The notes under the pieces are model-generated. The model was not told the DNA's origin. It did no database searches and worked only from the letters and a program-made list of their open reading frames with translations. Of a stretch of DNA of 52,452 bases, positions 1 to 52,452 are shown piece after piece. Position numbers and translations under genes: made by a program. Positions within the stretch are counted from its first letter, which is position 1. Each line of letters begins with the position of its first letter. Origin of the DNA: Gammaproteobacteria bacterium (lineage in GTDB: Bacteria > Pseudomonadota > Gammaproteobacteria > Pseudomonadales > Azotimanducaceae); the NCBI GenBank assembly GCA_009842245.1, contig VYFT01000083.1:42474-94925 (forward strand), given 5' to 3'.

Positions 1-233
1 TCTAACTAAGTCGAAGTACCAAAAATTCTTTGATAAATTGTTACTAACAAATGATCGATTTCGTGTTCTCTGTGGTGAGTAATGCTGGAAAAAATTCAGA
101 ATAGTCCTTGTACCTTTATCTACATTCTCTCATCCACGATCGAAGAAGCACTATCGAGCCTGTGTTAGAAGCAACGGTGTCCGAGCGCGTTCAATTAAAA
201 TTTGTTCCTTCACTACTTGGAACTGTATCTAAC

Positions 234-731
234 ATGAAAAAAGCAGGAAAAATAATTGCCGCTATCTTCGCTTCAATCTGCATAGTAGTATCGTTGATAA
301 CGGCGGGCGTAGGTTGGGCTGGGAAATTTGCTCAAGACAATCCAGACCTAATTCAAGAAGGTCTGGAAACAGCGGCAGAAACCGACGCAAGCTTGTCAGA
401 AGAACAAAAACAAATGCAGGAAGATGCGATGCAAGATATCCAGACCAGCTTAGAGATGATCGGCGACGTTGACTTTGACTTTGGTCATATGACTCGTCAG
501 GGTCTGGTCGGTGCGCTCCTATCGGTGATTGTCTTGGTTACGGTTTTGATTAACGTGCCAAATATGCCGTTTATTACACCAGCGATTGCGAGTGTTGGAG
601 CTCTTGGTGGTGCAATTTTTTGTGGTTGGCTAATCGCGGTTTTCCTCGTACCAGCTTTGATTGGAAGCGTCCTCGTACTGGTTGCAAATCTAACGAAAGA
701 AGAAGAGCCTAGCGCCGAAGCTACCGAGTAA
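234..731 (+). CDS. Small membrane protein of unknown function
   Basis: Not recognised. I place the start at the ATG at 234 (165 residues) because it opens with a basic n-region (MKKAGK) followed directly by a hydrophobic segment. The open frame extends upstream to 108, but that stretch does not look like a protein start. Visible parts are one N-terminal membrane segment (about residues 5-27), a polar acidic Gln/Glu-rich middle (about 30-85), then two or three membrane segments (about 90-155) and a short acidic tail. No clear ribosome site precedes the ATG. It is followed by a 331-base gap before rpoH, so it is probably a separate transcript. It is likely an inner-membrane protein, with no function inferable. 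Confidence 0.6.
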   Translation: MKKAGKIIAAIFASICIVVSLITAGVGWAGKFAQDNPDLIQEGLETAAETDASLSEEQKQMQEDAMQDIQTSLEMIGDVDFDFGHMTRQGLVGALLSVIVLVTVLINVPNMPFITPAIASVGALGGAIFCGWLIAVFLVPALIGSVLVLVANLTKEEEPSAEATE

Positions 732-990
732 CGGAGAGGTGCGCTAGGGAAGACTAGCAAAGCGATACCACGCTTCGTTTAGTTTGGCAACAAGAGAGTC
801 TCGGTTTGCTGAGTTCACACTCCTTTGACTGTGCCTTAAACTAGCACTCAAGCTTCCTAGTTCCGAGGTGCGGCCTCGGCTTCAAGTGTGTAAGCAATTG
901 ACCCACTCTTGAACTTAGGGCAATTGCCCTTACTTAGTCGAGAGACGCAGGTACAGAGTTCGATACTAACGGGAGGAACTTTTGTGCGAA
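732..990. other. Intergenic region upstream of the rpoH operator
   Basis: No convincing gene is seen here. It holds a 14-base perfect palindrome, AGGGCAATTGCCCT, at 917-930, and a CTTGAA hexamer at 908-913 that resembles a sigma-32 -35 element but has no good -10 partner. The CIRCE element and rpoH promoter begin just after it. Confidence 0.4.
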
Positions 991-1017
991 TTAGCACTCA
1001 TAGACATAGAGTGCTAA
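991..1017. promoter_or_regulatory. CIRCE element, HrcA operator
   Basis: The sequence is TTAGCACTC, nine bases, then GAGTGCTAA. This is an exact match to the CIRCE consensus bound by the heat-shock repressor HrcA. It sits 45 bases before the rpoH start codon and overlaps the best promoter candidate: its spacer contains the -35 hexamer. HrcA binding would block RNA polymerase. CIRCE normally controls groESL and dnaK; here the only downstream genes are rpoH and trmB. Confidence 0.95.
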
Positions 1018-1028
1018 ATTGTTATAAT
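1001..1028 (+). promoter_or_regulatory. Predicted sigma-70 promoter of rpoH
   Basis: TAGACA at 1001-1006 (5 of 6 to TTGACA), a 16-base spacer and a perfect TATAAT at 1023-1028. The -35 lies inside the CIRCE spacer. Transcription would start near 1035, giving a leader of only about 28 bases, which looks too short for a long rpoH-type RNA thermometer outside the coding region. Confidence 0.65.
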
Positions 1029-1062
1029 ATAGAAGGTAATACTTTAGAAATCAAATTTATAT

Positions 1063-1923
1063 ATGAGTACTAGCGTAGTTCCAATTAACCAATTATCGCC
1101 TGGTGGCGACCTTCGGTCGTATATACATTCAGTTAGTGCATTTCCTATCCTAACAGCGGACGAGGAACAAAATTTAGCGCGCCGATTATTTGATGATGGA
1201 GACTTGGACGCGGCCCGAGAGCTGATTCTGAGCCACCTACGATTTGTGGTCCATATTGCACGTACTTACCGTGGCTATGGTTTGTCCGATTCCGATTTAA
1301 TCCAAGAGGGAAATATCGGACTCATGAAAGCTGTCAAACGCTTTGATCCCAATGTTGGTGTTCGACTTGTTTCATTTGCAGTGCATTGGATTCGCGCGGA
1401 AATTCATGAGTTCATCATCAAGAACTGGCGCATCGTCAAAATCGCTACGACCAAAGCTCAACGTAAATTGTTTTTCAAATTACGCGATGCTAAGAAAGGT
1501 CATACGGGATGGCTTACACGGAAGGAAACGGAGGCTATCGCCGAAGACTTCGGCGTTCGAACCGAAGATGTGTCACAAATGGAAGGCAGAATGTCATCGC
1601 CAGATGTGAATTTTGACACTTCTGTTTCTGACGATGACGATTCGACATCTTGGTCTCCAGCACAGTCTTTCGTTGACGAGAGTCCCATCGCTGAGGTAGT
1701 TTTAGAGAAAGAAGATTGGGATACTCAACAACACGAACGTCTTTATTCTGCGATTCAAACACTTGACGAAAGAAGTAGAGTTGTGTTGATGGAACGCTGG
1801 CTTTCTGAGCCAAAGGCAACTTTGCAAGAACTTGCTACAAAGTTTGGTGTGTCTGCAGAACGCATTCGACAGCTTGAGTCTGCTGCGATGGAAAAAATCC
1901 GAGGTCATCTACTCGTCGCGTAA
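1063..1923 (+). CDS. rpoH: RNA polymerase sigma-32 factor RpoH
   Basis: Alternative sigma factor directing RNA polymerase to heat-shock promoters. At 286 residues it has the usual length. Region 2 is clear (DLIQEGNIGLMKAVKRFDP around 78-96, then SFAVHWIRAEIHEFI). The RpoH box QRKLFFKLR at 133-141, specific to sigma-32 and involved in core binding, is present. A C-terminal region 4.2 helix-turn-helix (LATKFGVSAERIRQLE) closes the protein. The ATG at 1063 has only a weak AAGG upstream. The gene lies directly behind a CIRCE operator and is followed after 14 bases by trmB. It is not beside ftsX, its common gammaproteobacterial neighbour. Control by HrcA is inferred from the operator; no hrcA gene is in the window. 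Confidence 0.95.
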   Translation: MSTSVVPINQLSPGGDLRSYIHSVSAFPILTADEEQNLARRLFDDGDLDAARELILSHLRFVVHIARTYRGYGLSDSDLIQEGNIGLMKAVKRFDPNVGVRLVSFAVHWIRAEIHEFIIKNWRIVKIATTKAQRKLFFKLRDAKKGHTGWLTRKETEAIAEDFGVRTEDVSQMEGRMSSPDVNFDTSVSDDDDSTSWSPAQSFVDESPIAEVVLEKEDWDTQQHERLYSAIQTLDERSRVVLMERWLSEPKATLQELATKFGVSAERIRQLESAAMEKIRGHLLVA

Positions 1924-1937
1924 TTCGTGCGCAGGAA

Positions 1938-2642
1938 TTGACATTAACAGTGGAAGCAAATTCCACTAACTCCCACAGTCAACGACAACTGTATGTGCGG
2001 CGAAGTTCGCGCATGTCCAAAGCGCAAGCTCAAGGGTATGCGAAGTTACCCGACTTGCGTTTGGAACTGCAAGCGCTCCGAGAACACTTCTCGGGGAAAG
2101 CAGACAAGATCTTTGTTGAAATTGGCTTTGGCAATGGCGAAGTACTTGCTCAAATGGCACAACAAAATCCAACTTGGCAGTGTGTGGGGATTGATGTCTA
2201 TCGCCCAGGTATCGGTGCTCTCATCAATCGCTGTACGCGTGCGGAATTGAAAAACGTCCGAATAGTAGACGAAGAAGCAACAACTGTTCTCGAACGGATT
2301 CCCGCTGCATCGATTGATCTTCTTTTTGTTCTCTTTCCTGATCCTTGGCCCAAACAAAAACACCGCCGTCGGAGGTTGGTAAATGCAGAGTTTGCGCAAC
2401 TTCTACATACCAAATTGTCGGCGACAGGAATCGTCTATTTCGCCACTGATGCAGAGGACTACGCGGAGCAGATTCAAAGTGCGATGGGCGCATCATTCTT
2501 CAGATTCGACATCAATCGAATCGAACCTATCCCGCAGACACGTTACCGTCAGAAAGCCTTAAAGGCTGGGTATACGATATGGGATCTAGCTTACACTCGT
2601 GATCGTACACCTGCTCGTACGAGCGAAAAACTAGAAGTGTAA
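1938..2642 (+). CDS. trmB: tRNA (guanine-N7-)-methyltransferase TrmB
   Basis: Makes m7G46 in tRNA using S-adenosylmethionine. The SAM-binding motif VEIGFGNGE is at residues 60-68. The family signature FPDPWPK sits at 133-139, followed by the basic run HRRRR, and TRYRQKALKAG is near the C-terminus. No ATG suits the start. Conserved family sequence (VRRSSRMSKAQ) already precedes the first Met (residue 26), so translation must begin upstream, either at the TTG at 1938 or the in-frame GTG at 1950. An AGGA at 1933-1936 fits neither ideally. The gene is 14 bases behind rpoH and probably shares its HrcA-controlled transcript. Its 3' end overlaps the convergent ATPase gene by 12 bases. Confidence 0.9.
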   Translation: MTLTVEANSTNSHSQRQLYVRRSSRMSKAQAQGYAKLPDLRLELQALREHFSGKADKIFVEIGFGNGEVLAQMAQQNPTWQCVGIDVYRPGIGALINRCTRAELKNVRIVDEEATTVLERIPAASIDLLFVLFPDPWPKQKHRRRRLVNAEFAQLLHTKLSATGIVYFATDAEDYAEQIQSAMGASFFRFDINRIEPIPQTRYRQKALKAGYTIWDLAYTRDRTPARTSEKLEV

Positions 2643-3788
2643 ACGACTACAGTCTCGTAAAGGAAGGGCAGTGATCGACTCAGTTAGAGGAAAGGACTGC
2701 GTCCCAGGATAGACTACCCAGAGATGTTCTAGGTTAAGGTCATTGATCGCGACTTGCATAGCTTTAGTAGTTCGTGGTGCGTCGGAACACTTAAATTCGA
2801 AACCCCAACGCTTACCCTTACGCAACAGTAGCAGGTCAAGTTCGGTACCACGTTGTGTTCGATAATAGTACGCATCGCGTTCGCCGTGTGCGACTAAGAG
2901 TTGTTCGAGCGCAAACCCTTCCCAACTAGCTCCGAACGAAGGATGGGTAGAAAGATCAGAAAACGTGGACAGTCCCAACAAGAAATGTAGGATTCCACTA
3001 TCTCTTAGGTAAATTTTCGGACTCTTGATTAGACGTTTTCCGATATTTTCATACCAAGCAGGTAGTGATCGAATCATAAATGAACCTAACAGTAAGTCGC
3101 GAAAACGATTTACTTCGCGAGTTCCGACACCCAATGATCCACCAATCTCCGATGCGTTCCATGAGCATGCATGCCGATGAGCAAGCATTCGCCAGAAACG
3201 ATCCACTAAAGTTGGAGAAACTCGCGGATCTATAGCCAAGATGTCTCGTTCTAGGTAGGTTCGTGTGAATGCCTCGAGCCAACGGCGAGCTGCGCCGTCG
3301 TCTTCGGACAAGTAACTTCTGGGAAATCCTCCGCGAAACCACAATCGATTCTGGTTGTCTTCACCGATTTCATCAAGCGAGAAACCACTCACTTCGATAA
3401 AGCGAATTCTTCCTGCTAGCGTTTCAGACACTCCCTGGATCAGATCGGGAGATGCACTCCCAAGTAAGAGGAATCGAGCTTGTCGATTGGGATCATCACA
3501 AATTGGTCTGAGTATCGTGAAGAGTTCAGGCTGCCTTTGAATCTCATCTACGATAATGAGTCCGGTGCTATTGTTAAGTAGTAATTCTGGGGTGGAAGTA
3601 AGTGCCACACGGTCAGTCCGTCTTTCTAAATCAAAGAGTGTAGTTGGTTCTTTCCACAGAGTTGTTAGTTGCCGAGAAAGAGTGGTTTTCCCTACTTGTC
3701 GAGCACCGAGTAGAGCAACGACTGGAAATTCCTCCAATCCTTGTCGAATAGACTGCAAAAAGCTAGTTCTTTGAACAAATTCCGACAT
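2631..3788 (-). CDS. AAA ATPase with DUF4143 domain
   Basis: A P-loop ATPase of the AAA_14/DUF4143 family, widespread in bacteria and archaea and of uncertain function. Walker A is GARQVGKTT near the N-terminus and Walker B is LIIVDEIQR. The C-terminal DUF4143 region ends in ELDLLL...WGFEFKCS, which resembles a PD-(D/E)XK nuclease-like core. The ATG at 3788 (385 residues) is preferred; the longer frame to 3809 would need a TTG with no ribosome site. It is convergent with trmB, and the two stop-codon ends overlap by 12 bases. No antitoxin-like or other partner gene is adjacent. Confidence 0.85.
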   Translation of the reverse strand: MSEFVQRTSFLQSIRQGLEEFPVVALLGARQVGKTTLSRQLTTLWKEPTTLFDLERRTDRVALTSTPELLLNNSTGLIIVDEIQRQPELFTILRPICDDPNRQARFLLLGSASPDLIQGVSETLAGRIRFIEVSGFSLDEIGEDNQNRLWFRGGFPRSYLSEDDGAARRWLEAFTRTYLERDILAIDPRVSPTLVDRFWRMLAHRHACSWNASEIGGSLGVGTREVNRFRDLLLGSFMIRSLPAWYENIGKRLIKSPKIYLRDSGILHFLLGLSTFSDLSTHPSFGASWEGFALEQLLVAHGERDAYYYRTQRGTELDLLLLRKGKRWGFEFKCSDAPRTTKAMQVAINDLNLEHLWVVYPGTQSFPLTESITALPLRDCSRLHF

Positions 3789-4127
3789 AATATGTAGGTA
3801 TTTAAACAAATATTGTGAAATAACCTACAATTATACAGACAAAAAATTTCTGTTCAGGTCTGAGGATTTCACTGCCTGAATGCATTGCAAATTTACTCCG
3901 TACAAATCTGAGTCAATGTCCAACACTCTACCAGTGCTTCTGTTAAGCATCCAGCAGATGCGACCCCTTGCTAGCTGTAGCCTGCTGTGGAGTGAAGTCT
4001 TAGGCACCCTCTTTCTGAATCTGTGCTAATAGAAAGATTCAAGTGCGCGACAATCTTGCCCGAAATTTTGGGCATAATCAAGAACTCAACTAGCACTGAA
4101 ATTTAACAGAGCGACGGAAGTAGCGCA
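3789..4127. other. Divergent intergenic region
   Basis: Lies between the AAA ATPase (minus) and the large permease fusion (plus). No gene is supported. An imperfect palindrome (GCCC, AAATTT, GGGC) at 4058-4073 is followed at once by CATAAT at 4073-4078, a possible -10 for the plus-strand gene. A repressor site there is possible but unproven. Confidence 0.3.
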
Positions 4128-7100
4128 ATGAATCTTCAAACACTACGAGCATGTGCAAGACTTGAGATTCGTACGCTGATAAAGCTTATCCGAACTTGGG
4201 TATTCCTCTTTGTTATGCTAGCAATCAGTACAGCCTTTTTCGTTCTGGTTACCTGGCACCACGTTTCCTTTTCTTATCTCAACACAACACTGGGAAGTCT
4301 TGGTCCTAGGTATAGTGCAGCGACGCTTGCGATCTATTTCATTGCACTCTTTGCGGTGGGCGTGGTACTGTCCGCGATGGAGCTACCTCGGCGCGATCAA
4401 CGGGCACGGATCGATGAAGTCATAGGGAGCTGTCCGGTAAGCAGTTTTGAACTCTTTCTCGGACGACTATGTGGAGTTCTCTTCGTATTCGCGATTCCGA
4501 TGTTGGTGTTTCTGATTGTCGTTGTGTTGTACGGCTGGTTTTGCCATTTGATTGACTTTCCACATGGTGAACCGGTAGCCTTTTGGAGTGTAGTCTCGAT
4601 CGCAATTTGGGATATCGGACCCAATCTGTTTTTTGTTGGTGCTTTAGTCGTCTTGTTGAGCTCAGTTCTGCGATCCCGACTCGGGGCAGCAGCGGTCGTA
4701 CTCATTCTGATACTCTTCGGCATGTGGTTTCATTTTCGATTCCCACACTTTGTCACTTCGCCGTTCCAAACTATCACTGCAAATGTGTTGTTTCCATCGG
4801 AACTGGCACCCCAATTCCTATCCCTTGGGATAGTTTCAAATCGCGTCGCCCTAATTACTCTTGGTCTAGGATTCTTGTGCTTAACTGGTGTATTGTCTGC
4901 GCGCGTATCCGCAACGCGTATTACCCAATTTCAAACTGGCTTTGGGTTGGTTTTCTTGGGGTTGCTTTTTTTTGCAGGACACTTTACCGCGTCCGAGATG
5001 GGGAAGCAACGATTTCAGCAATGGGCTGTTGCACATCAAGAACCATCGCCGTTGTCGTTTCCAGACATTGAGTACCTTCGTGGTTCTTTGGCAATACATC
5101 CTGGCGAGTACATCGCGTTCGACTTTCAGTTACAAGTCGCAGCTCCCGCGTCCAATCCGTCTGATTGGGTGGTTTTCTCACTGAACCCAGGGTATCGATT
5201 AGTCTCAATTTCTCTTGACGGTACCGTATTGAGTGATGGGGACGACTTTAAATTTCGCAACGGGCTCCTCAAAATCTCAAAACACCATTTCAAGAATGAA
5301 ACTGCATCGTTGGATATCAGCGCGCGAGGTCGGCCAAACCTCATGTTTGCTTACCTTGACACACACGAAGACTTCTATGGGACAGTCGGTCCCGGTACGC
5401 GTCGCCTATACCACATGGGTACCGCAAACTCGATATTCCATCCACGTTTTGTCGCGCTACTTGCAGGGACAAAGTGGTACCCAGCCTCTGGGAGCGCGTG
5501 GCGGGAGTGGGATCTAGAGCATCGAAAACGCGATTTCTTTAACGTCGACTTAGAAGTTTCAGTACCGCGAAATTGGATCGTTGCGGGACCAGGTCATCGA
5601 GACACTCTTGATGCCAACCGTCGATCAGTCTTTCGATTTGCCCCAAGGCTTCCCGTACCAGAGATCTCTCTAATTGGATCGAATTTTGTTCGTCGCTCAA
5701 TGGTTGTGTCAGGTGATGTATTTGAGCTGTTGATTAGTGCCCAGCACACGCGGATGCTTCGACCTCTACTCCCACTGGCACAGGAACGTGGTTTTCACTC
5801 TTGGGTGTCTGGGAACGTCAAGCGGACACGTGAAGAAACTGGGTTGGACTATCCCTACTCATTGCTGTCATTCGTAGAAGTCCCCTCGTATCTTCGATCC
5901 TACGGCGGAGGACGGAACCTCGATTCTACGTTAAGCGCGCCGGGCATCATAATGCTTCGCGAAACCAACTTGCCTACCGCGCGGTTGAAGCCTTGGTCGG
6001 ACGAACAGTACATGGAAAGTGACCATCCAAGCTGGGATTTACGTGCTCAGAGGAATAACTTTCTGGTGCACGAACTACTAAACCACTTCGCCTTCGCTAT
6101 GCAGGCAGACAATCTAGCGATTGGGATTCATCGACAACTCTTTGAGTACCAAACTGCCCCTACAGGCCCTGGCGCGATTGCGCTTGAATTCATGCTTTCG
6201 GAGCGCGTAGAAAACCGATCTTATCTGCTCGGCAGTACATTTTTTTCTTTCTGGGAATGCGTCGAACCATCACATGCAGAGCAGTTTGCTCTGACTTCGT
6301 ACTTATCTCGGAAGAACGACTATAGCGAAATGCAGCAGTCCTATTTTTCTCAACGCGATAACATCATGCGGTCAGCAGCGGTGTGGGAGTTCCTTGAAAG
6401 TAAGTCTTTGACGGAGTTAGACGAAATCGAAGATCCGCGAAATTTACATGGAGTATTACTCACTAAGACACCTCAATTCCCACTGTCATTGGAGCAGACT
6501 CAACAAATCGACGGCACAAACACGGCTCCCACTCTAGAAGCGAATGTACTTGAAAAGTTTCGTGGGACTACTTTTTCGGTGGAAGATTTCCTTCAGATTG
6601 CTGCTACAGATCATGGAGACGTAAAGGACTCAATGCGGACGTTGTTCAACACCTCTGGTTTACCCGGATACAAGATTGGTGCTCCAAGCGTGGAAGTGCG
6701 ACAGGATGAGGATACTGAGTCCTCGACTTACTTAACTAGATTCAATTTGAGAAACACGGAACAGGTTTCGGGATCGGTAACCGTTGCTTGGGAAGTACAA
6801 CCACCACCACCAGGCTTCTCTGGATCTTACACTCCCTATCACTTCGACCGTTTTAGTATCGACGGTAATCAATCTTACACCATAGCTAAGCAATCGGAAA
6901 CCCCCTTTGCAAGGGTGTGGGTGCGTACTGGAGTCTCTCTAAATCGGCACGGGGTGCTTCGGCTAGATTTCAATGTAGAGCCTGAGCAGGCCGACGTACC
7001 GCCATCAGACGTGCCGCTTATTTCCGCGGTAGAGTGGCTGCCTCCTACCCATTCAGGAATAATTGTTGACGACCTAGACTCTGGGTTTTCTATTGTCAGA

Positions 7101-7739
7101 CATATTGACGAATCATTCTCTTCTCGTTTCCTTCGATTCATTAAGCATCTATACTCGCGCCCAGAGGTGGAGTGGGACAACGGTCTACCCGTCATGCGCG
7201 CCGAATTGAACTCTGACATTACTACAAACGGAAATTGGGTGCGAGAGTTTGGAGATCATGGATTCGGCAGATACCGTAATACGTACGCACAATTTGTACC
7301 GGGTACCGTTTCGCGTTGGACCGAAACAAATTCGAAGAATACTCAGGTTCGTCAAAAAGTTGCTAGCGCAAAGTTTTCAACAGACTTACCAAAGCAAGGA
7401 CTCTGGCAATTAGCATACTACTTTCCTGTCGGCGAGTCAGTCTCTCGCTTCCTCACTCCTTTTGGCTCACATCGAGAATTTAGCAGGAACCGACCGGAGT
7501 ACTACCTTCAATGGATCGAGAGAGGGACAATCAAGCTAGAAATTCATAGTGAAGACCAGGTTCACTTAGCCGAGCTAAACTCTGCCGAAGCACAGCCCGG
7601 TTGGAACGTTATTGGAGTTTATGAATTACAACCGACCACTGTCGATGTCTATATCAGTAATGTGACCGACGGTCAAATTGTGATCGCGGATGCCGTTCGG
7701 TGGTTGTTTGAACCCGGAGAAGAGCAGCGACCGGACTAG
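4128..7739 (+). CDS. ABC-2 type permease fused to M1 aminopeptidase-like and golvesin-like domains
   Basis: 1203 residues. The N-terminal ~310 residues hold about six to seven membrane segments laid out like an ABC-2 permease. A long extracytoplasmic part (about 320-850) resembles the M1-peptidase-like regions found fused to such permeases. The zinc motif is broken: at 648-653 it reads HELLNH instead of HExxH, with no Glu at the expected downstream spacing, so peptidase activity is doubtful. The last ~130 residues (ending VIADAVRWLF) resemble a golvesin/xly C-terminal beta-sandwich. No ABC ATPase gene is nearby, so the permease is orphaned here. The ATG at 4128 follows GACGGAAG at a workable distance. 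It may be an envelope protein sensing or binding a ligand; the substrate is unknown. Confidence 0.65.
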   Translation: MNLQTLRACARLEIRTLIKLIRTWVFLFVMLAISTAFFVLVTWHHVSFSYLNTTLGSLGPRYSAATLAIYFIALFAVGVVLSAMELPRRDQRARIDEVIGSCPVSSFELFLGRLCGVLFVFAIPMLVFLIVVVLYGWFCHLIDFPHGEPVAFWSVVSIAIWDIGPNLFFVGALVVLLSSVLRSRLGAAAVVLILILFGMWFHFRFPHFVTSPFQTITANVLFPSELAPQFLSLGIVSNRVALITLGLGFLCLTGVLSARVSATRITQFQTGFGLVFLGLLFFAGHFTASEMGKQRFQQWAVAHQEPSPLSFPDIEYLRGSLAIHPGEYIAFDFQLQVAAPASNPSDWVVFSLNPGYRLVSISLDGTVLSDGDDFKFRNGLLKISKHHFKNETASLDISARGRPNLMFAYLDTHEDFYGTVGPGTRRLYHMGTANSIFHPRFVALLAGTKWYPASGSAWREWDLEHRKRDFFNVDLEVSVPRNWIVAGPGHRDTLDANRRSVFRFAPRLPVPEISLIGSNFVRRSMVVSGDVFELLISAQHTRMLRPLLPLAQERGFHSWVSGNVKRTREETGLDYPYSLLSFVEVPSYLRSYGGGRNLDSTLSAPGIIMLRETNLPTARLKPWSDEQYMESDHPSWDLRAQRNNFLVHELLNHFAFAMQADNLAIGIHRQLFEYQTAPTGPGAIALEFMLSERVENRSYLLGSTFFSFWECVEPSHAEQFALTSYLSRKNDYSEMQQSYFSQRDNIMRSAAVWEFLESKSLTELDEIEDPRNLHGVLLTKTPQFPLSLEQTQQIDGTNTAPTLEANVLEKFRGTTFSVEDFLQIAATDHGDVKDSMRTLFNTSGLPGYKIGAPSVEVRQDEDTESSTYLTRFNLRNTEQVSGSVTVAWEVQPPPPGFSGSYTPYHFDRFSIDGNQSYTIAKQSETPFARVWVRTGVSLNRHGVLRLDFNVEPEQADVPPSDVPLISAVEWLPPTHSGIIVDDLDSGFSIVRHIDESFSSRFLRFIKHLYSRPEVEWDNGLPVMRAELNSDITTNGNWVREFGDHGFGRYRNTYAQFVPGTVSRWTETNSKNTQVRQKVASAKFSTDLPKQGLWQLAYYFPVGESVSRFLTPFGSHREFSRNRPEYYLQWIERGTIKLEIHSEDQVHLAELNSAEAQPGWNVIGVYELQPTTVDVYISNVTDGQIVIADAVRWLFEPGEEQRPD

Positions 7740-7936
7740 GATGGTCGCTCTCGCACGTCAAATGTGCGTTCATTACTTGGTGACCATTGCGCTTGACCAC
7801 TGTCATAAGCTCACGTATCAATTCGATACTCGTTCGAACCAACTTCGTGACATTCTGGCAAATACCTTCTAAAAAGGGTAACCCGTTACGACCATGAGTA
7901 TCATGTTAGCACCGATAAGAATGGAATCAAATTGAA

Positions 7937-8836
7937 ATGTATGAACGTCAACGCAAGAACTCAAGATTGTTGTGTGTCGTGGATCACTATCAGTTCCGAT
8001 TAGAATCGAGATCTCAAACTTGCAACGCTGTGAAGCAATCACCGCATCCTTTCAAACTTCGTACGAGATTGTTCATTTTCTTAGTCTGTACCTGTACATT
8101 CTCAGTTTCGAATTCAGCATTTGGCGACGATTTCTACGTTCGAGGTGGTATTGCCCGAGAGAGTTTTGAAGATACGGTGTTCATGGACACCTACTGTCCG
8201 AGCGGTACTCCAGCAGCTCTGTACGGATGCGGAACCGGAAGTGATAACCTTCCCTATAGTTCCAAAGGAAGCTTTGACCCATTTCAATCGTTTGAAATTG
8301 GATTGGGGATGTCCACTCTCAGCAACATACGCGTTGAATTTCTGGTCGCTTACCAATCTTCTGCCGTTTTTAACGGAAACACCAATTTTCTTGCTAGTGA
8401 ATTACAGCAATCGGTCACTGCTGAGTTGTCAACAGTGTCTACTTCCTTTGTCGTCTATCGTGACTTTCCAAAGTTGAATGTGACCGGAACAAGGAAGACA
8501 GTCCCCTATATCGGTGCTGGCTTTGGAATTGCAAATCATCGGATTGAAACGACGACTATGACGTTTCCAGTGACTATGACAACTGTACCAGGTGCCAGCG
8601 AGACGAGTCTTACCTGGAGTGTTTCTTTTGGTGCCTCCACGGACTTGAGCCAGCGCGTGAAGCTAGACTACGGCGTGCGTTTTGTGGACCGGAGTAGACT
8701 TCGAACCGGACTCGGTGAAGGTGTTGTCTCTTGGACGAATGGAGCGCGCGGTCCATTGTCGTTAAATCTTGCTCGGACCGAAGCGGAACTTAGAGGGTAT
8801 AGTCTGCGAATTTCGTTGCGATATGCGCTCAAGTAG
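7937..8836 (+). CDS. Outer-membrane beta-barrel protein
   Basis: Predicted porin-like barrel of the OmpW/opacity-like class. Alternating hydrophobic strands run through the mature part, and PYIGAGFGIA is the conserved strand typical of the group. A hydrophobic signal-like segment lies at residues 42-62, ending in SAFG, unusually far from the ATG at 7937. Translation may therefore begin later, for example at the TTG coding Leu45, but no ribosome site supports that. Residues around 85-100 hold two cysteines in an extracellular-loop-like stretch. It resembles the barrel at 20217-21128, which has a matching paired-cysteine loop and RPYLGAGFGL. It ends in LK rather than Phe. Function unknown. Confidence 0.65.
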   Translation: MYERQRKNSRLLCVVDHYQFRLESRSQTCNAVKQSPHPFKLRTRLFIFLVCTCTFSVSNSAFGDDFYVRGGIARESFEDTVFMDTYCPSGTPAALYGCGTGSDNLPYSSKGSFDPFQSFEIGLGMSTLSNIRVEFLVAYQSSAVFNGNTNFLASELQQSVTAELSTVSTSFVVYRDFPKLNVTGTRKTVPYIGAGFGIANHRIETTTMTFPVTMTTVPGASETSLTWSVSFGASTDLSQRVKLDYGVRFVDRSRLRTGLGEGVVSWTNGARGPLSLNLARTEAELRGYSLRISLRYALK

Positions 8837-8913
8837 TTTTTCAAGTGTGCACCAAACGGATGTAATCCCGAGCGTTCACTTTTCAGATTCTGACCACGCG
8901 TTTAAACAAACGG

Positions 8914-9603
8914 CTACCGGTTGATTGGCGGATACGGTGATTGTCCCCAATCTTGATCCGGGTATCCCAACATAAGCACCGCAAAACAAGGAACCGCCTT
9001 CGCCAGTATCATCGAGCCGTTTTGAACCTGCTCGCGATTCACGGATCCTTTGTAAGTTGCCAGTCCGTGGATGAGTTGGTTCCGAAGTACGTAAAGTAGA
9101 TCGAAGATGCAATTCAGTGCATGGTTTATGTCGCCATTGGCAGTCAACCCTGCCGTAATGGTCTTTGTTAGGTTTTTACGTTTTTCCTCCCACAGGGAGT
9201 CGGTCTGACTTTTCGTGATACGGTCAAGATCATATTTCCAATAGGTCCCGTAAATGAACCGGGTACGAAGTAAGGGGGAGATGTGTGGTCCGAAAATCGG
9301 TTGTAATGTTTTGCGGATGGAGTGGTTGTAGTCTAACCTGGTTATCTTCTCAAAATAAACCTTGTACAACGAGGGCTGATTATCGGACTCTGTTGTCGCG
9401 TACATCGAATTGAATGCGACCCAATGAAAAATGAACGAGGTGTCGAAATCTTCTTTCTCGTGGTCATGTTTGGCTTTCTCGAGCCAGCTGAGACAGCGGC
9501 GCAATCTAAGCTGATTGTCTGAAGACAACTCCGAATGTCGCTCGCGATACAAAGAGTGGAGATCTGCAGCATCGACAGGCAATGCGGAGTTCGTGACTCG
9601 CAC
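8914..9603 (-). CDS. HEPN-domain protein (Apea-like)
   Basis: 229 residues, largely alpha-helical. Near the C-terminus it carries LRNQLIHG, with Arg174 and His179 in the R-x4-H arrangement of HEPN ribonuclease active sites. The earlier stretch FIFHWVAFNSMYA (about 58-69) is typical of stand-alone Apea-type HEPN proteins. Some HEPN proteins are RNases in toxin-antitoxin or defence systems, while others only bind nucleotide or protein. No nucleotidyltransferase partner is adjacent. The start is taken as the GTG at 9603, with no clear ribosome site. It follows mmsA on the same strand by 38 bases and could be co-transcribed with it, although the functions look unrelated. Confidence 0.6.
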   Translation of the reverse strand: MRVTNSALPVDAADLHSLYRERHSELSSDNQLRLRRCLSWLEKAKHDHEKEDFDTSFIFHWVAFNSMYATTESDNQPSLYKVYFEKITRLDYNHSIRKTLQPIFGPHISPLLRTRFIYGTYWKYDLDRITKSQTDSLWEEKRKNLTKTITAGLTANGDINHALNCIFDLLYVLRNQLIHGLATYKGSVNREQVQNGSMILAKAVPCFAVLMLGYPDQDWGQSPYPPINR

Positions 9604-9641
9604 GTTGGTTTAGGTTTGGGATTCCAGCGAACTAACTAACA

Positions 9642-11165
9642 CTAGCTAGGGAACGAAAAGCGAGCTTGCTCTCGCACCCCACCTGCTGGCCAGCGTTCGG
9701 TTATGGTCTTGCGACGAGTGTAGAACCGAACTGCATCCGGACCGTAGGCAGCAAGATCCCCGAATAACGAGCGCTTCCAGCCACCAAAACTGTGCACTGC
9801 GGCCGGTACGGGCAAGGGCACATTTATCCCAACCATTCCAATCTTGATGTTTTCCGCAAAGAAGTGAGCAGCCTCGCCATCTCGTGTGAAGATACAGGTG
9901 CCATTCCCATACGGATGTTCGTCGACGATTTTCATTGCCTCTTCCTGTGTTTGAGCACGTACGATACACAAGACTGGACCAAATATCTCTTCTTGGTAGA
10001 TACGCATTGCAGGAGTCACGTGATCGAACAAACACGGCCCTAAAAAGTGTCCATTTTCATGTCCACTAACCACTAGATCTCGCCCATCAACCACAAGCTC
10101 AGCACCTTCCTCAATTCCTACATCGATATAGTCGCGCACACGCGTTAAGTGTCGATGAGAGATCAAAGGTCCCATATCGCTCGAAGGGCTAGAACCACTA
10201 TCAACTCGTAGCTTGCTGAGTCCTTGCTTTAAGTGCCCGATAAAATCAGTAGCAGTTTGTTCACCAACACAAATCGCGACTGAGATTGCCATACACCGCT
10301 CCCCGCAAGATCCGTATGCGGCACCCAAGGTTGCGTTGGCTGCTTGATCTATGTCGGCGTCGGGCATGACGATGGCGTGGTTCTTCGCGCCGCCCAAAGC
10401 TTGAACACGTTTGCCGTTCTTGGTGCCAGTCACATAAACGTGTTCTGCGACTGGAGTCGACCCGACGAAGCTCACGCTCTGAACCGTTGGGTTGGCTAGC
10501 AACGCGTCTACTGCTTCGCGATCGCCGTTGACGATATTGAAAGCCCCATCTGGGAGACCCGAATCTTGCAGCAACCATGCACAGAACATCGAAGCAGATG
10601 GATCGAGTTCGGACGGCTTGAGAACAAAGGTATTGCCGCATGCGAGCGCGATGGGATACATCCACATTGGAACCATCGCGGGGAAATTAAACGGCGTGAT
10701 ACCCGCAGCGACACCGAGCGGCTGAAACTGAGACCAGCTGTCGATGTTCGTACCCACGCTTGGGGTATGTTCGCCTTTTAAAAGCTCTGGAATACCACAC
10801 GCATATTCAACGACTTCGATTCCTCGTTGCAGTTCTCCCCTAGCGTCCTCCAGTGTTTTACCGTGTTCCTGCGTTATTAGGTTGCAGATTTCGTCGGCGT
10901 TGTCTTCCAAGAGCTGCTTAAACTTGAACATGACCCGTGCACGTTTCGCGGGCGGTGTATAACGCCACTCCGGGAAAGTCTGTTGCGCGACATTGACGGC
11001 TTCGTCCACTGTCGAACTATCGGCTAGTTCTACGATTCCAATAGTCTTCGCGGTTGCGGGGTCTTCGATTGATAACGTTCTCGTCGACCGGTTTACCATC
11101 TGGCCACCGATGAAATGGCCTAAGTTTGTGGTGGATGTTGCTTGTGAAGGTTCTCGTTGATACAT
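9642..11165 (-). CDS. mmsA: CoA-acylating methylmalonate-semialdehyde dehydrogenase MmsA
   Basis: Oxidises (methyl)malonate semialdehyde to propionyl- or acetyl-CoA in valine, thymine and inositol breakdown. The ATG at 11165 (507 residues, normal for the family) is chosen because AGAGGGGAAG precedes it; the longer frame lacks such a site. Aldehyde dehydrogenase landmarks are TPFNFPAMVP (substrate/cofactor region), the nucleotide-binding segment VSFVGSTPV, and the catalytic Cys291 in GERCMA. The C-terminus SFGGWKRSLFGD...YGPDAVRFYTRRK is diagnostic for MmsA over other aldehyde dehydrogenases. No mmsB or other valine-pathway gene is beside it. A 161-base gap separates it from hemW, so it probably has its own promoter. 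Confidence 0.92.
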   Translation of the reverse strand: MYQREPSQATSTTNLGHFIGGQMVNRSTRTLSIEDPATAKTIGIVELADSSTVDEAVNVAQQTFPEWRYTPPAKRARVMFKFKQLLEDNADEICNLITQEHGKTLEDARGELQRGIEVVEYACGIPELLKGEHTPSVGTNIDSWSQFQPLGVAAGITPFNFPAMVPMWMYPIALACGNTFVLKPSELDPSASMFCAWLLQDSGLPDGAFNIVNGDREAVDALLANPTVQSVSFVGSTPVAEHVYVTGTKNGKRVQALGGAKNHAIVMPDADIDQAANATLGAAYGSCGERCMAISVAICVGEQTATDFIGHLKQGLSKLRVDSGSSPSSDMGPLISHRHLTRVRDYIDVGIEEGAELVVDGRDLVVSGHENGHFLGPCLFDHVTPAMRIYQEEIFGPVLCIVRAQTQEEAMKIVDEHPYGNGTCIFTRDGEAAHFFAENIKIGMVGINVPLPVPAAVHSFGGWKRSLFGDLAAYGPDAVRFYTRRKTITERWPAGGVREQARFSFPS

Positions 11166-11326
11166 AGTTCTTCCCCTCTTCGCTCTCTCTACTCTCGTGC
11201 CTGTCAATCGAAAATGCGCTTTAAGCGTGCGATTTTGATCAACATTTCAATAATTGTAACCAGCAAAAATCACGAGATTTGAGAATATCAGCAACCCTTT
11301 GCGTGTTAGTCGAACCTACCTCTGTA

Positions 11327-12415
11327 TTACAAGAACTGGGCGACAACACTGTCAAGCTGTTTGAATCCCAGAGGAGTCAATCGAATCGCATCTGAATCCA
11401 TTAGACCCCAGGATCTTAACTCTTGCAGTTTCGGTTCAACCAGACTGAGTGGTAGTTGAGTTCGCGCCGTAAACTCTGATTCGGATACACCTGCCGTGAG
11501 ACGCAGTACATTCATCATGAACTCGACTGGTAGTGTGTCCTTCTCGACGGGTGTTTCCGATCCATTGACACCGTTCAGGTACGATGCTGGCATTTTTGTT
11601 TTTTTGGTTCTTACAAGCCTTTCATCGCGCCACAACTTGCCATGCGCACCAGCTCCTATACCGATGTAATCGCCAAATGTCCAATAGTTGTAGTTGTGAG
11701 CGCAGATTTGGTTGTTTCGAGCGTACGCAGAAACTTCATAGCGATGGTAGCCTGCTGTAGTGAGCACTTCTACGCCTTGAGTGCTCATTTCTAATCGATC
11801 TTCGAGAGGTGGTAACTCTGGCGGATGCTTTCCGAACACCGTATTTGGTTCTATCGTGAGTTCATACCACGAAATGTGTTGAGGCTGCAACTCAATCGCA
11901 GTGCTCAAGTCCCGAAGAGCATCTTCGATGGTTTGCTTGGGCAATCCATACATCAAATCAAGATTGACACTGGCAAAACCAGCAACTAACGCGCGCGAAC
12001 ATGCATTGTGAGCCTCGTCAGCGTTATGAATCCTTCCCAATTTAGGTAAGTAGTTGTCGTTGAACGATTGGACTCCCAAGGATAAACGATTGATACCTGC
12101 AGCCCGGTATTCCTCAAAGTCCCAGTGTTCAACGGTACCGGGATTAGCCTCCATGGTTACTTCAGCTACATCGGCAAGTTCAGGTCGCGCAAGTATTTTG
12201 GCGAACGACTGCGGTGCAAACAAACTGGGAGTCCCACCGCCGAAGTAAACGGTTGAAATTGGCGGGAAATCACGTTGGAATTCCTCGTTGAGGTCTTCGA
12301 TCAACCTTGCGACATATTGGTTTTCATCAAAACCAGCATCGTTCTCATGTGAATTGAAATCGCAATAAGGACACTTCTTAATGCACCAGGGAATGTGTAC
12401 GTATAGCCCGCTCAT
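11327..12415 (-). CDS. hemW: Radical SAM heme chaperone HemW
   Basis: HemN-like radical SAM protein that binds heme and delivers it to respiratory enzymes, rather than acting as a coproporphyrinogen oxidase. The 4Fe-4S cluster motif C11-x3-C15-x2-C18 (WCIKKCPYCDFNSH) is near the N-terminus; FGGGTPS and EANPGTVE follow as SAM-binding elements. The C-terminal HemN region (ETPVEKDTLPVEFMMNVLRL) is present. At 362 residues it is slightly short but complete. It is the last gene of the algH-to-hemW cluster; its usual partner rdgB lies just upstream, 80 bases away. Confidence 0.92.
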   Translation of the reverse strand: MSGLYVHIPWCIKKCPYCDFNSHENDAGFDENQYVARLIEDLNEEFQRDFPPISTVYFGGGTPSLFAPQSFAKILARPELADVAEVTMEANPGTVEHWDFEEYRAAGINRLSLGVQSFNDNYLPKLGRIHNADEAHNACSRALVAGFASVNLDLMYGLPKQTIEDALRDLSTAIELQPQHISWYELTIEPNTVFGKHPPELPPLEDRLEMSTQGVEVLTTAGYHRYEVSAYARNNQICAHNYNYWTFGDYIGIGAGAHGKLWRDERLVRTKKTKMPASYLNGVNGSETPVEKDTLPVEFMMNVLRLTAGVSESEFTARTQLPLSLVEPKLQELRSWGLMDSDAIRLTPLGFKQLDSVVAQFL

Positions 12416-12495
12416 ACCGGATCGAGTCTACATTGAAGACTACTATTGCGACTAAAGAAGAGAGTCCAGTTATCCTTCTCTAGATTGATAGTCCT

Positions 12496-13146
12496 TTAAT
12501 TTGCTGTGGAGCGTTGTAGCGCTCGGTCCGATAGCAACGACATTAACTTCCTTGCAGCCTTGGCGCGGTGACTATCTCTGTTTTTGACACTTGGACCGAG
12601 TTCCGCAGCAGTGAAGTCCGAGTCAAGTGGGAGAAACAACGGGTCGTAGCCAAAGCCATGTTCACCGCGCGGGTCGTCGATGATCGAACCTTGCCAGCTA
12701 CCCTCAGCAATAATCGGTCTCGCATCATCCGCGTGCTCCAAGAAGACCAGAATTGCAACAAAGCTGGCGTACACTGGTTCTTCGGCTCGTCGTTTCGCTT
12801 TGACTTGGTCTAGTAGCAGGTTGCGGTTTTCTTCGTCCGTCGCATACTCTCCTGCATAACGGCTCGAGTGAACACCAGGTTTACCACGAAGTAAGTCTAC
12901 GATTAATCCAGAATCATCCGCGATAGCAGGAATCCCTGCTCGCTGGCTAGCGTACCGAGCTTTTATTACCGCGTTCTCAACGAAAGTCTTCCCGGTTTCA
13001 GACACTGCTTTGTGCGACCAGTTCGTCAGTGGCAGAAATTCATAGGGTAATTCGCTCAACGTAGACTTTAGTTCCTCGAACTTATGCTCGTTCTGCGTAG
13101 CAATTACAACTTTAGCTTTCGCATCTGTTTGAGAGTCTCGCGCCAT
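12496..13146 (-). CDS. rdgB: XTP/dITP pyrophosphatase RdgB
   Basis: Ham1/RdgB house-cleaning enzyme that hydrolyses ITP, XTP and dITP to monophosphates and keeps deaminated purines out of nucleic acids. Motifs are ATQNEHKFEEL near the N-terminus (substrate phosphate binding), ADDSGL with the catalytic acids, GFGYDPLF, and the C-terminal KNRDSHRAKA (the SHR base-recognition motif). The ATG at 13146 (216 residues) is preferred over the TTG one codon earlier. It starts 8 bases after yggT ends, so the two are probably translated from one transcript. Confidence 0.93.
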   Translation of the reverse strand: MARDSQTDAKAKVVIATQNEHKFEELKSTLSELPYEFLPLTNWSHKAVSETGKTFVENAVIKARYASQRAGIPAIADDSGLIVDLLRGKPGVHSSRYAGEYATDEENRNLLLDQVKAKRRAEEPVYASFVAILVFLEHADDARPIIAEGSWQGSIIDDPRGEHGFGYDPLFLPLDSDFTAAELGPSVKNRDSHRAKAARKLMSLLSDRALQRSTAN

Positions 13147-13154
13147 CAAAGTTT

Positions 13155-13682
13155 CTAGGTAGGCAGCCGAGGAAGCATGGAGACGATCATAAATAACCCC
13201 AGGAGAGCCAACATGGGCGAAAAGTCGAAGCCCGCCATCGCAGGTAATACTTTACGTATGGGTCGTAATATGGGTTCCGTAAGGACATGGGCAATTTCGG
13301 TTGCGGGTGAATATACGTTCGGCGCAACCCAACTCATGATCACGGTCAAAATGATTCCGACAATATATACCACACACACAACGTTGATCGCCGACAGCAC
13401 ACCAAAGATAATGGGTATGTGAATGAGTGCAGCTCGCGCAAATGATGGATAACTAAGTAGGACCACTACAACGTGGATGATTAATACCACAACACCAGAA
13501 CTGAAGTCGATCAGACGATGTTTAGGTAGAAACCGACGCAATGGTTGAAGTACCGGGTTCGTGATCTTGGCGAACGCACTCACGATCGGGTTGTACACAT
13601 TAGCACCAGAGAGCTGGAGCAGGAATCGGAGTACGCACAACAAGCCAAAAGCACGTAGCACCATAACCAGAACAACTATCAC
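13155..13682 (-). CDS. yggT: YggT family membrane protein
   Basis: Small integral membrane protein with two tandem YggT units (about 20-90 and 105-170), each with paired membrane helices and a short NPxLxPxRRxLP-type segment (ITNPVLQPLRRFLP; LTEPILRPIRKVLP). The family is linked to osmotic tolerance and cell-envelope upkeep. The open frame extends upstream into proC, but a GTG at 13682, two bases after the proC stop and preceded by AGGAGAG, is the best start and matches the family N-terminus. The gene therefore depends on proC translation. Confidence 0.88.
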   Translation of the reverse strand: MIVVLVMVLRAFGLLCVLRFLLQLSGANVYNPIVSAFAKITNPVLQPLRRFLPKHRLIDFSSGVVVLIIHVVVVLLSYPSFARAALIHIPIIFGVLSAINVVCVVYIVGIILTVIMSWVAPNVYSPATEIAHVLTEPILRPIRKVLPAMAGFDFSPMLALLGLFMIVSMLPRLPT

Positions 13683-13684
13683 TT

Positions 13685-14491
13685 CTAAAACTCTCCTGCA
13701 ATTTTGACAGATCTGGCACATGCACTCTCTACTGCGGTGCAAACTGCCGAGTTGACTCTATTTGCTGTTAAAGATTTCAATGCTGCTTCAGTAGTACCGT
13801 TTGGGGTAATAGATTGTTCCATTAACACTTGAGGGGGTAATTTTGTATGTTCCACCATTTTGGCCGCGCCTAGTGCTGTTTGTACCACAAGTTGTTCAGC
13901 TATGGCTCGATCAAGATCTAAATTGAACCCGCCTTCAATCATAGCCTGCATTATGTAAAAGAAGTATGCTGGGCCGCTTCCCGATAACGCAGTGACGGCA
14001 TGTAATTGATCTTCTGACGAAAGCCAAAGTACCTTTCCTAGAGACTGTAGCAACTTGTCGACGAGTTCTACTTGTTTAGGACTAACGAATGAGTTAGCGA
14101 ATACTCCAGCGATTCCTGCTCCGATCAAAGAAGGAGTATTCGGCATGCAACGTACTACGGGCGTATTGGGAGGAAGCCATCCTGCTAGTCCATCCAGAGG
14201 TACACCAGCCGCAACCGAAATAATGAGCTTATCATCAAGTTGCGATGCACACTTCTTTAGAGCCGGTTGCACGTCATGTGGTTTCACGGCGAGGATGACC
14301 GTGTCCGCATTTCCCACGGCGACGGTGCTGTCGTCAGTAGCGATTACATCAGTCTTAGCAAACTTCTCAAGTTTTTCGTGATTCGGGTCCGCGACGATCA
14401 GAGATACTTCTATAGTGTCATCTTTCAAAATACCCTGTGCAATAGCGGAACCCATGTGGCCACAGCCCAAAATTGCAATGCTCAAAGTCAT
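13685..14491 (-). CDS. proC: Pyrroline-5-carboxylate reductase ProC
   Basis: Reduces pyrroline-5-carboxylate to proline with NADPH, the last step of proline synthesis. It has the Rossmann motif ILGCGHMGSAIA at the N-terminus, VVRCMPNTPSLIGAG, and the C-terminal dimer/active-site motifs ALSGSGPAYFFY and ITPNGTTEAAL. Length 268 residues, normal. The ATG at 14491 overlaps the yggS stop codon (ATGA), a classic translational-coupling arrangement. The family motif usually reads SPGGTT; here it is TPNGTT, a mild variation. Confidence 0.94.
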   Translation of the reverse strand: MTLSIAILGCGHMGSAIAQGILKDDTIEVSLIVADPNHEKLEKFAKTDVIATDDSTVAVGNADTVILAVKPHDVQPALKKCASQLDDKLIISVAAGVPLDGLAGWLPPNTPVVRCMPNTPSLIGAGIAGVFANSFVSPKQVELVDKLLQSLGKVLWLSSEDQLHAVTALSGSGPAYFFYIMQAMIEGGFNLDLDRAIAEQLVVQTALGAAKMVEHTKLPPQVLMEQSITPNGTTEAALKSLTANRVNSAVCTAVESACARSVKIAGEF

Positions 14492-15210
14492 GTTCTTGGT
14501 CCCATTAAAGCAGTTCCAATACGCACCATCGTAGTTCCTTCTTCGATTGCAATAGTGTAATCTGCTGACATCCCCATTGACAGAGTGTCCCACGCAGGTG
14601 AAGTTTGAGACTGTAATCGGTCAAAGACCGCGCGCATACGACGGAAAGACAAACGTGTCGCGTTTTGGGGAGCATTTGGGTTAGGTATCGCCATTAAACC
14701 GCGAATTTGTAGTTGAGAAAATTCTTGTAATTGTTGGACTAGCTCAGCAACTTCGTGCACGGCCACTCCAGCCTTTGTTGGTTCATCGTCAATGTTGACT
14801 TGGATACAGACATTCAATGGTACATTGGAGAATTCTTTGCGCGCCTCAGCTAACCTCTTACCAATATGAACACGATCTATCGACTGAACCCAGTCGAAAT
14901 GCTGAGCAATTTTCTTTGTTTTGTTGGACTGTACAACTCCGACATAGTGCCAAGTGCACCCTGCGGATGCGAGCGATTTTAGTTTAGGTAGTGCTTCCAC
15001 CACATAACTCTCCCCAAACTCGCGAAATCCCTGAGACAGTAGTCCGCGAATGTCTGCAACCGACTTCTGTTTACTCACCGCCAAAACTCTTACCTCCTCC
15101 GGATCTCGGTTAGCTCGGAGTGCAGCCGCGCGAATCTCATCCCTGAATCGGTTGATCCGTTGTTCAATATTTGGCGTCGGAACTGAAATTTCCGCGGGGG
15201 GCGCTAACAC
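14488..15210 (-). CDS. yggS: PLP homeostasis protein YggS (YggS/PROSC family)
   Basis: A single-domain pyridoxal-phosphate-binding TIM barrel that buffers free PLP and has no known catalytic role. Lys47 in VLAVSKQKSV is the expected Schiff-base lysine. HYVGVVQSNKTKKI and the phosphate-binding SMGMSADYTIAIEEGTTMVRIGTALMG match the family. The usual FGENY reads FGESY here. The start is taken as the GTG at 15210, seven bases after the ruvX stop, but no ribosome site precedes it and the first ~14 residues look non-conserved, so a slightly later start is possible. Confidence 0.92.
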   Translation of the reverse strand: MLAPPAEISVPTPNIEQRINRFRDEIRAAALRANRDPEEVRVLAVSKQKSVADIRGLLSQGFREFGESYVVEALPKLKSLASAGCTWHYVGVVQSNKTKKIAQHFDWVQSIDRVHIGKRLAEARKEFSNVPLNVCIQVNIDDEPTKAGVAVHEVAELVQQLQEFSQLQIRGLMAIPNPNAPQNATRLSFRRMRAVFDRLQSQTSPAWDTLSMGMSADYTIAIEEGTTMVRIGTALMGPRT

Positions 15211-15217
15211 GGTGGAT

Positions 15218-15628
15218 CTAGCGGCGAGAAACGATCAGGTCATGCAACCAAGTCTCGCCAATCGCGACCGCGGCGAGCGCGTGATCCGCGCTCTTAGTGC
15301 CTTCACGTTCTGCGGCTTCGTAAGAACTTAAGCGTTCATCGACGAAATGTACAGGCAACTGAAATCTTTTCTCTAGAAATGACCCAAATTTGCGCGCGGC
15401 TCTTGACATTTTCGATTCACTACTGTCCATGTTTAATGGAAGTCCAACAACCAAATCTGTAGGTTGCCATGCGTCAACTAGAAAGTCTAGTTGGTCGACA
15501 TTGGGTTTCCCGTGGTTTGCGGTTAGTGTGCATTTAGGACCGACGATTCGAGAGGTCACTTCTACACTGGCGACACCGATGTGTTTCATCCCAAAATCGA
15601 ACGTTAACGCACCTTTCCGGCGACGCAT
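15218..15628 (-). CDS. ruvX: Putative Holliday junction resolvase RuvX (YqgF)
   Basis: RNase H-fold nuclease family required for 16S rRNA 5' maturation and also proposed to resolve Holliday junctions. The fold elements are the first catalytic Asp in LTFDFGMKHIGVA, GLPLNMDSSES, VDERLSSYEA with the catalytic Glu, and KSADHALAAVAI with the final Asp. 136 residues is standard. Its ATG directly abuts the algH stop codon (TAA then ATG), so the two are translated as a unit. The first motif has Met where Thr is common. Confidence 0.92.
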   Translation of the reverse strand: MRRRKGALTFDFGMKHIGVASVEVTSRIVGPKCTLTANHGKPNVDQLDFLVDAWQPTDLVVGLPLNMDSSESKMSRAARKFGSFLEKRFQLPVHFVDERLSSYEAAEREGTKSADHALAAVAIGETWLHDLIVSRR

Positions 15629-16201
15629 TTAGGCATCGCCTCCGTGAAACACGAACTTGTCAAAGTCCATGTTGAGTTGATCGGAGAGTTTCTGTAATCG
15701 GCTGTCAAACGGTTCGTCGAATAAAATCTGTCGGTCGGCTGGACAGGTAACCCAAGCATTGTCTTCAAGTTCGCTTTCAAGTTGTCCTGGACCCCAACCA
15801 GCGTATCCCAAGAGAAACAAGTATTCTTGAGGGCCATTGCCCTCGGCGATAGCCTTTAAGGTCTCGTAGACGCCACCATGACTTTCTTGCATGGTGACCG
15901 ATATGTCGTCGGTGACCTTAAACGTTTCGTCAGTACTGAACTCACTGGTATGAATCATGCTTGGGAAGGTGCGACTCACCGGACCACCTTCGAGCATCAT
16001 TCCTTTGACTTCACGTTTGGTCTTGAGCTCTACGCGAACGAGGACGTCCTTCAACGAGACAGGTGTCGGTCGATTGACGATAAAACCCATCGCGCCCTCT
16101 TGATTGTGTTTGACTAGGAGCGTAACCGAATCTTCAAAGTACGAATCTGTTTGGATCGGGAGTGCGAGTAAGAAATGGTTTATGAGAGAATCAGCGTCCA
16201 T
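15629..16201 (-). CDS. algH: UPF0301 family protein AlgH/YqgE
   Basis: 190 residues. The N-terminal FLLALPIQTDSYFEDSVTLL and the motifs GAMGFIVNRP, LEGGPV and FLLGYAGWGPGQLESE are hallmarks of UPF0301. The molecular role is not settled; in some pseudomonads it affects alginate and secondary-metabolite regulation. It is the first gene of the algH-ruvX-yggS-proC-yggT-rdgB-hemW run. In related bacteria it usually follows gshB and tonB, which here lie 14 kb upstream in the same orientation. No ribosome site precedes its ATG (see the promoter entry). Confidence 0.93.
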   Translation of the reverse strand: MDADSLINHFLLALPIQTDSYFEDSVTLLVKHNQEGAMGFIVNRPTPVSLKDVLVRVELKTKREVKGMMLEGGPVSRTFPSMIHTSEFSTDETFKVTDDISVTMQESHGGVYETLKAIAEGNGPQEYLFLLGYAGWGPGQLESELEDNAWVTCPADRQILFDEPFDSRLQKLSDQLNMDFDKFVFHGGDA

Positions 16202-16211
16202 TCAATAATGA

Positions 16212-16240
16212 TATATTTGTGATTTAAATATTGGCGACAA
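16212..16240 (-). promoter_or_regulatory. Candidate promoter of the algH operon
   Basis: On the minus strand TTGTCG (16240-16235), a 17-base spacer and AATATA (16217-16212). A start about 7 bases downstream would fall only a few bases before the algH ATG, and there is no Shine-Dalgarno there, so the message may be leaderless. The match is moderate. Confidence 0.35.
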
Positions 16241-16459
16241 GTGCAGGTAATTCTGTATGGAACTCGACCCTCATGGGACGGTCATACGCAGGTGCAATTT
16301 TGAGCACGGCACCCGAATAAATTTTGCACGAAGGTAGTGGTTTCCTTAGTTCTACTTGAACAGGATTGATCCTGCTGTATTAGATACCTAGTATTCTGCA
16401 AACCGATCTAGTGCCGCGCTGAAATTTCGAGCGTCACTCCTCCTCAACTAAACACTCAC

Positions 16460-18298
16460 ATGGCAAATACTCCTACTAGCAAGTCTTCATACCGCAATTT
16501 GTGGTCTATCACGCGTGGGCATCGGACGCTGTACGTGCTTGCTACACTGTGCTCGACCCTTGCTATTGCTGGATTGATGGCAGTACCAGTCATTGCGATG
16601 TACGCAATTGATGTGGTTGAAAACCAGGATTTTGGAGCCGCAAACAAATTTCTGCTTCAATTAGCAAATTACTTTGGTGCGGCGACACCCTTTGCGAGCT
16701 ATTTGGTGATCTCGGCGATTATTGGTGTGATTGTTACGACTTTGGCCAGTGTGCTACAGTTTCTTCGAGGTCGGTTGTCTGCAGTAGCATCTGAAGGATT
16801 CGCGAAACAATTGCGGGAATCGTTGTATGACCGGACCAATCACGCGCAGGCAAAGTTCTTTGACCATGAAGAGGTTGGCGATTTGGTGCAACGCTGTACT
16901 TCTGACGTGGAAACCTTACGCCAATTCATGCACAACGATGTCGACGCTCTTGCGCGCGCACTACTCCTTGTGTTCGTCATGGTTCCGATTCTGCTTTGGC
17001 GTCATCCCACATTGACCTTTTACAGCGTAATGCTCCTACCAATAATTGTCGCGGGCGGCATCGTCTTCTTTCGATTTGTTGCCAAGCTGTTTAGAGCTGC
17101 GGACGAAGCGGAAGGTAAGCTAACAGCGGTTCTGCAAGAAAATCTCACCGGTGTGCGCGTTGTCCAGGCGTTCGCGCGGGAAGAGTTTGAGTACAAGAGA
17201 TTTGATCGCGAAAACCAGAACTTTCGCGACAAATACATTCGTATGACGAACTATGAGTCTTGGTACTGGGGTATTAGTGACTTCGTTTGTACCGTGCAGA
17301 TAAGCATCGTCACGATTGGGGGCGGATATCTACTCGCGCAGGGTCAACTTTCCACTGGGGAGTTGTTGCTGTTTGTGACACTAGCGAGTATCGTGGTTTG
17401 GAGAATTCGCCAACTGATTGATGTCGTCGAACGGGCGGGCAAAACTCTCGTTTCTTTAGAACGGGTTCAATACCTCCTCAACGCCGAACAAGAACCTGTT
17501 CAAGAGCGTCCAAAAGATCTAAGAACACGGGGACGAATCGTATTTTCGAATGTATCTCTTGCCTACAACGACACAGCAGAACATATCAAGAATATTGATC
17601 TGACGATCGAACCAGGGGAGAAGATCGGCCTTGTCGGTCCGCCTGGATCGGGCAAGTCAACGCTTATCCGCGCTTTGTTGCGTTTCTATCCCATCAAGAG
17701 CGGGAGTATCTTGTTGGACGGAAAAGACATTCATTCGATCGACGTTGATTGGTTGCGTCAGCAACTAGCTTGTGTACTGCAAGAGCCGTTTCTATTCTCG
17801 CGAACAGTAAGGGAAAACTTACTGTTAGGAAAACGCGATGCTGTCGAACAAGAACTCGTTGATGCCACAAGAAAGTCGCTTATGCACGAGACCATAACAG
17901 GTTTTCCAAATGGCTACGACACGCGAATCGGGGAGCGCGGAGTAAACCTGTCTGGTGGCCAGCGCCAACGATTGGCCTTAGCCCGAGCACTCGTTACCAA
18001 AGCACCAGTCTTGATCTTAGACGACGTGTTGTCGGGTGTAGATACGCATACGGAGAATGAGATTCTCGCGAATCTCGCGAACAAAGAACATCAACCCACA
18101 ACCATTATTGTCGCCCATCGATTGACGACGATACGGAATGTGGATCGCATTGTCGTGATGGAACAGGGTCGCATAGTGCAAGTTGGGTCTCATGCTCAGC
18201 TTTTCGCGGAACCTGGTCCTTATCGTGAATTGTGCGACATCCAAGGTCTACTCGACGAGAGTATTCAATACGAAACGGAGCTTGCCGCGAATGGCTGA
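16460..18298 (+). CDS. ABC exporter half-transporter with degenerate ATPase site
   Basis: An MsbA/LmrA-type half-transporter of 612 residues: six membrane helices in the first ~330 residues, then the nucleotide-binding domain. Walker A is GPPGSGKST, the signature is LSGGQ at 497-501 (LSGGQRQRLALARAL) and the H-loop is IIVAHRL. After Walker B (LILD) the catalytic Glu is replaced by Asp522 (LILDDVLSG instead of DEATS), a feature of the non-hydrolysing half of heterodimeric exporters. The gene overlaps the next half-transporter by 8 bases. The partner carries the complementary defects, so the two proteins should pair. The substrate is unknown; the likely role is export of lipid or amphipathic compounds across the inner membrane. 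Confidence 0.9.
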   Translation: MANTPTSKSSYRNLWSITRGHRTLYVLATLCSTLAIAGLMAVPVIAMYAIDVVENQDFGAANKFLLQLANYFGAATPFASYLVISAIIGVIVTTLASVLQFLRGRLSAVASEGFAKQLRESLYDRTNHAQAKFFDHEEVGDLVQRCTSDVETLRQFMHNDVDALARALLLVFVMVPILLWRHPTLTFYSVMLLPIIVAGGIVFFRFVAKLFRAADEAEGKLTAVLQENLTGVRVVQAFAREEFEYKRFDRENQNFRDKYIRMTNYESWYWGISDFVCTVQISIVTIGGGYLLAQGQLSTGELLLFVTLASIVVWRIRQLIDVVERAGKTLVSLERVQYLLNAEQEPVQERPKDLRTRGRIVFSNVSLAYNDTAEHIKNIDLTIEPGEKIGLVGPPGSGKSTLIRALLRFYPIKSGSILLDGKDIHSIDVDWLRQQLACVLQEPFLFSRTVRENLLLGKRDAVEQELVDATRKSLMHETITGFPNGYDTRIGERGVNLSGGQRQRLALARALVTKAPVLILDDVLSGVDTHTENEILANLANKEHQPTTIIVAHRLTTIRNVDRIVVMEQGRIVQVGSHAQLFAEPGPYRELCDIQGLLDESIQYETELAANG

Positions 18299-20135
18299 TA
18301 GTAGTTCTGCAGAACCCTTTGAACTCAAAGACGAGTTTCAAGACACCGAAAAAGCGCAGATGGAATTCCATCTATGGCGTAGACTGTTCGGCTACATCCT
18401 AAGGTATAAGGCGCACTTATCAATTATTGCGTTTTGCGGGGCGGTCACGGGAGCAACTGAATTATTTCCTGGCTTGATCACCATGGGAATGGTCTCTGAC
18501 GTCCAAGCAAACGGTCCATATGCGAACCTCTCGGTATGGGCCATTCTGATCTTACTATCGGGCTTGATCGCTAGTTCGGTAGTAAGCGGGTTTGTGATGT
18601 TTGTCTGTAAAGTTCGATCGAATACGAGCTATACCATTCGAGACGATGCATTCCGCAACATTCAGCAGCAGTCATTTCGCTTTTTCGATCGCCGACCCGT
18701 AGGCTGGTTGATGGCGCGGCTGATGTCAGATTGTGAGCGTCTGTCAAACATTTTGACGTGGGCATTTCTCGACTTTACGTGGGGCACCACGATGATGCTA
18801 TCGTTTGCCAGCGTGATGCTGATACTTAACTGGAAACTAGCCTTGTTCGCGTTTGCATTTATCCCGGTGATCGCTTGGATCACTGTGAAATTACGACGCT
18901 CTATATTGAGAACCGCGCGTGAAGTACGTTCAACAAATTCGATTCTCACGGGCACGATCAACGAAAGCATTATGGGCGTCCTCACTAGTAAGTCGTTCGT
19001 GCAACAAGAGAATCATCTCAAAGATCTTCAACAAACCACCGATAAACTCTATAAGTCTTCAGTCGAAAACCTTACATTGTCGGCCGTTTACGTGCCCATA
19101 GTGATGACTACGGGGAGCATGATCACTGGTATTACCCTAGCCATTGGTGGAATAGAAGTGGTGCAAGGAGTTTTTGCTGTCACAGTGTTTCTTGCGTTTA
19201 TGATGTGGGTGCGCTACTTCTTAGAACCAGCCATGGAAATGGCTGCTTGGTTCACCGAAATGCAAACTGCACAAGCTTCCGCGGAACGTGTACTGGCTGT
19301 TATGGACGCTCAACCTGACATTGTTTCACGTTCAGATAGCCCTTTCTCAATTCCTAGTGCGATTTCATCGATTCGAGTGTCAGAATTGGGCTTCGCTTAC
19401 GATTCCGGCGTGCCAGTACTCCACGATATCAACTTCAGTATCAATGCTGGTGAGTCACTGGCCATCGTAGGTCACACCGGCGGGGGTAAGACGACGCTCG
19501 TGAATCTTCTATGCCGGTTTTACGAACCAACCTCTGGTGTTATCGAAGTGAACGGTATCGACTATCGGGAGTTTCCGCTGAATTGGTATCGCTCACAACT
19601 TGGGGTTGTTCTACAGCACGCCCACGTATTTTCTGGTCCTATTCTCGAGAACATTCGTTACGGCCGTATCGAAGCCACTGACGAAGAAGTATTAGCTGCC
19701 GCACACCTTGCTGGTGCACACGATTTCATCGAAGCAATGGAAGACGGTTATCAGACTAATGCTGGCGCGGGCGGTAGCAAGTTGTCTGCTGGTCAGAAAC
19801 AACTAGTTTCGATCGCGCGTGCGTTGTTGTCAGATCCACAGATTCTGGTTCTGGACGAAGCTACTAGCTCAGTCGACACAGACACGGAACGGCACATTCA
19901 GCAGGGTATTGAACAACTACTGCGGGAGCGTATATGTTTTATCATTGCGCATCGACTTTCGACCATCCGAAATGTCGATAAGATCGCGTTCGTTGAGAAC
20001 GGTCGGATCGTCGAATTTGGATCCCATAGTGAGTTGCTTCGACAAGGAGGCTTATACGCCAATATGTACCAGCAACAGAGTCTTCGCGAGGCTGTTCGGT
20101 CGAGCTTTGAATTAGCAGAGCGCGCAAGCAACTAA
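18291..20135 (+). CDS. ABC exporter half-transporter, catalytic partner
   Basis: 614 residues from the ATG at 18291, preceded by GGAG. The frame opens further upstream inside the previous gene, but that part is not protein-like. Six membrane helices are followed by an NBD with Walker A GHTGGGKTT, Walker B plus catalytic Glu523 (LVLDEATSS) and H-loop IIAHRL. The signature is LSAGQ (498-502) rather than LSGGQ. In a heterodimer this signature would face the Walker B of the upstream subunit, which lacks Glu, giving one degenerate and one consensus ATP site as in TM287/288-like transporters. Stop and start overlap (ATGGCTGA), implying coupled translation. Confidence 0.9.
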   Translation: MADSSSAEPFELKDEFQDTEKAQMEFHLWRRLFGYILRYKAHLSIIAFCGAVTGATELFPGLITMGMVSDVQANGPYANLSVWAILILLSGLIASSVVSGFVMFVCKVRSNTSYTIRDDAFRNIQQQSFRFFDRRPVGWLMARLMSDCERLSNILTWAFLDFTWGTTMMLSFASVMLILNWKLALFAFAFIPVIAWITVKLRRSILRTAREVRSTNSILTGTINESIMGVLTSKSFVQQENHLKDLQQTTDKLYKSSVENLTLSAVYVPIVMTTGSMITGITLAIGGIEVVQGVFAVTVFLAFMMWVRYFLEPAMEMAAWFTEMQTAQASAERVLAVMDAQPDIVSRSDSPFSIPSAISSIRVSELGFAYDSGVPVLHDINFSINAGESLAIVGHTGGGKTTLVNLLCRFYEPTSGVIEVNGIDYREFPLNWYRSQLGVVLQHAHVFSGPILENIRYGRIEATDEEVLAAAHLAGAHDFIEAMEDGYQTNAGAGGSKLSAGQKQLVSIARALLSDPQILVLDEATSSVDTDTERHIQQGIEQLLRERICFIIAHRLSTIRNVDKIAFVENGRIVEFGSHSELLRQGGLYANMYQQQSLREAVRSSFELAERASN

Positions 20136-20216
20136 TTTACTAGCAAGCGAGGCCCGATGATACAAAACCCTCGTGCCTACTTCGAGACCCCTGAATGCAA
20201 AAGAGGAATTCAATCC

Positions 20217-21128
20217 ATGACGAAATCGACTTATATACTTTTCTCCATCCTTACAGTTTGTCTCGTTGCTGGAAACATTCATGCCGACGCTCTCAAGGGA
20301 ATGTATATCAGCACAAATTTAGGGTTGGCCACCACCTCGAGCTTCGATTATCTTGGATCATCGACTGATCAAGGTAGCGTCTGTGATCCGATTATCAATC
20401 CCAACGAGGAATCCAGGCAGATAGCAGGTTGTCCTACGGAAGGAACGGGATGGTTGTCGAAGTTTGACAGCGCGTCAGGTATTGCAACCGCAATCATCGT
20501 TGGTCGGCACGTCGATGGATCAGGTATTTTGAAGAAACTCTCTATTGAGCTTGAGTATTCATACGGAGAGTCTTCTCTGGATCAGACACAATCCATCCGA
20601 AGTCGGTCGGGAGTTGCACGCGATAAGTTGAATAACGAGATCTACCGAGCTCAGGAACATATCGGAAAAATCACATCGCAATCTGTTTTTGCAAATCTGA
20701 GATACAACTTTCGATCACAGCACAAGACTCGACCCTATTTAGGAGCTGGTTTTGGTCTTGTTAAGACTTCAATATACGGGGGTAGGATTTGGGTTAGAAA
20801 CAACGACTGGACACAAATTACTACTGGCTCTTCCTTACCGAATTCTGAAGAGGTAAGAAGGAATCTTGCGGGTACCACTAGTTCGGTCCATGAGACATTA
20901 AACGACTCGTCGACAACGATGCAATTTTTCGCGGGCGTCGATCTGCAAATCAACGACACAACATCGATTGGTCTGCGAGGAAAATTCTTGCAAGTGGAGT
21001 CATTTGAGGCGACTGGCGGATTGGATGTGCTTCGAAGTCATGAGGTTCCGGAAAGTTATTCCAGTAAACGAGAACTGGAGTCGCTTCGGGTCGTTGGGGT
21101 AGGACTGACAGTTACTATCCAGCTGTAA
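20217..21128 (+). CDS. Outer-membrane beta-barrel protein
   Basis: 303 residues from the ATG at 20217, preceded by AAGAGGA at good spacing; the longer frame to 20157 is not needed. A signal peptide is evident (MTKSTYILFSILTVCLVAG, cleavage near IHADA). The mature part has alternating beta strands, a cysteine pair in an early loop (VCDP...GCPT), RPYLGAGFGLVK and a C-terminal strand ending VTIQL. It is a relative of the barrel at 7937-8836. It lies 81 bases after the ABC pair and may belong to the same transcript, but a functional link is not shown. Confidence 0.7.
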   Translation: MTKSTYILFSILTVCLVAGNIHADALKGMYISTNLGLATTSSFDYLGSSTDQGSVCDPIINPNEESRQIAGCPTEGTGWLSKFDSASGIATAIIVGRHVDGSGILKKLSIELEYSYGESSLDQTQSIRSRSGVARDKLNNEIYRAQEHIGKITSQSVFANLRYNFRSQHKTRPYLGAGFGLVKTSIYGGRIWVRNNDWTQITTGSSLPNSEEVRRNLAGTTSSVHETLNDSSTTMQFFAGVDLQINDTTSIGLRGKFLQVESFEATGGLDVLRSHEVPESYSSKRELESLRVVGVGLTVTIQL

Positions 21129-21261
21129 GAAACACGAGCTCGATACCTGCGGTAAACCGACAGAGAGGGGTTGAGAACGCACGCTCAAATTTCGTACGCA
21201 CGATACACGCGAGAAACTAAAATGGTTGAGGTGTTGTCTATGTTACAACAAGGAGAGATCA

Positions 21262-23538
21262 ATGAAACGATTTGAACTCAAATCAACGCGCAACTTCAAG
21301 CACGTTTCACTTCCTGGGTTGTGTCTGGTACTAGGAGTCTGGCTTCTTGTACAAACAGGATGTTCTCGCGGTCCAGAGCCCGTAGCGCTCGAGCTGGAGA
21401 TCGAAGAAGACACGTCTGTTTCGATCACTCTTACTACGGCAAGCCCTTCTGATAGTGGTGTCAAGTTCCAAATTTCGTCTTTACCAATACACGGATCAGT
21501 TAGTGGAACTCCACCAAAAGTTCGTTATACACCTCCAGCAAACTATTTTGGCGACGATCAGTTTGAGTATGTGACTCTACGTGGAAACGGACGTGTGTCC
21601 AATCCCGCAACCGTCAAAATAGACGTTGCCGCGGTCAATGATCCTCCCGTCGCTGAATCGCTTGAAGCAACCACGGGAGTTAATAGTACGGTCCTGATTC
21701 AACCACAGGCAATTGACGTGGATGGAACAGTCGTGGAATACCAAATTACCGAGTCTCCCGGTTATGGAAAGGCCGAGTTAGTCGGTGAGCAGTTTCGGTA
21801 TACCCCACGTACTGGATTTCTCGGCGAAGATTCCTTCGAATATGTTGCGATTGATGAAACTGGCTTGCAATCCGCAAAAGCTCAAGTAACAGTACGCGTT
21901 AGCGTACGACACCAACCACAGGTCGAAGTAGCTCAGCAATCAGAGGCAAGTGAGTCTCTAGATGCGAGCGCAGAGCCAACCGAGGCAGTAACGACTACGA
22001 CACCTGACACCATCACCCCAACCAATGTCCCGGACAACTCTGTTCCTACCGTAGAAGACGTGGAAGTGGTTGTGTCCGAAGATTCTGATGTACTTGTCGA
22101 GTTGAACGCCACCGATTCCGATGGCACGGTCTCCCGTTTCGGCATCACGACTTTACCGTTGTACGGAACACTCATTGGGACAGGTTCAAAACGAACTTAC
22201 GCACCCAATGAGAACTATTTTGGTGCGGATTCGTTCGCGTATGTCGCAATTGACGATCAAGGTGGAGTTTCGAAACCAGCAGTAGTCTCGATTACCGTTG
22301 ATTCAGTCAATGATCGTCCGACCGCAGACTCGTCAAGCTGGGTTACTGTGGAAGACAGCACTGGAATTTACATTGATCTTCGTACGGACGACCTGGATGG
22401 AACAGTGAGCAGTATTTCGGTAGTAAAAGCTCCGAGACACGGTAGGATCGATGATGTTGGCAATAATCGGTTGTTGTATGTACCCTATGAAAACTTTTCA
22501 GGATATGACTCTTTCCAATGGGTCGCGATCGACGATGAAGGTGCTCGAAGCATAGAGGCAACGACTACGATAACTGTGTCCGAACAACCGGACCCACCTT
22601 CGATTCGCCTGAGAAAGACTCAATACGAAACCACAGTCGGCGAACACATTGATTTTGATATCAGAGTCACCGACCCAGAGAATGATGTTGATCGTTTTGA
22701 AGTTCGTCAAACACAGCGCGCCAATGGCAAGTTTGTTCCAAACAGAGGCTCTATCAGCCAGCTAAAGCATCTGCGTTTTGAAGCGACGAAGCGTGGCGTC
22801 AGTACTTACGGTTTAGAGGTGCGAGATCGATCTGGGTTGACTGCCTTTACGACGTTCACAATAGAGGTAGTTAATACACCTCCGATAGTTCAGTTGCCAA
22901 TACCAAGTTACGATCGAACGGCTGGGACGGTGAGTTTCCGTCTGCGAGCGCATGATCCTGATGGTACGATCGATCACTTTGTGATTCAGACTATTGACAA
23001 CCGCAGAGCTGGCAGCATTAAGGTGAATGGAAAGAGCGTAACAGATGCCGTATCGTTTACTACCGGCGGATCGTGTGAAACGGAAGACGGGGCTTGGTGT
23101 ACACTGAATGTCAAGTACAAGCCAGACGTGATTGACGGGCACTCACGACGAATCCGGGTTTACGCGGTCGACGATGAGGGAGCGTCCTCTCCAAAAGACT
23201 TTATCAGAATTGAAACGAGACAGTTGCGAGTCGCCAGTCACGTCGAAGATGACGAAGAAGAAGACGATGATGGTACCGTTTGGACTCCGCCGAACCCCCG
23301 CATACCACCTTATGCCCCTACAGACCCGCCGGAACCAGTGACACCGCCGCCGGATAATACCGAGACAACGCGCCCCGGTGTGACCCCACCAGTAGTTGAA
23401 GAAGAGGAAGATGAAGAAGACGACACAGAGGATGAGCCGGAACGGGATTCAGCCGAAGTAATCGCCGAACGCGTCGATAAAGAAGAGATCAAGCAAGTAA
23501 CCGATCCAAACCGAGAGGTACCACGCGAGCGTCGATAG
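21262..23538 (+). CDS. Lipoprotein with tandem Ig-like (cadherin-like) repeats
   Basis: 758 residues from the ATG at 21262, chosen because AAGGAGAG lies six bases upstream. The N-terminal hydrophobic segment ends in LLVQTGC, a plausible though atypical lipobox. At least four repeats of about 85 residues follow (about 45-130, 132-215, 262-350, 352-440). Each has the pattern D-x-DGTV...P.YG....Y.P...F.G.DSF.YVAIDD.G, typical of bacterial Ig-like/VCBS-type domains. Two more diverged units follow (about 445-650). The tail (about 660-758) is very acidic and proline-rich, then basic. It is probably anchored to the outer membrane and projects as an extended rod for adhesion or matrix contact. A strong terminator lies downstream. 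Confidence 0.75.
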   Translation: MKRFELKSTRNFKHVSLPGLCLVLGVWLLVQTGCSRGPEPVALELEIEEDTSVSITLTTASPSDSGVKFQISSLPIHGSVSGTPPKVRYTPPANYFGDDQFEYVTLRGNGRVSNPATVKIDVAAVNDPPVAESLEATTGVNSTVLIQPQAIDVDGTVVEYQITESPGYGKAELVGEQFRYTPRTGFLGEDSFEYVAIDETGLQSAKAQVTVRVSVRHQPQVEVAQQSEASESLDASAEPTEAVTTTTPDTITPTNVPDNSVPTVEDVEVVVSEDSDVLVELNATDSDGTVSRFGITTLPLYGTLIGTGSKRTYAPNENYFGADSFAYVAIDDQGGVSKPAVVSITVDSVNDRPTADSSSWVTVEDSTGIYIDLRTDDLDGTVSSISVVKAPRHGRIDDVGNNRLLYVPYENFSGYDSFQWVAIDDEGARSIEATTTITVSEQPDPPSIRLRKTQYETTVGEHIDFDIRVTDPENDVDRFEVRQTQRANGKFVPNRGSISQLKHLRFEATKRGVSTYGLEVRDRSGLTAFTTFTIEVVNTPPIVQLPIPSYDRTAGTVSFRLRAHDPDGTIDHFVIQTIDNRRAGSIKVNGKSVTDAVSFTTGGSCETEDGAWCTLNVKYKPDVIDGHSRRIRVYAVDDEGASSPKDFIRIETRQLRVASHVEDDEEEDDDGTVWTPPNPRIPPYAPTDPPEPVTPPPDNTETTRPGVTPPVVEEEEDEEDDTEDEPERDSAEVIAERVDKEEIKQVTDPNREVPRERR

Positions 23539-23575
23539 TGAAAACTTGACGAAAGTTTCCCAGACACTGGACTGC

Positions 23576-23608
23576 AGAAAAGCCGTCTTAAAGACGGCTT
23601 TTCTCTTA
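23576..23608. terminator. Bidirectional rho-independent terminator
   Basis: A hairpin with arms AGAAAAGCCGTC and GACGGCTTTTCT around a five-base TTAAA loop, followed by T-rich sequence on both strands. It sits between the convergent Ig-like lipoprotein and barrel genes and can serve both. Confidence 0.9.
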
Positions 23609-23672
23609 CTTCTGTACTTCCAGAAACGTCCTTCTAGATTGCTTGCTTACTTCGTTCCTTGCGCGTTTCCGG

Positions 23673-24245
23673 TTAGAAACGGTATCTAATGATTGAATTG
23701 AATGTTAGAGTTTCGGCATCCCCGGTGTATTGGGTAACAGAAAATTCGAGGGACGAAGAATCATTCAAGTTATAGATCATACCACCCGAAAAGAAGGCGG
23801 CGGTACCACTGCCTTCGCAATCTTGTTCTAAAGCACAATAGTCCACCCCACCAATAACGTAGCGTTCAAATTTGGCTGTATAGTTGGTCAACCCACCTTT
23901 GACGACGCCAAAAGTCTTGTCGCTAAAAGGCATTGTAAACGTGCCCCCGATTGAAAGGTAGGTGTTCCCAACGGTCGATATGTCAAAAGAACCAACAGGT
24001 GTGCCCAAATTAGCGAGCAGAGTGTTCGGTCTGACTTCAGGTGCGCGATCAACCAACGCCTCAACGCCAAATCGTTCACTGAACTGTAGACCCAGCCCTG
24101 CTCGAAAACCAGCTCCATCACCGACTTTGGTTTCAATATCCTCATCGAACATAGAGAATCCAACAAACCCGTACCACTGAAATTCTTGCGTAGAGCAAGG
24201 AGTTGCAACAATAAGAAGGGAAAAGAGAATGATTGCATGCTTCAT
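23673..24245 (-). CDS. Small outer-membrane beta-barrel protein
   Basis: 190 residues from the ATG at 24245; a GTG at 24260 is an alternative start. The signal peptide MKHAIILFSLLIVATPCSTQ is clear. The mature part reads as an eight-strand OmpA/OmpX-like barrel: WYGFVGFSMFDEDIETKVG, GFRAGLGLQFSERFGVEAL, and a final strand ending IIRYRF with the C-terminal Phe used by the BAM machinery. Two cysteines in a loop (CALEQDC) could form a disulfide. It lies downstream of the large S8 protease on the same strand with a 125-base gap. It shares strand features (ERFGVE versus EWFGLE) with the three barrels at 32.5-35.2 kb. Function unknown. Confidence 0.7.
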   Translation of the reverse strand: MKHAIILFSLLIVATPCSTQEFQWYGFVGFSMFDEDIETKVGDGAGFRAGLGLQFSERFGVEALVDRAPEVRPNTLLANLGTPVGSFDISTVGNTYLSIGGTFTMPFSDKTFGVVKGGLTNYTAKFERYVIGGVDYCALEQDCEGSGTAAFFSGGMIYNLNDSSSLEFSVTQYTGDAETLTFNSIIRYRF

Positions 24246-24370
24246 AGGAAAATTTCTCACAACACTTGCCTAAAAATAGGAATGGACAATAAACATTCTG
24301 GTGTCCCATTCTCTCAGTCTGGTACGTGTTGTGTCCATCAGCTTGAGGCACTTAACATCTACGAAGGATC

Positions 24371-27300
24371 CTAATTGGACGAAGTGTTCACAGTCAGCAC
24401 GTCGCTTGAGTAATAGCCGCGGGGTTCCTCATTCTCCACATCGTCTATGTCAATCTCTGCGTCAAATACCAACCGATAGTCACCATCGTTGTCGGGTGCA
24501 TATGGACACAATTGATTGTCGGTTCGAGCTTGTCCACTTACCTGCGTCCATTCTTCGACTCCGTCATCGTCCGTATCTTGGCGGACCTGCCATTCGGAGC
24601 TATGTACTGTGTAGGATACTCCGTCGATATCGAAACTGTTGAATTCGGTACACTCATTGAATGTGCGACTTCCCAATTTAATAGAGTTTACTTCCACATC
24701 CATGGCTACTAAGCGAACTATGTATCTGTCGTAAGATTCGAGTTGATCTTCAGGTCTTGGAAGAGTACTCTCCCCAGTGACTCGCTCAAAACGATGAATG
24801 GAATCTATCCAGTCATCTACCACAACATACGAGTACTGGCCATTTATCGTGCTGAAACCAAACGCATCATCCAAGTCATTGAATACCGGAAGTTGATTTC
24901 CATATCGATCAGGTTGCTCGTCCGACGACCAGTCGGAAATGTAGAGTTCACCTTCGGTCGCGTCGTAGGTAGCTACAAAATTCATAAAACGACAAAAGAC
25001 TTCTATCGTAGGTTGTCTGGTTCTGTGAACACTACTGATCTGACATTGCCCCTCATCCCAACGTGTACGAGGACGCCGAATGTGCGTGGGGAAGAACTGA
25101 AAATAATCAATGTAATAATTTTCCACTGCGCCAACGGCCGTTGGTGAATCACGGTTTGCGGTTAGGTTAAAGACTGCTATCGATGGATTTCTCCTCCCTA
25201 CCGCGAATAAGTAGTTTCCAGTTGCATCGACCACGAGACTCGCGCCATCGAATCGGTCGGAATCTTCATCAACACCGACACGCGTTAACCAATCTGAATG
25301 GAGGGTATCTGAGGCAACGTGCAGCGTTCCCCTTTCGATATCTCTAGAAAAGGTAAACAAGCGATCTTCGGACATGCCATAGATACGGGACTGACCCGGA
25401 TCAAAGGTCGCAGATTGCAAACCGTCTAGATCGAGGAGTTGATCTTTTAAAGAGTGTGGTCTCAGTGAAGCGGTAGCAACTTGTAGAAGTGTTATTTCAC
25501 AAGGTCCGTCTACGCGGTATGCAGCGATCGTGTCTTCTCCAATTTTGTAGATGAAACGTCCGGTACCGTCTTGAAGGACCTGGTTAGTGTCTAGCTGCCA
25601 ATCATCATCTACGTTACAGTTTGAAACCTCCCGGTCGGATTGATCTAAGCCCTCAAATATTTTGAATCCATTTTCTGCGGGAACATACAATGTTCGTCGC
25701 TTTTCATTCCATGCAATTACCGAAAGATCTGAGATTTCAACTGTCTCTTCGTCTGCGTCTTCATATGGGATGGTTTCAATGACATTCAGATCGTTCTCGT
25801 CGCCAGATAGCCCTAACACGAGCATTTCATCCTCAAGAGTCAGAAGAAGTTTGTTTAGATCACGTCCAGCTAGTACACCAGAAATAGGATCGATGAGTTC
25901 TTCGATGTTGTTGTCGATAGGGCTGCCGATTTCATAAAAGTGTAAGTCACTAGTTATCCAGTGGGGTATATCTGTCGGTTCCCACGAAACGTCGATCTCA
26001 GCTTGACGCGTTGACAATGCCGTGGTATTGCTACGTAGTGCGACCTGGATTCGATACGCAGTCCCTTCCGTTGGTTTGAATATTGCTTCCGGTTTTCCAG
26101 AAATAATGAATGAACGATCCGTTGAAGTTACAAGATCCCACTTGTTATTCGCTTCATCGCGTTCGTGAATGGCAAGGAAATATTGGTCGGTAGCACGTTG
26201 GAGTTCTGCATCTTCCCAGGTTTCAGTGGAAAATTTCATCCAGTTTTCAAAACCGCCAGGCGCGGTCCATGTACCCCAAACTGAGGAATGCACGCCAGCA
26301 CTTGTTACTCCGTTAGCACGAGACTCGTCGGGTGTCGTCGTGGCGTACTTCAGGGCTAGGCTTGTGGACCCGGTTGATCCAGTCAACGTAAGAGGAGAAA
26401 TGATACTGTCGCCTTCGGGAGTACGCCCCCATTGGAAGGTATTATTGGAACTATCGAATGTATACTCCAAACCACTGTTGCGATGCAAGGCGATGTAGTA
26501 TGTAGTGTCGCTTGTCGCGTCGAGCACGAATTCCGGTCCGGTTTCTACGAGCGACAGCGTGCTCAGACTTGAACCAGTAAAGACACTCAAAGTATCAACC
26601 TGCGCGTTCTGGATACGAAAAGTAAATTGATTTGAACTTGGAGCTTCCCACACCCACCAAAGTGAATGCGATGTTGTGGCAGTTGGTTCACCTTCTTCAA
26701 TGGTACGGGCGACACCAAAACAGGGATTACACTTCGTTCGGGAACCTTGGGGACCGGAAATGGAAGCGGCGTTCGAGAACATGTCATTGGGCATCAGATC
26801 CTCACTCTCTCCTTCCTCCCACGACAGCTCATACGACCCCTGAAAGTCGGTAAACTGCGCATCGGAACTCACGCAAATCTGGTATTCTTGATTTTCGACA
26901 ACCGGCACAGTAGCTTCGAAAAACGAAGGATCTGAAACTAAACGAAGATTGCCTACCGAATCGCCAAGATAGACAAGAACCTGGGGAGAGTCGTCGAAAT
27001 AGGTTGCTTCAGCTTCAAAGGTCCAAACTCCCGTCGATGGAGCAGTCCATTTAAACCAAGTCGAACCCACAGATACGTGCCCGCCAGGTTCACCGCGTTC
27101 TACGGTCGCGTACGCGTTATTACCCGAAACATCACCGCTTATTCCTGAGATTTGAGATCGATCAGCGAAATCGTCATTGACTGGTTTCGTGTCTAGTTTT
27201 TGCCACGTAAATTCTAGTTCCGGTACTCGTATCGTCCAGTAGGTGTTGACACGTAGATAGTAATCTGTATCGGGCTGGAGATAGAACTCGTGCAAGTCCG

Positions 27301-30300
27301 TAGTCCACATATTTCCAGCGGGTGGTTCAAACATGTCGTCAGCTGCAAGGAGCTGGAAGGTAACGTTTGCATCGTCTGGATCTTGACTAGTGATTTGGAT
27401 GCCGTACTTCGCGGCCGTAGTAGCTGACAACTTGTACCAAGCACTGCGAGATTGCCAGTACCCTTCAGTGATGAGGAGGTACAGACCTGGCGACCAACCC
27501 CGTGTTGTAAAGAAGGTATACAAAACCTCGTCGTCAATTGCGCGTTCTCCTGGTTGCCGTGCTCCCGCTGCCAGATCCACCGATATGGTCCCAGAGTCAC
27601 CCGCCAACTCTATCGCCGTCGTAGCGTAAGCATTCAAAATTGCAGTCGAGAGCGTCGGTAAGTCTGTGTTGTTGTCGACTATAACATTGACAGCATCTAC
27701 ATCATAAAATGCATTTGCACTCGCTGCCGATACATAGAGTTGATGACTATCGGTCTTCATCGCTGGAGGGAACACCAAAGTTACGTCCTGAACCTCACCG
27801 GACACAAGCTCACCGATAAACACTGGATCGCGAATGTAGATGCCTGTTAAGTCTTGAACAGTCCCGTCCTCTCTAGTGATTTGACTACCAGGTTGCCAAC
27901 GTGACTCGTCACGATCGTACCAGTAATCACAATCACCGTCCCCTTGATTACGACAAGCAAAGTACAGTGAAACGCCTCCGGCAACAAATCCATCAGAAGA
28001 AACTGTGAGATCTAGTTGAGGCCTTCTCGTATTTGCCGTATTTAGGGTATCCGAATCCAACTCAATATCTAGTTGCGGTGTGGAATCTGCAATAATCATC
28101 CAAGATACCGCAATTTTCGGTGCGAATTGGAAGATGTTGTGGGGAATCACGGTTATTCGTTTCGTTCCTGCTTCCGGGTTTGAGATAATGAGGTATTCCA
28201 TGTTATCCACGCGAGAACTAGATACGTACTCGCCACATTCAGTGACATCGCAATCTTCGTCGGGACCTAAATACAGATCCAGATCTGCCATCACGGCAGA
28301 CCCAACGTTATCGTTCGGTGGTTCGTCCCAAGTTAGCACGATGTCAACGCGATCTGTGTCTGCTGGTATTTCGATTTCGATATATGCATACTCGTCGTTT
28401 TCGATTTCGCTTACCACGCTGTGACTCGACCACGCTCCGTCAGGACCCTGTGTTATAGCTGTTCTCGCCGACACAGCACCCATTCCATATTGGTCATTGA
28501 TGTATCCCGTTCCATGGGTGTTCGTTCGTGGAGCATAAGCTTCATCTTCGAAGAAGGCATCCGCTTTAATCGCGGTTGCCATGAGCTGAGCTCGTACGAG
28601 CGCGGGATTGGTTTTAAAACCGTCGTCGGTTCCCATTAGGAGGGCGGCTATGCCAGCTACTGCAGGCGAGGACATGCTCGTCCCACTCTTGAGTGCGTAG
28701 CCAGACGTTGCCCCGTCTCCATCGGCTGCGAGCACCCGATCTCCAGACATGCCAACGTTCGGAATCATGCGACCATCGGACGCTGGACCGATACTGCTGC
28801 TATAGTCGGCGAATAATGTATCAGCGAACCATGCAACGGCGATCGAGTTTTTGGCTGAGCCATATTGGGAGTAGCCAATCGTACGAGCGTTTCCCATGGA
28901 AACAGCAAACACCTGGTCGTGATTCCATGCTGCCCAGTCTAATTTCTTAGCTCCGACTCGGTATCCCGTGTCTGCGGTGATAGAGCTTAGGCTCATATTG
29001 ATAACATTGGGTTTCATCGCAGCTGATTGCGTGCCATTCCACTCGCACGAAGATTCTTCGGTTAAATAGTCAAAGGCTTTGAGCATGGAGGTAGTCGAAG
29101 CACCGCCAGACGTTTTTGCAAATGCTTTTGCGAATCGAATGTGTTTCACTCCCGGTGCGACTCCAGCTCGGCTGCGATCATCTACGCCAGCACCGGCGAA
29201 AATACTGGTTACATGGGTGCCATGTCCTACAACATCGACCCAAAGATCGTCTGTATCAAGTAAGCCATTGCCCATAGTTTGAAAGCTCTCGCCACAAATA
29301 CTGTCTCTAGTCGACGAAATATCTGGATGAGAGAGATTTAACCCACTATCGATGACTCCGATAGTAATACCATCACCGGTGATCCCAGTAAAACTCCCAT
29401 TCACGCCAAGATGTGTTCGAATGCCATCAGCACCGGAAACAGGCACTGCAGAGTCGAGTGACAGATCCAATGTTCCCACAGGTTCTACAGCTTGAATGAA
29501 ATCCCATTCGGCAAGATCTACTAGCTTTCCGTACGGAACTTTCGCAACTAGGACTCTGATAGTCGGATCCCAGTGATCAATCACTGCACCTAGTTTTTCG
29601 ATTTGTTGCTGCCAGTGTTGGAGGTTTGAAGTGGTCATTAGCGTGATGAACACTTCTTTAGATTCTGAGCCAATACTGGTGTCGATTTCCTCCTGGAAAT
29701 TTGGACCGATCTTTTCGCTAATTGGTTTGTTTCCAAGTGCAAGAACTGCCTCGTGTTCAAGCAACTTTTCTAGTTTCTCTTTTTCTCGAGGTAATCGAAC
29801 TCGGCGATACTCATTCCCGCCGTCATAAATTTCGACCTGAAGCGTTTGGAAGGTATCGTGACTAATAGTGTGTAAATGGTTGGGATTGAGCTGTATCCAA
29901 GCGTAGAAATAGTCTCGGTCAGAACTCTCGTCGGAATCTGGAAAAACGATTCGCGATGCGTCTTTAGTGAACCACGGGAGGCTTGGATGGGTCGATAGAT
30001 CGACCCAAGGTCTCTTAGCAAGTTTGCCCTTTTTCATGTCCCCACGAAAATTCGTAAGCTCAATCTGTTTCCCAACTGAATTGACGAGTTCAAAATCAGT
30101 TTCTGCTACGCGATCAGAACTTCCAAACTGCGCCAATTCGGCAGTTTCTGGGACAAATTCTTGAGTTCCCTGCGAAGGGTTCGCGCTACCAGCTACTGAG
30201 TTAGTTGAATCTTGTCCAGTAGCGTACTCAAGGCTAGCACTTGAGGTCTCGGCGGCTGGGGTCGGTTTGAAAAATGCTTGGTGCACAAACAAACTTAGGC

Positions 30301-30352
30301 AAACCACGCCAACGAGGGTAAAGCAAGAAATGGCGATACGCAAACGTTGCAT
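24371..30352 (-). CDS. Very large S8 (subtilisin-like) protease with multiple accessory domains
   Basis: 1993 residues; a perfect AAGGAGG precedes the ATG. An N-terminal hydrophobic segment (5-27) targets it for export or anchors it. A propeptide-like part runs to about 315. The catalytic domain (about 325-590) has an intact triad: Asp335 (IGVIDSGLN), His377 (GHGTHVTS) and Ser559 (SGTSMSSPAVAG). Next come a beta-domain (about 645-735) resembling those following S8 domains, and at least two PPC-like repeats beginning NDDFADRS (about 1058) and NDMFSNAAS (about 1188). A long segment (about 1480-1830) has the look of a beta-propeller. It probably degrades extracellular protein. The C-terminus lacks a recognisable sorting motif, so its final location is uncertain. 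Confidence 0.85.
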   Translation of the reverse strand: MQRLRIAISCFTLVGVVCLSLFVHQAFFKPTPAAETSSASLEYATGQDSTNSVAGSANPSQGTQEFVPETAELAQFGSSDRVAETDFELVNSVGKQIELTNFRGDMKKGKLAKRPWVDLSTHPSLPWFTKDASRIVFPDSDESSDRDYFYAWIQLNPNHLHTISHDTFQTLQVEIYDGGNEYRRVRLPREKEKLEKLLEHEAVLALGNKPISEKIGPNFQEEIDTSIGSESKEVFITLMTTSNLQHWQQQIEKLGAVIDHWDPTIRVLVAKVPYGKLVDLAEWDFIQAVEPVGTLDLSLDSAVPVSGADGIRTHLGVNGSFTGITGDGITIGVIDSGLNLSHPDISSTRDSICGESFQTMGNGLLDTDDLWVDVVGHGTHVTSIFAGAGVDDRSRAGVAPGVKHIRFAKAFAKTSGGASTTSMLKAFDYLTEESSCEWNGTQSAAMKPNVINMSLSSITADTGYRVGAKKLDWAAWNHDQVFAVSMGNARTIGYSQYGSAKNSIAVAWFADTLFADYSSSIGPASDGRMIPNVGMSGDRVLAADGDGATSGYALKSGTSMSSPAVAGIAALLMGTDDGFKTNPALVRAQLMATAIKADAFFEDEAYAPRTNTHGTGYINDQYGMGAVSARTAITQGPDGAWSSHSVVSEIENDEYAYIEIEIPADTDRVDIVLTWDEPPNDNVGSAVMADLDLYLGPDEDCDVTECGEYVSSSRVDNMEYLIISNPEAGTKRITVIPHNIFQFAPKIAVSWMIIADSTPQLDIELDSDTLNTANTRRPQLDLTVSSDGFVAGGVSLYFACRNQGDGDCDYWYDRDESRWQPGSQITREDGTVQDLTGIYIRDPVFIGELVSGEVQDVTLVFPPAMKTDSHQLYVSAASANAFYDVDAVNVIVDNNTDLPTLSTAILNAYATTAIELAGDSGTISVDLAAGARQPGERAIDDEVLYTFFTTRGWSPGLYLLITEGYWQSRSAWYKLSATTAAKYGIQITSQDPDDANVTFQLLAADDMFEPPAGNMWTTDLHEFYLQPDTDYYLRVNTYWTIRVPELEFTWQKLDTKPVNDDFADRSQISGISGDVSGNNAYATVERGEPGGHVSVGSTWFKWTAPSTGVWTFEAEATYFDDSPQVLVYLGDSVGNLRLVSDPSFFEATVPVVENQEYQICVSSDAQFTDFQGSYELSWEEGESEDLMPNDMFSNAASISGPQGSRTKCNPCFGVARTIEEGEPTATTSHSLWWVWEAPSSNQFTFRIQNAQVDTLSVFTGSSLSTLSLVETGPEFVLDATSDTTYYIALHRNSGLEYTFDSSNNTFQWGRTPEGDSIISPLTLTGSTGSTSLALKYATTTPDESRANGVTSAGVHSSVWGTWTAPGGFENWMKFSTETWEDAELQRATDQYFLAIHERDEANNKWDLVTSTDRSFIISGKPEAIFKPTEGTAYRIQVALRSNTTALSTRQAEIDVSWEPTDIPHWITSDLHFYEIGSPIDNNIEELIDPISGVLAGRDLNKLLLTLEDEMLVLGLSGDENDLNVIETIPYEDADEETVEISDLSVIAWNEKRRTLYVPAENGFKIFEGLDQSDREVSNCNVDDDWQLDTNQVLQDGTGRFIYKIGEDTIAAYRVDGPCEITLLQVATASLRPHSLKDQLLDLDGLQSATFDPGQSRIYGMSEDRLFTFSRDIERGTLHVASDTLHSDWLTRVGVDEDSDRFDGASLVVDATGNYLFAVGRRNPSIAVFNLTANRDSPTAVGAVENYYIDYFQFFPTHIRRPRTRWDEGQCQISSVHRTRQPTIEVFCRFMNFVATYDATEGELYISDWSSDEQPDRYGNQLPVFNDLDDAFGFSTINGQYSYVVVDDWIDSIHRFERVTGESTLPRPEDQLESYDRYIVRLVAMDVEVNSIKLGSRTFNECTEFNSFDIDGVSYTVHSSEWQVRQDTDDDGVEEWTQVSGQARTDNQLCPYAPDNDGDYRLVFDAEIDIDDVENEEPRGYYSSDVLTVNTSSN

Positions 30353-30525
30353 CGAAAATTCTCCTCCTTAGTCTAGGATCTGAAAGTTATAGACTGGTGT
30401 TCTAGAACTATTATGGCACGAACAATCAAAGAAAGTTCAAAAAAGTGTCACTATTTTGTTTATACAGCGACCATCTGTGTGTTTACGAGGTACAAATTGA
30501 AAGTTGTGGGGACACGTAGGCTTCT

Positions 30526-31383
30526 TCAGTCCTCATCTGAGTCCGACGTGGGGACAAGAGCTTCTTTACGAAACTCCCACTCTCTGACGATCTCGAGTAA
30601 GTCCAAGGACTCGCGCATTGCCGGGGGGAATGCGGAAAACGGGGAGGCTAGTTCGACGATGTGCTTTGCAGCTTCGTCAAGCACTTCGTGCCCAGATGAA
30701 CGAACCACTCGGGTCTCTTCAACTGTACCATCGGGCTTGATACTGACATAAAGGCGCAACTTCCCGTATAGTTTTTTGTCAATTGCTTCTTGGGGATAGT
30801 TCAGTTGACCAATCTGCGTTACTTTTTTCAACCAAGCTTTGAGGTAGTACTCTTCCTCGGTCTTTGTTGCTTCGTCGCTAACGATATTTTGAACGTTTTT
30901 TTCCCCTGACTGTTCGAGCGCGATCTCGGCAGCAGAACTAACCAGATCTTGACTCGATATCTGTGGTTCTAAGTCGGAAGGTGTGTCCCGCTCGGAGACG
31001 TCGACTGTTGTTGTCGGATCGATATCTTGACTACTAGTTTGCACGGAGGCAAAAGCATTTTCTAGTTGGAGGTTCGCATCACTATCAGTTTCAACAATAT
31101 CGTTCTCGCTTAGATTGAGGGTTTGTTCTTCAAGAGGTTCTTGGTTGGAATCGGGAACATTGAGTTCTAAGTTTGCGGATATCTCATCAAGGTCTTGCTG
31201 TGGGTTTGAGGTCAACAAACTTGGCGTAGGTGAATGTGGTATTAGTTGGACGTTTATAGTTCTTGGTTCTATTACACGATCTTCGAATCGAAAGTCGATC
31301 GCAAATATCACGAACGTGTGAAACATCACGGACCCGACGAAGGCGAGCACCAACAGTCGCTTGTCATTGTGGGTTGATTGCAT
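30526..31383 (-). CDS. tonB: Energy transducer TonB
   Basis: 285 residues from the ATG at 31383. One N-terminal membrane anchor (LLVLAFVGSVMFHTFVIFAI) includes the His typical of TonB helices that contact ExbB. It is followed by a long acidic, Ser/Gln-rich periplasmic linker instead of the classic Pro-rich one. The C-terminal TonB domain (YPQEAIDKKLYGKLRLYVSIKPDGTVEE... onward) contacts outer-membrane receptors. No exbB/exbD is in the window. gshB precedes it by 59 bases on the same strand, the arrangement known from pseudomonads, where algH and ruvX come next. Here a block of other genes intervenes. Confidence 0.9.
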   Translation of the reverse strand: MQSTHNDKRLLVLAFVGSVMFHTFVIFAIDFRFEDRVIEPRTINVQLIPHSPTPSLLTSNPQQDLDEISANLELNVPDSNQEPLEEQTLNLSENDIVETDSDANLQLENAFASVQTSSQDIDPTTTVDVSERDTPSDLEPQISSQDLVSSAAEIALEQSGEKNVQNIVSDEATKTEEEYYLKAWLKKVTQIGQLNYPQEAIDKKLYGKLRLYVSIKPDGTVEETRVVRSSGHEVLDEAAKHIVELASPFSAFPPAMRESLDLLEIVREWEFRKEALVPTSDSDED

Positions 31384-31442
31384 GATCCTCAACTCACGCG
31401 CTCTGGAGTAAGGAATTGGTTATCCGTAGCCATGGCACTCTT

Positions 31443-32423
31443 CTAACTCAAACGTCGTTCCACCGCATCCATCAGTAGCGACCCTATGTCTAGATCATAG
31501 GCTCTGTCGAGTTCCCGTATACATGTTGGACAAGTAATGTTGATCTCAGTTAGGTATGAGCCGATTACATCAATTCCTACAAACAACAATCCTAGCTTCT
31601 TGAATTCTGCTGCCATTGAATTAGCCATTGCCAAGTCATCTTGAGACAATGGTTGTGGTATGCCAGTTCCTCCAGTAGCCAGATTCCCTCGAGTCTCGCC
31701 CTTCGGCGGTACACGAGCAAGAGCATATGGAATGGTCTCATCATCGACTGTCAATATGCGTTTATCCCCTTCGGCGATCTCCGGTAGGAACTTTTGTCCC
31801 ATTATTGGAGTTTTTTCGTTTTCCGTGAGCATCTCGAGTGCGGCGTTTAGATTTGGGTCATCCTCACGTACTCTAAAGATTCCTTTGCCACCCATTCCAT
31901 CCAGTTGTTTGAAAACGACATCCCTGTGTTCAAAGTAAAAGTTCTTCAACGTCTCCATCTCCTGAGCAACGACCATTGGCGGCGTGAATTGCGGAAAGTG
32001 AGTCGCATAAAACTTTTCGTTGAAGTCTCTTAGACTTGAAGGCTTGTTTACAACGAGAATTCCTTCCGCTTCGACTCGATCTAACATGTAGGTCGTGTAG
32101 ATATAGTTCATGTCGAACGGTGGGTCTTTGCGCATGAAAATCGCTTGAAAAGACGTGAGTGGGCGTTTCTCTTTATCTCCGTTTGTGCGATACCACGGTG
32201 CGCTGTCGAGAACTGAAGGTTCGGGCGTCTCAAGAAACGCGGGATGTATTTCAAGTGAGGTCACAAAAGCAAACACTTCGTTGTCCTCCCAGTAAAGGTC
32301 GCGTTGCTCCAAAACCCAGACCTTCCAATCTCGTCGAATTGCTGCGCGAAACATCGCGATCGTCGAATCTTTGGCGACATTGAGAGAGGGAATGGGATCC
32401 ACTATGAACGCGATTTCAGTCAT
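31443..32423 (-). CDS. gshB: Glutathione synthetase GshB
   Basis: Joins gamma-glutamylcysteine and glycine using ATP, the second step of glutathione synthesis. 326 residues, usual length. ATP-grasp features include MRKDPPFDMNYIYTTYMLD, VVNKPSSLRDFNEKFYA, FKQLDGMGGKGIFRV, RILTVDDE and the C-terminal GLLFVGIDVIGSYLTEINITCPT, with metal-binding Glu and Asn. Start ATG at 32423. It is the first gene of the gshB-tonB pair and is divergent from the first barrel gene across a 140-base promoter region. Confidence 0.95.
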   Translation of the reverse strand: MTEIAFIVDPIPSLNVAKDSTIAMFRAAIRRDWKVWVLEQRDLYWEDNEVFAFVTSLEIHPAFLETPEPSVLDSAPWYRTNGDKEKRPLTSFQAIFMRKDPPFDMNYIYTTYMLDRVEAEGILVVNKPSSLRDFNEKFYATHFPQFTPPMVVAQEMETLKNFYFEHRDVVFKQLDGMGGKGIFRVREDDPNLNAALEMLTENEKTPIMGQKFLPEIAEGDKRILTVDDETIPYALARVPPKGETRGNLATGGTGIPQPLSQDDLAMANSMAAEFKKLGLLFVGIDVIGSYLTEINITCPTCIRELDRAYDLDIGSLLMDAVERRLS

Positions 32424-32563
32424 GCCGTGATTGTAGGCGCGAAGGGAGAATTGTGAGGAAAGCTCGACAGACCTAAGGGTGTAATCACATTCATCGTCAG
32501 TTACAGATAAAATCCAATCAAAGTTGCTATGATCAAATTTTTGTGAATCTGTAGGTTAATGAA

Positions 32564-33265
32564 ATGAGATATTTTGGATCCCTTAAAGTTCTTACCGCCA
32601 CAGTAGCCCTATTAATTTCTGGTCAACTTGTTGCCGATGTGGAAATCAAACAGTATGCCGAGGGAGAAATTGACGTCAACCGATTGAAGAGTCAAGTACG
32701 CGAACCAGACTTTGCCATGTATGTGTCAGGAGGAGGTTCGTTTTTTTCTCAAAATACGGGATCTATGATCGGTGAGGGCGCGGCTTTTAGATTTGCGTTA
32801 GGTATTCAGCACAATAAATGGTTTGGTACCGAGTTGTTCTCGGCTAAGGCACCGTCGCTTGAGACTAAAACAGTGGCTGCCGATCTCAGCGAGAGTACGG
32901 ATCAGTACATATCGCGTTTCAACATAGAAACCCAACCGAACAAATACTTAGGAATATTGGGAAGACTTTCGATTGACGTCAGCGAACGGTTTTCTCTCAT
33001 TGGAAAATTTGGAGTTGCGAGGTACACAGCCCACCGCGTTGATGCAGATGTAACTTTGGATGGCGAAGATGATATTAGCCTAAGTCCCTATGGCAACCAG
33101 GACGGAGGGGTGAAGGGATACTCTCCGGTAGTTTCTCTCGGTTTTGAAATGCCGTTTCCGGATGTCAAAAGCGAGCACGGATCCGCAGAATTGATGTTAA
33201 CTCGCATGTACGACGACAAGGTCGAGAGTTGGTCCTTAAATCTTTCCCTGAAGTACACTCACTAG
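32564..33265 (+). CDS. Outer-membrane beta-barrel protein, tandem paralogue 1
   Basis: 233 residues with a signal peptide (MRYFGSLKVLTATVALLISGQLVAD), a short charged linker, then an OmpA-like eight-strand barrel. Motifs shared with the next two genes are FAMYVSGGGSFF, FRFALGIQHNKWFGTELF, KFGVARYTAHRVDADVTLDGEDD, GYSPVVSLGFEMPFP, and a final strand ending LKYTH. The terminal residue is His where the other two have Phe, which may weaken the BAM signal. TAGGT precedes the ATG. The gene is divergent from gshB. Confidence 0.75.
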   Translation: MRYFGSLKVLTATVALLISGQLVADVEIKQYAEGEIDVNRLKSQVREPDFAMYVSGGGSFFSQNTGSMIGEGAAFRFALGIQHNKWFGTELFSAKAPSLETKTVAADLSESTDQYISRFNIETQPNKYLGILGRLSIDVSERFSLIGKFGVARYTAHRVDADVTLDGEDDISLSPYGNQDGGVKGYSPVVSLGFEMPFPDVKSEHGSAELMLTRMYDDKVESWSLNLSLKYTH

Positions 33266-33504
33266 CTCGAGTCCGAACGTTTTTTTATCGACGTGGAAGC
33301 TATCCGTCCCCACGAGAGAGTTTAGTATTCTTAATCTCTCTTTAATCCTGATAGTTCAATGTCTAATTGCGAAACTTTCGACGTACAATTGAGTCTACGC
33401 TAGCGTGCTCTTTCAACTTACCAGTCCTGTGAGCAATCTTTAACGTTTGCACATCACTAAGAGCATACCGATGTCAATTTCTGGTTACCAGAAAGGAAAT
33501 TAAA

Positions 33505-34230
33505 ATGAAAAAACTTTCAACCCTCGCCGCATTTGTCGCGACTCTTGCACTCTTCGTTTCCGGACAGGTTTGCGCTGAGGAGCAAGATGTGGTTGTGCTT
33601 GAATCCGTAGAGGTAACAAAGACAACCGTCAATGAGGTGAACGCGCTCTCCAGTCCTAAGGAGAAAGGGCGCGACTACTTAGCGTATGTTTCTGGTGGCC
33701 TTTCGGCTTATCAAGAGGATATTGATTCGACCGTGGGTAAAGGCTCACAATTTCGAATCGCTTGGGGCATTCAGTACAACGAATGGTTTGGACTGGAATG
33801 CTACGTGCAACTAACTCCAGCCATCGCGGCAAAGACAATACTTGACGATTTGGAAGAAAACATTGACCAAAGAATATTGAGTTATTCAATATCGACCAAA
33901 GGTAACAGATATGGTGGCATCTTAGGGAAATTTTCGTATGACTTGCGGCCAGATACAACTCTTTTTGCAAAAGTTGGTATTGCTAGATTCGAAGCTCACC
34001 AAGTTGCAGCGAACATAACGTTGGATGACCCCGCCGACAACGTTCTGTTCCGTTACCTGGAACTCGAAGGCGGAGCTGACGGTTATTCTCCAGTGGTCGC
34101 GATCGGTTATGAAATTCCTATCCCGTACAAAGATAGCAAGAAGACCTCCGGCGAACTGAGTCTGACCCAGATGTTTGACGATAAAGTCAAAAACTTGTCG
34201 TTCAATGTTACGTTGAAGTACACCTTTTAA
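33505..34230 (+). CDS. Outer-membrane beta-barrel protein, tandem paralogue 2
   Basis: 241 residues. AAGGAAA precedes the ATG. Signal peptide MKKLSTLAAFVATLALFVSG with cleavage near VCAEE, an acidic linker, then the barrel with the same blocks as its neighbours: LAYVSGGLSAYQEDIDS, FRIAWGIQYNEWFGLECY, KVGIARFEAHQVAANITLDDPADN, DGYSPVVAIGYEIPIP, and C-terminal LKYTF. The intergenic gap on each side is about 220-240 bases, so each copy may have its own promoter. Likely role: a structural or surface barrel with copy-specific loops. Confidence 0.78.
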   Translation: MKKLSTLAAFVATLALFVSGQVCAEEQDVVVLESVEVTKTTVNEVNALSSPKEKGRDYLAYVSGGLSAYQEDIDSTVGKGSQFRIAWGIQYNEWFGLECYVQLTPAIAAKTILDDLEENIDQRILSYSISTKGNRYGGILGKFSYDLRPDTTLFAKVGIARFEAHQVAANITLDDPADNVLFRYLELEGGADGYSPVVAIGYEIPIPYKDSKKTSGELSLTQMFDDKVKNLSFNVTLKYTF

Positions 34231-34453
34231 CACCGAACTGAAATAACGTCGACAAGATCTCGCGAGTGCTCATTAGACTCACTCGTCCGAGCCTGAAAAG
34301 ACGTGTAAATCAACACTTCCTGAACTTAGTGGAATGCTATCTTGTCTTCTATCGTGTGCTTGTTTCAGCGCGCGGTTGGTGAGTAATCTACTTCAACCGT
34401 AGTGTCTCGGGAGCATGTCATTGTTGAAGTTTTGTGAATTCGAGGGGTAAAAA

Positions 34454-35173
34454 TTGAAAAAATCGTCAATCCTAAACGTCTTAGCAGCTACACTCACGCT
34501 CGTAGTTTTCAGCCTAGTCTTCGCCGAGGAGCAAGACGCTCCGAACCCCGTAGAGACTGAAGAATTAGGTGCCGAAGAGGTCAAAGAGACTTCCGCCACT
34601 GAGTCGAAAGAGCGCGATTATGACTTTTATATATCTGTAGGGACTTCGTTGTTTCGAGAAGATGTTAGTTCTGCTATTGGAGACGGGGACTCCTTTCGAC
34701 TCACATTTGGCTATCAATTTAGGAAATGGTTTGCGTATGAATTGTTCGAGGAAAGAACCCCGGCACTTGAGATCAAATCAATCGTAGCAGATCTTCGCGA
34801 TACATATAACGAACGAATGTTGGATTACTCTCTTACGACAAAGGGAAACAAAATTGTGGGACACTTGGCTAAGTTTTCTTATGATCTAAACGATAGCTAT
34901 ACTTTCATTGCCAAAGTTGGAATTGCGTACTATGAGGCTCACCGAATTACGGGTCGTCTAACGTTGGACAATGACGAAGACCACATCCAGTTCAGTTATC
35001 GTGATCTGGATTACGAGACTGATGGATTTACGCCGGTACTCTCTTTGGGTGTGGAAACTCCCTTTCCTTATCCCGACAGCGAGAAAACCACTTCGGAACT
35101 GATGCTAGTTCACATGTCTGACGAGAAGATAAACAGCACTTCATTACGAATCGGGTTTAAGTACACTTTTTAG
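34454..35173 (+). CDS. Outer-membrane beta-barrel protein, tandem paralogue 3
   Basis: 239 residues from a TTG at 34454, supported by GAGGGG upstream and a proper signal peptide straight after it (KKSSILNVLAATLTLVVFSL, cleavage near VFAEE). The linker is Glu-rich. The barrel keeps YISVGTSLFREDVSSAIGDG, FRLTFGYQFRKWFAYELF, KVGIAYYEAHRITGRLTLDNDED, DGFTPVLSLGVETPFP and C-terminal FKYTF. It is closest to copy 2 in layout (VFAEEQDAP versus VCAEEQDVV). Diverged loops against conserved strands suggest surface variation after duplication. Confidence 0.77.
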   Translation: MKKSSILNVLAATLTLVVFSLVFAEEQDAPNPVETEELGAEEVKETSATESKERDYDFYISVGTSLFREDVSSAIGDGDSFRLTFGYQFRKWFAYELFEERTPALEIKSIVADLRDTYNERMLDYSLTTKGNKIVGHLAKFSYDLNDSYTFIAKVGIAYYEAHRITGRLTLDNDEDHIQFSYRDLDYETDGFTPVLSLGVETPFPYPDSEKTTSELMLVHMSDEKINSTSLRIGFKYTF

Positions 35174-35373
35174 TACCCAGACTACAGTGTAACTGTCAAA
35201 CGACAATTTAAAGAGCAGGTACTCTGAGAGTTGATTGTGTTGAAGTAATGTCGGACCTGAGCAGTTCCGGGATATACTCGGAGTGAGTCTCAAACGGTCG
35301 GCGATGTGATGTCAATGCTGTATTTGGAGACTCTTGCTCCCTATTTTGAGCTAGCACTTTCAATGCGTTTTCC

Positions 35374-36945
35374 GTGACGAACGTTCGAGACGACGTTGTT
35401 GTTCTCGGTGCTGGACACAACGGGTTGGTTTGCGCGTGCTATCTCGCCATGGCGGGGTTGCGCGTACGCGTTTTGGAACGTCGGAGCGTGGTGGGCGGCG
35501 CATGTGTGACCGAGGAGTTTCATCCCGGTTTTCGTAATTCAATCGCAAGCTACACCGTTGGTTTGCTCGATAGCGAAGTCATTCGAGACCTCAAACTGCA
35601 TCAACATGGTTTGCGTATTGTTCCACGGCCCGTAGCAAATTTTCTACCACTTCCGCATGGTGAGTCACTCACGATCTATAACGACGTTCAAGACACGGTA
35701 GAGGAATTCAAACGCTTCTCAGAATTGGACGCTTCCGCGCTGCCTAAATTTCAGGAGATGATTAGAGAGGTTGGCGATGTGGTGATCCGTCAAATGCATC
35801 GGCCTCCGCCAAACAAGTACGCAGGGCTACGCGGATGGTTTCAAATTCTTGACACTGCTAGGATTGTCAAGCGACTCTCTGCGCGGAGACGCGGTGACTT
35901 GTCTAGCCTCTTCCTTTCATCCATTGAAGATCTCCTGAAGAGTTGGTTTGAGAATCCGCACATTCAAGCTGCCGTCGCATTCGACGCACTCGTTGGCAAC
36001 TATACATCACTCAATGCCCCCGCGTCTGCGTACGGGTTGCTTCATCACGCGATCGGAGAAGTTGCTAGCCAACGCGGTATTTGGGGCCACCCGATTGGAG
36101 GGATGGGAGCAATCACGCACGCGATGCTTAAACAAGCAAGTGATCTTGGAGTCACTGTCGAAACGAAAGCAGAAGTGGTTGAGGTTTGCATCGAGAACGA
36201 CAAGGCTGTTGGTGCAGTACTGGCTGACGGTTCAGTAAGAGAAGCTACGGCGGTAGTTGCGAACTTAGCTCCCCAAATTCTCTATTTGGATTTGATTCAT
36301 CGCGCAAGCCTCGACGAGGACTTTGTAAAACGCATCAAAAACCTACGAAGTGAGTCCGCAGTATTACGAATAAATGTAGCCTTGTCCGAGCTACCGCAGT
36401 TCATCAATAGTCCGATCTACACAGACCACTACCGGTCTGGAATCGTGATAGGTCCAACTTTAGACTATATGGAGACGGCCTACTTGGATGCCAAAACGGG
36501 AGACTGGTCGCAGGAACCCGTGATTGAGATGTTGATCCCGTCGACAGTTGATGATAGTCTTGCACCAACAGGTCAACATGTCGCTAGCCTGTTCTGCCAG
36601 TACTTTCCTTACGATCGCGATTGGGACACTCTTGGCGACAGCGCGGCTGATACTGTCTTTCGAACAATAGACCGATACGCTCCTAATTTCTCTAACTCAG
36701 TGATAGCTCGGCAAGTTCTCACACCGTTGGATCTTGAGCGCACTTTTGGGTTACCACGCGGTGATATCTTTCACTTGTCCCACATACCAAGTCAACTGTG
36801 GGTTAATCGACCCGTGTTCGGTCATGCAGCATATCGCGGACCGATCTCTTGCCTCTACCATTGCGGTGCTGGTTCACATCCAGGTGGGGGAGTCAGTGGA
36901 ATCCCGGGGAAGAATGCGGCTCGACAAATCATTCGAGATTTGTAG
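35374..36945 (+). CDS. FAD-dependent oxidoreductase, phytoene desaturase/PYROXD2-like
   Basis: 523 residues from a GTG at 35374. It has an N-terminal FAD Rossmann motif (VLGAGHNGLVCA, Gly12/14/17) and an ERRSVVGGACVTEE motif binding the ribose. The C-terminal GAGSHPGGGVSGIPGKNAA is the typical closing FAD motif of the carotenoid-desaturase-like/PYROXD2 group. No other carotenoid genes (crtB, crtE) are near, so a carotenoid role is unsupported. PYROXD2-like proteins are widespread and poorly characterised. The gene stands alone between the barrel trio and a small unknown gene. Confidence 0.85.
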   Translation: MTNVRDDVVVLGAGHNGLVCACYLAMAGLRVRVLERRSVVGGACVTEEFHPGFRNSIASYTVGLLDSEVIRDLKLHQHGLRIVPRPVANFLPLPHGESLTIYNDVQDTVEEFKRFSELDASALPKFQEMIREVGDVVIRQMHRPPPNKYAGLRGWFQILDTARIVKRLSARRRGDLSSLFLSSIEDLLKSWFENPHIQAAVAFDALVGNYTSLNAPASAYGLLHHAIGEVASQRGIWGHPIGGMGAITHAMLKQASDLGVTVETKAEVVEVCIENDKAVGAVLADGSVREATAVVANLAPQILYLDLIHRASLDEDFVKRIKNLRSESAVLRINVALSELPQFINSPIYTDHYRSGIVIGPTLDYMETAYLDAKTGDWSQEPVIEMLIPSTVDDSLAPTGQHVASLFCQYFPYDRDWDTLGDSAADTVFRTIDRYAPNFSNSVIARQVLTPLDLERTFGLPRGDIFHLSHIPSQLWVNRPVFGHAAYRGPISCLYHCGAGSHPGGGVSGIPGKNAARQIIRDL

Positions 36946-37155
36946 ACCACGCTCATTCACGGTTCGACCAAACAGTCGGTTACGTGTGCTCGGCAGAGAA
37001 CTACGCGCGTTGTTCTATGTTCTCTTTTTTTAATGTCAAGTCCAAATCGCAGATAGCACGAAGCATAGTAAAATGGAGTAGTATTGATGCGCAATCCATT
37101 TCAGCCTTGAGTTCACAGACATAGATTGTTGTTTGATTGAGAAAATGAGGAAGAT

Positions 37156-37452
37156 ATGGCACGATTGACTGGCGAAGAACTTCCAGTTAAGGGTACCGCT
37201 GTTGTTGTCAAGAGTGTTGAAGATCTTGTTGTATATCAAGGAAAGCTCGATCCAAGATTGTCCGCTCCTTGTGACAACTGGTTTGAAGACGAAGACCCAC
37301 CGAGAAAAGTACCGGAAGGGTTGATTGCGATTCGACAACGTAGAACCGGTTGTTTAGCGTTTCTAGTGGAGAATAAATCAAAGCAAAGAGACCACGATAC
37401 GGGATTTATTGTGGCTGACATACTAGCGTCAGTTTTTACTGGAATACCTTGA
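37156..37452 (+). CDS. Small soluble protein of unknown function
   Basis: 98 residues; GAGGAAG precedes the ATG at suitable spacing, so I treat it as real. Not recognised. There is no signal peptide or membrane segment. It has a central charged Pro-rich stretch (FEDEDPPRKVP) and single Cys residues in APCDNWF and RTGCLAF. It is convergent with the Fic gene and 210 bases after the oxidoreductase. Confidence 0.5.
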   Translation: MARLTGEELPVKGTAVVVKSVEDLVVYQGKLDPRLSAPCDNWFEDEDPPRKVPEGLIAIRQRRTGCLAFLVENKSKQRDHDTGFIVADILASVFTGIP

Positions 37453-37583
37453 GACTATAGGTTGAGAAGAGTGCGACAACGCTTGTGTAAATCGGCCTAA
37501 TTTCGAAAACTCAATCGCTAAGTGAGACACAAGACTATTCGAACAGTTGCAGCATCGAATCATGATTTTCGTATCAAATACGA

Positions 37584-38738
37584 TTAATCTTCCTTGAAGA
37601 GTTCCACATAACGGTTGAACATATAACGTCTATTGCGACGGCGTTGGGTGTACTCTCTTAGCAATCTACACTCAACCATCCGGGCAGCCAGAGTATTGGC
37701 GGCCGCAAACGTAGTTCCTGTAAGCTCCTTAACCTCGTTAACACTAACAAACGGAAACTCAAATAGGCTGTCTAACACGCTGTGCGCGTTCGTAGCTAGA
37801 CGACCCAGATTCATGTTGATTGAGTTTCGACTCTCTTCTCGCAACAACAAGATACGTCTTAGAGTTGCGGTTGAGTTCCTACTAACTTCTTCGACCGCTT
37901 TAAGAAAGAACAAGAGCCAGTCTTCCCAATTACCATCGTCTCTCACACACTGTAGCTTACTGTAGTATTGTTGGCGATGTCTATAGAAGAACCAAGAGAG
38001 ATTGAGAATCGGCTGCTTCAATAGATTGCTTTCTTGCAATAACAAAGTAACGATAAGTCGCCCAACGCGACCGTTACCAACGGAGAATGGATGTATCGTC
38101 TCAAACTGAGCATACACGAGCCCTATTTTCACGAGTACGGGTAGTCCAATATCGCATTCCACGAATTGATCTAGATCTTGCAAGCATTGCTCTATTTGAC
38201 TTGGCGGCGGAGGTATGAAGATCGCATCGTTAATGCCGCAACCCGGAGGACCAATCCAATTCTGCGTGGTTCTAATTTCGCCAGGAGTGTGATTTGGCTT
38301 GTTTGTACTCTGCAGTAACCGTTTGTGAATTTCTCGAATGATTGGAATTGAAACTGAGGTGTGTTCGATCTGCTCGAAGCCAATTTTCATAGCAGAAACA
38401 CAATCTATAACTTCATTTACATCACCGCCGTACTCGTGTGCCGAAATTTGTGCTTGATGTGCGAGTAAGTCCAGCAAGGAGCTCTGTTTACCCGAAATTT
38501 TGCTAGAGAGAACGGCTTCGTGTCGAATGTACATGTCGACCAACGGAACTTGTTTAGGGAGTATCTGAACTGCACCATCGAGACGTGCTAACGCGCGGTC
38601 GGCTTGAGAAAGCGCGTTCTGAAGAGTGTTTGTAAACCTTATACGGGGATTGGGAGGCAAGGGATTCGGAATGAATGCACTAAATCCTTCGCGTTGTTGC
38701 TCGTATCTACCAGCGCGGGTCGAGTTGTTGTTCGACAT
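37584..38738 (-). CDS. Fic family protein (AMP-transferase) lacking the inhibitory Glu
   Basis: 384 residues. The Fic core motif HPFSVGNGRVGR carries the catalytic His216 and the anion-binding loop, all intact. Fic enzymes transfer AMP or other phosphate groups to target proteins. The N-terminal Fic_N segment with the inhibitory helix is at about 75-90; the class II motif SSxIEG here reads SSKISG, so the Glu that blocks ATP is Ser82 (codon TCG). A C-terminal winged-helix-like part (about 320-384) is typical of this Fic group. No antitoxin gene is adjacent. It may be unrestrained or regulated otherwise. Confidence 0.9.
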   Translation of the reverse strand: MSNNNSTRAGRYEQQREGFSAFIPNPLPPNPRIRFTNTLQNALSQADRALARLDGAVQILPKQVPLVDMYIRHEAVLSSKISGKQSSLLDLLAHQAQISAHEYGGDVNEVIDCVSAMKIGFEQIEHTSVSIPIIREIHKRLLQSTNKPNHTPGEIRTTQNWIGPPGCGINDAIFIPPPPSQIEQCLQDLDQFVECDIGLPVLVKIGLVYAQFETIHPFSVGNGRVGRLIVTLLLQESNLLKQPILNLSWFFYRHRQQYYSKLQCVRDDGNWEDWLLFFLKAVEEVSRNSTATLRRILLLREESRNSINMNLGRLATNAHSVLDSLFEFPFVSVNEVKELTGTTFAAANTLAARMVECRLLREYTQRRRNRRYMFNRYVELFKED

Positions 38739-39085
38739 CTGTTATGAATCCAGTACTAGCTTGAGTGGTTGGACGCTGTATATTTGTTAGATTACAATAA
38801 TTGAGAAAATAGGAAATATATTATATGTATGTTGACATACAATGCTCTCTCATTGTTTCTTACTATAGTATAACAATAATAACGGCGGAAGTGCAGATTC
38901 TCAAGACTAACATTCCCGCTAGCCGAGAGATAACGGGCGCTGCGGTTCTGCGGGCAATCTGCTTTCCACTCACTACGGGCTCAAATTCAATCTTTTATCT
39001 GGGGACCACCGTATGTCAAGGCTATAATCCTTTGAGTAATTGAGACACATCAATTTGGGAGTCTAGTTTCTTAGAGGCAGTGACT
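38739..39085. other. AT-rich divergent intergenic region
   Basis: Separates the Fic gene (minus) from the first Yip1-like gene (plus). The stretch 38780-38880 is strongly AT-rich and holds a TTGACA at 38832-38837 without a well-spaced -10. A 72-codon frame here (38825-39043) has no ribosome site and no protein-like features, so I do not call it. Promoters for both genes are expected here. Confidence 0.3.
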
Positions 39086-39799
39086 ATGAACTCAGTGAAG
39101 AGTGATTCATTTTCAAAGAAATTTTCCGACTATAGGTTCGGTACGTTTCTTGTAAGTAAAAACGATTGGCTTCAAATTTGGCGGATTTTGTCCTTCAGGT
39201 CTAAACGAGTCTTTGAAGAAATCCAACCTCCGTCCACACCAGTTCTGTTGCCAGCTTTTGTAGTCTTGATTACAGCGTCGGTAATACCTTGGATACTCGT
39301 CCGTACGGTCTTTATTCTCATTGCTCCCAACCCTGTTATGTTCCGTGGACGACGCAGCTTTCTGCCGTTGTTTGAATCTCCGGAGCCTATCCACCAGCTG
39401 AGTACTGCGGTCAGTATGGGAATGAGAAACTTCTTGACACTCATCGTCATTGGTACTTACTTCTTTGTTGTAGCACGTTGCTTTCGCTTAAAGATTCTGT
39501 GGGAACATTGGATTGGTTTTACTTGTTGGACTCTCATTCCCTTAGCGTCGGTACACAGTGCGATGTCATTTCTGTCAATGTATGGCGCGGGAGCAAATTC
39601 CTCCTCGGCGATCATCGCAGTTGCGATACTGGGCACAATGCTACTAATTCTGTGGACTGTGTGTCTAAGTGCGCAGGGCTTGAGGATTTGGACAGCAAAA
39701 GGGTGGGGCTTTTGTTTCGGTTTTGGTGTTTTGCCTTATGTAATCTACTATTTTGATTTCATAATTTCTCTACCGGCCTTCTTTCATTCCTACTATTGA
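39086..39799 (+). CDS. Yip1-like multipass membrane protein, paralogue A
   Basis: 237 residues from the ATG at 39086, with AGAGG eight bases upstream. A cytosolic N-terminus holds the block ILSFRSKRVFEEIQPPSTPVLLP, then about five membrane segments. Between them is a conserved motif RCFRLKILWEHWIGFTCWTLIPL, and near the end a GLRIWTAKGWGFCFGFGVLPY block. The overall plan resembles Yip1/YIP1-domain proteins, whose bacterial function is unknown. Three more copies occur at 39980, 47398 and 48208. Confidence 0.6.
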   Translation: MNSVKSDSFSKKFSDYRFGTFLVSKNDWLQIWRILSFRSKRVFEEIQPPSTPVLLPAFVVLITASVIPWILVRTVFILIAPNPVMFRGRRSFLPLFESPEPIHQLSTAVSMGMRNFLTLIVIGTYFFVVARCFRLKILWEHWIGFTCWTLIPLASVHSAMSFLSMYGAGANSSSAIIAVAILGTMLLILWTVCLSAQGLRIWTAKGWGFCFGFGVLPYVIYYFDFIISLPAFFHSYY

Positions 39800-39979
39800 T
39801 GAATTGATAAAGCAGCCCATTACCAAGGTAGTGTCCAAAATTTAGTTCTTGGTGTTTGATGATCCGATCTTCAGCATGAAATTTCAAGCCATGAATTTAA
39901 GCAGAACAGACGACACCAATTCTGTGCCGTCGTATTCTGACCAAGTGTCCCATCTCAAGCAAGGTAAGGAAAATTCGAA

Positions 39980-40642
39980 ATGAGTCATCCAAAAGAGAAC
40001 AACTGGGTACATGTGTGGAGTATTTACAGATTTTCGTCTGAGATTGTCTTTGAGGTAATCAAACCCCCTAACACCCCAGTATTGTTCCCAGTTCTCTTTG
40101 TCTCAATAACTGCATCGTTGATACTTTGTGTGATCCTACCGATTCTCTATCCGATCATAGGAGTCAGTGCGATAGATGACTCCGACATTCCTGCTCAGTT
40201 CATTGAGTTCAATGTCACATCAATACTCCCGCACTTCTTGCTGTTCTTTACTATGCCCTTCATTATCGGAGTGTTCTTGGTATTACTAGGAACGTACTTC
40301 TTCATAATTGGACGATTGTTTCGTATAGAAAACATATTGTGGGAACATTGGCTTGGGTTCGCTGGTTGGATAAACATCCCTATGGTTTTGATGTTTTTCG
40401 GGAGTTCCTTGTTGAGCGCATGGGGGCACACTGCAAATCCGTCCCGAATCTTTTTCTTCGCCGTTCTCGTCATATTCGTCATACTACCGATAGTGTGGGC
40501 GGTGGTCTTATGTGTACAGGGTTTGAAAAGTTGGAGCGACAAAGGGACGTCTTTTTGTGTAAGAATCAGTCTAATACCATATTTCATTTTCGCGGTAATG
40601 ACGACTCCTGAGCTTATACTCGTGGGATCACTAGCATGGTAG
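39980..40642 (+). CDS. Yip1-like multipass membrane protein, paralogue B
   Basis: 220 residues; AAGGA precedes the ATG. It has the same architecture as paralogue A: IYRFSSEIVFEVIKPPNTPVLFP at the N-terminus, then LFRIENILWEHWLGFAGWINIPM between membrane segments, and GLKSWSDKGTSFC near the C-terminus. The first extracytoplasmic loop is acidic (AIDDSDIPAQF). It lies 180 bases after A and is convergent with glyA. Five membrane segments are likely. Sequence identity to A is clearly above background in the conserved blocks but low elsewhere, so the duplication is old. Confidence 0.6.
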   Translation: MSHPKENNWVHVWSIYRFSSEIVFEVIKPPNTPVLFPVLFVSITASLILCVILPILYPIIGVSAIDDSDIPAQFIEFNVTSILPHFLLFFTMPFIIGVFLVLLGTYFFIIGRLFRIENILWEHWLGFAGWINIPMVLMFFGSSLLSAWGHTANPSRIFFFAVLVIFVILPIVWAVVLCVQGLKSWSDKGTSFCVRISLIPYFIFAVMTTPELILVGSLAW

Positions 40643-40795
40643 TCCTGAATTGGACACCAAGCTTGACACTAAGAAAGTCGTTGCTTCCATAGATTTTTGA
40701 TCGGTTGAAACACGACTACATTAAATTCTTCCGTCTATACTAACTTGGGTTTTCCGTACCCCGACTGTACGGAGATTGGGTTTAATTCTCCTGAG

Positions 40796-42049
40796 TCACT
40801 GCGAATAAACAGGGAATCTCTTACACAGTTCGAGTACTCTCAGTCCTACGGAAGTAATCGTTTCGTCGTTCGTGACGTCGTCAAGAATGTCGCACATCCA
40901 CTGTGCCAAGATCGTACACTCTTGTTTGCGAAAACCACGCCGAGTCACCGCTGCTGAACCGATGCGAAGACGACTTGATGCAGCGGGAGAACGGGGGTCG
41001 GCTCGAGCCGTTATTTTGTTGACGGAAATATAAGCTCGCTTCAATGCTTCATAAGCTGAGGCACCAGACACATCGGTGTCTTGTAGGCTCACTAAGAACA
41101 TATGGATATCGGTCCCTCCAGAGTTAACTCTATAACCACGATCCATAAAGCATTGAGCCATGGTGCGTGAATTTTCTACTACCTGTTGTTGATACTCTCG
41201 AAATTCGGAGGTAGCAGCTTCCTTTAAGCAGACTGCTTTCGCCGCGACTACGTGCATTAGAGGACCACCTTGAGTACCGGGAAAGAGTGCGGAATTTAGT
41301 TTTTTCTCGATCTCCGGATTTTCTCGCGCCAAGATCAATCCACCACGCGGACCCGCTAAGGTCTTATGCGTGGTTGAAGTAACGACATCGGCATACGGGA
41401 CTGGATTGGGATAAACGCCAGCGGCTACGAGACCAGCAACGTGTGCCATATCTACCATCAAATGTGCTCCGATAGAATCTGCTATTTCACGAAACTTTCC
41501 CCAATCTAGTGTGCGACTATACGCTGAAAAACCAGCAACAACTATCTTTGGTTTTTGTTCTTGCGCTTTCGAAAACACGTCATCGTAATCTACTAATCCC
41601 GTGTCGGATCTAACACCATAGTGGACAGCTCGGTAGATTTGACCCGAAAAACTCTCCGGAGAACCATGCGTTAGATGACCTCCTTGAGATGAGCTCATAC
41701 CGAGTATGACATCTCCAGGCTTGAGCAGAGCGAGGTACACAGACGCATTAGCTTGACTACCGGAGTGTGGTTGCACATTTGCATAGTCCGCACCAAACAG
41801 TCTCTTCGCGCGTTCAATAGCAAAGACTTCCACTTGATCGACAAAGTCGCATCCACCGTAATACCGCTTATTGGGATAACCTTCCGCATATTTATTCGTC
41901 ATCCTGCAACCCTGTGCTTCGAGCACAGCTGGAGAAGCATAGTTTTCAGACGCGGTCAGCTCTATGTGATTTTCTTGTCTGTGATTTTCAGCTTGAATTG
42001 CCTCCCAAACTCTGGGATCCATATCACGCAATTTTTCTTGACAAAACAT
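40796..42049 (-). CDS. glyA: Serine hydroxymethyltransferase GlyA, diverged C-terminal domain
   Basis: PLP enzyme interconverting serine and glycine with tetrahydrofolate. 417 residues. The N-terminal and PLP domains are canonical: [46 protein letters not shown], the Schiff-base lysine in [13 protein letters not shown], and [12 protein letters not shown]. The C-terminal domain departs from the usual sequence: the region normally KNxVPxDPxxPFVTSGIRxGTPA reads [23 protein letters not shown] (about 345-367). The Arg binding the substrate carboxylate appears kept (Arg362), but the preceding Gly and the following Thr-Pro are changed. It could be a second, specialised GlyA. It is divergent from the RiPP precursor. 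Confidence 0.85.
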
Positions 42050-42174
42050 AGGTTGGATGTAGTTCAGCCGCCATCAATTAAAGGGAAAAATTTTAGTAGG
42101 GCTAGAATTTAGAACAACTGGAATACTCCAATCCACTTGTTAGCGTGGCTGACTGGTGGGTCGCGAGTCTGACA

Positions 42175-42180
42175 TATAAT
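42175..42180 (+). promoter_or_regulatory. Candidate -10 element of the RiPP precursor gene
   Basis: A perfect TATAAT 33 bases before the precursor ATG in the 164-base divergent region with glyA. No good -35 lies 16-18 bases upstream, so an activator may be needed or the match may be chance. Confidence 0.35.
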
Positions 42181-42213
42181 TGAAGGGTCTATAACTGCAC
42201 CAAAAGGTCAAAT

Positions 42214-42549
42214 ATGGAAGATCAAAAATTACAACACCTTCGTGACAAATTGGGCATCTCCACCCAAGACGAAAGGAATGCGACTGGTAAAGTACTCGGT
42301 CAAAATTTGCAGAAGAAAGTCTCTAGTTACGAAGAAGCTGGCGGTAATTTCGTCTCTGCTCCTCCCGGAACGGAGTCTGTTTCAGCAGGTGGCAATTTTG
42401 TTTCGGCTCCGCCGGGAACAGAACCCGTAGCGGCCGGTGGAAATTTTGTTTCCGCTCCTCCCGGAACGGAGTCGGTTTCAGCAGGTGGCAACTTTGTATC
42501 AGCCCCTCCAGGTTCTAAATCTGTAGCAGCAAAAGCTCCTCGTTCATAA
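42214..42549 (+). CDS. Multi-core RiPP precursor peptide
   Basis: 111 residues. Residues 1-41 form a polar leader with no signal peptide (MEDQKLQHLRDKLGIS... to SSYEE). Then come four perfect-length 16-residue repeats (42-105) with consensus AGGNFVSAPPGTESVS, and a short basic tail (AKAPRS). Gly-Gly, Asn-Phe-Val-Ser, Ala and Pro-Pro-Gly are invariant; only the last five positions vary. A radical SAM/SPASM enzyme follows 245 bases downstream on the same strand. Repeated cores next to such an enzyme are the hallmark of a ribosomally made, post-translationally modified peptide. Each core has Phe-Val-Ser, matching the aromatic-x-Ser pattern of three-residue cyclophanes. The ATG lies after the weak site AAAAGG. 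I do not recognise this exact precursor family. Confidence 0.82.
   Translation: MEDQKLQHLRDKLGISTQDERNATGKVLGQNLQKKVSSYEEAGGNFVSAPPGTESVSAGGNFVSAPPGTEPVAAGGNFVSAPPGTESVSAGGNFVSAPPGSKSVAAKAPRS
42337..42528 (+). repeat. Four tandem 48-base coding repeats (RiPP cores)
   Basis: Units at 42337-42384, 42385-42432, 42433-42480 and 42481-42528. Units 1 and 3 are closest in DNA; 2 and 4 have drifted. The core Ser is coded by four different codons (TCT, TCG, TCC, TCA), so the repeats are kept at protein level rather than being a recent copy array. Confidence 0.95.
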
Positions 42550-42581
42550 ACCGCGAATTTTCTGACTTTAAAACTGTTCCA

Positions 42582-42599
42582 GTCCGAGGACTACCGGAC
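42582..42599 (+). other. Small hairpin between precursor and maturase
   Basis: GTCCG and CGGAC arms around an eight-base loop, 33 bases after the precursor stop. There is no T-run behind it, so it is not a classic terminator. It could stabilise or attenuate the precursor message relative to the maturase. A weak promoter candidate follows (TTGACT at 42622, 17 bases, TTAATG at 42645). Confidence 0.3.
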
Positions 42600-42794
42600 G
42601 TTATAAACGCATAGCAGATTCTTGACTGCTTAGTCAGGTTTTGGTTAATGTAGTTCGGAGTTTATTGGAAGAGTAGTTCTTCTCTACACCAGTTAGACAA
42701 ACTGAGTTAGAAGGGGAATACAAGGAGCAACCTCTCTAGGTTTAGAGCGGACCACTGATACAGTAGTATTGAGTCAGCATCGATTCAAAATTCC

Positions 42795-43997
42795 ATGTAC
42801 GAAACCACGCACGCATCGAAAACATTGATCTCTTCGGATCGAGTTAAAGTCGATTTCAGCAATCTCCACACCCTCGCGATCACGCTGAAGATATCGGAAC
42901 GATGTAACCTTGACTGCGACTACTGCTATTTCTTCAATGCAGGCGACGACAGTTATGAGACGCATTCAGCACTCATATCACACGACACAATTAGAGTACT
43001 CGTACAAAGACTTAAAGAATTCGCTTCAGAGTTCGAACTGAGACGAATTGTTATCCACTTGCATGGTGGTGAACCACTGCTGATGCCCAAAGACCGATTC
43101 AGCAGTATATGCGAAGAAATCCGATCAAATTTGGATCCCATCGTGGACTTAGCGCTGACAGTCCAAACCAATGCTATGCTGATCGACCACGAATGGATTG
43201 AAATTTTTAAGCAGTATGGCATTCAGGTTGGTATTAGCCTTGACGGCGCGAAGAAACACAACGATGTTCATCGCCGCGATCACCAGGGTAGATCTTCGTA
43301 TGAAGCTACCGCACGGGGTATCTCAATGTGTCGCGAACACCTCCAGCAACCTCCGATGATCTTAGCAGTGGTCGATGACAAGTTCGATGCCAAGGAAATC
43401 TACCAACACTTTCGAGAAGATCTTGGAGCGGATCATTTTGACTTTTTACTTCCCGACATGAATCACGACAACTTCGATGGCAACGCGGAAGCTTACGGTG
43501 ACTTTTTGATTGACATTTTCGACCAGATGGTGGACGATGACGAATCGGTCAGTGTTAGGATCATCGATCACTTCTTAGCTCGGATTTACGGCTACGGGAA
43601 CTTTCTTTTCAGTAGTGAACGCTACACTCCAGAAAATCTTTTAGTAACGGTATCGTCTGAAGGCGGTATGGGACCTGAAGACACGATTCGATCGACAAAG
43701 TTCTGGAGCGGGTACGAGTATCGAGATGTTAAAGAATCCCGAATCGGAGAAGTCATTAAAGATCCCATATTTCAGGACTTCGTACACGGGAAGAACACAC
43801 CGGCAACGGCGTGTTCGGATTGTTGTTGGCGAGACGTTTGTGGCAGTGGTCAACCTGAACATCGATACGGAAGTGTGAATGGCTTTGATAACCCTTCAGT
43901 CTACTGCGAAGGCTTAGACAAGTTCTACACCCATGTGGTGAGACATTTAGCTTTGCAAGGTGAATCCCTGTCCACTCTCAGCGCAGAGTTGGTCTAA
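42795..43997 (+). CDS. Radical SAM/SPASM peptide maturase, probably cyclophane-forming
   Basis: 400 residues. The radical SAM cluster motif is C37-x3-C41-x2-C44 (CNLDCDYCYFF), followed by HLHGGEPLL (SAM contact), QTNAMLID and GISLDGAKKHND. The C-terminal SPASM-type domain carries Cys340, 343, 344, 349 and 371 (CSDCCWRDVCGSGQPEHRY...VYCEGL), which would bind auxiliary Fe-S clusters. This layout matches the group that includes the GrrM-, FxsB- and XyeB-type enzymes, which join an aromatic ring to the beta-carbon of a residue two positions later. Predicted substrate: the four-core precursor upstream. No clear ribosome site precedes the ATG. It is cytoplasmic, with no membrane segment. Confidence 0.85.
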   Translation: MYETTHASKTLISSDRVKVDFSNLHTLAITLKISERCNLDCDYCYFFNAGDDSYETHSALISHDTIRVLVQRLKEFASEFELRRIVIHLHGGEPLLMPKDRFSSICEEIRSNLDPIVDLALTVQTNAMLIDHEWIEIFKQYGIQVGISLDGAKKHNDVHRRDHQGRSSYEATARGISMCREHLQQPPMILAVVDDKFDAKEIYQHFREDLGADHFDFLLPDMNHDNFDGNAEAYGDFLIDIFDQMVDDDESVSVRIIDHFLARIYGYGNFLFSSERYTPENLLVTVSSEGGMGPEDTIRSTKFWSGYEYRDVKESRIGEVIKDPIFQDFVHGKNTPATACSDCCWRDVCGSGQPEHRYGSVNGFDNPSVYCEGLDKFYTHVVRHLALQGESLSTLSAELV

Positions 43998-44049
43998 ACG
44001 GATTCAACCAACGGGTCTATGTTCTCGCACTGCGGGGGTGTGATCCTCA

Positions 44050-44760
44050 GTGAAAATCTACTTTGACCCAAGACTGGGGCCCGTCCATGATCTGATAGCG
44101 TTCAGCGACACGCTTGTTAGCGTGCGAGAGAGCTTTTCGAGTGCTGAAAACTATCGCCCGAACGCCAAATTACCAGTCGACTTTCGACAATTGGATGAAT
44201 TTGAAATCCAGAAATTCACTGGTACTCTCGACGAACTTTCACTTGAGGATGAGCTGAACTTTGTCGCGATCTTCCCTTGTGACCCTGAGTGTGATCGAAC
44301 ACTGGACTTCACCCCCTTCATGAGCTTGTCTCCTATTAACGTTTTAAACGCCTCCGTCGACTCAGCGAACAGTCCGTCGATAACTGTAGATCGAGCTACA
44401 GGGCTAAAGTTGGGATTGCACTTGGATACATGGGATGACCACGACGTTCATTCCAGATGGAAGAGCCGAAACCGGATCGTTGTCAATAGAGGACCAGGGG
44501 ATCGGTATGTCTATTTGATACTCATGCCTATAGAAGAAATGGCGCAGAGCATAGAGTCATCAAACGACCTACATCCGTGCGAGGTTGCTGACGAGTACAT
44601 CAGGCAGAGTGAGAGCAATACGCCATGCCTTCGAATCTGTCAACGACCGAGTGTCGCATATGTGGGTTGTACTGAACGTTTAGTACACGACGCTTGTGTC
44701 AGTCCGCTACACGAAAAAGCAGAGAGCAGACACTATCTTGGTCATTTCGTCAAGAACTAG
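44050..44760 (+). CDS. Putative 2-oxoglutarate/Fe(II) oxygenase partner of the RiPP
   Basis: 236 residues from a GTG at 44050 with GGGGG upstream, 52 bases after the maturase. The central block GLKLGLHLDTWDDHD...RNRIVVNRGPGDRYVYLILMP has the H-x-D pair (His124, Asp126) and following strand pattern of double-stranded beta-helix 2OG oxygenases. A later His (His213, in ERLVHDACV) could be the third iron ligand. I recall that 2OG oxygenases accompany some cyclophane RiPP enzymes but cannot verify a family match. If correct, it would hydroxylate residues of the modified peptide. Eight Cys are scattered through the protein. The N-terminal third is unrecognised. Confidence 0.5.
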   Translation: MKIYFDPRLGPVHDLIAFSDTLVSVRESFSSAENYRPNAKLPVDFRQLDEFEIQKFTGTLDELSLEDELNFVAIFPCDPECDRTLDFTPFMSLSPINVLNASVDSANSPSITVDRATGLKLGLHLDTWDDHDVHSRWKSRNRIVVNRGPGDRYVYLILMPIEEMAQSIESSNDLHPCEVADEYIRQSESNTPCLRICQRPSVAYVGCTERLVHDACVSPLHEKAESRHYLGHFVKN

Positions 44761-44884
44761 AACGTTTTTAAGCTCAGGATGAGCACGCGACGAACGTTGA
44801 AACTGAGAGGCTCTCTCGATCTCAAGTAAAGCGAAACGTTGACCGGTTACGCACGATGAGGTCCGGTTTCTATGGAGCGGGTGA

Positions 44885-45187
44885 TTAGTCTCCGGGTCGA
44901 CCTGTTCGCCAGTCCCACGTTCGGATATCGGTTTCTGCTAGCGTATCTGCTTTACCGTAAGGGCTATCCGCAATAAATGCACGCACGGAATCCAATGAGG
45001 ATGCTTCGACCACGAGCAGGAAACCAACGGGTGTATTGAAATCCTCGTCATGCGTAGGACCAGCGTTGTGGACGACAACATCCGGATGGCCAGGATGGCT
45101 TTGTAAGTAGTCGGCAAAAGCTAACTGCACTTCACTTCCTGATTGAACACGACCTGATTTATGTGTGGCACTAACAACAACGTACAT
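44885..45187 (-). CDS. YciI-like protein
   Basis: 100 residues from the ATG at 45187, with AAGGAAA six bases upstream; the longer frame to 45274 is rejected. A ferredoxin-like alpha/beta fold of the YciI type is suggested by MYVVVSATHKSG, HNAGPTHDEDFNTPVGFLLVVEASSLDSVRAFIADSPYGKADTL and the final RTWDWRTG. YciI-like proteins are small dimeric putative enzymes with no agreed reaction. It is convergent with the RiPP operon and downstream of the NCS2 gene on the same strand. Confidence 0.75.
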   Translation of the reverse strand: MYVVVSATHKSGRVQSGSEVQLAFADYLQSHPGHPDVVVHNAGPTHDEDFNTPVGFLLVVEASSLDSVRAFIADSPYGKADTLAETDIRTWDWRTGRPGD

Positions 45188-45306
45188 GACTGTTTCCTTA
45201 AAAGTATGTTCTTGAGAATCAACAAATTTTATGGACGACTTTACTGGTTCTCTTCGGTCGTGTTGAATTACCAAGATAGAAGATCACGTTTGAGCATGGA
45301 ATACTT

Positions 45307-47070
45307 CTACGTTATACCATATGTCGTCTCACGTCCGTGTTCCATTCGAACGGTGACGATGTCAGTCTGATGGTACTGCTGATGACGAACGGAGGAAGCA
45401 AGGTGGCTCAGCAGTCGCAACGAGACGTCCTGTTCGATCATTGCAGCCGCATTTGCTTCACCCAATAACGCAATCCGGTCCTGAATGTTCTCTTCGCCTT
45501 TTGAAGATACTAACTCCAGGATCACGGATCGACCCTCGGTGTACGTCGTTAGTAGCAAACGCCGTCCATCGTCGGTGCCCTCTTTATCGGTTTGGCGCAG
45601 CGTTAACCATATTTCTTCGCAGACGGCATTGAGGCGATCCACCATCTTTGTATCCCAACCTCTACGTTCTGCGAGAGTGCCGACGAAATTCCATAGATCT
45701 TGTAATGCAGAAGTGTCAAACCCCACTTCTATACGGTGGCGTCGCGATTTCGTCAGTTCAAGCAACATTGTTAAAGCGATAGCTACTATTCCACCTGCGA
45801 GCATTCCGTTTTGAAGAAGAGCGCGCACAAACTCTGGGGCTTGGTCAAGAAACATTGCTTGGGTCTGAAACCCTACACCGAGCCAGAATGAGACCCCAAC
45901 AATCAATCCTTTGCGAAAGTCAATTCCATCTTGAATGATCACCCGCGTACCGATCACGAAAATAGTCGCCATCGTGACCGTTATAAACGCTGCGACTACT
46001 GGCATTGGTATTGCAAGTATCACGGCCAGTGCTTTAGGTATGAACGCGAGCAAGAGGAATAGCACTCCCAGTGCGATTCCGATACGACGGGAACTAACCC
46101 CACTGATTTCAACCATTGATGCGCCGGATGGCCTGAAGCCTAGTGGCATCGTGCATGCGATTCCGGAGAGCAGATTGCCCACCGCGTCCCCAGCTACGGC
46201 ACCTTGCACGGCGCGGAAATCCACAGCTCGATCGTCCTCCCAAGAAACTTGCTGAATTCCAACGGCACCACTGATTGTTTGCATCGTGCAAACCAACGCA
46301 ACTAGCACAAACGCTGGAAGTAATACCCAGAAATCAGCTTTGAATTGAAAGTCCAGGAGCACCGCTTCAAATTGAGGCAAACCAATCCAGGAGGCATTAA
46401 CGACGCGGTCAACGTCATACAGTCCGAACATGCCACCAACAATGGAGCCGGCGACTATGCCGATAACTGGACCCCAAAATCGCATCCGACTCTTTCCGAT
46501 GAGAGTGATACCGACAATGAGGACCATGGTGACTAACGCACTGAGTGCTGCACCAGCGAGGGGTATGTCCTCCACTCCAAAGTTTGATCGGTTGAACAGT
46601 ACTGGCATGATCGTGATTGGAGTGAGCATGAGAACCGTGCCGGTTACGGTGGGTGTAAGAATCCGGCGTAACAGTGAGAGATGCCCGGAAAACAAAATTT
46701 GAACCAAACCGAAGCACACTACCAGAGTCGCGAGCAACGCTGGTCCTCCTGCGGCTAGAGCCGCAATGCTAACAGCGATCGCGGCTATGGATGGTCCAAC
46801 CGCGAGAATGTAGCCAGCGCCGAATCGACCAATCCTACGTGCTTGGAGAATCGCGGTAATACCAGAAATTGCGACTGAAGCAAACACAGCCCACTGCAGG
46901 TTTTCATCGGGTTGGCCAGCAGCTCGAAACACGACCGTCGGGATCATTACGACACCTGGTATTACCAGGCAAGCAATCTGCGCCGCGACACCCACGTTCA
47001 CTGAAATGGGGGTTGCTGCGTCTGGATGAAGGCGATAGTGTGAGTCTGGGTTGGATTCGTTGAGACCCAT
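45307..47070 (-). CDS. NCS2-type nucleobase permease fused to a kinase-like ATPase domain
   Basis: 587 residues. Residues ~20-445 form a UraA/XanP-like NCS2 transporter with about 12-14 membrane segments. It includes TMQTISGAVGIQQVSWEDDRAVDFRAVQGAVAGDAVGNLLSG, which corresponds to the family's substrate and helix-break region. The last 139 residues (449-587) are soluble and resemble an RsbW/HATPase_c_2 domain: DLWNFVGTLAERRGWDTKMVDRLNAVCEEIWL aligns with the N-box helix. The usual Asn is missing and no glycine-rich box is seen, so ATP binding is doubtful. The substrate is probably a purine or pyrimidine base, not certain. Start ATG at 47070. Confidence 0.78.
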   Translation of the reverse strand: MGLNESNPDSHYRLHPDAATPISVNVGVAAQIACLVIPGVVMIPTVVFRAAGQPDENLQWAVFASVAISGITAILQARRIGRFGAGYILAVGPSIAAIAVSIAALAAGGPALLATLVVCFGLVQILFSGHLSLLRRILTPTVTGTVLMLTPITIMPVLFNRSNFGVEDIPLAGAALSALVTMVLIVGITLIGKSRMRFWGPVIGIVAGSIVGGMFGLYDVDRVVNASWIGLPQFEAVLLDFQFKADFWVLLPAFVLVALVCTMQTISGAVGIQQVSWEDDRAVDFRAVQGAVAGDAVGNLLSGIACTMPLGFRPSGASMVEISGVSSRRIGIALGVLFLLLAFIPKALAVILAIPMPVVAAFITVTMATIFVIGTRVIIQDGIDFRKGLIVGVSFWLGVGFQTQAMFLDQAPEFVRALLQNGMLAGGIVAIALTMLLELTKSRRHRIEVGFDTSALQDLWNFVGTLAERRGWDTKMVDRLNAVCEEIWLTLRQTDKEGTDDGRRLLLTTYTEGRSVILELVSSKGEENIQDRIALLGEANAAAMIEQDVSLRLLSHLASSVRHQQYHQTDIVTVRMEHGRETTYGIT

Positions 47071-47397
47071 ATTTCAGTCCCTTTGTTTGGCGACTAACGC
47101 GACGATAGTCGCACACCTTTCGGCTTCATCTGCCTAGCAATCTCTCCGTTGAACAAACACGCCGGCAGACAGTCAACTGTGATTGTAAGTACTCATCTAA
47201 GGTGTTCGTCGCCTTTCCCTGATGCGACAGCTAGAGGGAGAATAAAATTCTGATTCGACCGTCACGCGTTGATGTTGCTTCTTTCTCAATCTGCTTATCG
47301 ACGGAAGCAAGATGGTGTAGCAACATGGGCAGTGTTTGTCGAGGAACGATAGGCGCAAACCGGATGCACTAGTAGTAGTCGATTAAACTCATACACG
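47071..47397. other. Divergent intergenic region
   Basis: Lies between the NCS2 permease (minus) and the third Yip1-like gene (plus). No gene is supported. A short GCGAC/GTCGC inverted repeat is at 47099-47112, near the NCS2 start. No convincing promoter pair was found by eye. Confidence 0.3.
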
Positions 47398-48060
47398 ATG
47401 AATCAACCACAGAAACACGACTGGAAGCGAATCCTGAAGATTTTTTCCTTTTCGTCTAGACAAGTCTTTGAAGAGATTCGACCACCTGGTACTTACATCT
47501 TAGTACCTTTGACGTTTCTATTGGTGACAACATTTATAGTTGGGATCGTACTAACGTTTTTCTATCTTACCGGATACCAGCCTCTAAATGAGCTAAGTGT
47601 GCACTGGTGGTTTGCGGAAGCTACATTGGTACATCAGGCTTTAATGGTCGGGACAATGTTGCTCACACTACTATATATCGTTGTTTTGGCTGTGATTCTG
47701 CTGGGAACTTACTACTACGCTCTGGCGCGCTGTTATCGAATTCACGACATTCGATGGGAACATTGGTTTGGCTTCGCCTGCTGGACGCTCGTCCCAATGT
47801 TCATGGTGCCGAGTGCAAGAGTGTTTTTCGAAAATTATGAGACTGCGGTGTATCCGTCTTTTATTCTGAGCGTTGTCGTGTTAGCACTTTGTTTTTTGCT
47901 CCCAATCATTTGGTCAGTTTATCTCACGGTTCGTGGATTGCTTGTTTGGAACAAAAATACGAAACGCTGGCACATTTTCTTCTGTGTTTTACCATTTCTA
48001 GTGATAGGGCTCGCTTCGTTTCCACAATTGCTTGAACTGTTTGCTGAGATACTCTCATGA
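47398..48060 (+). CDS. Yip1-like multipass membrane protein, paralogue C
   Basis: 220 residues. N-terminal block IFSFSSRQVFEEIRPPGTYILVP, five membrane segments, the CYRIHDIRWEHWFGFACWTLVPM motif and GLLVWNKNTKRWHIFFCVLPF near the end. It is the same family as the copies at 39086, 39980 and 48208. No strong ribosome site precedes the ATG. It may be co-transcribed with paralogue D after a 147-base gap. Function unknown. Confidence 0.6.
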   Translation: MNQPQKHDWKRILKIFSFSSRQVFEEIRPPGTYILVPLTFLLVTTFIVGIVLTFFYLTGYQPLNELSVHWWFAEATLVHQALMVGTMLLTLLYIVVLAVILLGTYYYALARCYRIHDIRWEHWFGFACWTLVPMFMVPSARVFFENYETAVYPSFILSVVVLALCFLLPIIWSVYLTVRGLLVWNKNTKRWHIFFCVLPFLVIGLASFPQLLELFAEILS

Positions 48061-48207
48061 GAACATTTGGCTCAAGTCTTGCTTTGATTGAATCCGTATA
48101 TCCGCGGTTATGTTTGCACACGCAAATTCGAAGGGATTACACTATCTCGAAAACGGAGATAGACTCGAGCGTCTTCAGCACCGCACTTAAGTTGTAACGG
48201 GCGAATC

Positions 48208-48996
48208 ATGCTACCACCCGATTCGAGCACACCAAAATCAGAATCTCAGAAAGGAATGAATTGGTTGCGTATTGGGAAGATCTACACTTTTTCGTCTGAT
48301 CAGGTCTTTAAAGAGATACTCCCGCCTCGTACCCCTTTTCTAGTACCCTCGTTGTTCATTTCAATAGCATCAGCGATAGTGCTGTGGGTCATCGTACCAG
48401 TAGTCTTCGACAGGCATGGAACTGAATCAGAGACCCATGATCACGAGCTGCATACAGAGAGTGGATGGGAAGTTGAAGAATTTGAACATGATGCGCATTC
48501 AGAGAGTGATTGGGAACTTGAAGAACTTGATATCGAACCACACGCAAAGAGTGATTGGGAAGTTGGAAAATTTGTCCAAAGTGTGGTTATCGAGGTGCCG
48601 TTTGAAGTTTTTGGGTATGTGATTGGCATGGTGCTACTCGGTACCTACTACTTTGGTATCGCTAGGTTCTTTCGGATCGACAATATATGGTGGGAACATT
48701 GGTTCGCGTTCGCTTGGTGGACGCATATACCTTTAATCTTGGCGAATGGTGCTACTGCTGTTATAGACGTATATTCAGTCACGGAACACCCTTCGTTTTT
48801 GGTAAGCTTGCTTGTGATAGGGTTGTGTTTTTTGCTTCCAATCGTGTGGACTATGAGTCTCTCAGTACGAGGACTGCGGATTTGGACCCAAAAGGGGTGG
48901 GCTTTTTGCCTTAGCGTAAGTGCGCTTCCTTACTTGTTACTCGTTTTGCTTTATTCAAGACGCATTGTTGAAATTTTCTTACGTGCACTTTCGTAA
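48208..48996 (+). CDS. Yip1-like multipass membrane protein, paralogue D with loop repeats
   Basis: 262 residues. It shares the family blocks IYTFSSDQVFKEILPPRTPFLVP, FFRIDNIWWEHWFAFAWWTHIPL and GLRIWTQKGWAFCLSVSALPY. It is longer than its paralogues because the first loop, between membrane segments 1 and 2, holds three 15-residue acidic repeats (82-126). The repeats carry His and acidic residues, which could bind cations, though this is inference. A strong hairpin lies just downstream. Confidence 0.6.
   Translation: MLPPDSSTPKSESQKGMNWLRIGKIYTFSSDQVFKEILPPRTPFLVPSLFISIASAIVLWVIVPVVFDRHGTESETHDHELHTESGWEVEEFEHDAHSESDWELEELDIEPHAKSDWEVGKFVQSVVIEVPFEVFGYVIGMVLLGTYYFGIARFFRIDNIWWEHWFAFAWWTHIPLILANGATAVIDVYSVTEHPSFLVSLLVIGLCFLLPIVWTMSLSVRGLRIWTQKGWAFCLSVSALPYLLLVLLYSRRIVEIFLRALS
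48451..48585 (+). repeat. Three tandem 45-base coding repeats in a membrane-protein loop
   Basis: They encode HTESGWEVEEFEHDA, HSESDWELEELDIEP and HAKSDWEVGKFVQSV. The Ser-x-Trp-Glu core is constant. The array is absent from the three paralogues, so it is an expansion specific to this copy. Confidence 0.85.
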
Positions 48997-49025
48997 GCCA
49001 TAGTCCGCCAACAACTGTATGATGA

Positions 49026-49060
49026 AGTGTGGAGCACCGGCGATACCGGAGCTCCACACT
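49026..49060. terminator. Strong hairpin between convergent genes
   Basis: Arms AGTGTGGAGC/GCTCCACACT, one A-A mismatch, then CCGG/CCGG around a five-base loop: 14 pairs in total. It lies between the Yip1-like gene D and the DUF6569 gene, which point at each other. There is no T-run on either side, so termination is likely but not of classic type; a repetitive extragenic element is the alternative. Confidence 0.6.
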
Positions 49061-49137
49061 GCTATGCTTATCTAATCAACAGTAGCACCTGTGGTGTCGA
49101 TAAGTTACTCTCTCGAATACAGGAGGTTTACTATTGT

Positions 49138-50145
49138 TTAATGGCTTGTATCAGTGCCGACTGGGGAACCGTTCCCATTGAGCGAGAAAGCGCATAGGTG
49201 CAGGAGTTGGTCCTCATGTACCAATGCACCACCTGTCAGATGATTGTCCTTGAAACGATAGTTCTCGCCAACGCATACTCCATCGAAGCGCTTAGTCCAA
49301 GACGACCGTAATCTTTTGGTAAATTCTCTGGTCGCGTCGACACAGTGTTGTTTCGAGAACTTTCGAGAGGTCTCTTTCGCTTCAGTTTCGCGCGATATGG
49401 AAGAATCTATCGCATCTAGTGCATAACTTCTGACTAACTTTTGCAGCATCCGCTTGTGAGTAGATTCGGTAGCGAAGATTTCCAAACCTGAAACTGCGCC
49501 ATCGATCAAGAACACAGATCCAACGTGATTAGGTTCGTGCGTGAATGACTTGAGAAATTCATTGGTTCTCGACTCTGAGGACTCGTACATCGCATCTGAG
49601 GCGGAGGATGGTGATTCAGCATTCGTGCGACTAGATTTGAGACGAATGTCCTCCCAGACACCTGATTGATCGCTTCGAAACTCTTGCATGGATGCAAGGT
49701 TCATGGAAACCGCTTCATTTTCCATGGCACGCCCCCGAGCATAGTGCATCCGATTGGCGGCTCGAAACCGGCTCTTTTCGCGATCTTGGTGTCGATGATG
49801 CCAGCGTCCAGCTTCGACACAAGAGACGGGAATTTTCTGTTTAGTCTTTGGAGTCACAAAGATCGAAACATTCAAAATGCGGTTTTGCATCGCGCCAAGA
49901 AATTCTTCGCCTTCAAACAACAAGGCAAACCTGTCAGACTGATTGCGAAATAGAATGTCGTTTACACTCGCACCCTCATCTAGTTCTTCAACATAGAACA
50001 GAGACTTAGACAAGCCTTCGTCTAGCGTGAGGTACGTGGGAGTAGGATTCGTCTTGTTCAGCAACGGAACGATTGCAAGGTTGTCACAAATTGTTGGAGC
50101 ACCAATTTGTAATTGGGAGGGAAAGGGGGAGATAGTAGAGTTCAA
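49138..50145 (-). CDS. ARPP-1 / DUF6569 family protein
   Basis: 335 residues. The start is a TTG at 50145 with AGGA seven bases upstream; no ATG is available before conserved sequence begins. The N-terminal family pattern is clear: LQIGAPTICDNLAIVPLL, TYLTLDEGLSKSLFYVEEL, VNDILFRNQSDRFALLFEGEEFLGAMQNRIL and the invariant IPVSCVEAGRWHH. The C-terminal part has VFLIDGAVSGLEIFAT. The family (ARG and rhodanese-phosphatase-superfamily-associated protein) is of unknown function and sometimes occurs in signalling or stress contexts. No rhodanese or ADP-ribosylglycohydrolase gene is nearby. It is cytoplasmic, with no signal peptide. Confidence 0.82.
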   Translation of the reverse strand: MNSTISPFPSQLQIGAPTICDNLAIVPLLNKTNPTPTYLTLDEGLSKSLFYVEELDEGASVNDILFRNQSDRFALLFEGEEFLGAMQNRILNVSIFVTPKTKQKIPVSCVEAGRWHHRHQDREKSRFRAANRMHYARGRAMENEAVSMNLASMQEFRSDQSGVWEDIRLKSSRTNAESPSSASDAMYESSESRTNEFLKSFTHEPNHVGSVFLIDGAVSGLEIFATESTHKRMLQKLVRSYALDAIDSSISRETEAKETSRKFSKQHCVDATREFTKRLRSSWTKRFDGVCVGENYRFKDNHLTGGALVHEDQLLHLCAFSLNGNGSPVGTDTSH

Positions 50146-50424
50146 TATATTATCCTATAAATATTAACAGTAAAAAGTGGATAGTATGAGTTCTATTAAG
50201 TTAAGCTAGGTTTCTTTGGCACCTCCTTTGCTAACAGGCGTAGCGAGTAGTTGAAAGTGATTGCGTGAGTTCGATACATATTAGATTATACCACATTCGC
50301 ATTTTCGAGATGTTATTGCTGACGCGGACGTGGTAGAACTTCCGTTAACGTTGGGATTGAACGCACTCCGGTGCTTTGAAACGTAGTGGCAAAAACGAGA
50401 AGTTTGTCGAAGTAGGGCTCTAGT

Positions 50425-50739
50425 CTACAAGCTTTTTCGTCTTAGCCTTCTCACAATAGCGACTATAGCGAACGGGAGGCACACGTACAACAGAATACAC
50501 CAGACGAAGACGCTCGATACGGTAAGAAGCTGGGGTGCTTTGAGACCAAGAATCAGCATCGAGAGAAACATCGGTACGGCCAAAACTAAACCGATGATCC
50601 AATAGCCAAGGAGAACAATCGACATTGGTCCGTAAACAACTGCTAGGATCGCTAAGAATGCCACAGTGGCCAGAACCACTCGCAGTATAAGCTTTTTTCT
50701 TGATCGAAGGTATGGTGTTGACTCGCCCGATCTGCTCAT
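50425..50739 (-). CDS. Small three-helix membrane protein
   Basis: 104 residues from the ATG at 50739. A basic N-terminus (RSRKK) is followed by three hydrophobic segments (about 18-40, 44-65 and 72-93) and a basic tail (RRLRRKS). Not recognised. It is oriented away from the lipoprotein pair and separated from the DUF6569 gene by 279 bases of AT-rich sequence. Confidence 0.55.
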   Translation of the reverse strand: MSRSGESTPYLRSRKKLILRVVLATVAFLAILAVVYGPMSIVLLGYWIIGLVLAVPMFLSMLILGLKAPQLLTVSSVFVWCILLYVCLPFAIVAIVRRLRRKSL

Positions 50740-50920
50740 CTCAATGCTTGCTAATTGCGGTTGAAGTACTCCGTTTTGAACATTTTAAACTGATGAGAGT
50801 CTGATGAGTGACTGTGTCGGCTGGGCTGATTAAGTACTCCTCGTACTTTGCTAACCGAACCAGCAGATTGTTTCAAACCTACAGTGCCGACACACTGTGG
50901 GGTAATACAATTGTGAACCT

Positions 50921-52108
50921 ATGAGACGAACTACTAGCACTACACTCAGCAGAGACTCTTTGAGATGTTTTCTGGTTCTAGTCTGCCTGACTCTGGTCAG
51001 TGGATGTGTGGCATTCTTGCCATATCCCAAAATCACGCACCACTTCGACAACTTTGTAGTGATGGAGACTCCAACACGAGACTATGCCGTTGGAAAAATG
51101 GGCATGGTCAGAGTTTCATTAGAGTTCTACCGACACTACAAGGACGAATTCGATCTCGTGGTATTGGTATTGCGATCAGAAACCGGATTCTTCCCTAACC
51201 ATTGGGGGCCTGGTGTCCAAGGCAGAATGGCGGTAGTGAGAAATACGTTGCAAGGTACCGGGACAAGCCGTCTGAATTTTGGTCACGCATTCGGTTCTGA
51301 TGAAAAACTCAAAGGGGTCGTTCAATTGGCAAGCAATTTCCAGATTCTCGATGGCGCGCTACTGCACGAGTTCATGCACTTGTGGTACTTCAATCTCGAG
51401 ATCTTTCCAACTAGCGTTTTTGGTCATTGGGGCTTTAGTAGTGTCGGAGGACGGCTGGGAGGTTTTCAGAGGGATGAATTGAACTCTTTGGGGGATGGGA
51501 AATACTCCGCGGGTTATTTTCAACCACAAGACGGGCGTAGGGCTCTACCTTACGGTGATCTCGAAATGTACTTAGCGGGGTGGATACCCGCAAGCGATGT
51601 ACCGGATATCTGGGTAGCGGAGGACGGTGAGTGGTTGAAAAAAGACTTGACAGAAGAGGAATTAGCTGACTGCGAGATTAAGGAAGGTCCACTCGCAGGT
51701 ACTTTCAAACTAGACTGTACTACGGAGTTGGACACCGATGGAAACAGAATTTTTGCGGCTAGTGAGACTTCAACTTGGTCCATGGAACAAATCATTGAGA
51801 AGATAGGTCCGCGGATACCTAGTGTTGAAGACTCTCAAAAGGAATTTCGCATCGCTTTCATACTCGTTACTCACGGAAGTGAACCTGTTACGGAAAAGGA
51901 TTTAAAGCTTACGGAGTCCTTCATCGAACGGTTTACAGCAAAAACTCCGTTGGAAAATCCGTTTAAGGTTAGGCTTGACGATTCATCCCAAGTCACAGTT
52001 ACTTTCAACAATCCTTGGGGGAGAAAGGGAAAACCTCTCAATTTTTGGGAAGCGACGAGAGGAATGGCGACTGTGGAAGCAGGTGATTTACAGTCCTATC
52101 GACGCTGA
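50921..52108 (+). CDS. Lipoprotein with HExxH zincin-like motif
   Basis: 395 residues. The signal peptide ends in the lipobox LVSGC, so it should be lipid-anchored in the envelope. Residues 149-153 read HEFMH inside LLHEFMHLWYFN, a classic zinc-protease HExxH helix; a third ligand is not certain (a His lies 16 residues on, in FGHWGF). The rest has AFGSDEKLKGVVQLASN, LPYGDLEMYLAGWIP and a long C-terminal region without known motifs. The fold is therefore a probable metallopeptidase or an inactive relative. A related gene follows 57 bases downstream. Confidence 0.65.
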   Translation: MRRTTSTTLSRDSLRCFLVLVCLTLVSGCVAFLPYPKITHHFDNFVVMETPTRDYAVGKMGMVRVSLEFYRHYKDEFDLVVLVLRSETGFFPNHWGPGVQGRMAVVRNTLQGTGTSRLNFGHAFGSDEKLKGVVQLASNFQILDGALLHEFMHLWYFNLEIFPTSVFGHWGFSSVGGRLGGFQRDELNSLGDGKYSAGYFQPQDGRRALPYGDLEMYLAGWIPASDVPDIWVAEDGEWLKKDLTEEELADCEIKEGPLAGTFKLDCTTELDTDGNRIFAASETSTWSMEQIIEKIGPRIPSVEDSQKEFRIAFILVTHGSEPVTEKDLKLTESFIERFTAKTPLENPFKVRLDDSSQVTVTFNNPWGRKGKPLNFWEATRGMATVEAGDLQSYRR

Positions 52109-52165
52109 GTTGGATGGTGAATTGAACTCACAACAAACATGGTCAAACAGAAGAGTCAGAGACTC

Positions 52166-52452
52166 ATGAAACACGTAACAAAATTCACCGTAGATAGTGG
52201 GATTTCGCGTTCTATACTGGTTCTGAGTTTTGTGATCATGCTGGGTGGCTGTATGGTCTTTGTACCAAATCCCGAAGTCACCCAACACCGGGACAACCTG
52301 GTTGTCATAGAGACTCCTTTCAAAAATATTGAGAGTAATCCTAGGCAACTGATCAAGATTTGCAGAGAGTTTTATCGGCACTATGAGGATGTCTTTGACG
52401 CGCTCGTGTTGATCTCGCATAAACCCTTAAAATATAAAAAACAATCGAAATT
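52166..52452 (+). CDS. Lipoprotein, paralogue of the previous gene (cut by window end)
   Basis: Open from the ATG at 52166 to the last base, 95 codons visible, so incomplete at the 3' side. The signal peptide ends in lipobox MLGGC. The start of the mature protein mirrors the upstream gene: FVPNPEVTQHRDNLVVIETP against FLPYPKITHHFDNFVVMETP, and EFYRHYEDVFDALVLIS against EFYRHYKDEFDLVVLVL. The HExxH region would lie beyond the window. This is a tandem duplication. Confidence 0.75.
   Translation, partial: MKHVTKFTVDSGISRSILVLSFVIMLGGCMVFVPNPEVTQHRDNLVVIETPFKNIESNPRQLIKICREFYRHYEDVFDALVLISHKPLKYKKQSK

Follow-up and report, generated by a model that had tools for sequence, protein, structure and literature searches.

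A putative three-gene locus for a cyclophane-containing ribosomal peptide with a repeated GGNFVS core

Radical SAM (rSAM) enzymes installing cyclophanes, and oxygenases acting after them, have been described in different peptide systems. The enzyme MscB (IPR026335) bonds C4 of Phe to Cβ of Ser at positions i and i+2 (PMC11002830, accessible part of the text). PMC12636437 cites a paper whose title presents ChlB as a multiple cyclophane synthase, and the accessible part of PMC12636437 itself also provides a precedent for an alpha-ketoglutarate (alpha-KG)-dependent beta-hydroxylation that needs a preinstalled cyclophane. Other examples of multi-core precursors next to rSAM enzymes exist as well, namely TvgA (PMC9062424, in the part available) and a precursor-like ORF in locus L085, and the multi-core precursor can thus not be retained as the possible novelty that had been proposed from the sequence alone. 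Here we describe a locus from the window, as we will call the whole stretch of 52,452 nucleotides that was analysed. Judging from its sequence and that of its relatives, it is probably a compact cluster for a cyclophane-containing ribosomal peptide of the triceptide type, whose maturation would comprise a Phe-to-Ser ring, an oxidation and a release at GG.

Layout and distribution of the trio

The locus consists of a precursor peptide (A), an rSAM/SPASM maturase (B) and a putative oxygenase (C), and the coordinates and reading frames assigned to the three genes in the sequence-only reading proved right (Table 1). The TATAAT element upstream of A is absent from the listing of the consensus promoter scan. 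The YciI-like gene and the NCS2 permease are probably outside the biosynthetic unit. In the stretches around the trio that were read in the two genera, no peptidase or exporter was recognised (neighbours in genus g605 by eye); C39 peptidase domains occur irrespective of the cluster, in 6/7 carriers vs 10/11 non-carriers.

Table 1. Features of the locus and its surroundings (positions in the window).
Feature	Position	Strand	Remarks
Second serine hydroxymethyltransferase (SHMT) copy	40796..42049	-	divergent from A, 164 bp gap
TATAAT element 5' of A	42175..42180	+	present in the 60-base upstream stretches of 7/7 carriers of the source genus
AAAAGG, ribosome-binding-like site 5' of A	42202-42207	+	
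Precursor peptide (A)	42214..42549	+	111 aa; leader of ~42 residues, then four cores GGNFVSAPPG(T/S)
Core region of A	42340..42513	+	GGNFVSAPPG starts at 42340, 42388, 42436 and 42484; last copy ends at 42513
rSAM/SPASM maturase (B)	42795..43997	+	400 aa; CxxxCxxC and five C-terminal Cys
Putative alpha-KG/Fe-type oxygenase (C), MicC-related	44050..44760	+	236 aa, GTG start; H124xD126 and H213 invariant
YciI-like gene	44885..45274	-	kept neighbour in 7/7 source-genus carriers
NCS2 xanthine/uracil-type permease	45307..47070	-	kept neighbour in 7/7 source-genus carriers

The four 16-residue repeats reported for A are confirmed, with cores beginning at residues 43, 59, 75 and 91. The core previously given as GGNFVSAPPGT holds for three of the four copies and fails in the last one, which has S for T; the decapeptide shared by all is GGNFVSAPPG. 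A 48-bp array was detected by TRF, and when all 414 stop-to-stop frames of 50 aa or more in the whole window are compared, A alone contains a 10-residue word at least three times. The four DNA copies differ from one another at 4-9 of 30 bases and encode an identical decapeptide. Furthermore, throughout the 24 decapeptide copies of seven source-genus genomes all 10 codons vary silently and not a single amino-acid change is present, vs an expected silent share of only 29% for random substitutions. GGNFVS is kept in 31/31 cores from 10 genomes of two genera (cores drawn from related genomes, and as such not independent of one another), with GGN ahead of F in all 31 and PP behind in 30. Every core carries F-V-S, the aromatic-X-X3 motif of triceptides. 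The number of cores per precursor ranges from 1 to 4, which indicates that a multi-core architecture is not essential; the precursor of genome G1134 has a single core, in which GGNFVS is kept and PP is absent. This natural one-to-four-core ladder is well suited to testing processivity, leader use and the order of modification. The strings GGNFVSA and NFVSAPPG were not found in the literature searched, and GGNFVS occurred there in two papers with unrelated titles. Assignment of A to the thiovarsolin precursors (NF033878) was tried and rejected (14.8 bits vs a curated cut-off of 35).

The search for the same gene order elsewhere was successful: the A-B-C trio was read in 10 genomes, comprising 7/18 of the source genus and 3/9 of g605, with its order kept in 10/10 carriers and flanks differing between the two genera. 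The expectation that homologues of the maturase accompany a GGNF-repeat peptide was likewise borne out, as the genes at 65-100% identity in these genomes all adjoin a GGNFVS precursor and the oxygenase. The seven source-genus carriers are probably one lineage, and these metagenome-assembled genomes may be of sponge origin, judging from the pattern of their names. Broader sampling gave only the window's own copy of the oxygenase among 390 genomes of the order and 398 of the phylum, and no close relative of the maturase in a class sample of 369 genomes; the nine other known carriers are missing from these samples, evidently because they were not drawn, so that the samples do not show absence. 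Four stretches in viral_contigs fit a pattern, none of which was confirmed as a virus-borne homologue. In PHROGs, the maturase matched radical SAM families and one family of unknown function; nothing was found there for A or C.

The modifying enzymes and the proposed pathway

The cysteine motifs described for the maturase are present, CxxxCxxC corresponding to C37/C41/C44 and the five SPASM-like cysteines to C340, C343, C344, C349 and C371. The search against curated families that had been recommended places B nearest to the cyclophane synthases XyeB, YhhB and FxsB, and under the cut-off of every family: XyeB (TIGR04496) scores 277.6 bits (cut-off 450; 273.8 for L088), YhhB (NF041707) 272.3 (cut-off 445; 280.8 for L088) and FxsB (TIGR04269) 257.3 (cut-off 370; 270.6 for L088), followed by GrrM/OscB (TIGR04261) with 133.3 (cut-off 310). 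As B lies below all of these cut-offs, the type of cross-link is extrapolated from its relatives. Among proteins of solved structure, B is closest to ChlB (E 1.1e-47). An rSAM/SPASM maturase of the cyclophane group thus adjoins a short precursor, the arrangement expected of triceptides, and the i,i+2 Phe-Ser bond of MscB has the spacing of F-V-S, favouring a Phe-to-Ser cyclophane.

Protein C had been described as containing an HxD within a beta-helix-like block. The HxD is indeed present (H124-D126), and the beta-helix is unsupported, the sequence favouring an Fe/alpha-KG oxygenase instead. C is distantly related to MicC, an alpha-KG oxygenase of solved structure (PDB 9vkm; E 8.5e-5, and 4.2e-7 with a 10-row profile). 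H124, D126 and H213 are invariant in these 10 rows and in a 4-row distant alignment, and are the predicted iron ligands (HxD...H). AlphaFold2 models of C from 7 and 10 rows reached pLDDT values of 37 and 36, too low for a usable structure. No Pfam match was obtained for the 10 members of the protein C family at E up to 1, and NCBIfam returned a chance-level match in one of 7 members (E 0.19). A plasmid search with the oxygenase gave three matches, the third from Halorubrum (E 0.8). The relative on a plasmid of Nostoc sp. TCL26-01 (33% over 114 residues to C; E 1.3e-28 vs MicC) is encoded directly after grrM, and that on a plasmid of Streptomyces sp. ADI95-16 directly before grrM.

Altogether, gene order, conservation and family relationships support the earlier interpretation: the three genes form a RiPP locus in which an rSAM maturase of cyclophane type is accompanied by an oxygenase. 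In the pathway that we propose, the leader (MED....LRxKLGI...) would direct the maturase to the core region, where one H2 per core would be lost in joining the Phe ring to the Ser beta-carbon of Phe-Val-Ser. Oxidation of every core by the MicC-related enzyme would come next, most likely as a beta-hydroxylation within the ring or next to it. Cleavage behind each GG may fall to a peptidase that the cluster itself does not encode, perhaps a C39 enzyme of the double-glycine type, and would free up to four near-identical peptides starting with NFVS. The calculated [M+H]+ values for the unit NFVSAPPGTESVSAGG are 1476.696 unmodified, 1474.681 with one cross-link and 1490.676 with cross-link plus O; those for the G1134 unit NFVSATRS are 881.448, 879.432 and 895.427, respectively.

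The adjoining SHMT paralogue and alternative readings

The sequence-only reading was silent on the SHMT paralogue adjoining the trio (586.2 vs a family cut-off of 335), whose folate site is altered. In the source genus this second SHMT is present in 7/7 carriers vs 0/11 non-carriers, always beside the trio, and its copies form their own clade (support 100/100). The PLP site is intact (16/16 residues in 7/7 copies). Among the folate-site residues checked (L121, G125, L127, N347, E57 and Y64; list from PMC7916883), L121 is replaced by S and N347 by I in 7/7 copies, vs L and N in 39/39 other copies; L127 is replaced in 6/7, and G125, E57 and Y64 are retained in 7/7.

These features would suit a larger cluster in the source genus, in which a folate-independent SHMT paralogue carries out PLP-dependent aldol or retro-aldol chemistry on a product amino acid or on the peptide end. 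We nevertheless regard it as unlikely. The seven carriers being probably one lineage, co-occurrence may reflect a single event, and the YciI-like gene and the permease show equal linkage; the second SHMT evolves faster than its paralogue (dN/dS in four pairs 0.12-0.36 vs 0.03-0.04); a second SHMT match is also present in 12/196 family genomes without the trio, although some of these matches may be fragments; and the three g605 carriers have one SHMT match each, on contigs other than that of the trio. Membership of the second SHMT in the pathway is uncertain. A bolder version, which we hold to be rather improbable, is that the source-genus pathway recruited a folate-free SHMT whose PLP aldol chemistry cuts or extends the released cyclophane or the beta-hydroxylated residue, with the peptide as the scaffold on which a small aromatic amino-acid product is made. 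We know of no SHMT-type step on a peptide scaffold in any RiPP pathway. In any case, a folate-site-altered SHMT paralogue offers a testable case of a repurposed housekeeping enzyme.

It is also rather improbable that the rSAM enzyme forms another bond on the repeat (e.g., Asn, Val or Pro chemistry, or another ring size) and yields a new product type. The conservation of GGN and PP shows that selection is not limited to F-x-S, the maturase scores lie under all cyclophane-family cut-offs, and TvgB, from another rSAM class, acts on Val of a repeat precursor to give cyclopropylglycine (PMC11002830 and PMC9062424, as far as their accessible text goes); nonetheless, each of the three top-scoring families is named as cyclophane-forming, F-V-S fits the MscB bond, and PP is missing from the single-core precursor of G1134.

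Self-resistance by target duplication, with the second SHMT as a resistant copy of the target of the product, has in its favour that a housekeeping enzyme is present in an additional copy next to a biosynthetic cluster; we consider it very improbable, since a resistance copy has to stay functional and yet the folate contacts are altered. Replacement of SHMT as a resistance mechanism in g605, where the type of the carriers (45-46%) differs from that of six non-carriers (62-65%), was dropped, as the 43-46% type is common, with dozens of cluster-free genomes of the family having it. Finally, Gly/Pro repeats of short length and low complexity are also known from proteins other than RiPPs, but we give hardly any credence to a structural or surface repeat protein with enzymes as chance neighbours, given the constant order of the trio amid the different flanks of two genera and the retention of GGNFVS in the precursor reduced to one core.

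Comparison with described systems

The preferred reading, a triceptide-type cyclophane cluster, adds to the probable cyclophane synthases a branch whose substrate, GGNFVS, is unusually simple, repeated and strictly conserved. The XyeB/XyeA system of Xenorhabdus bovienii (L118) resembles it in its maturase (top NCBIfam model, 36.5% identity), in the order precursor-rSAM and in the GG directly before the aromatic core (SGGWVN), as GG precedes the motif of the window. In contrast, XyeA is a 51-aa peptide whose end reads GGWVN..., and the genes that follow in its operon encode a hypothetical protein, HlyD and an ABC transporter with a peptidase domain; no oxygenase is annotated there. The yhhABC genes on a Vibrio echinoideorum plasmid (L119) share the order precursor, rSAM and 2OG-Fe(II) oxygenase; however, YhhA has 47 aa with Tyr/His motifs, and YhhC matches Pfam 2OG-FeII_Oxy_3 and has no detectable similarity to C (BLASTP E 19). 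FxsB substrates are defined by an FxSxx-COOH tail, unlike the internal and repeated cores of the window. MscB, which is presumably an FxsB-family enzyme, forms its bond at the same F-x-S spacing.

In the GrrM/OscB clusters of Nostoc and Streptomyces, the oxygenase family of protein C also adjoins a cyclophane synthase, although the precursor-like ORF of the Nostoc cluster lacks GGNFVS. In the present locus, an oxygenase type that was otherwise encountered next to GrrM/OscB is paired with a synthase resembling XyeB/YhhB/FxsB, which suggests that tailoring enzymes move between systems. The ChlB/ChlH-type proteins, fusions of rSAM and alpha-KG HExxH domains, are alike in that the cyclophane comes first and beta-hydroxylation follows (PMC12636437, accessible part), and unlike in that protein C is separate and reads HxD...H, without HExxH. 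The TvgABCDE system of Halomonas likewise combines a repeat precursor, an rSAM enzyme and an alpha-KG enzyme, but with TVGG repeats, cyclopropylglycine chemistry and its own peptidase and transporters (PMC11002830 and PMC9062424, accessible parts). Comparable trios and repeat precursors are thus already known elsewhere, and the present locus looks like a so far unrecorded branch of a known ribosomal peptide class.

Organization and distribution of the gene trio

The four-core precursor, radical SAM/SPASM gene and third gene proposed by the sequence-only reading were confirmed at 42214-44760 (features below), with GGNFVSAPPG occurring four times at a spacing of 16 residues; of the whole window's 414 stop-to-stop frames (50 aa or longer), the precursor alone has such a repeat. 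Each of the seven carriers in the window's genus has, upstream of the precursor gene, a TATAAT element and an AAGG that resembles a ribosome-binding site (seven stretches inspected, five of these aligned); the TATAAT was absent from the output of a simple promoter scan.

Coordinates of the trio and its neighbours in the window
Feature	Position	Strand or direction	Remarks
Second serine hydroxymethyltransferase (SHMT)	40796-42049	-	divergent from precursor, gap 164 bp
Precursor peptide	42214-42549	same as other two trio genes	111 residues
Radical SAM/SPASM maturase	42795-43997	same as precursor	400 residues
Oxygenase-like protein	44050-44760	same as precursor	236 residues, GTG start
NCS2 permease	45307-47070	-	long C-terminal extension

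Maturase and oxygenase are present in 7/18 genomes of the window's genus and in three of the nine genomes seen of g605, a second genus of the family (maturase identity 65-67%); family-wide, a maturase of this kind occurs in 10/206 genomes, and nine more have matches at 24-33% identity only. The order, class and phylum samples included no other known carriers and give no measure of absence elsewhere. The order precursor, maturase, oxygenase, which the earlier reading had proposed to seek in other genomes, recurs in 10/10 carriers of both genera, and the trio is thus the unit, since its flanking genes are unlike between them.

The number of cores per precursor is 4, 4, 4, 4, 3, 3 and 2 for the window's genus and 3, 3 and 1 for g605; GGNFVS is found in 31/31 cores, continuing as GGNFVSA in 29 and GGNFVSS in two, these cores not being independent samples because the carrier genomes are related. 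Across the 24 cores of the window's genus 10/10 codons are variable, all changes being silent. Of the g605 precursors, the multi-core ones have a shorter spacer (GGNFVSAPPQA or similar), and the single-core one ends with its core, GGNFVSATRS. The maturase is under strong selection (dN/dS 0.04-0.07, four pairs).

Predicted modification and release of the cores

The maturase combines CxxxCxxC with a five-Cys block at its C-terminal end. Its top NCBIfam models are XyeB (277.6, cut-off 450), YhhB (272.3, cut-off 445) and FxsB (257.3, cut-off 370), and its g605 relative gives the same picture; the curated-family search proposed earlier yielded nearest families all named cyclophane-forming, but no cut-off was reached. 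Assignment as XyeB, YhhB, FxsB or GrrM was ruled out by the curated thresholds. The closest solved relative is ChlB (E 1.1e-47), a multiple cyclophane synthase according to a reference title cited in PMC12636437, in which, as in the maturase, the SPASM-part Cys within the aligned stretch are confined to the C-terminal block. MscB bonds C4 of Phe to the Cbeta of a Ser at position i+2 (PMC11002830), a spacing matched by the F-V-S of the core; from maturase family and core motif together, we infer that a Phe-to-Ser cross-link would form within F-V-S of each core.

The oxygenase-like protein has no Pfam match in 10 members (E up to 1), and NCBIfam returned a chance-level match in 1/7 only (E 0.19, 10 bits vs cut-off 628). 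The solved alpha-ketoglutarate oxygenase MicC (9vkm) was matched at E 8.5e-5 by single-sequence search and by profiles at 2.1e-5 (7 rows) and 4.2e-7 (10 rows), strengthening as true relatives join. One relative, on a Nostoc plasmid, shares 33% identity across 114 residues and is itself clearly related to MicC (1.3e-28); its gene directly follows grrM, and the gene of a weaker Streptomyces relative (E 5e-4) directly precedes grrM. H124, D126 and H213 are invariant in the protein, its close rows and distant relatives, whereas R227, considered as a candidate 2-oxoglutarate-binding residue, is conserved throughout the 10 close rows but varies in the 4-row distant alignment. No similarity was detected to YhhC, the oxygenase of yhhABC. 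An HExxH alpha-KG enzyme has been described to hydroxylate residues dependent on a preinstalled cyclophane (PMC12636437), and the same order, cyclophane first and then oxidation, is proposed for the trio.

GG immediately precedes the WVN motif in XyeA of Xenorhabdus, whose operon includes a peptidase-domain ABC transporter. As GG also stands at the front of every core of the window precursor, NFVS... units could be freed by a peptidase of the double-glycine type. No gene for one was recognised adjoining the trio in the flanks read in both genera; C39 peptidase domains occur in 16/18 genomes of the window's genus, and their presence in carriers (6/7) and non-carriers (10/11) alike leaves a link to the trio unproven.

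The second SHMT and other neighbours

Two SHMT copies are found in 7/7 carriers of the window's genus and one in 10/11 non-carriers, the eleventh, a genome 77% complete, having none. The neighbour copies form a single clade (support 100/100), in which 18/216 columns invariant in 17 other copies are altered in all seven; in the housekeeping control, 3/178 columns invariant elsewhere are altered in all six copies of this lineage (that of genome G010 groups elsewhere and was left out). Using 16 PLP-site and six folate-site residues from PMC7916883, the PLP site is kept in full in 7/7 copies, while the folate site shows L121S and N347I in 7/7 and L127 replaced by Pro or Thr in 6/7 (Leu being retained in the window copy), with G125, E57 and Y64 unchanged. 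L121, L127 and N347 are constant in 39 other SHMT copies from the family, and Asn347 makes a direct hydrogen bond to folate in SHMT from E. coli and from rabbit (PMC4257618). Judged by these residues, the neighbour SHMT looks like a folate-independent enzyme that has probably lost folate use and kept PLP chemistry.

A role of this enzyme in the pathway is uncertain, and several points speak against a necessary one: the seven carriers may represent one lineage, each g605 carrier has just one SHMT match, on a contig other than the trio's, a second match also occurs in 12/196 family genomes without the trio, and a YciI-like gene and the NCS2 permease show the same linkage. The permease has a 77-82% homologue in the seven carriers only (40-52% at best in other genomes of the genus).

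Among G004, G008 and G013, dS is far lower for the neighbour SHMT (0.15-0.18) than for its housekeeping counterpart (0.56-0.57), and two of the three pairs show such a gap relative to the maturase as well; this hints at recombination of this block of the cluster region between close genomes. Yip1-domain membrane protein paralogues flank the cluster (39980-40642 and 47398-48060) and, by eye, their neighbours at 39080-39799 and 48208-48996 look similar; partly on that inspection, they are a scattered local family.

Comparison with known systems

We know of no precedent for the precursor family, its pairing with a MicC-type oxygenase or the SHMT neighbourhood, and the core string in this sense was not found in a literature text search with subscription papers mostly outside its scope. 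The multi-core precursor, earlier thought possibly new, is so to us as a family, but not as a type, repeat precursors having precedents such as TvgA (PMC9062424). A cyclophane-type maturase of 33% identity at locus L085, from the same class but a different family, has next to it, on the upstream side, a precursor-like ORF that carries GGNYRQ-like repeats (GGNYRQSGGGSYSQSGGGDYSQSGGGDYTQ). Since yhhABC shares the trio order and cyclophane-plus-oxygenase logic is also on record (PMC12636437), the kind is already known, and in its predicted chemistry the trio works like a triceptide pathway.
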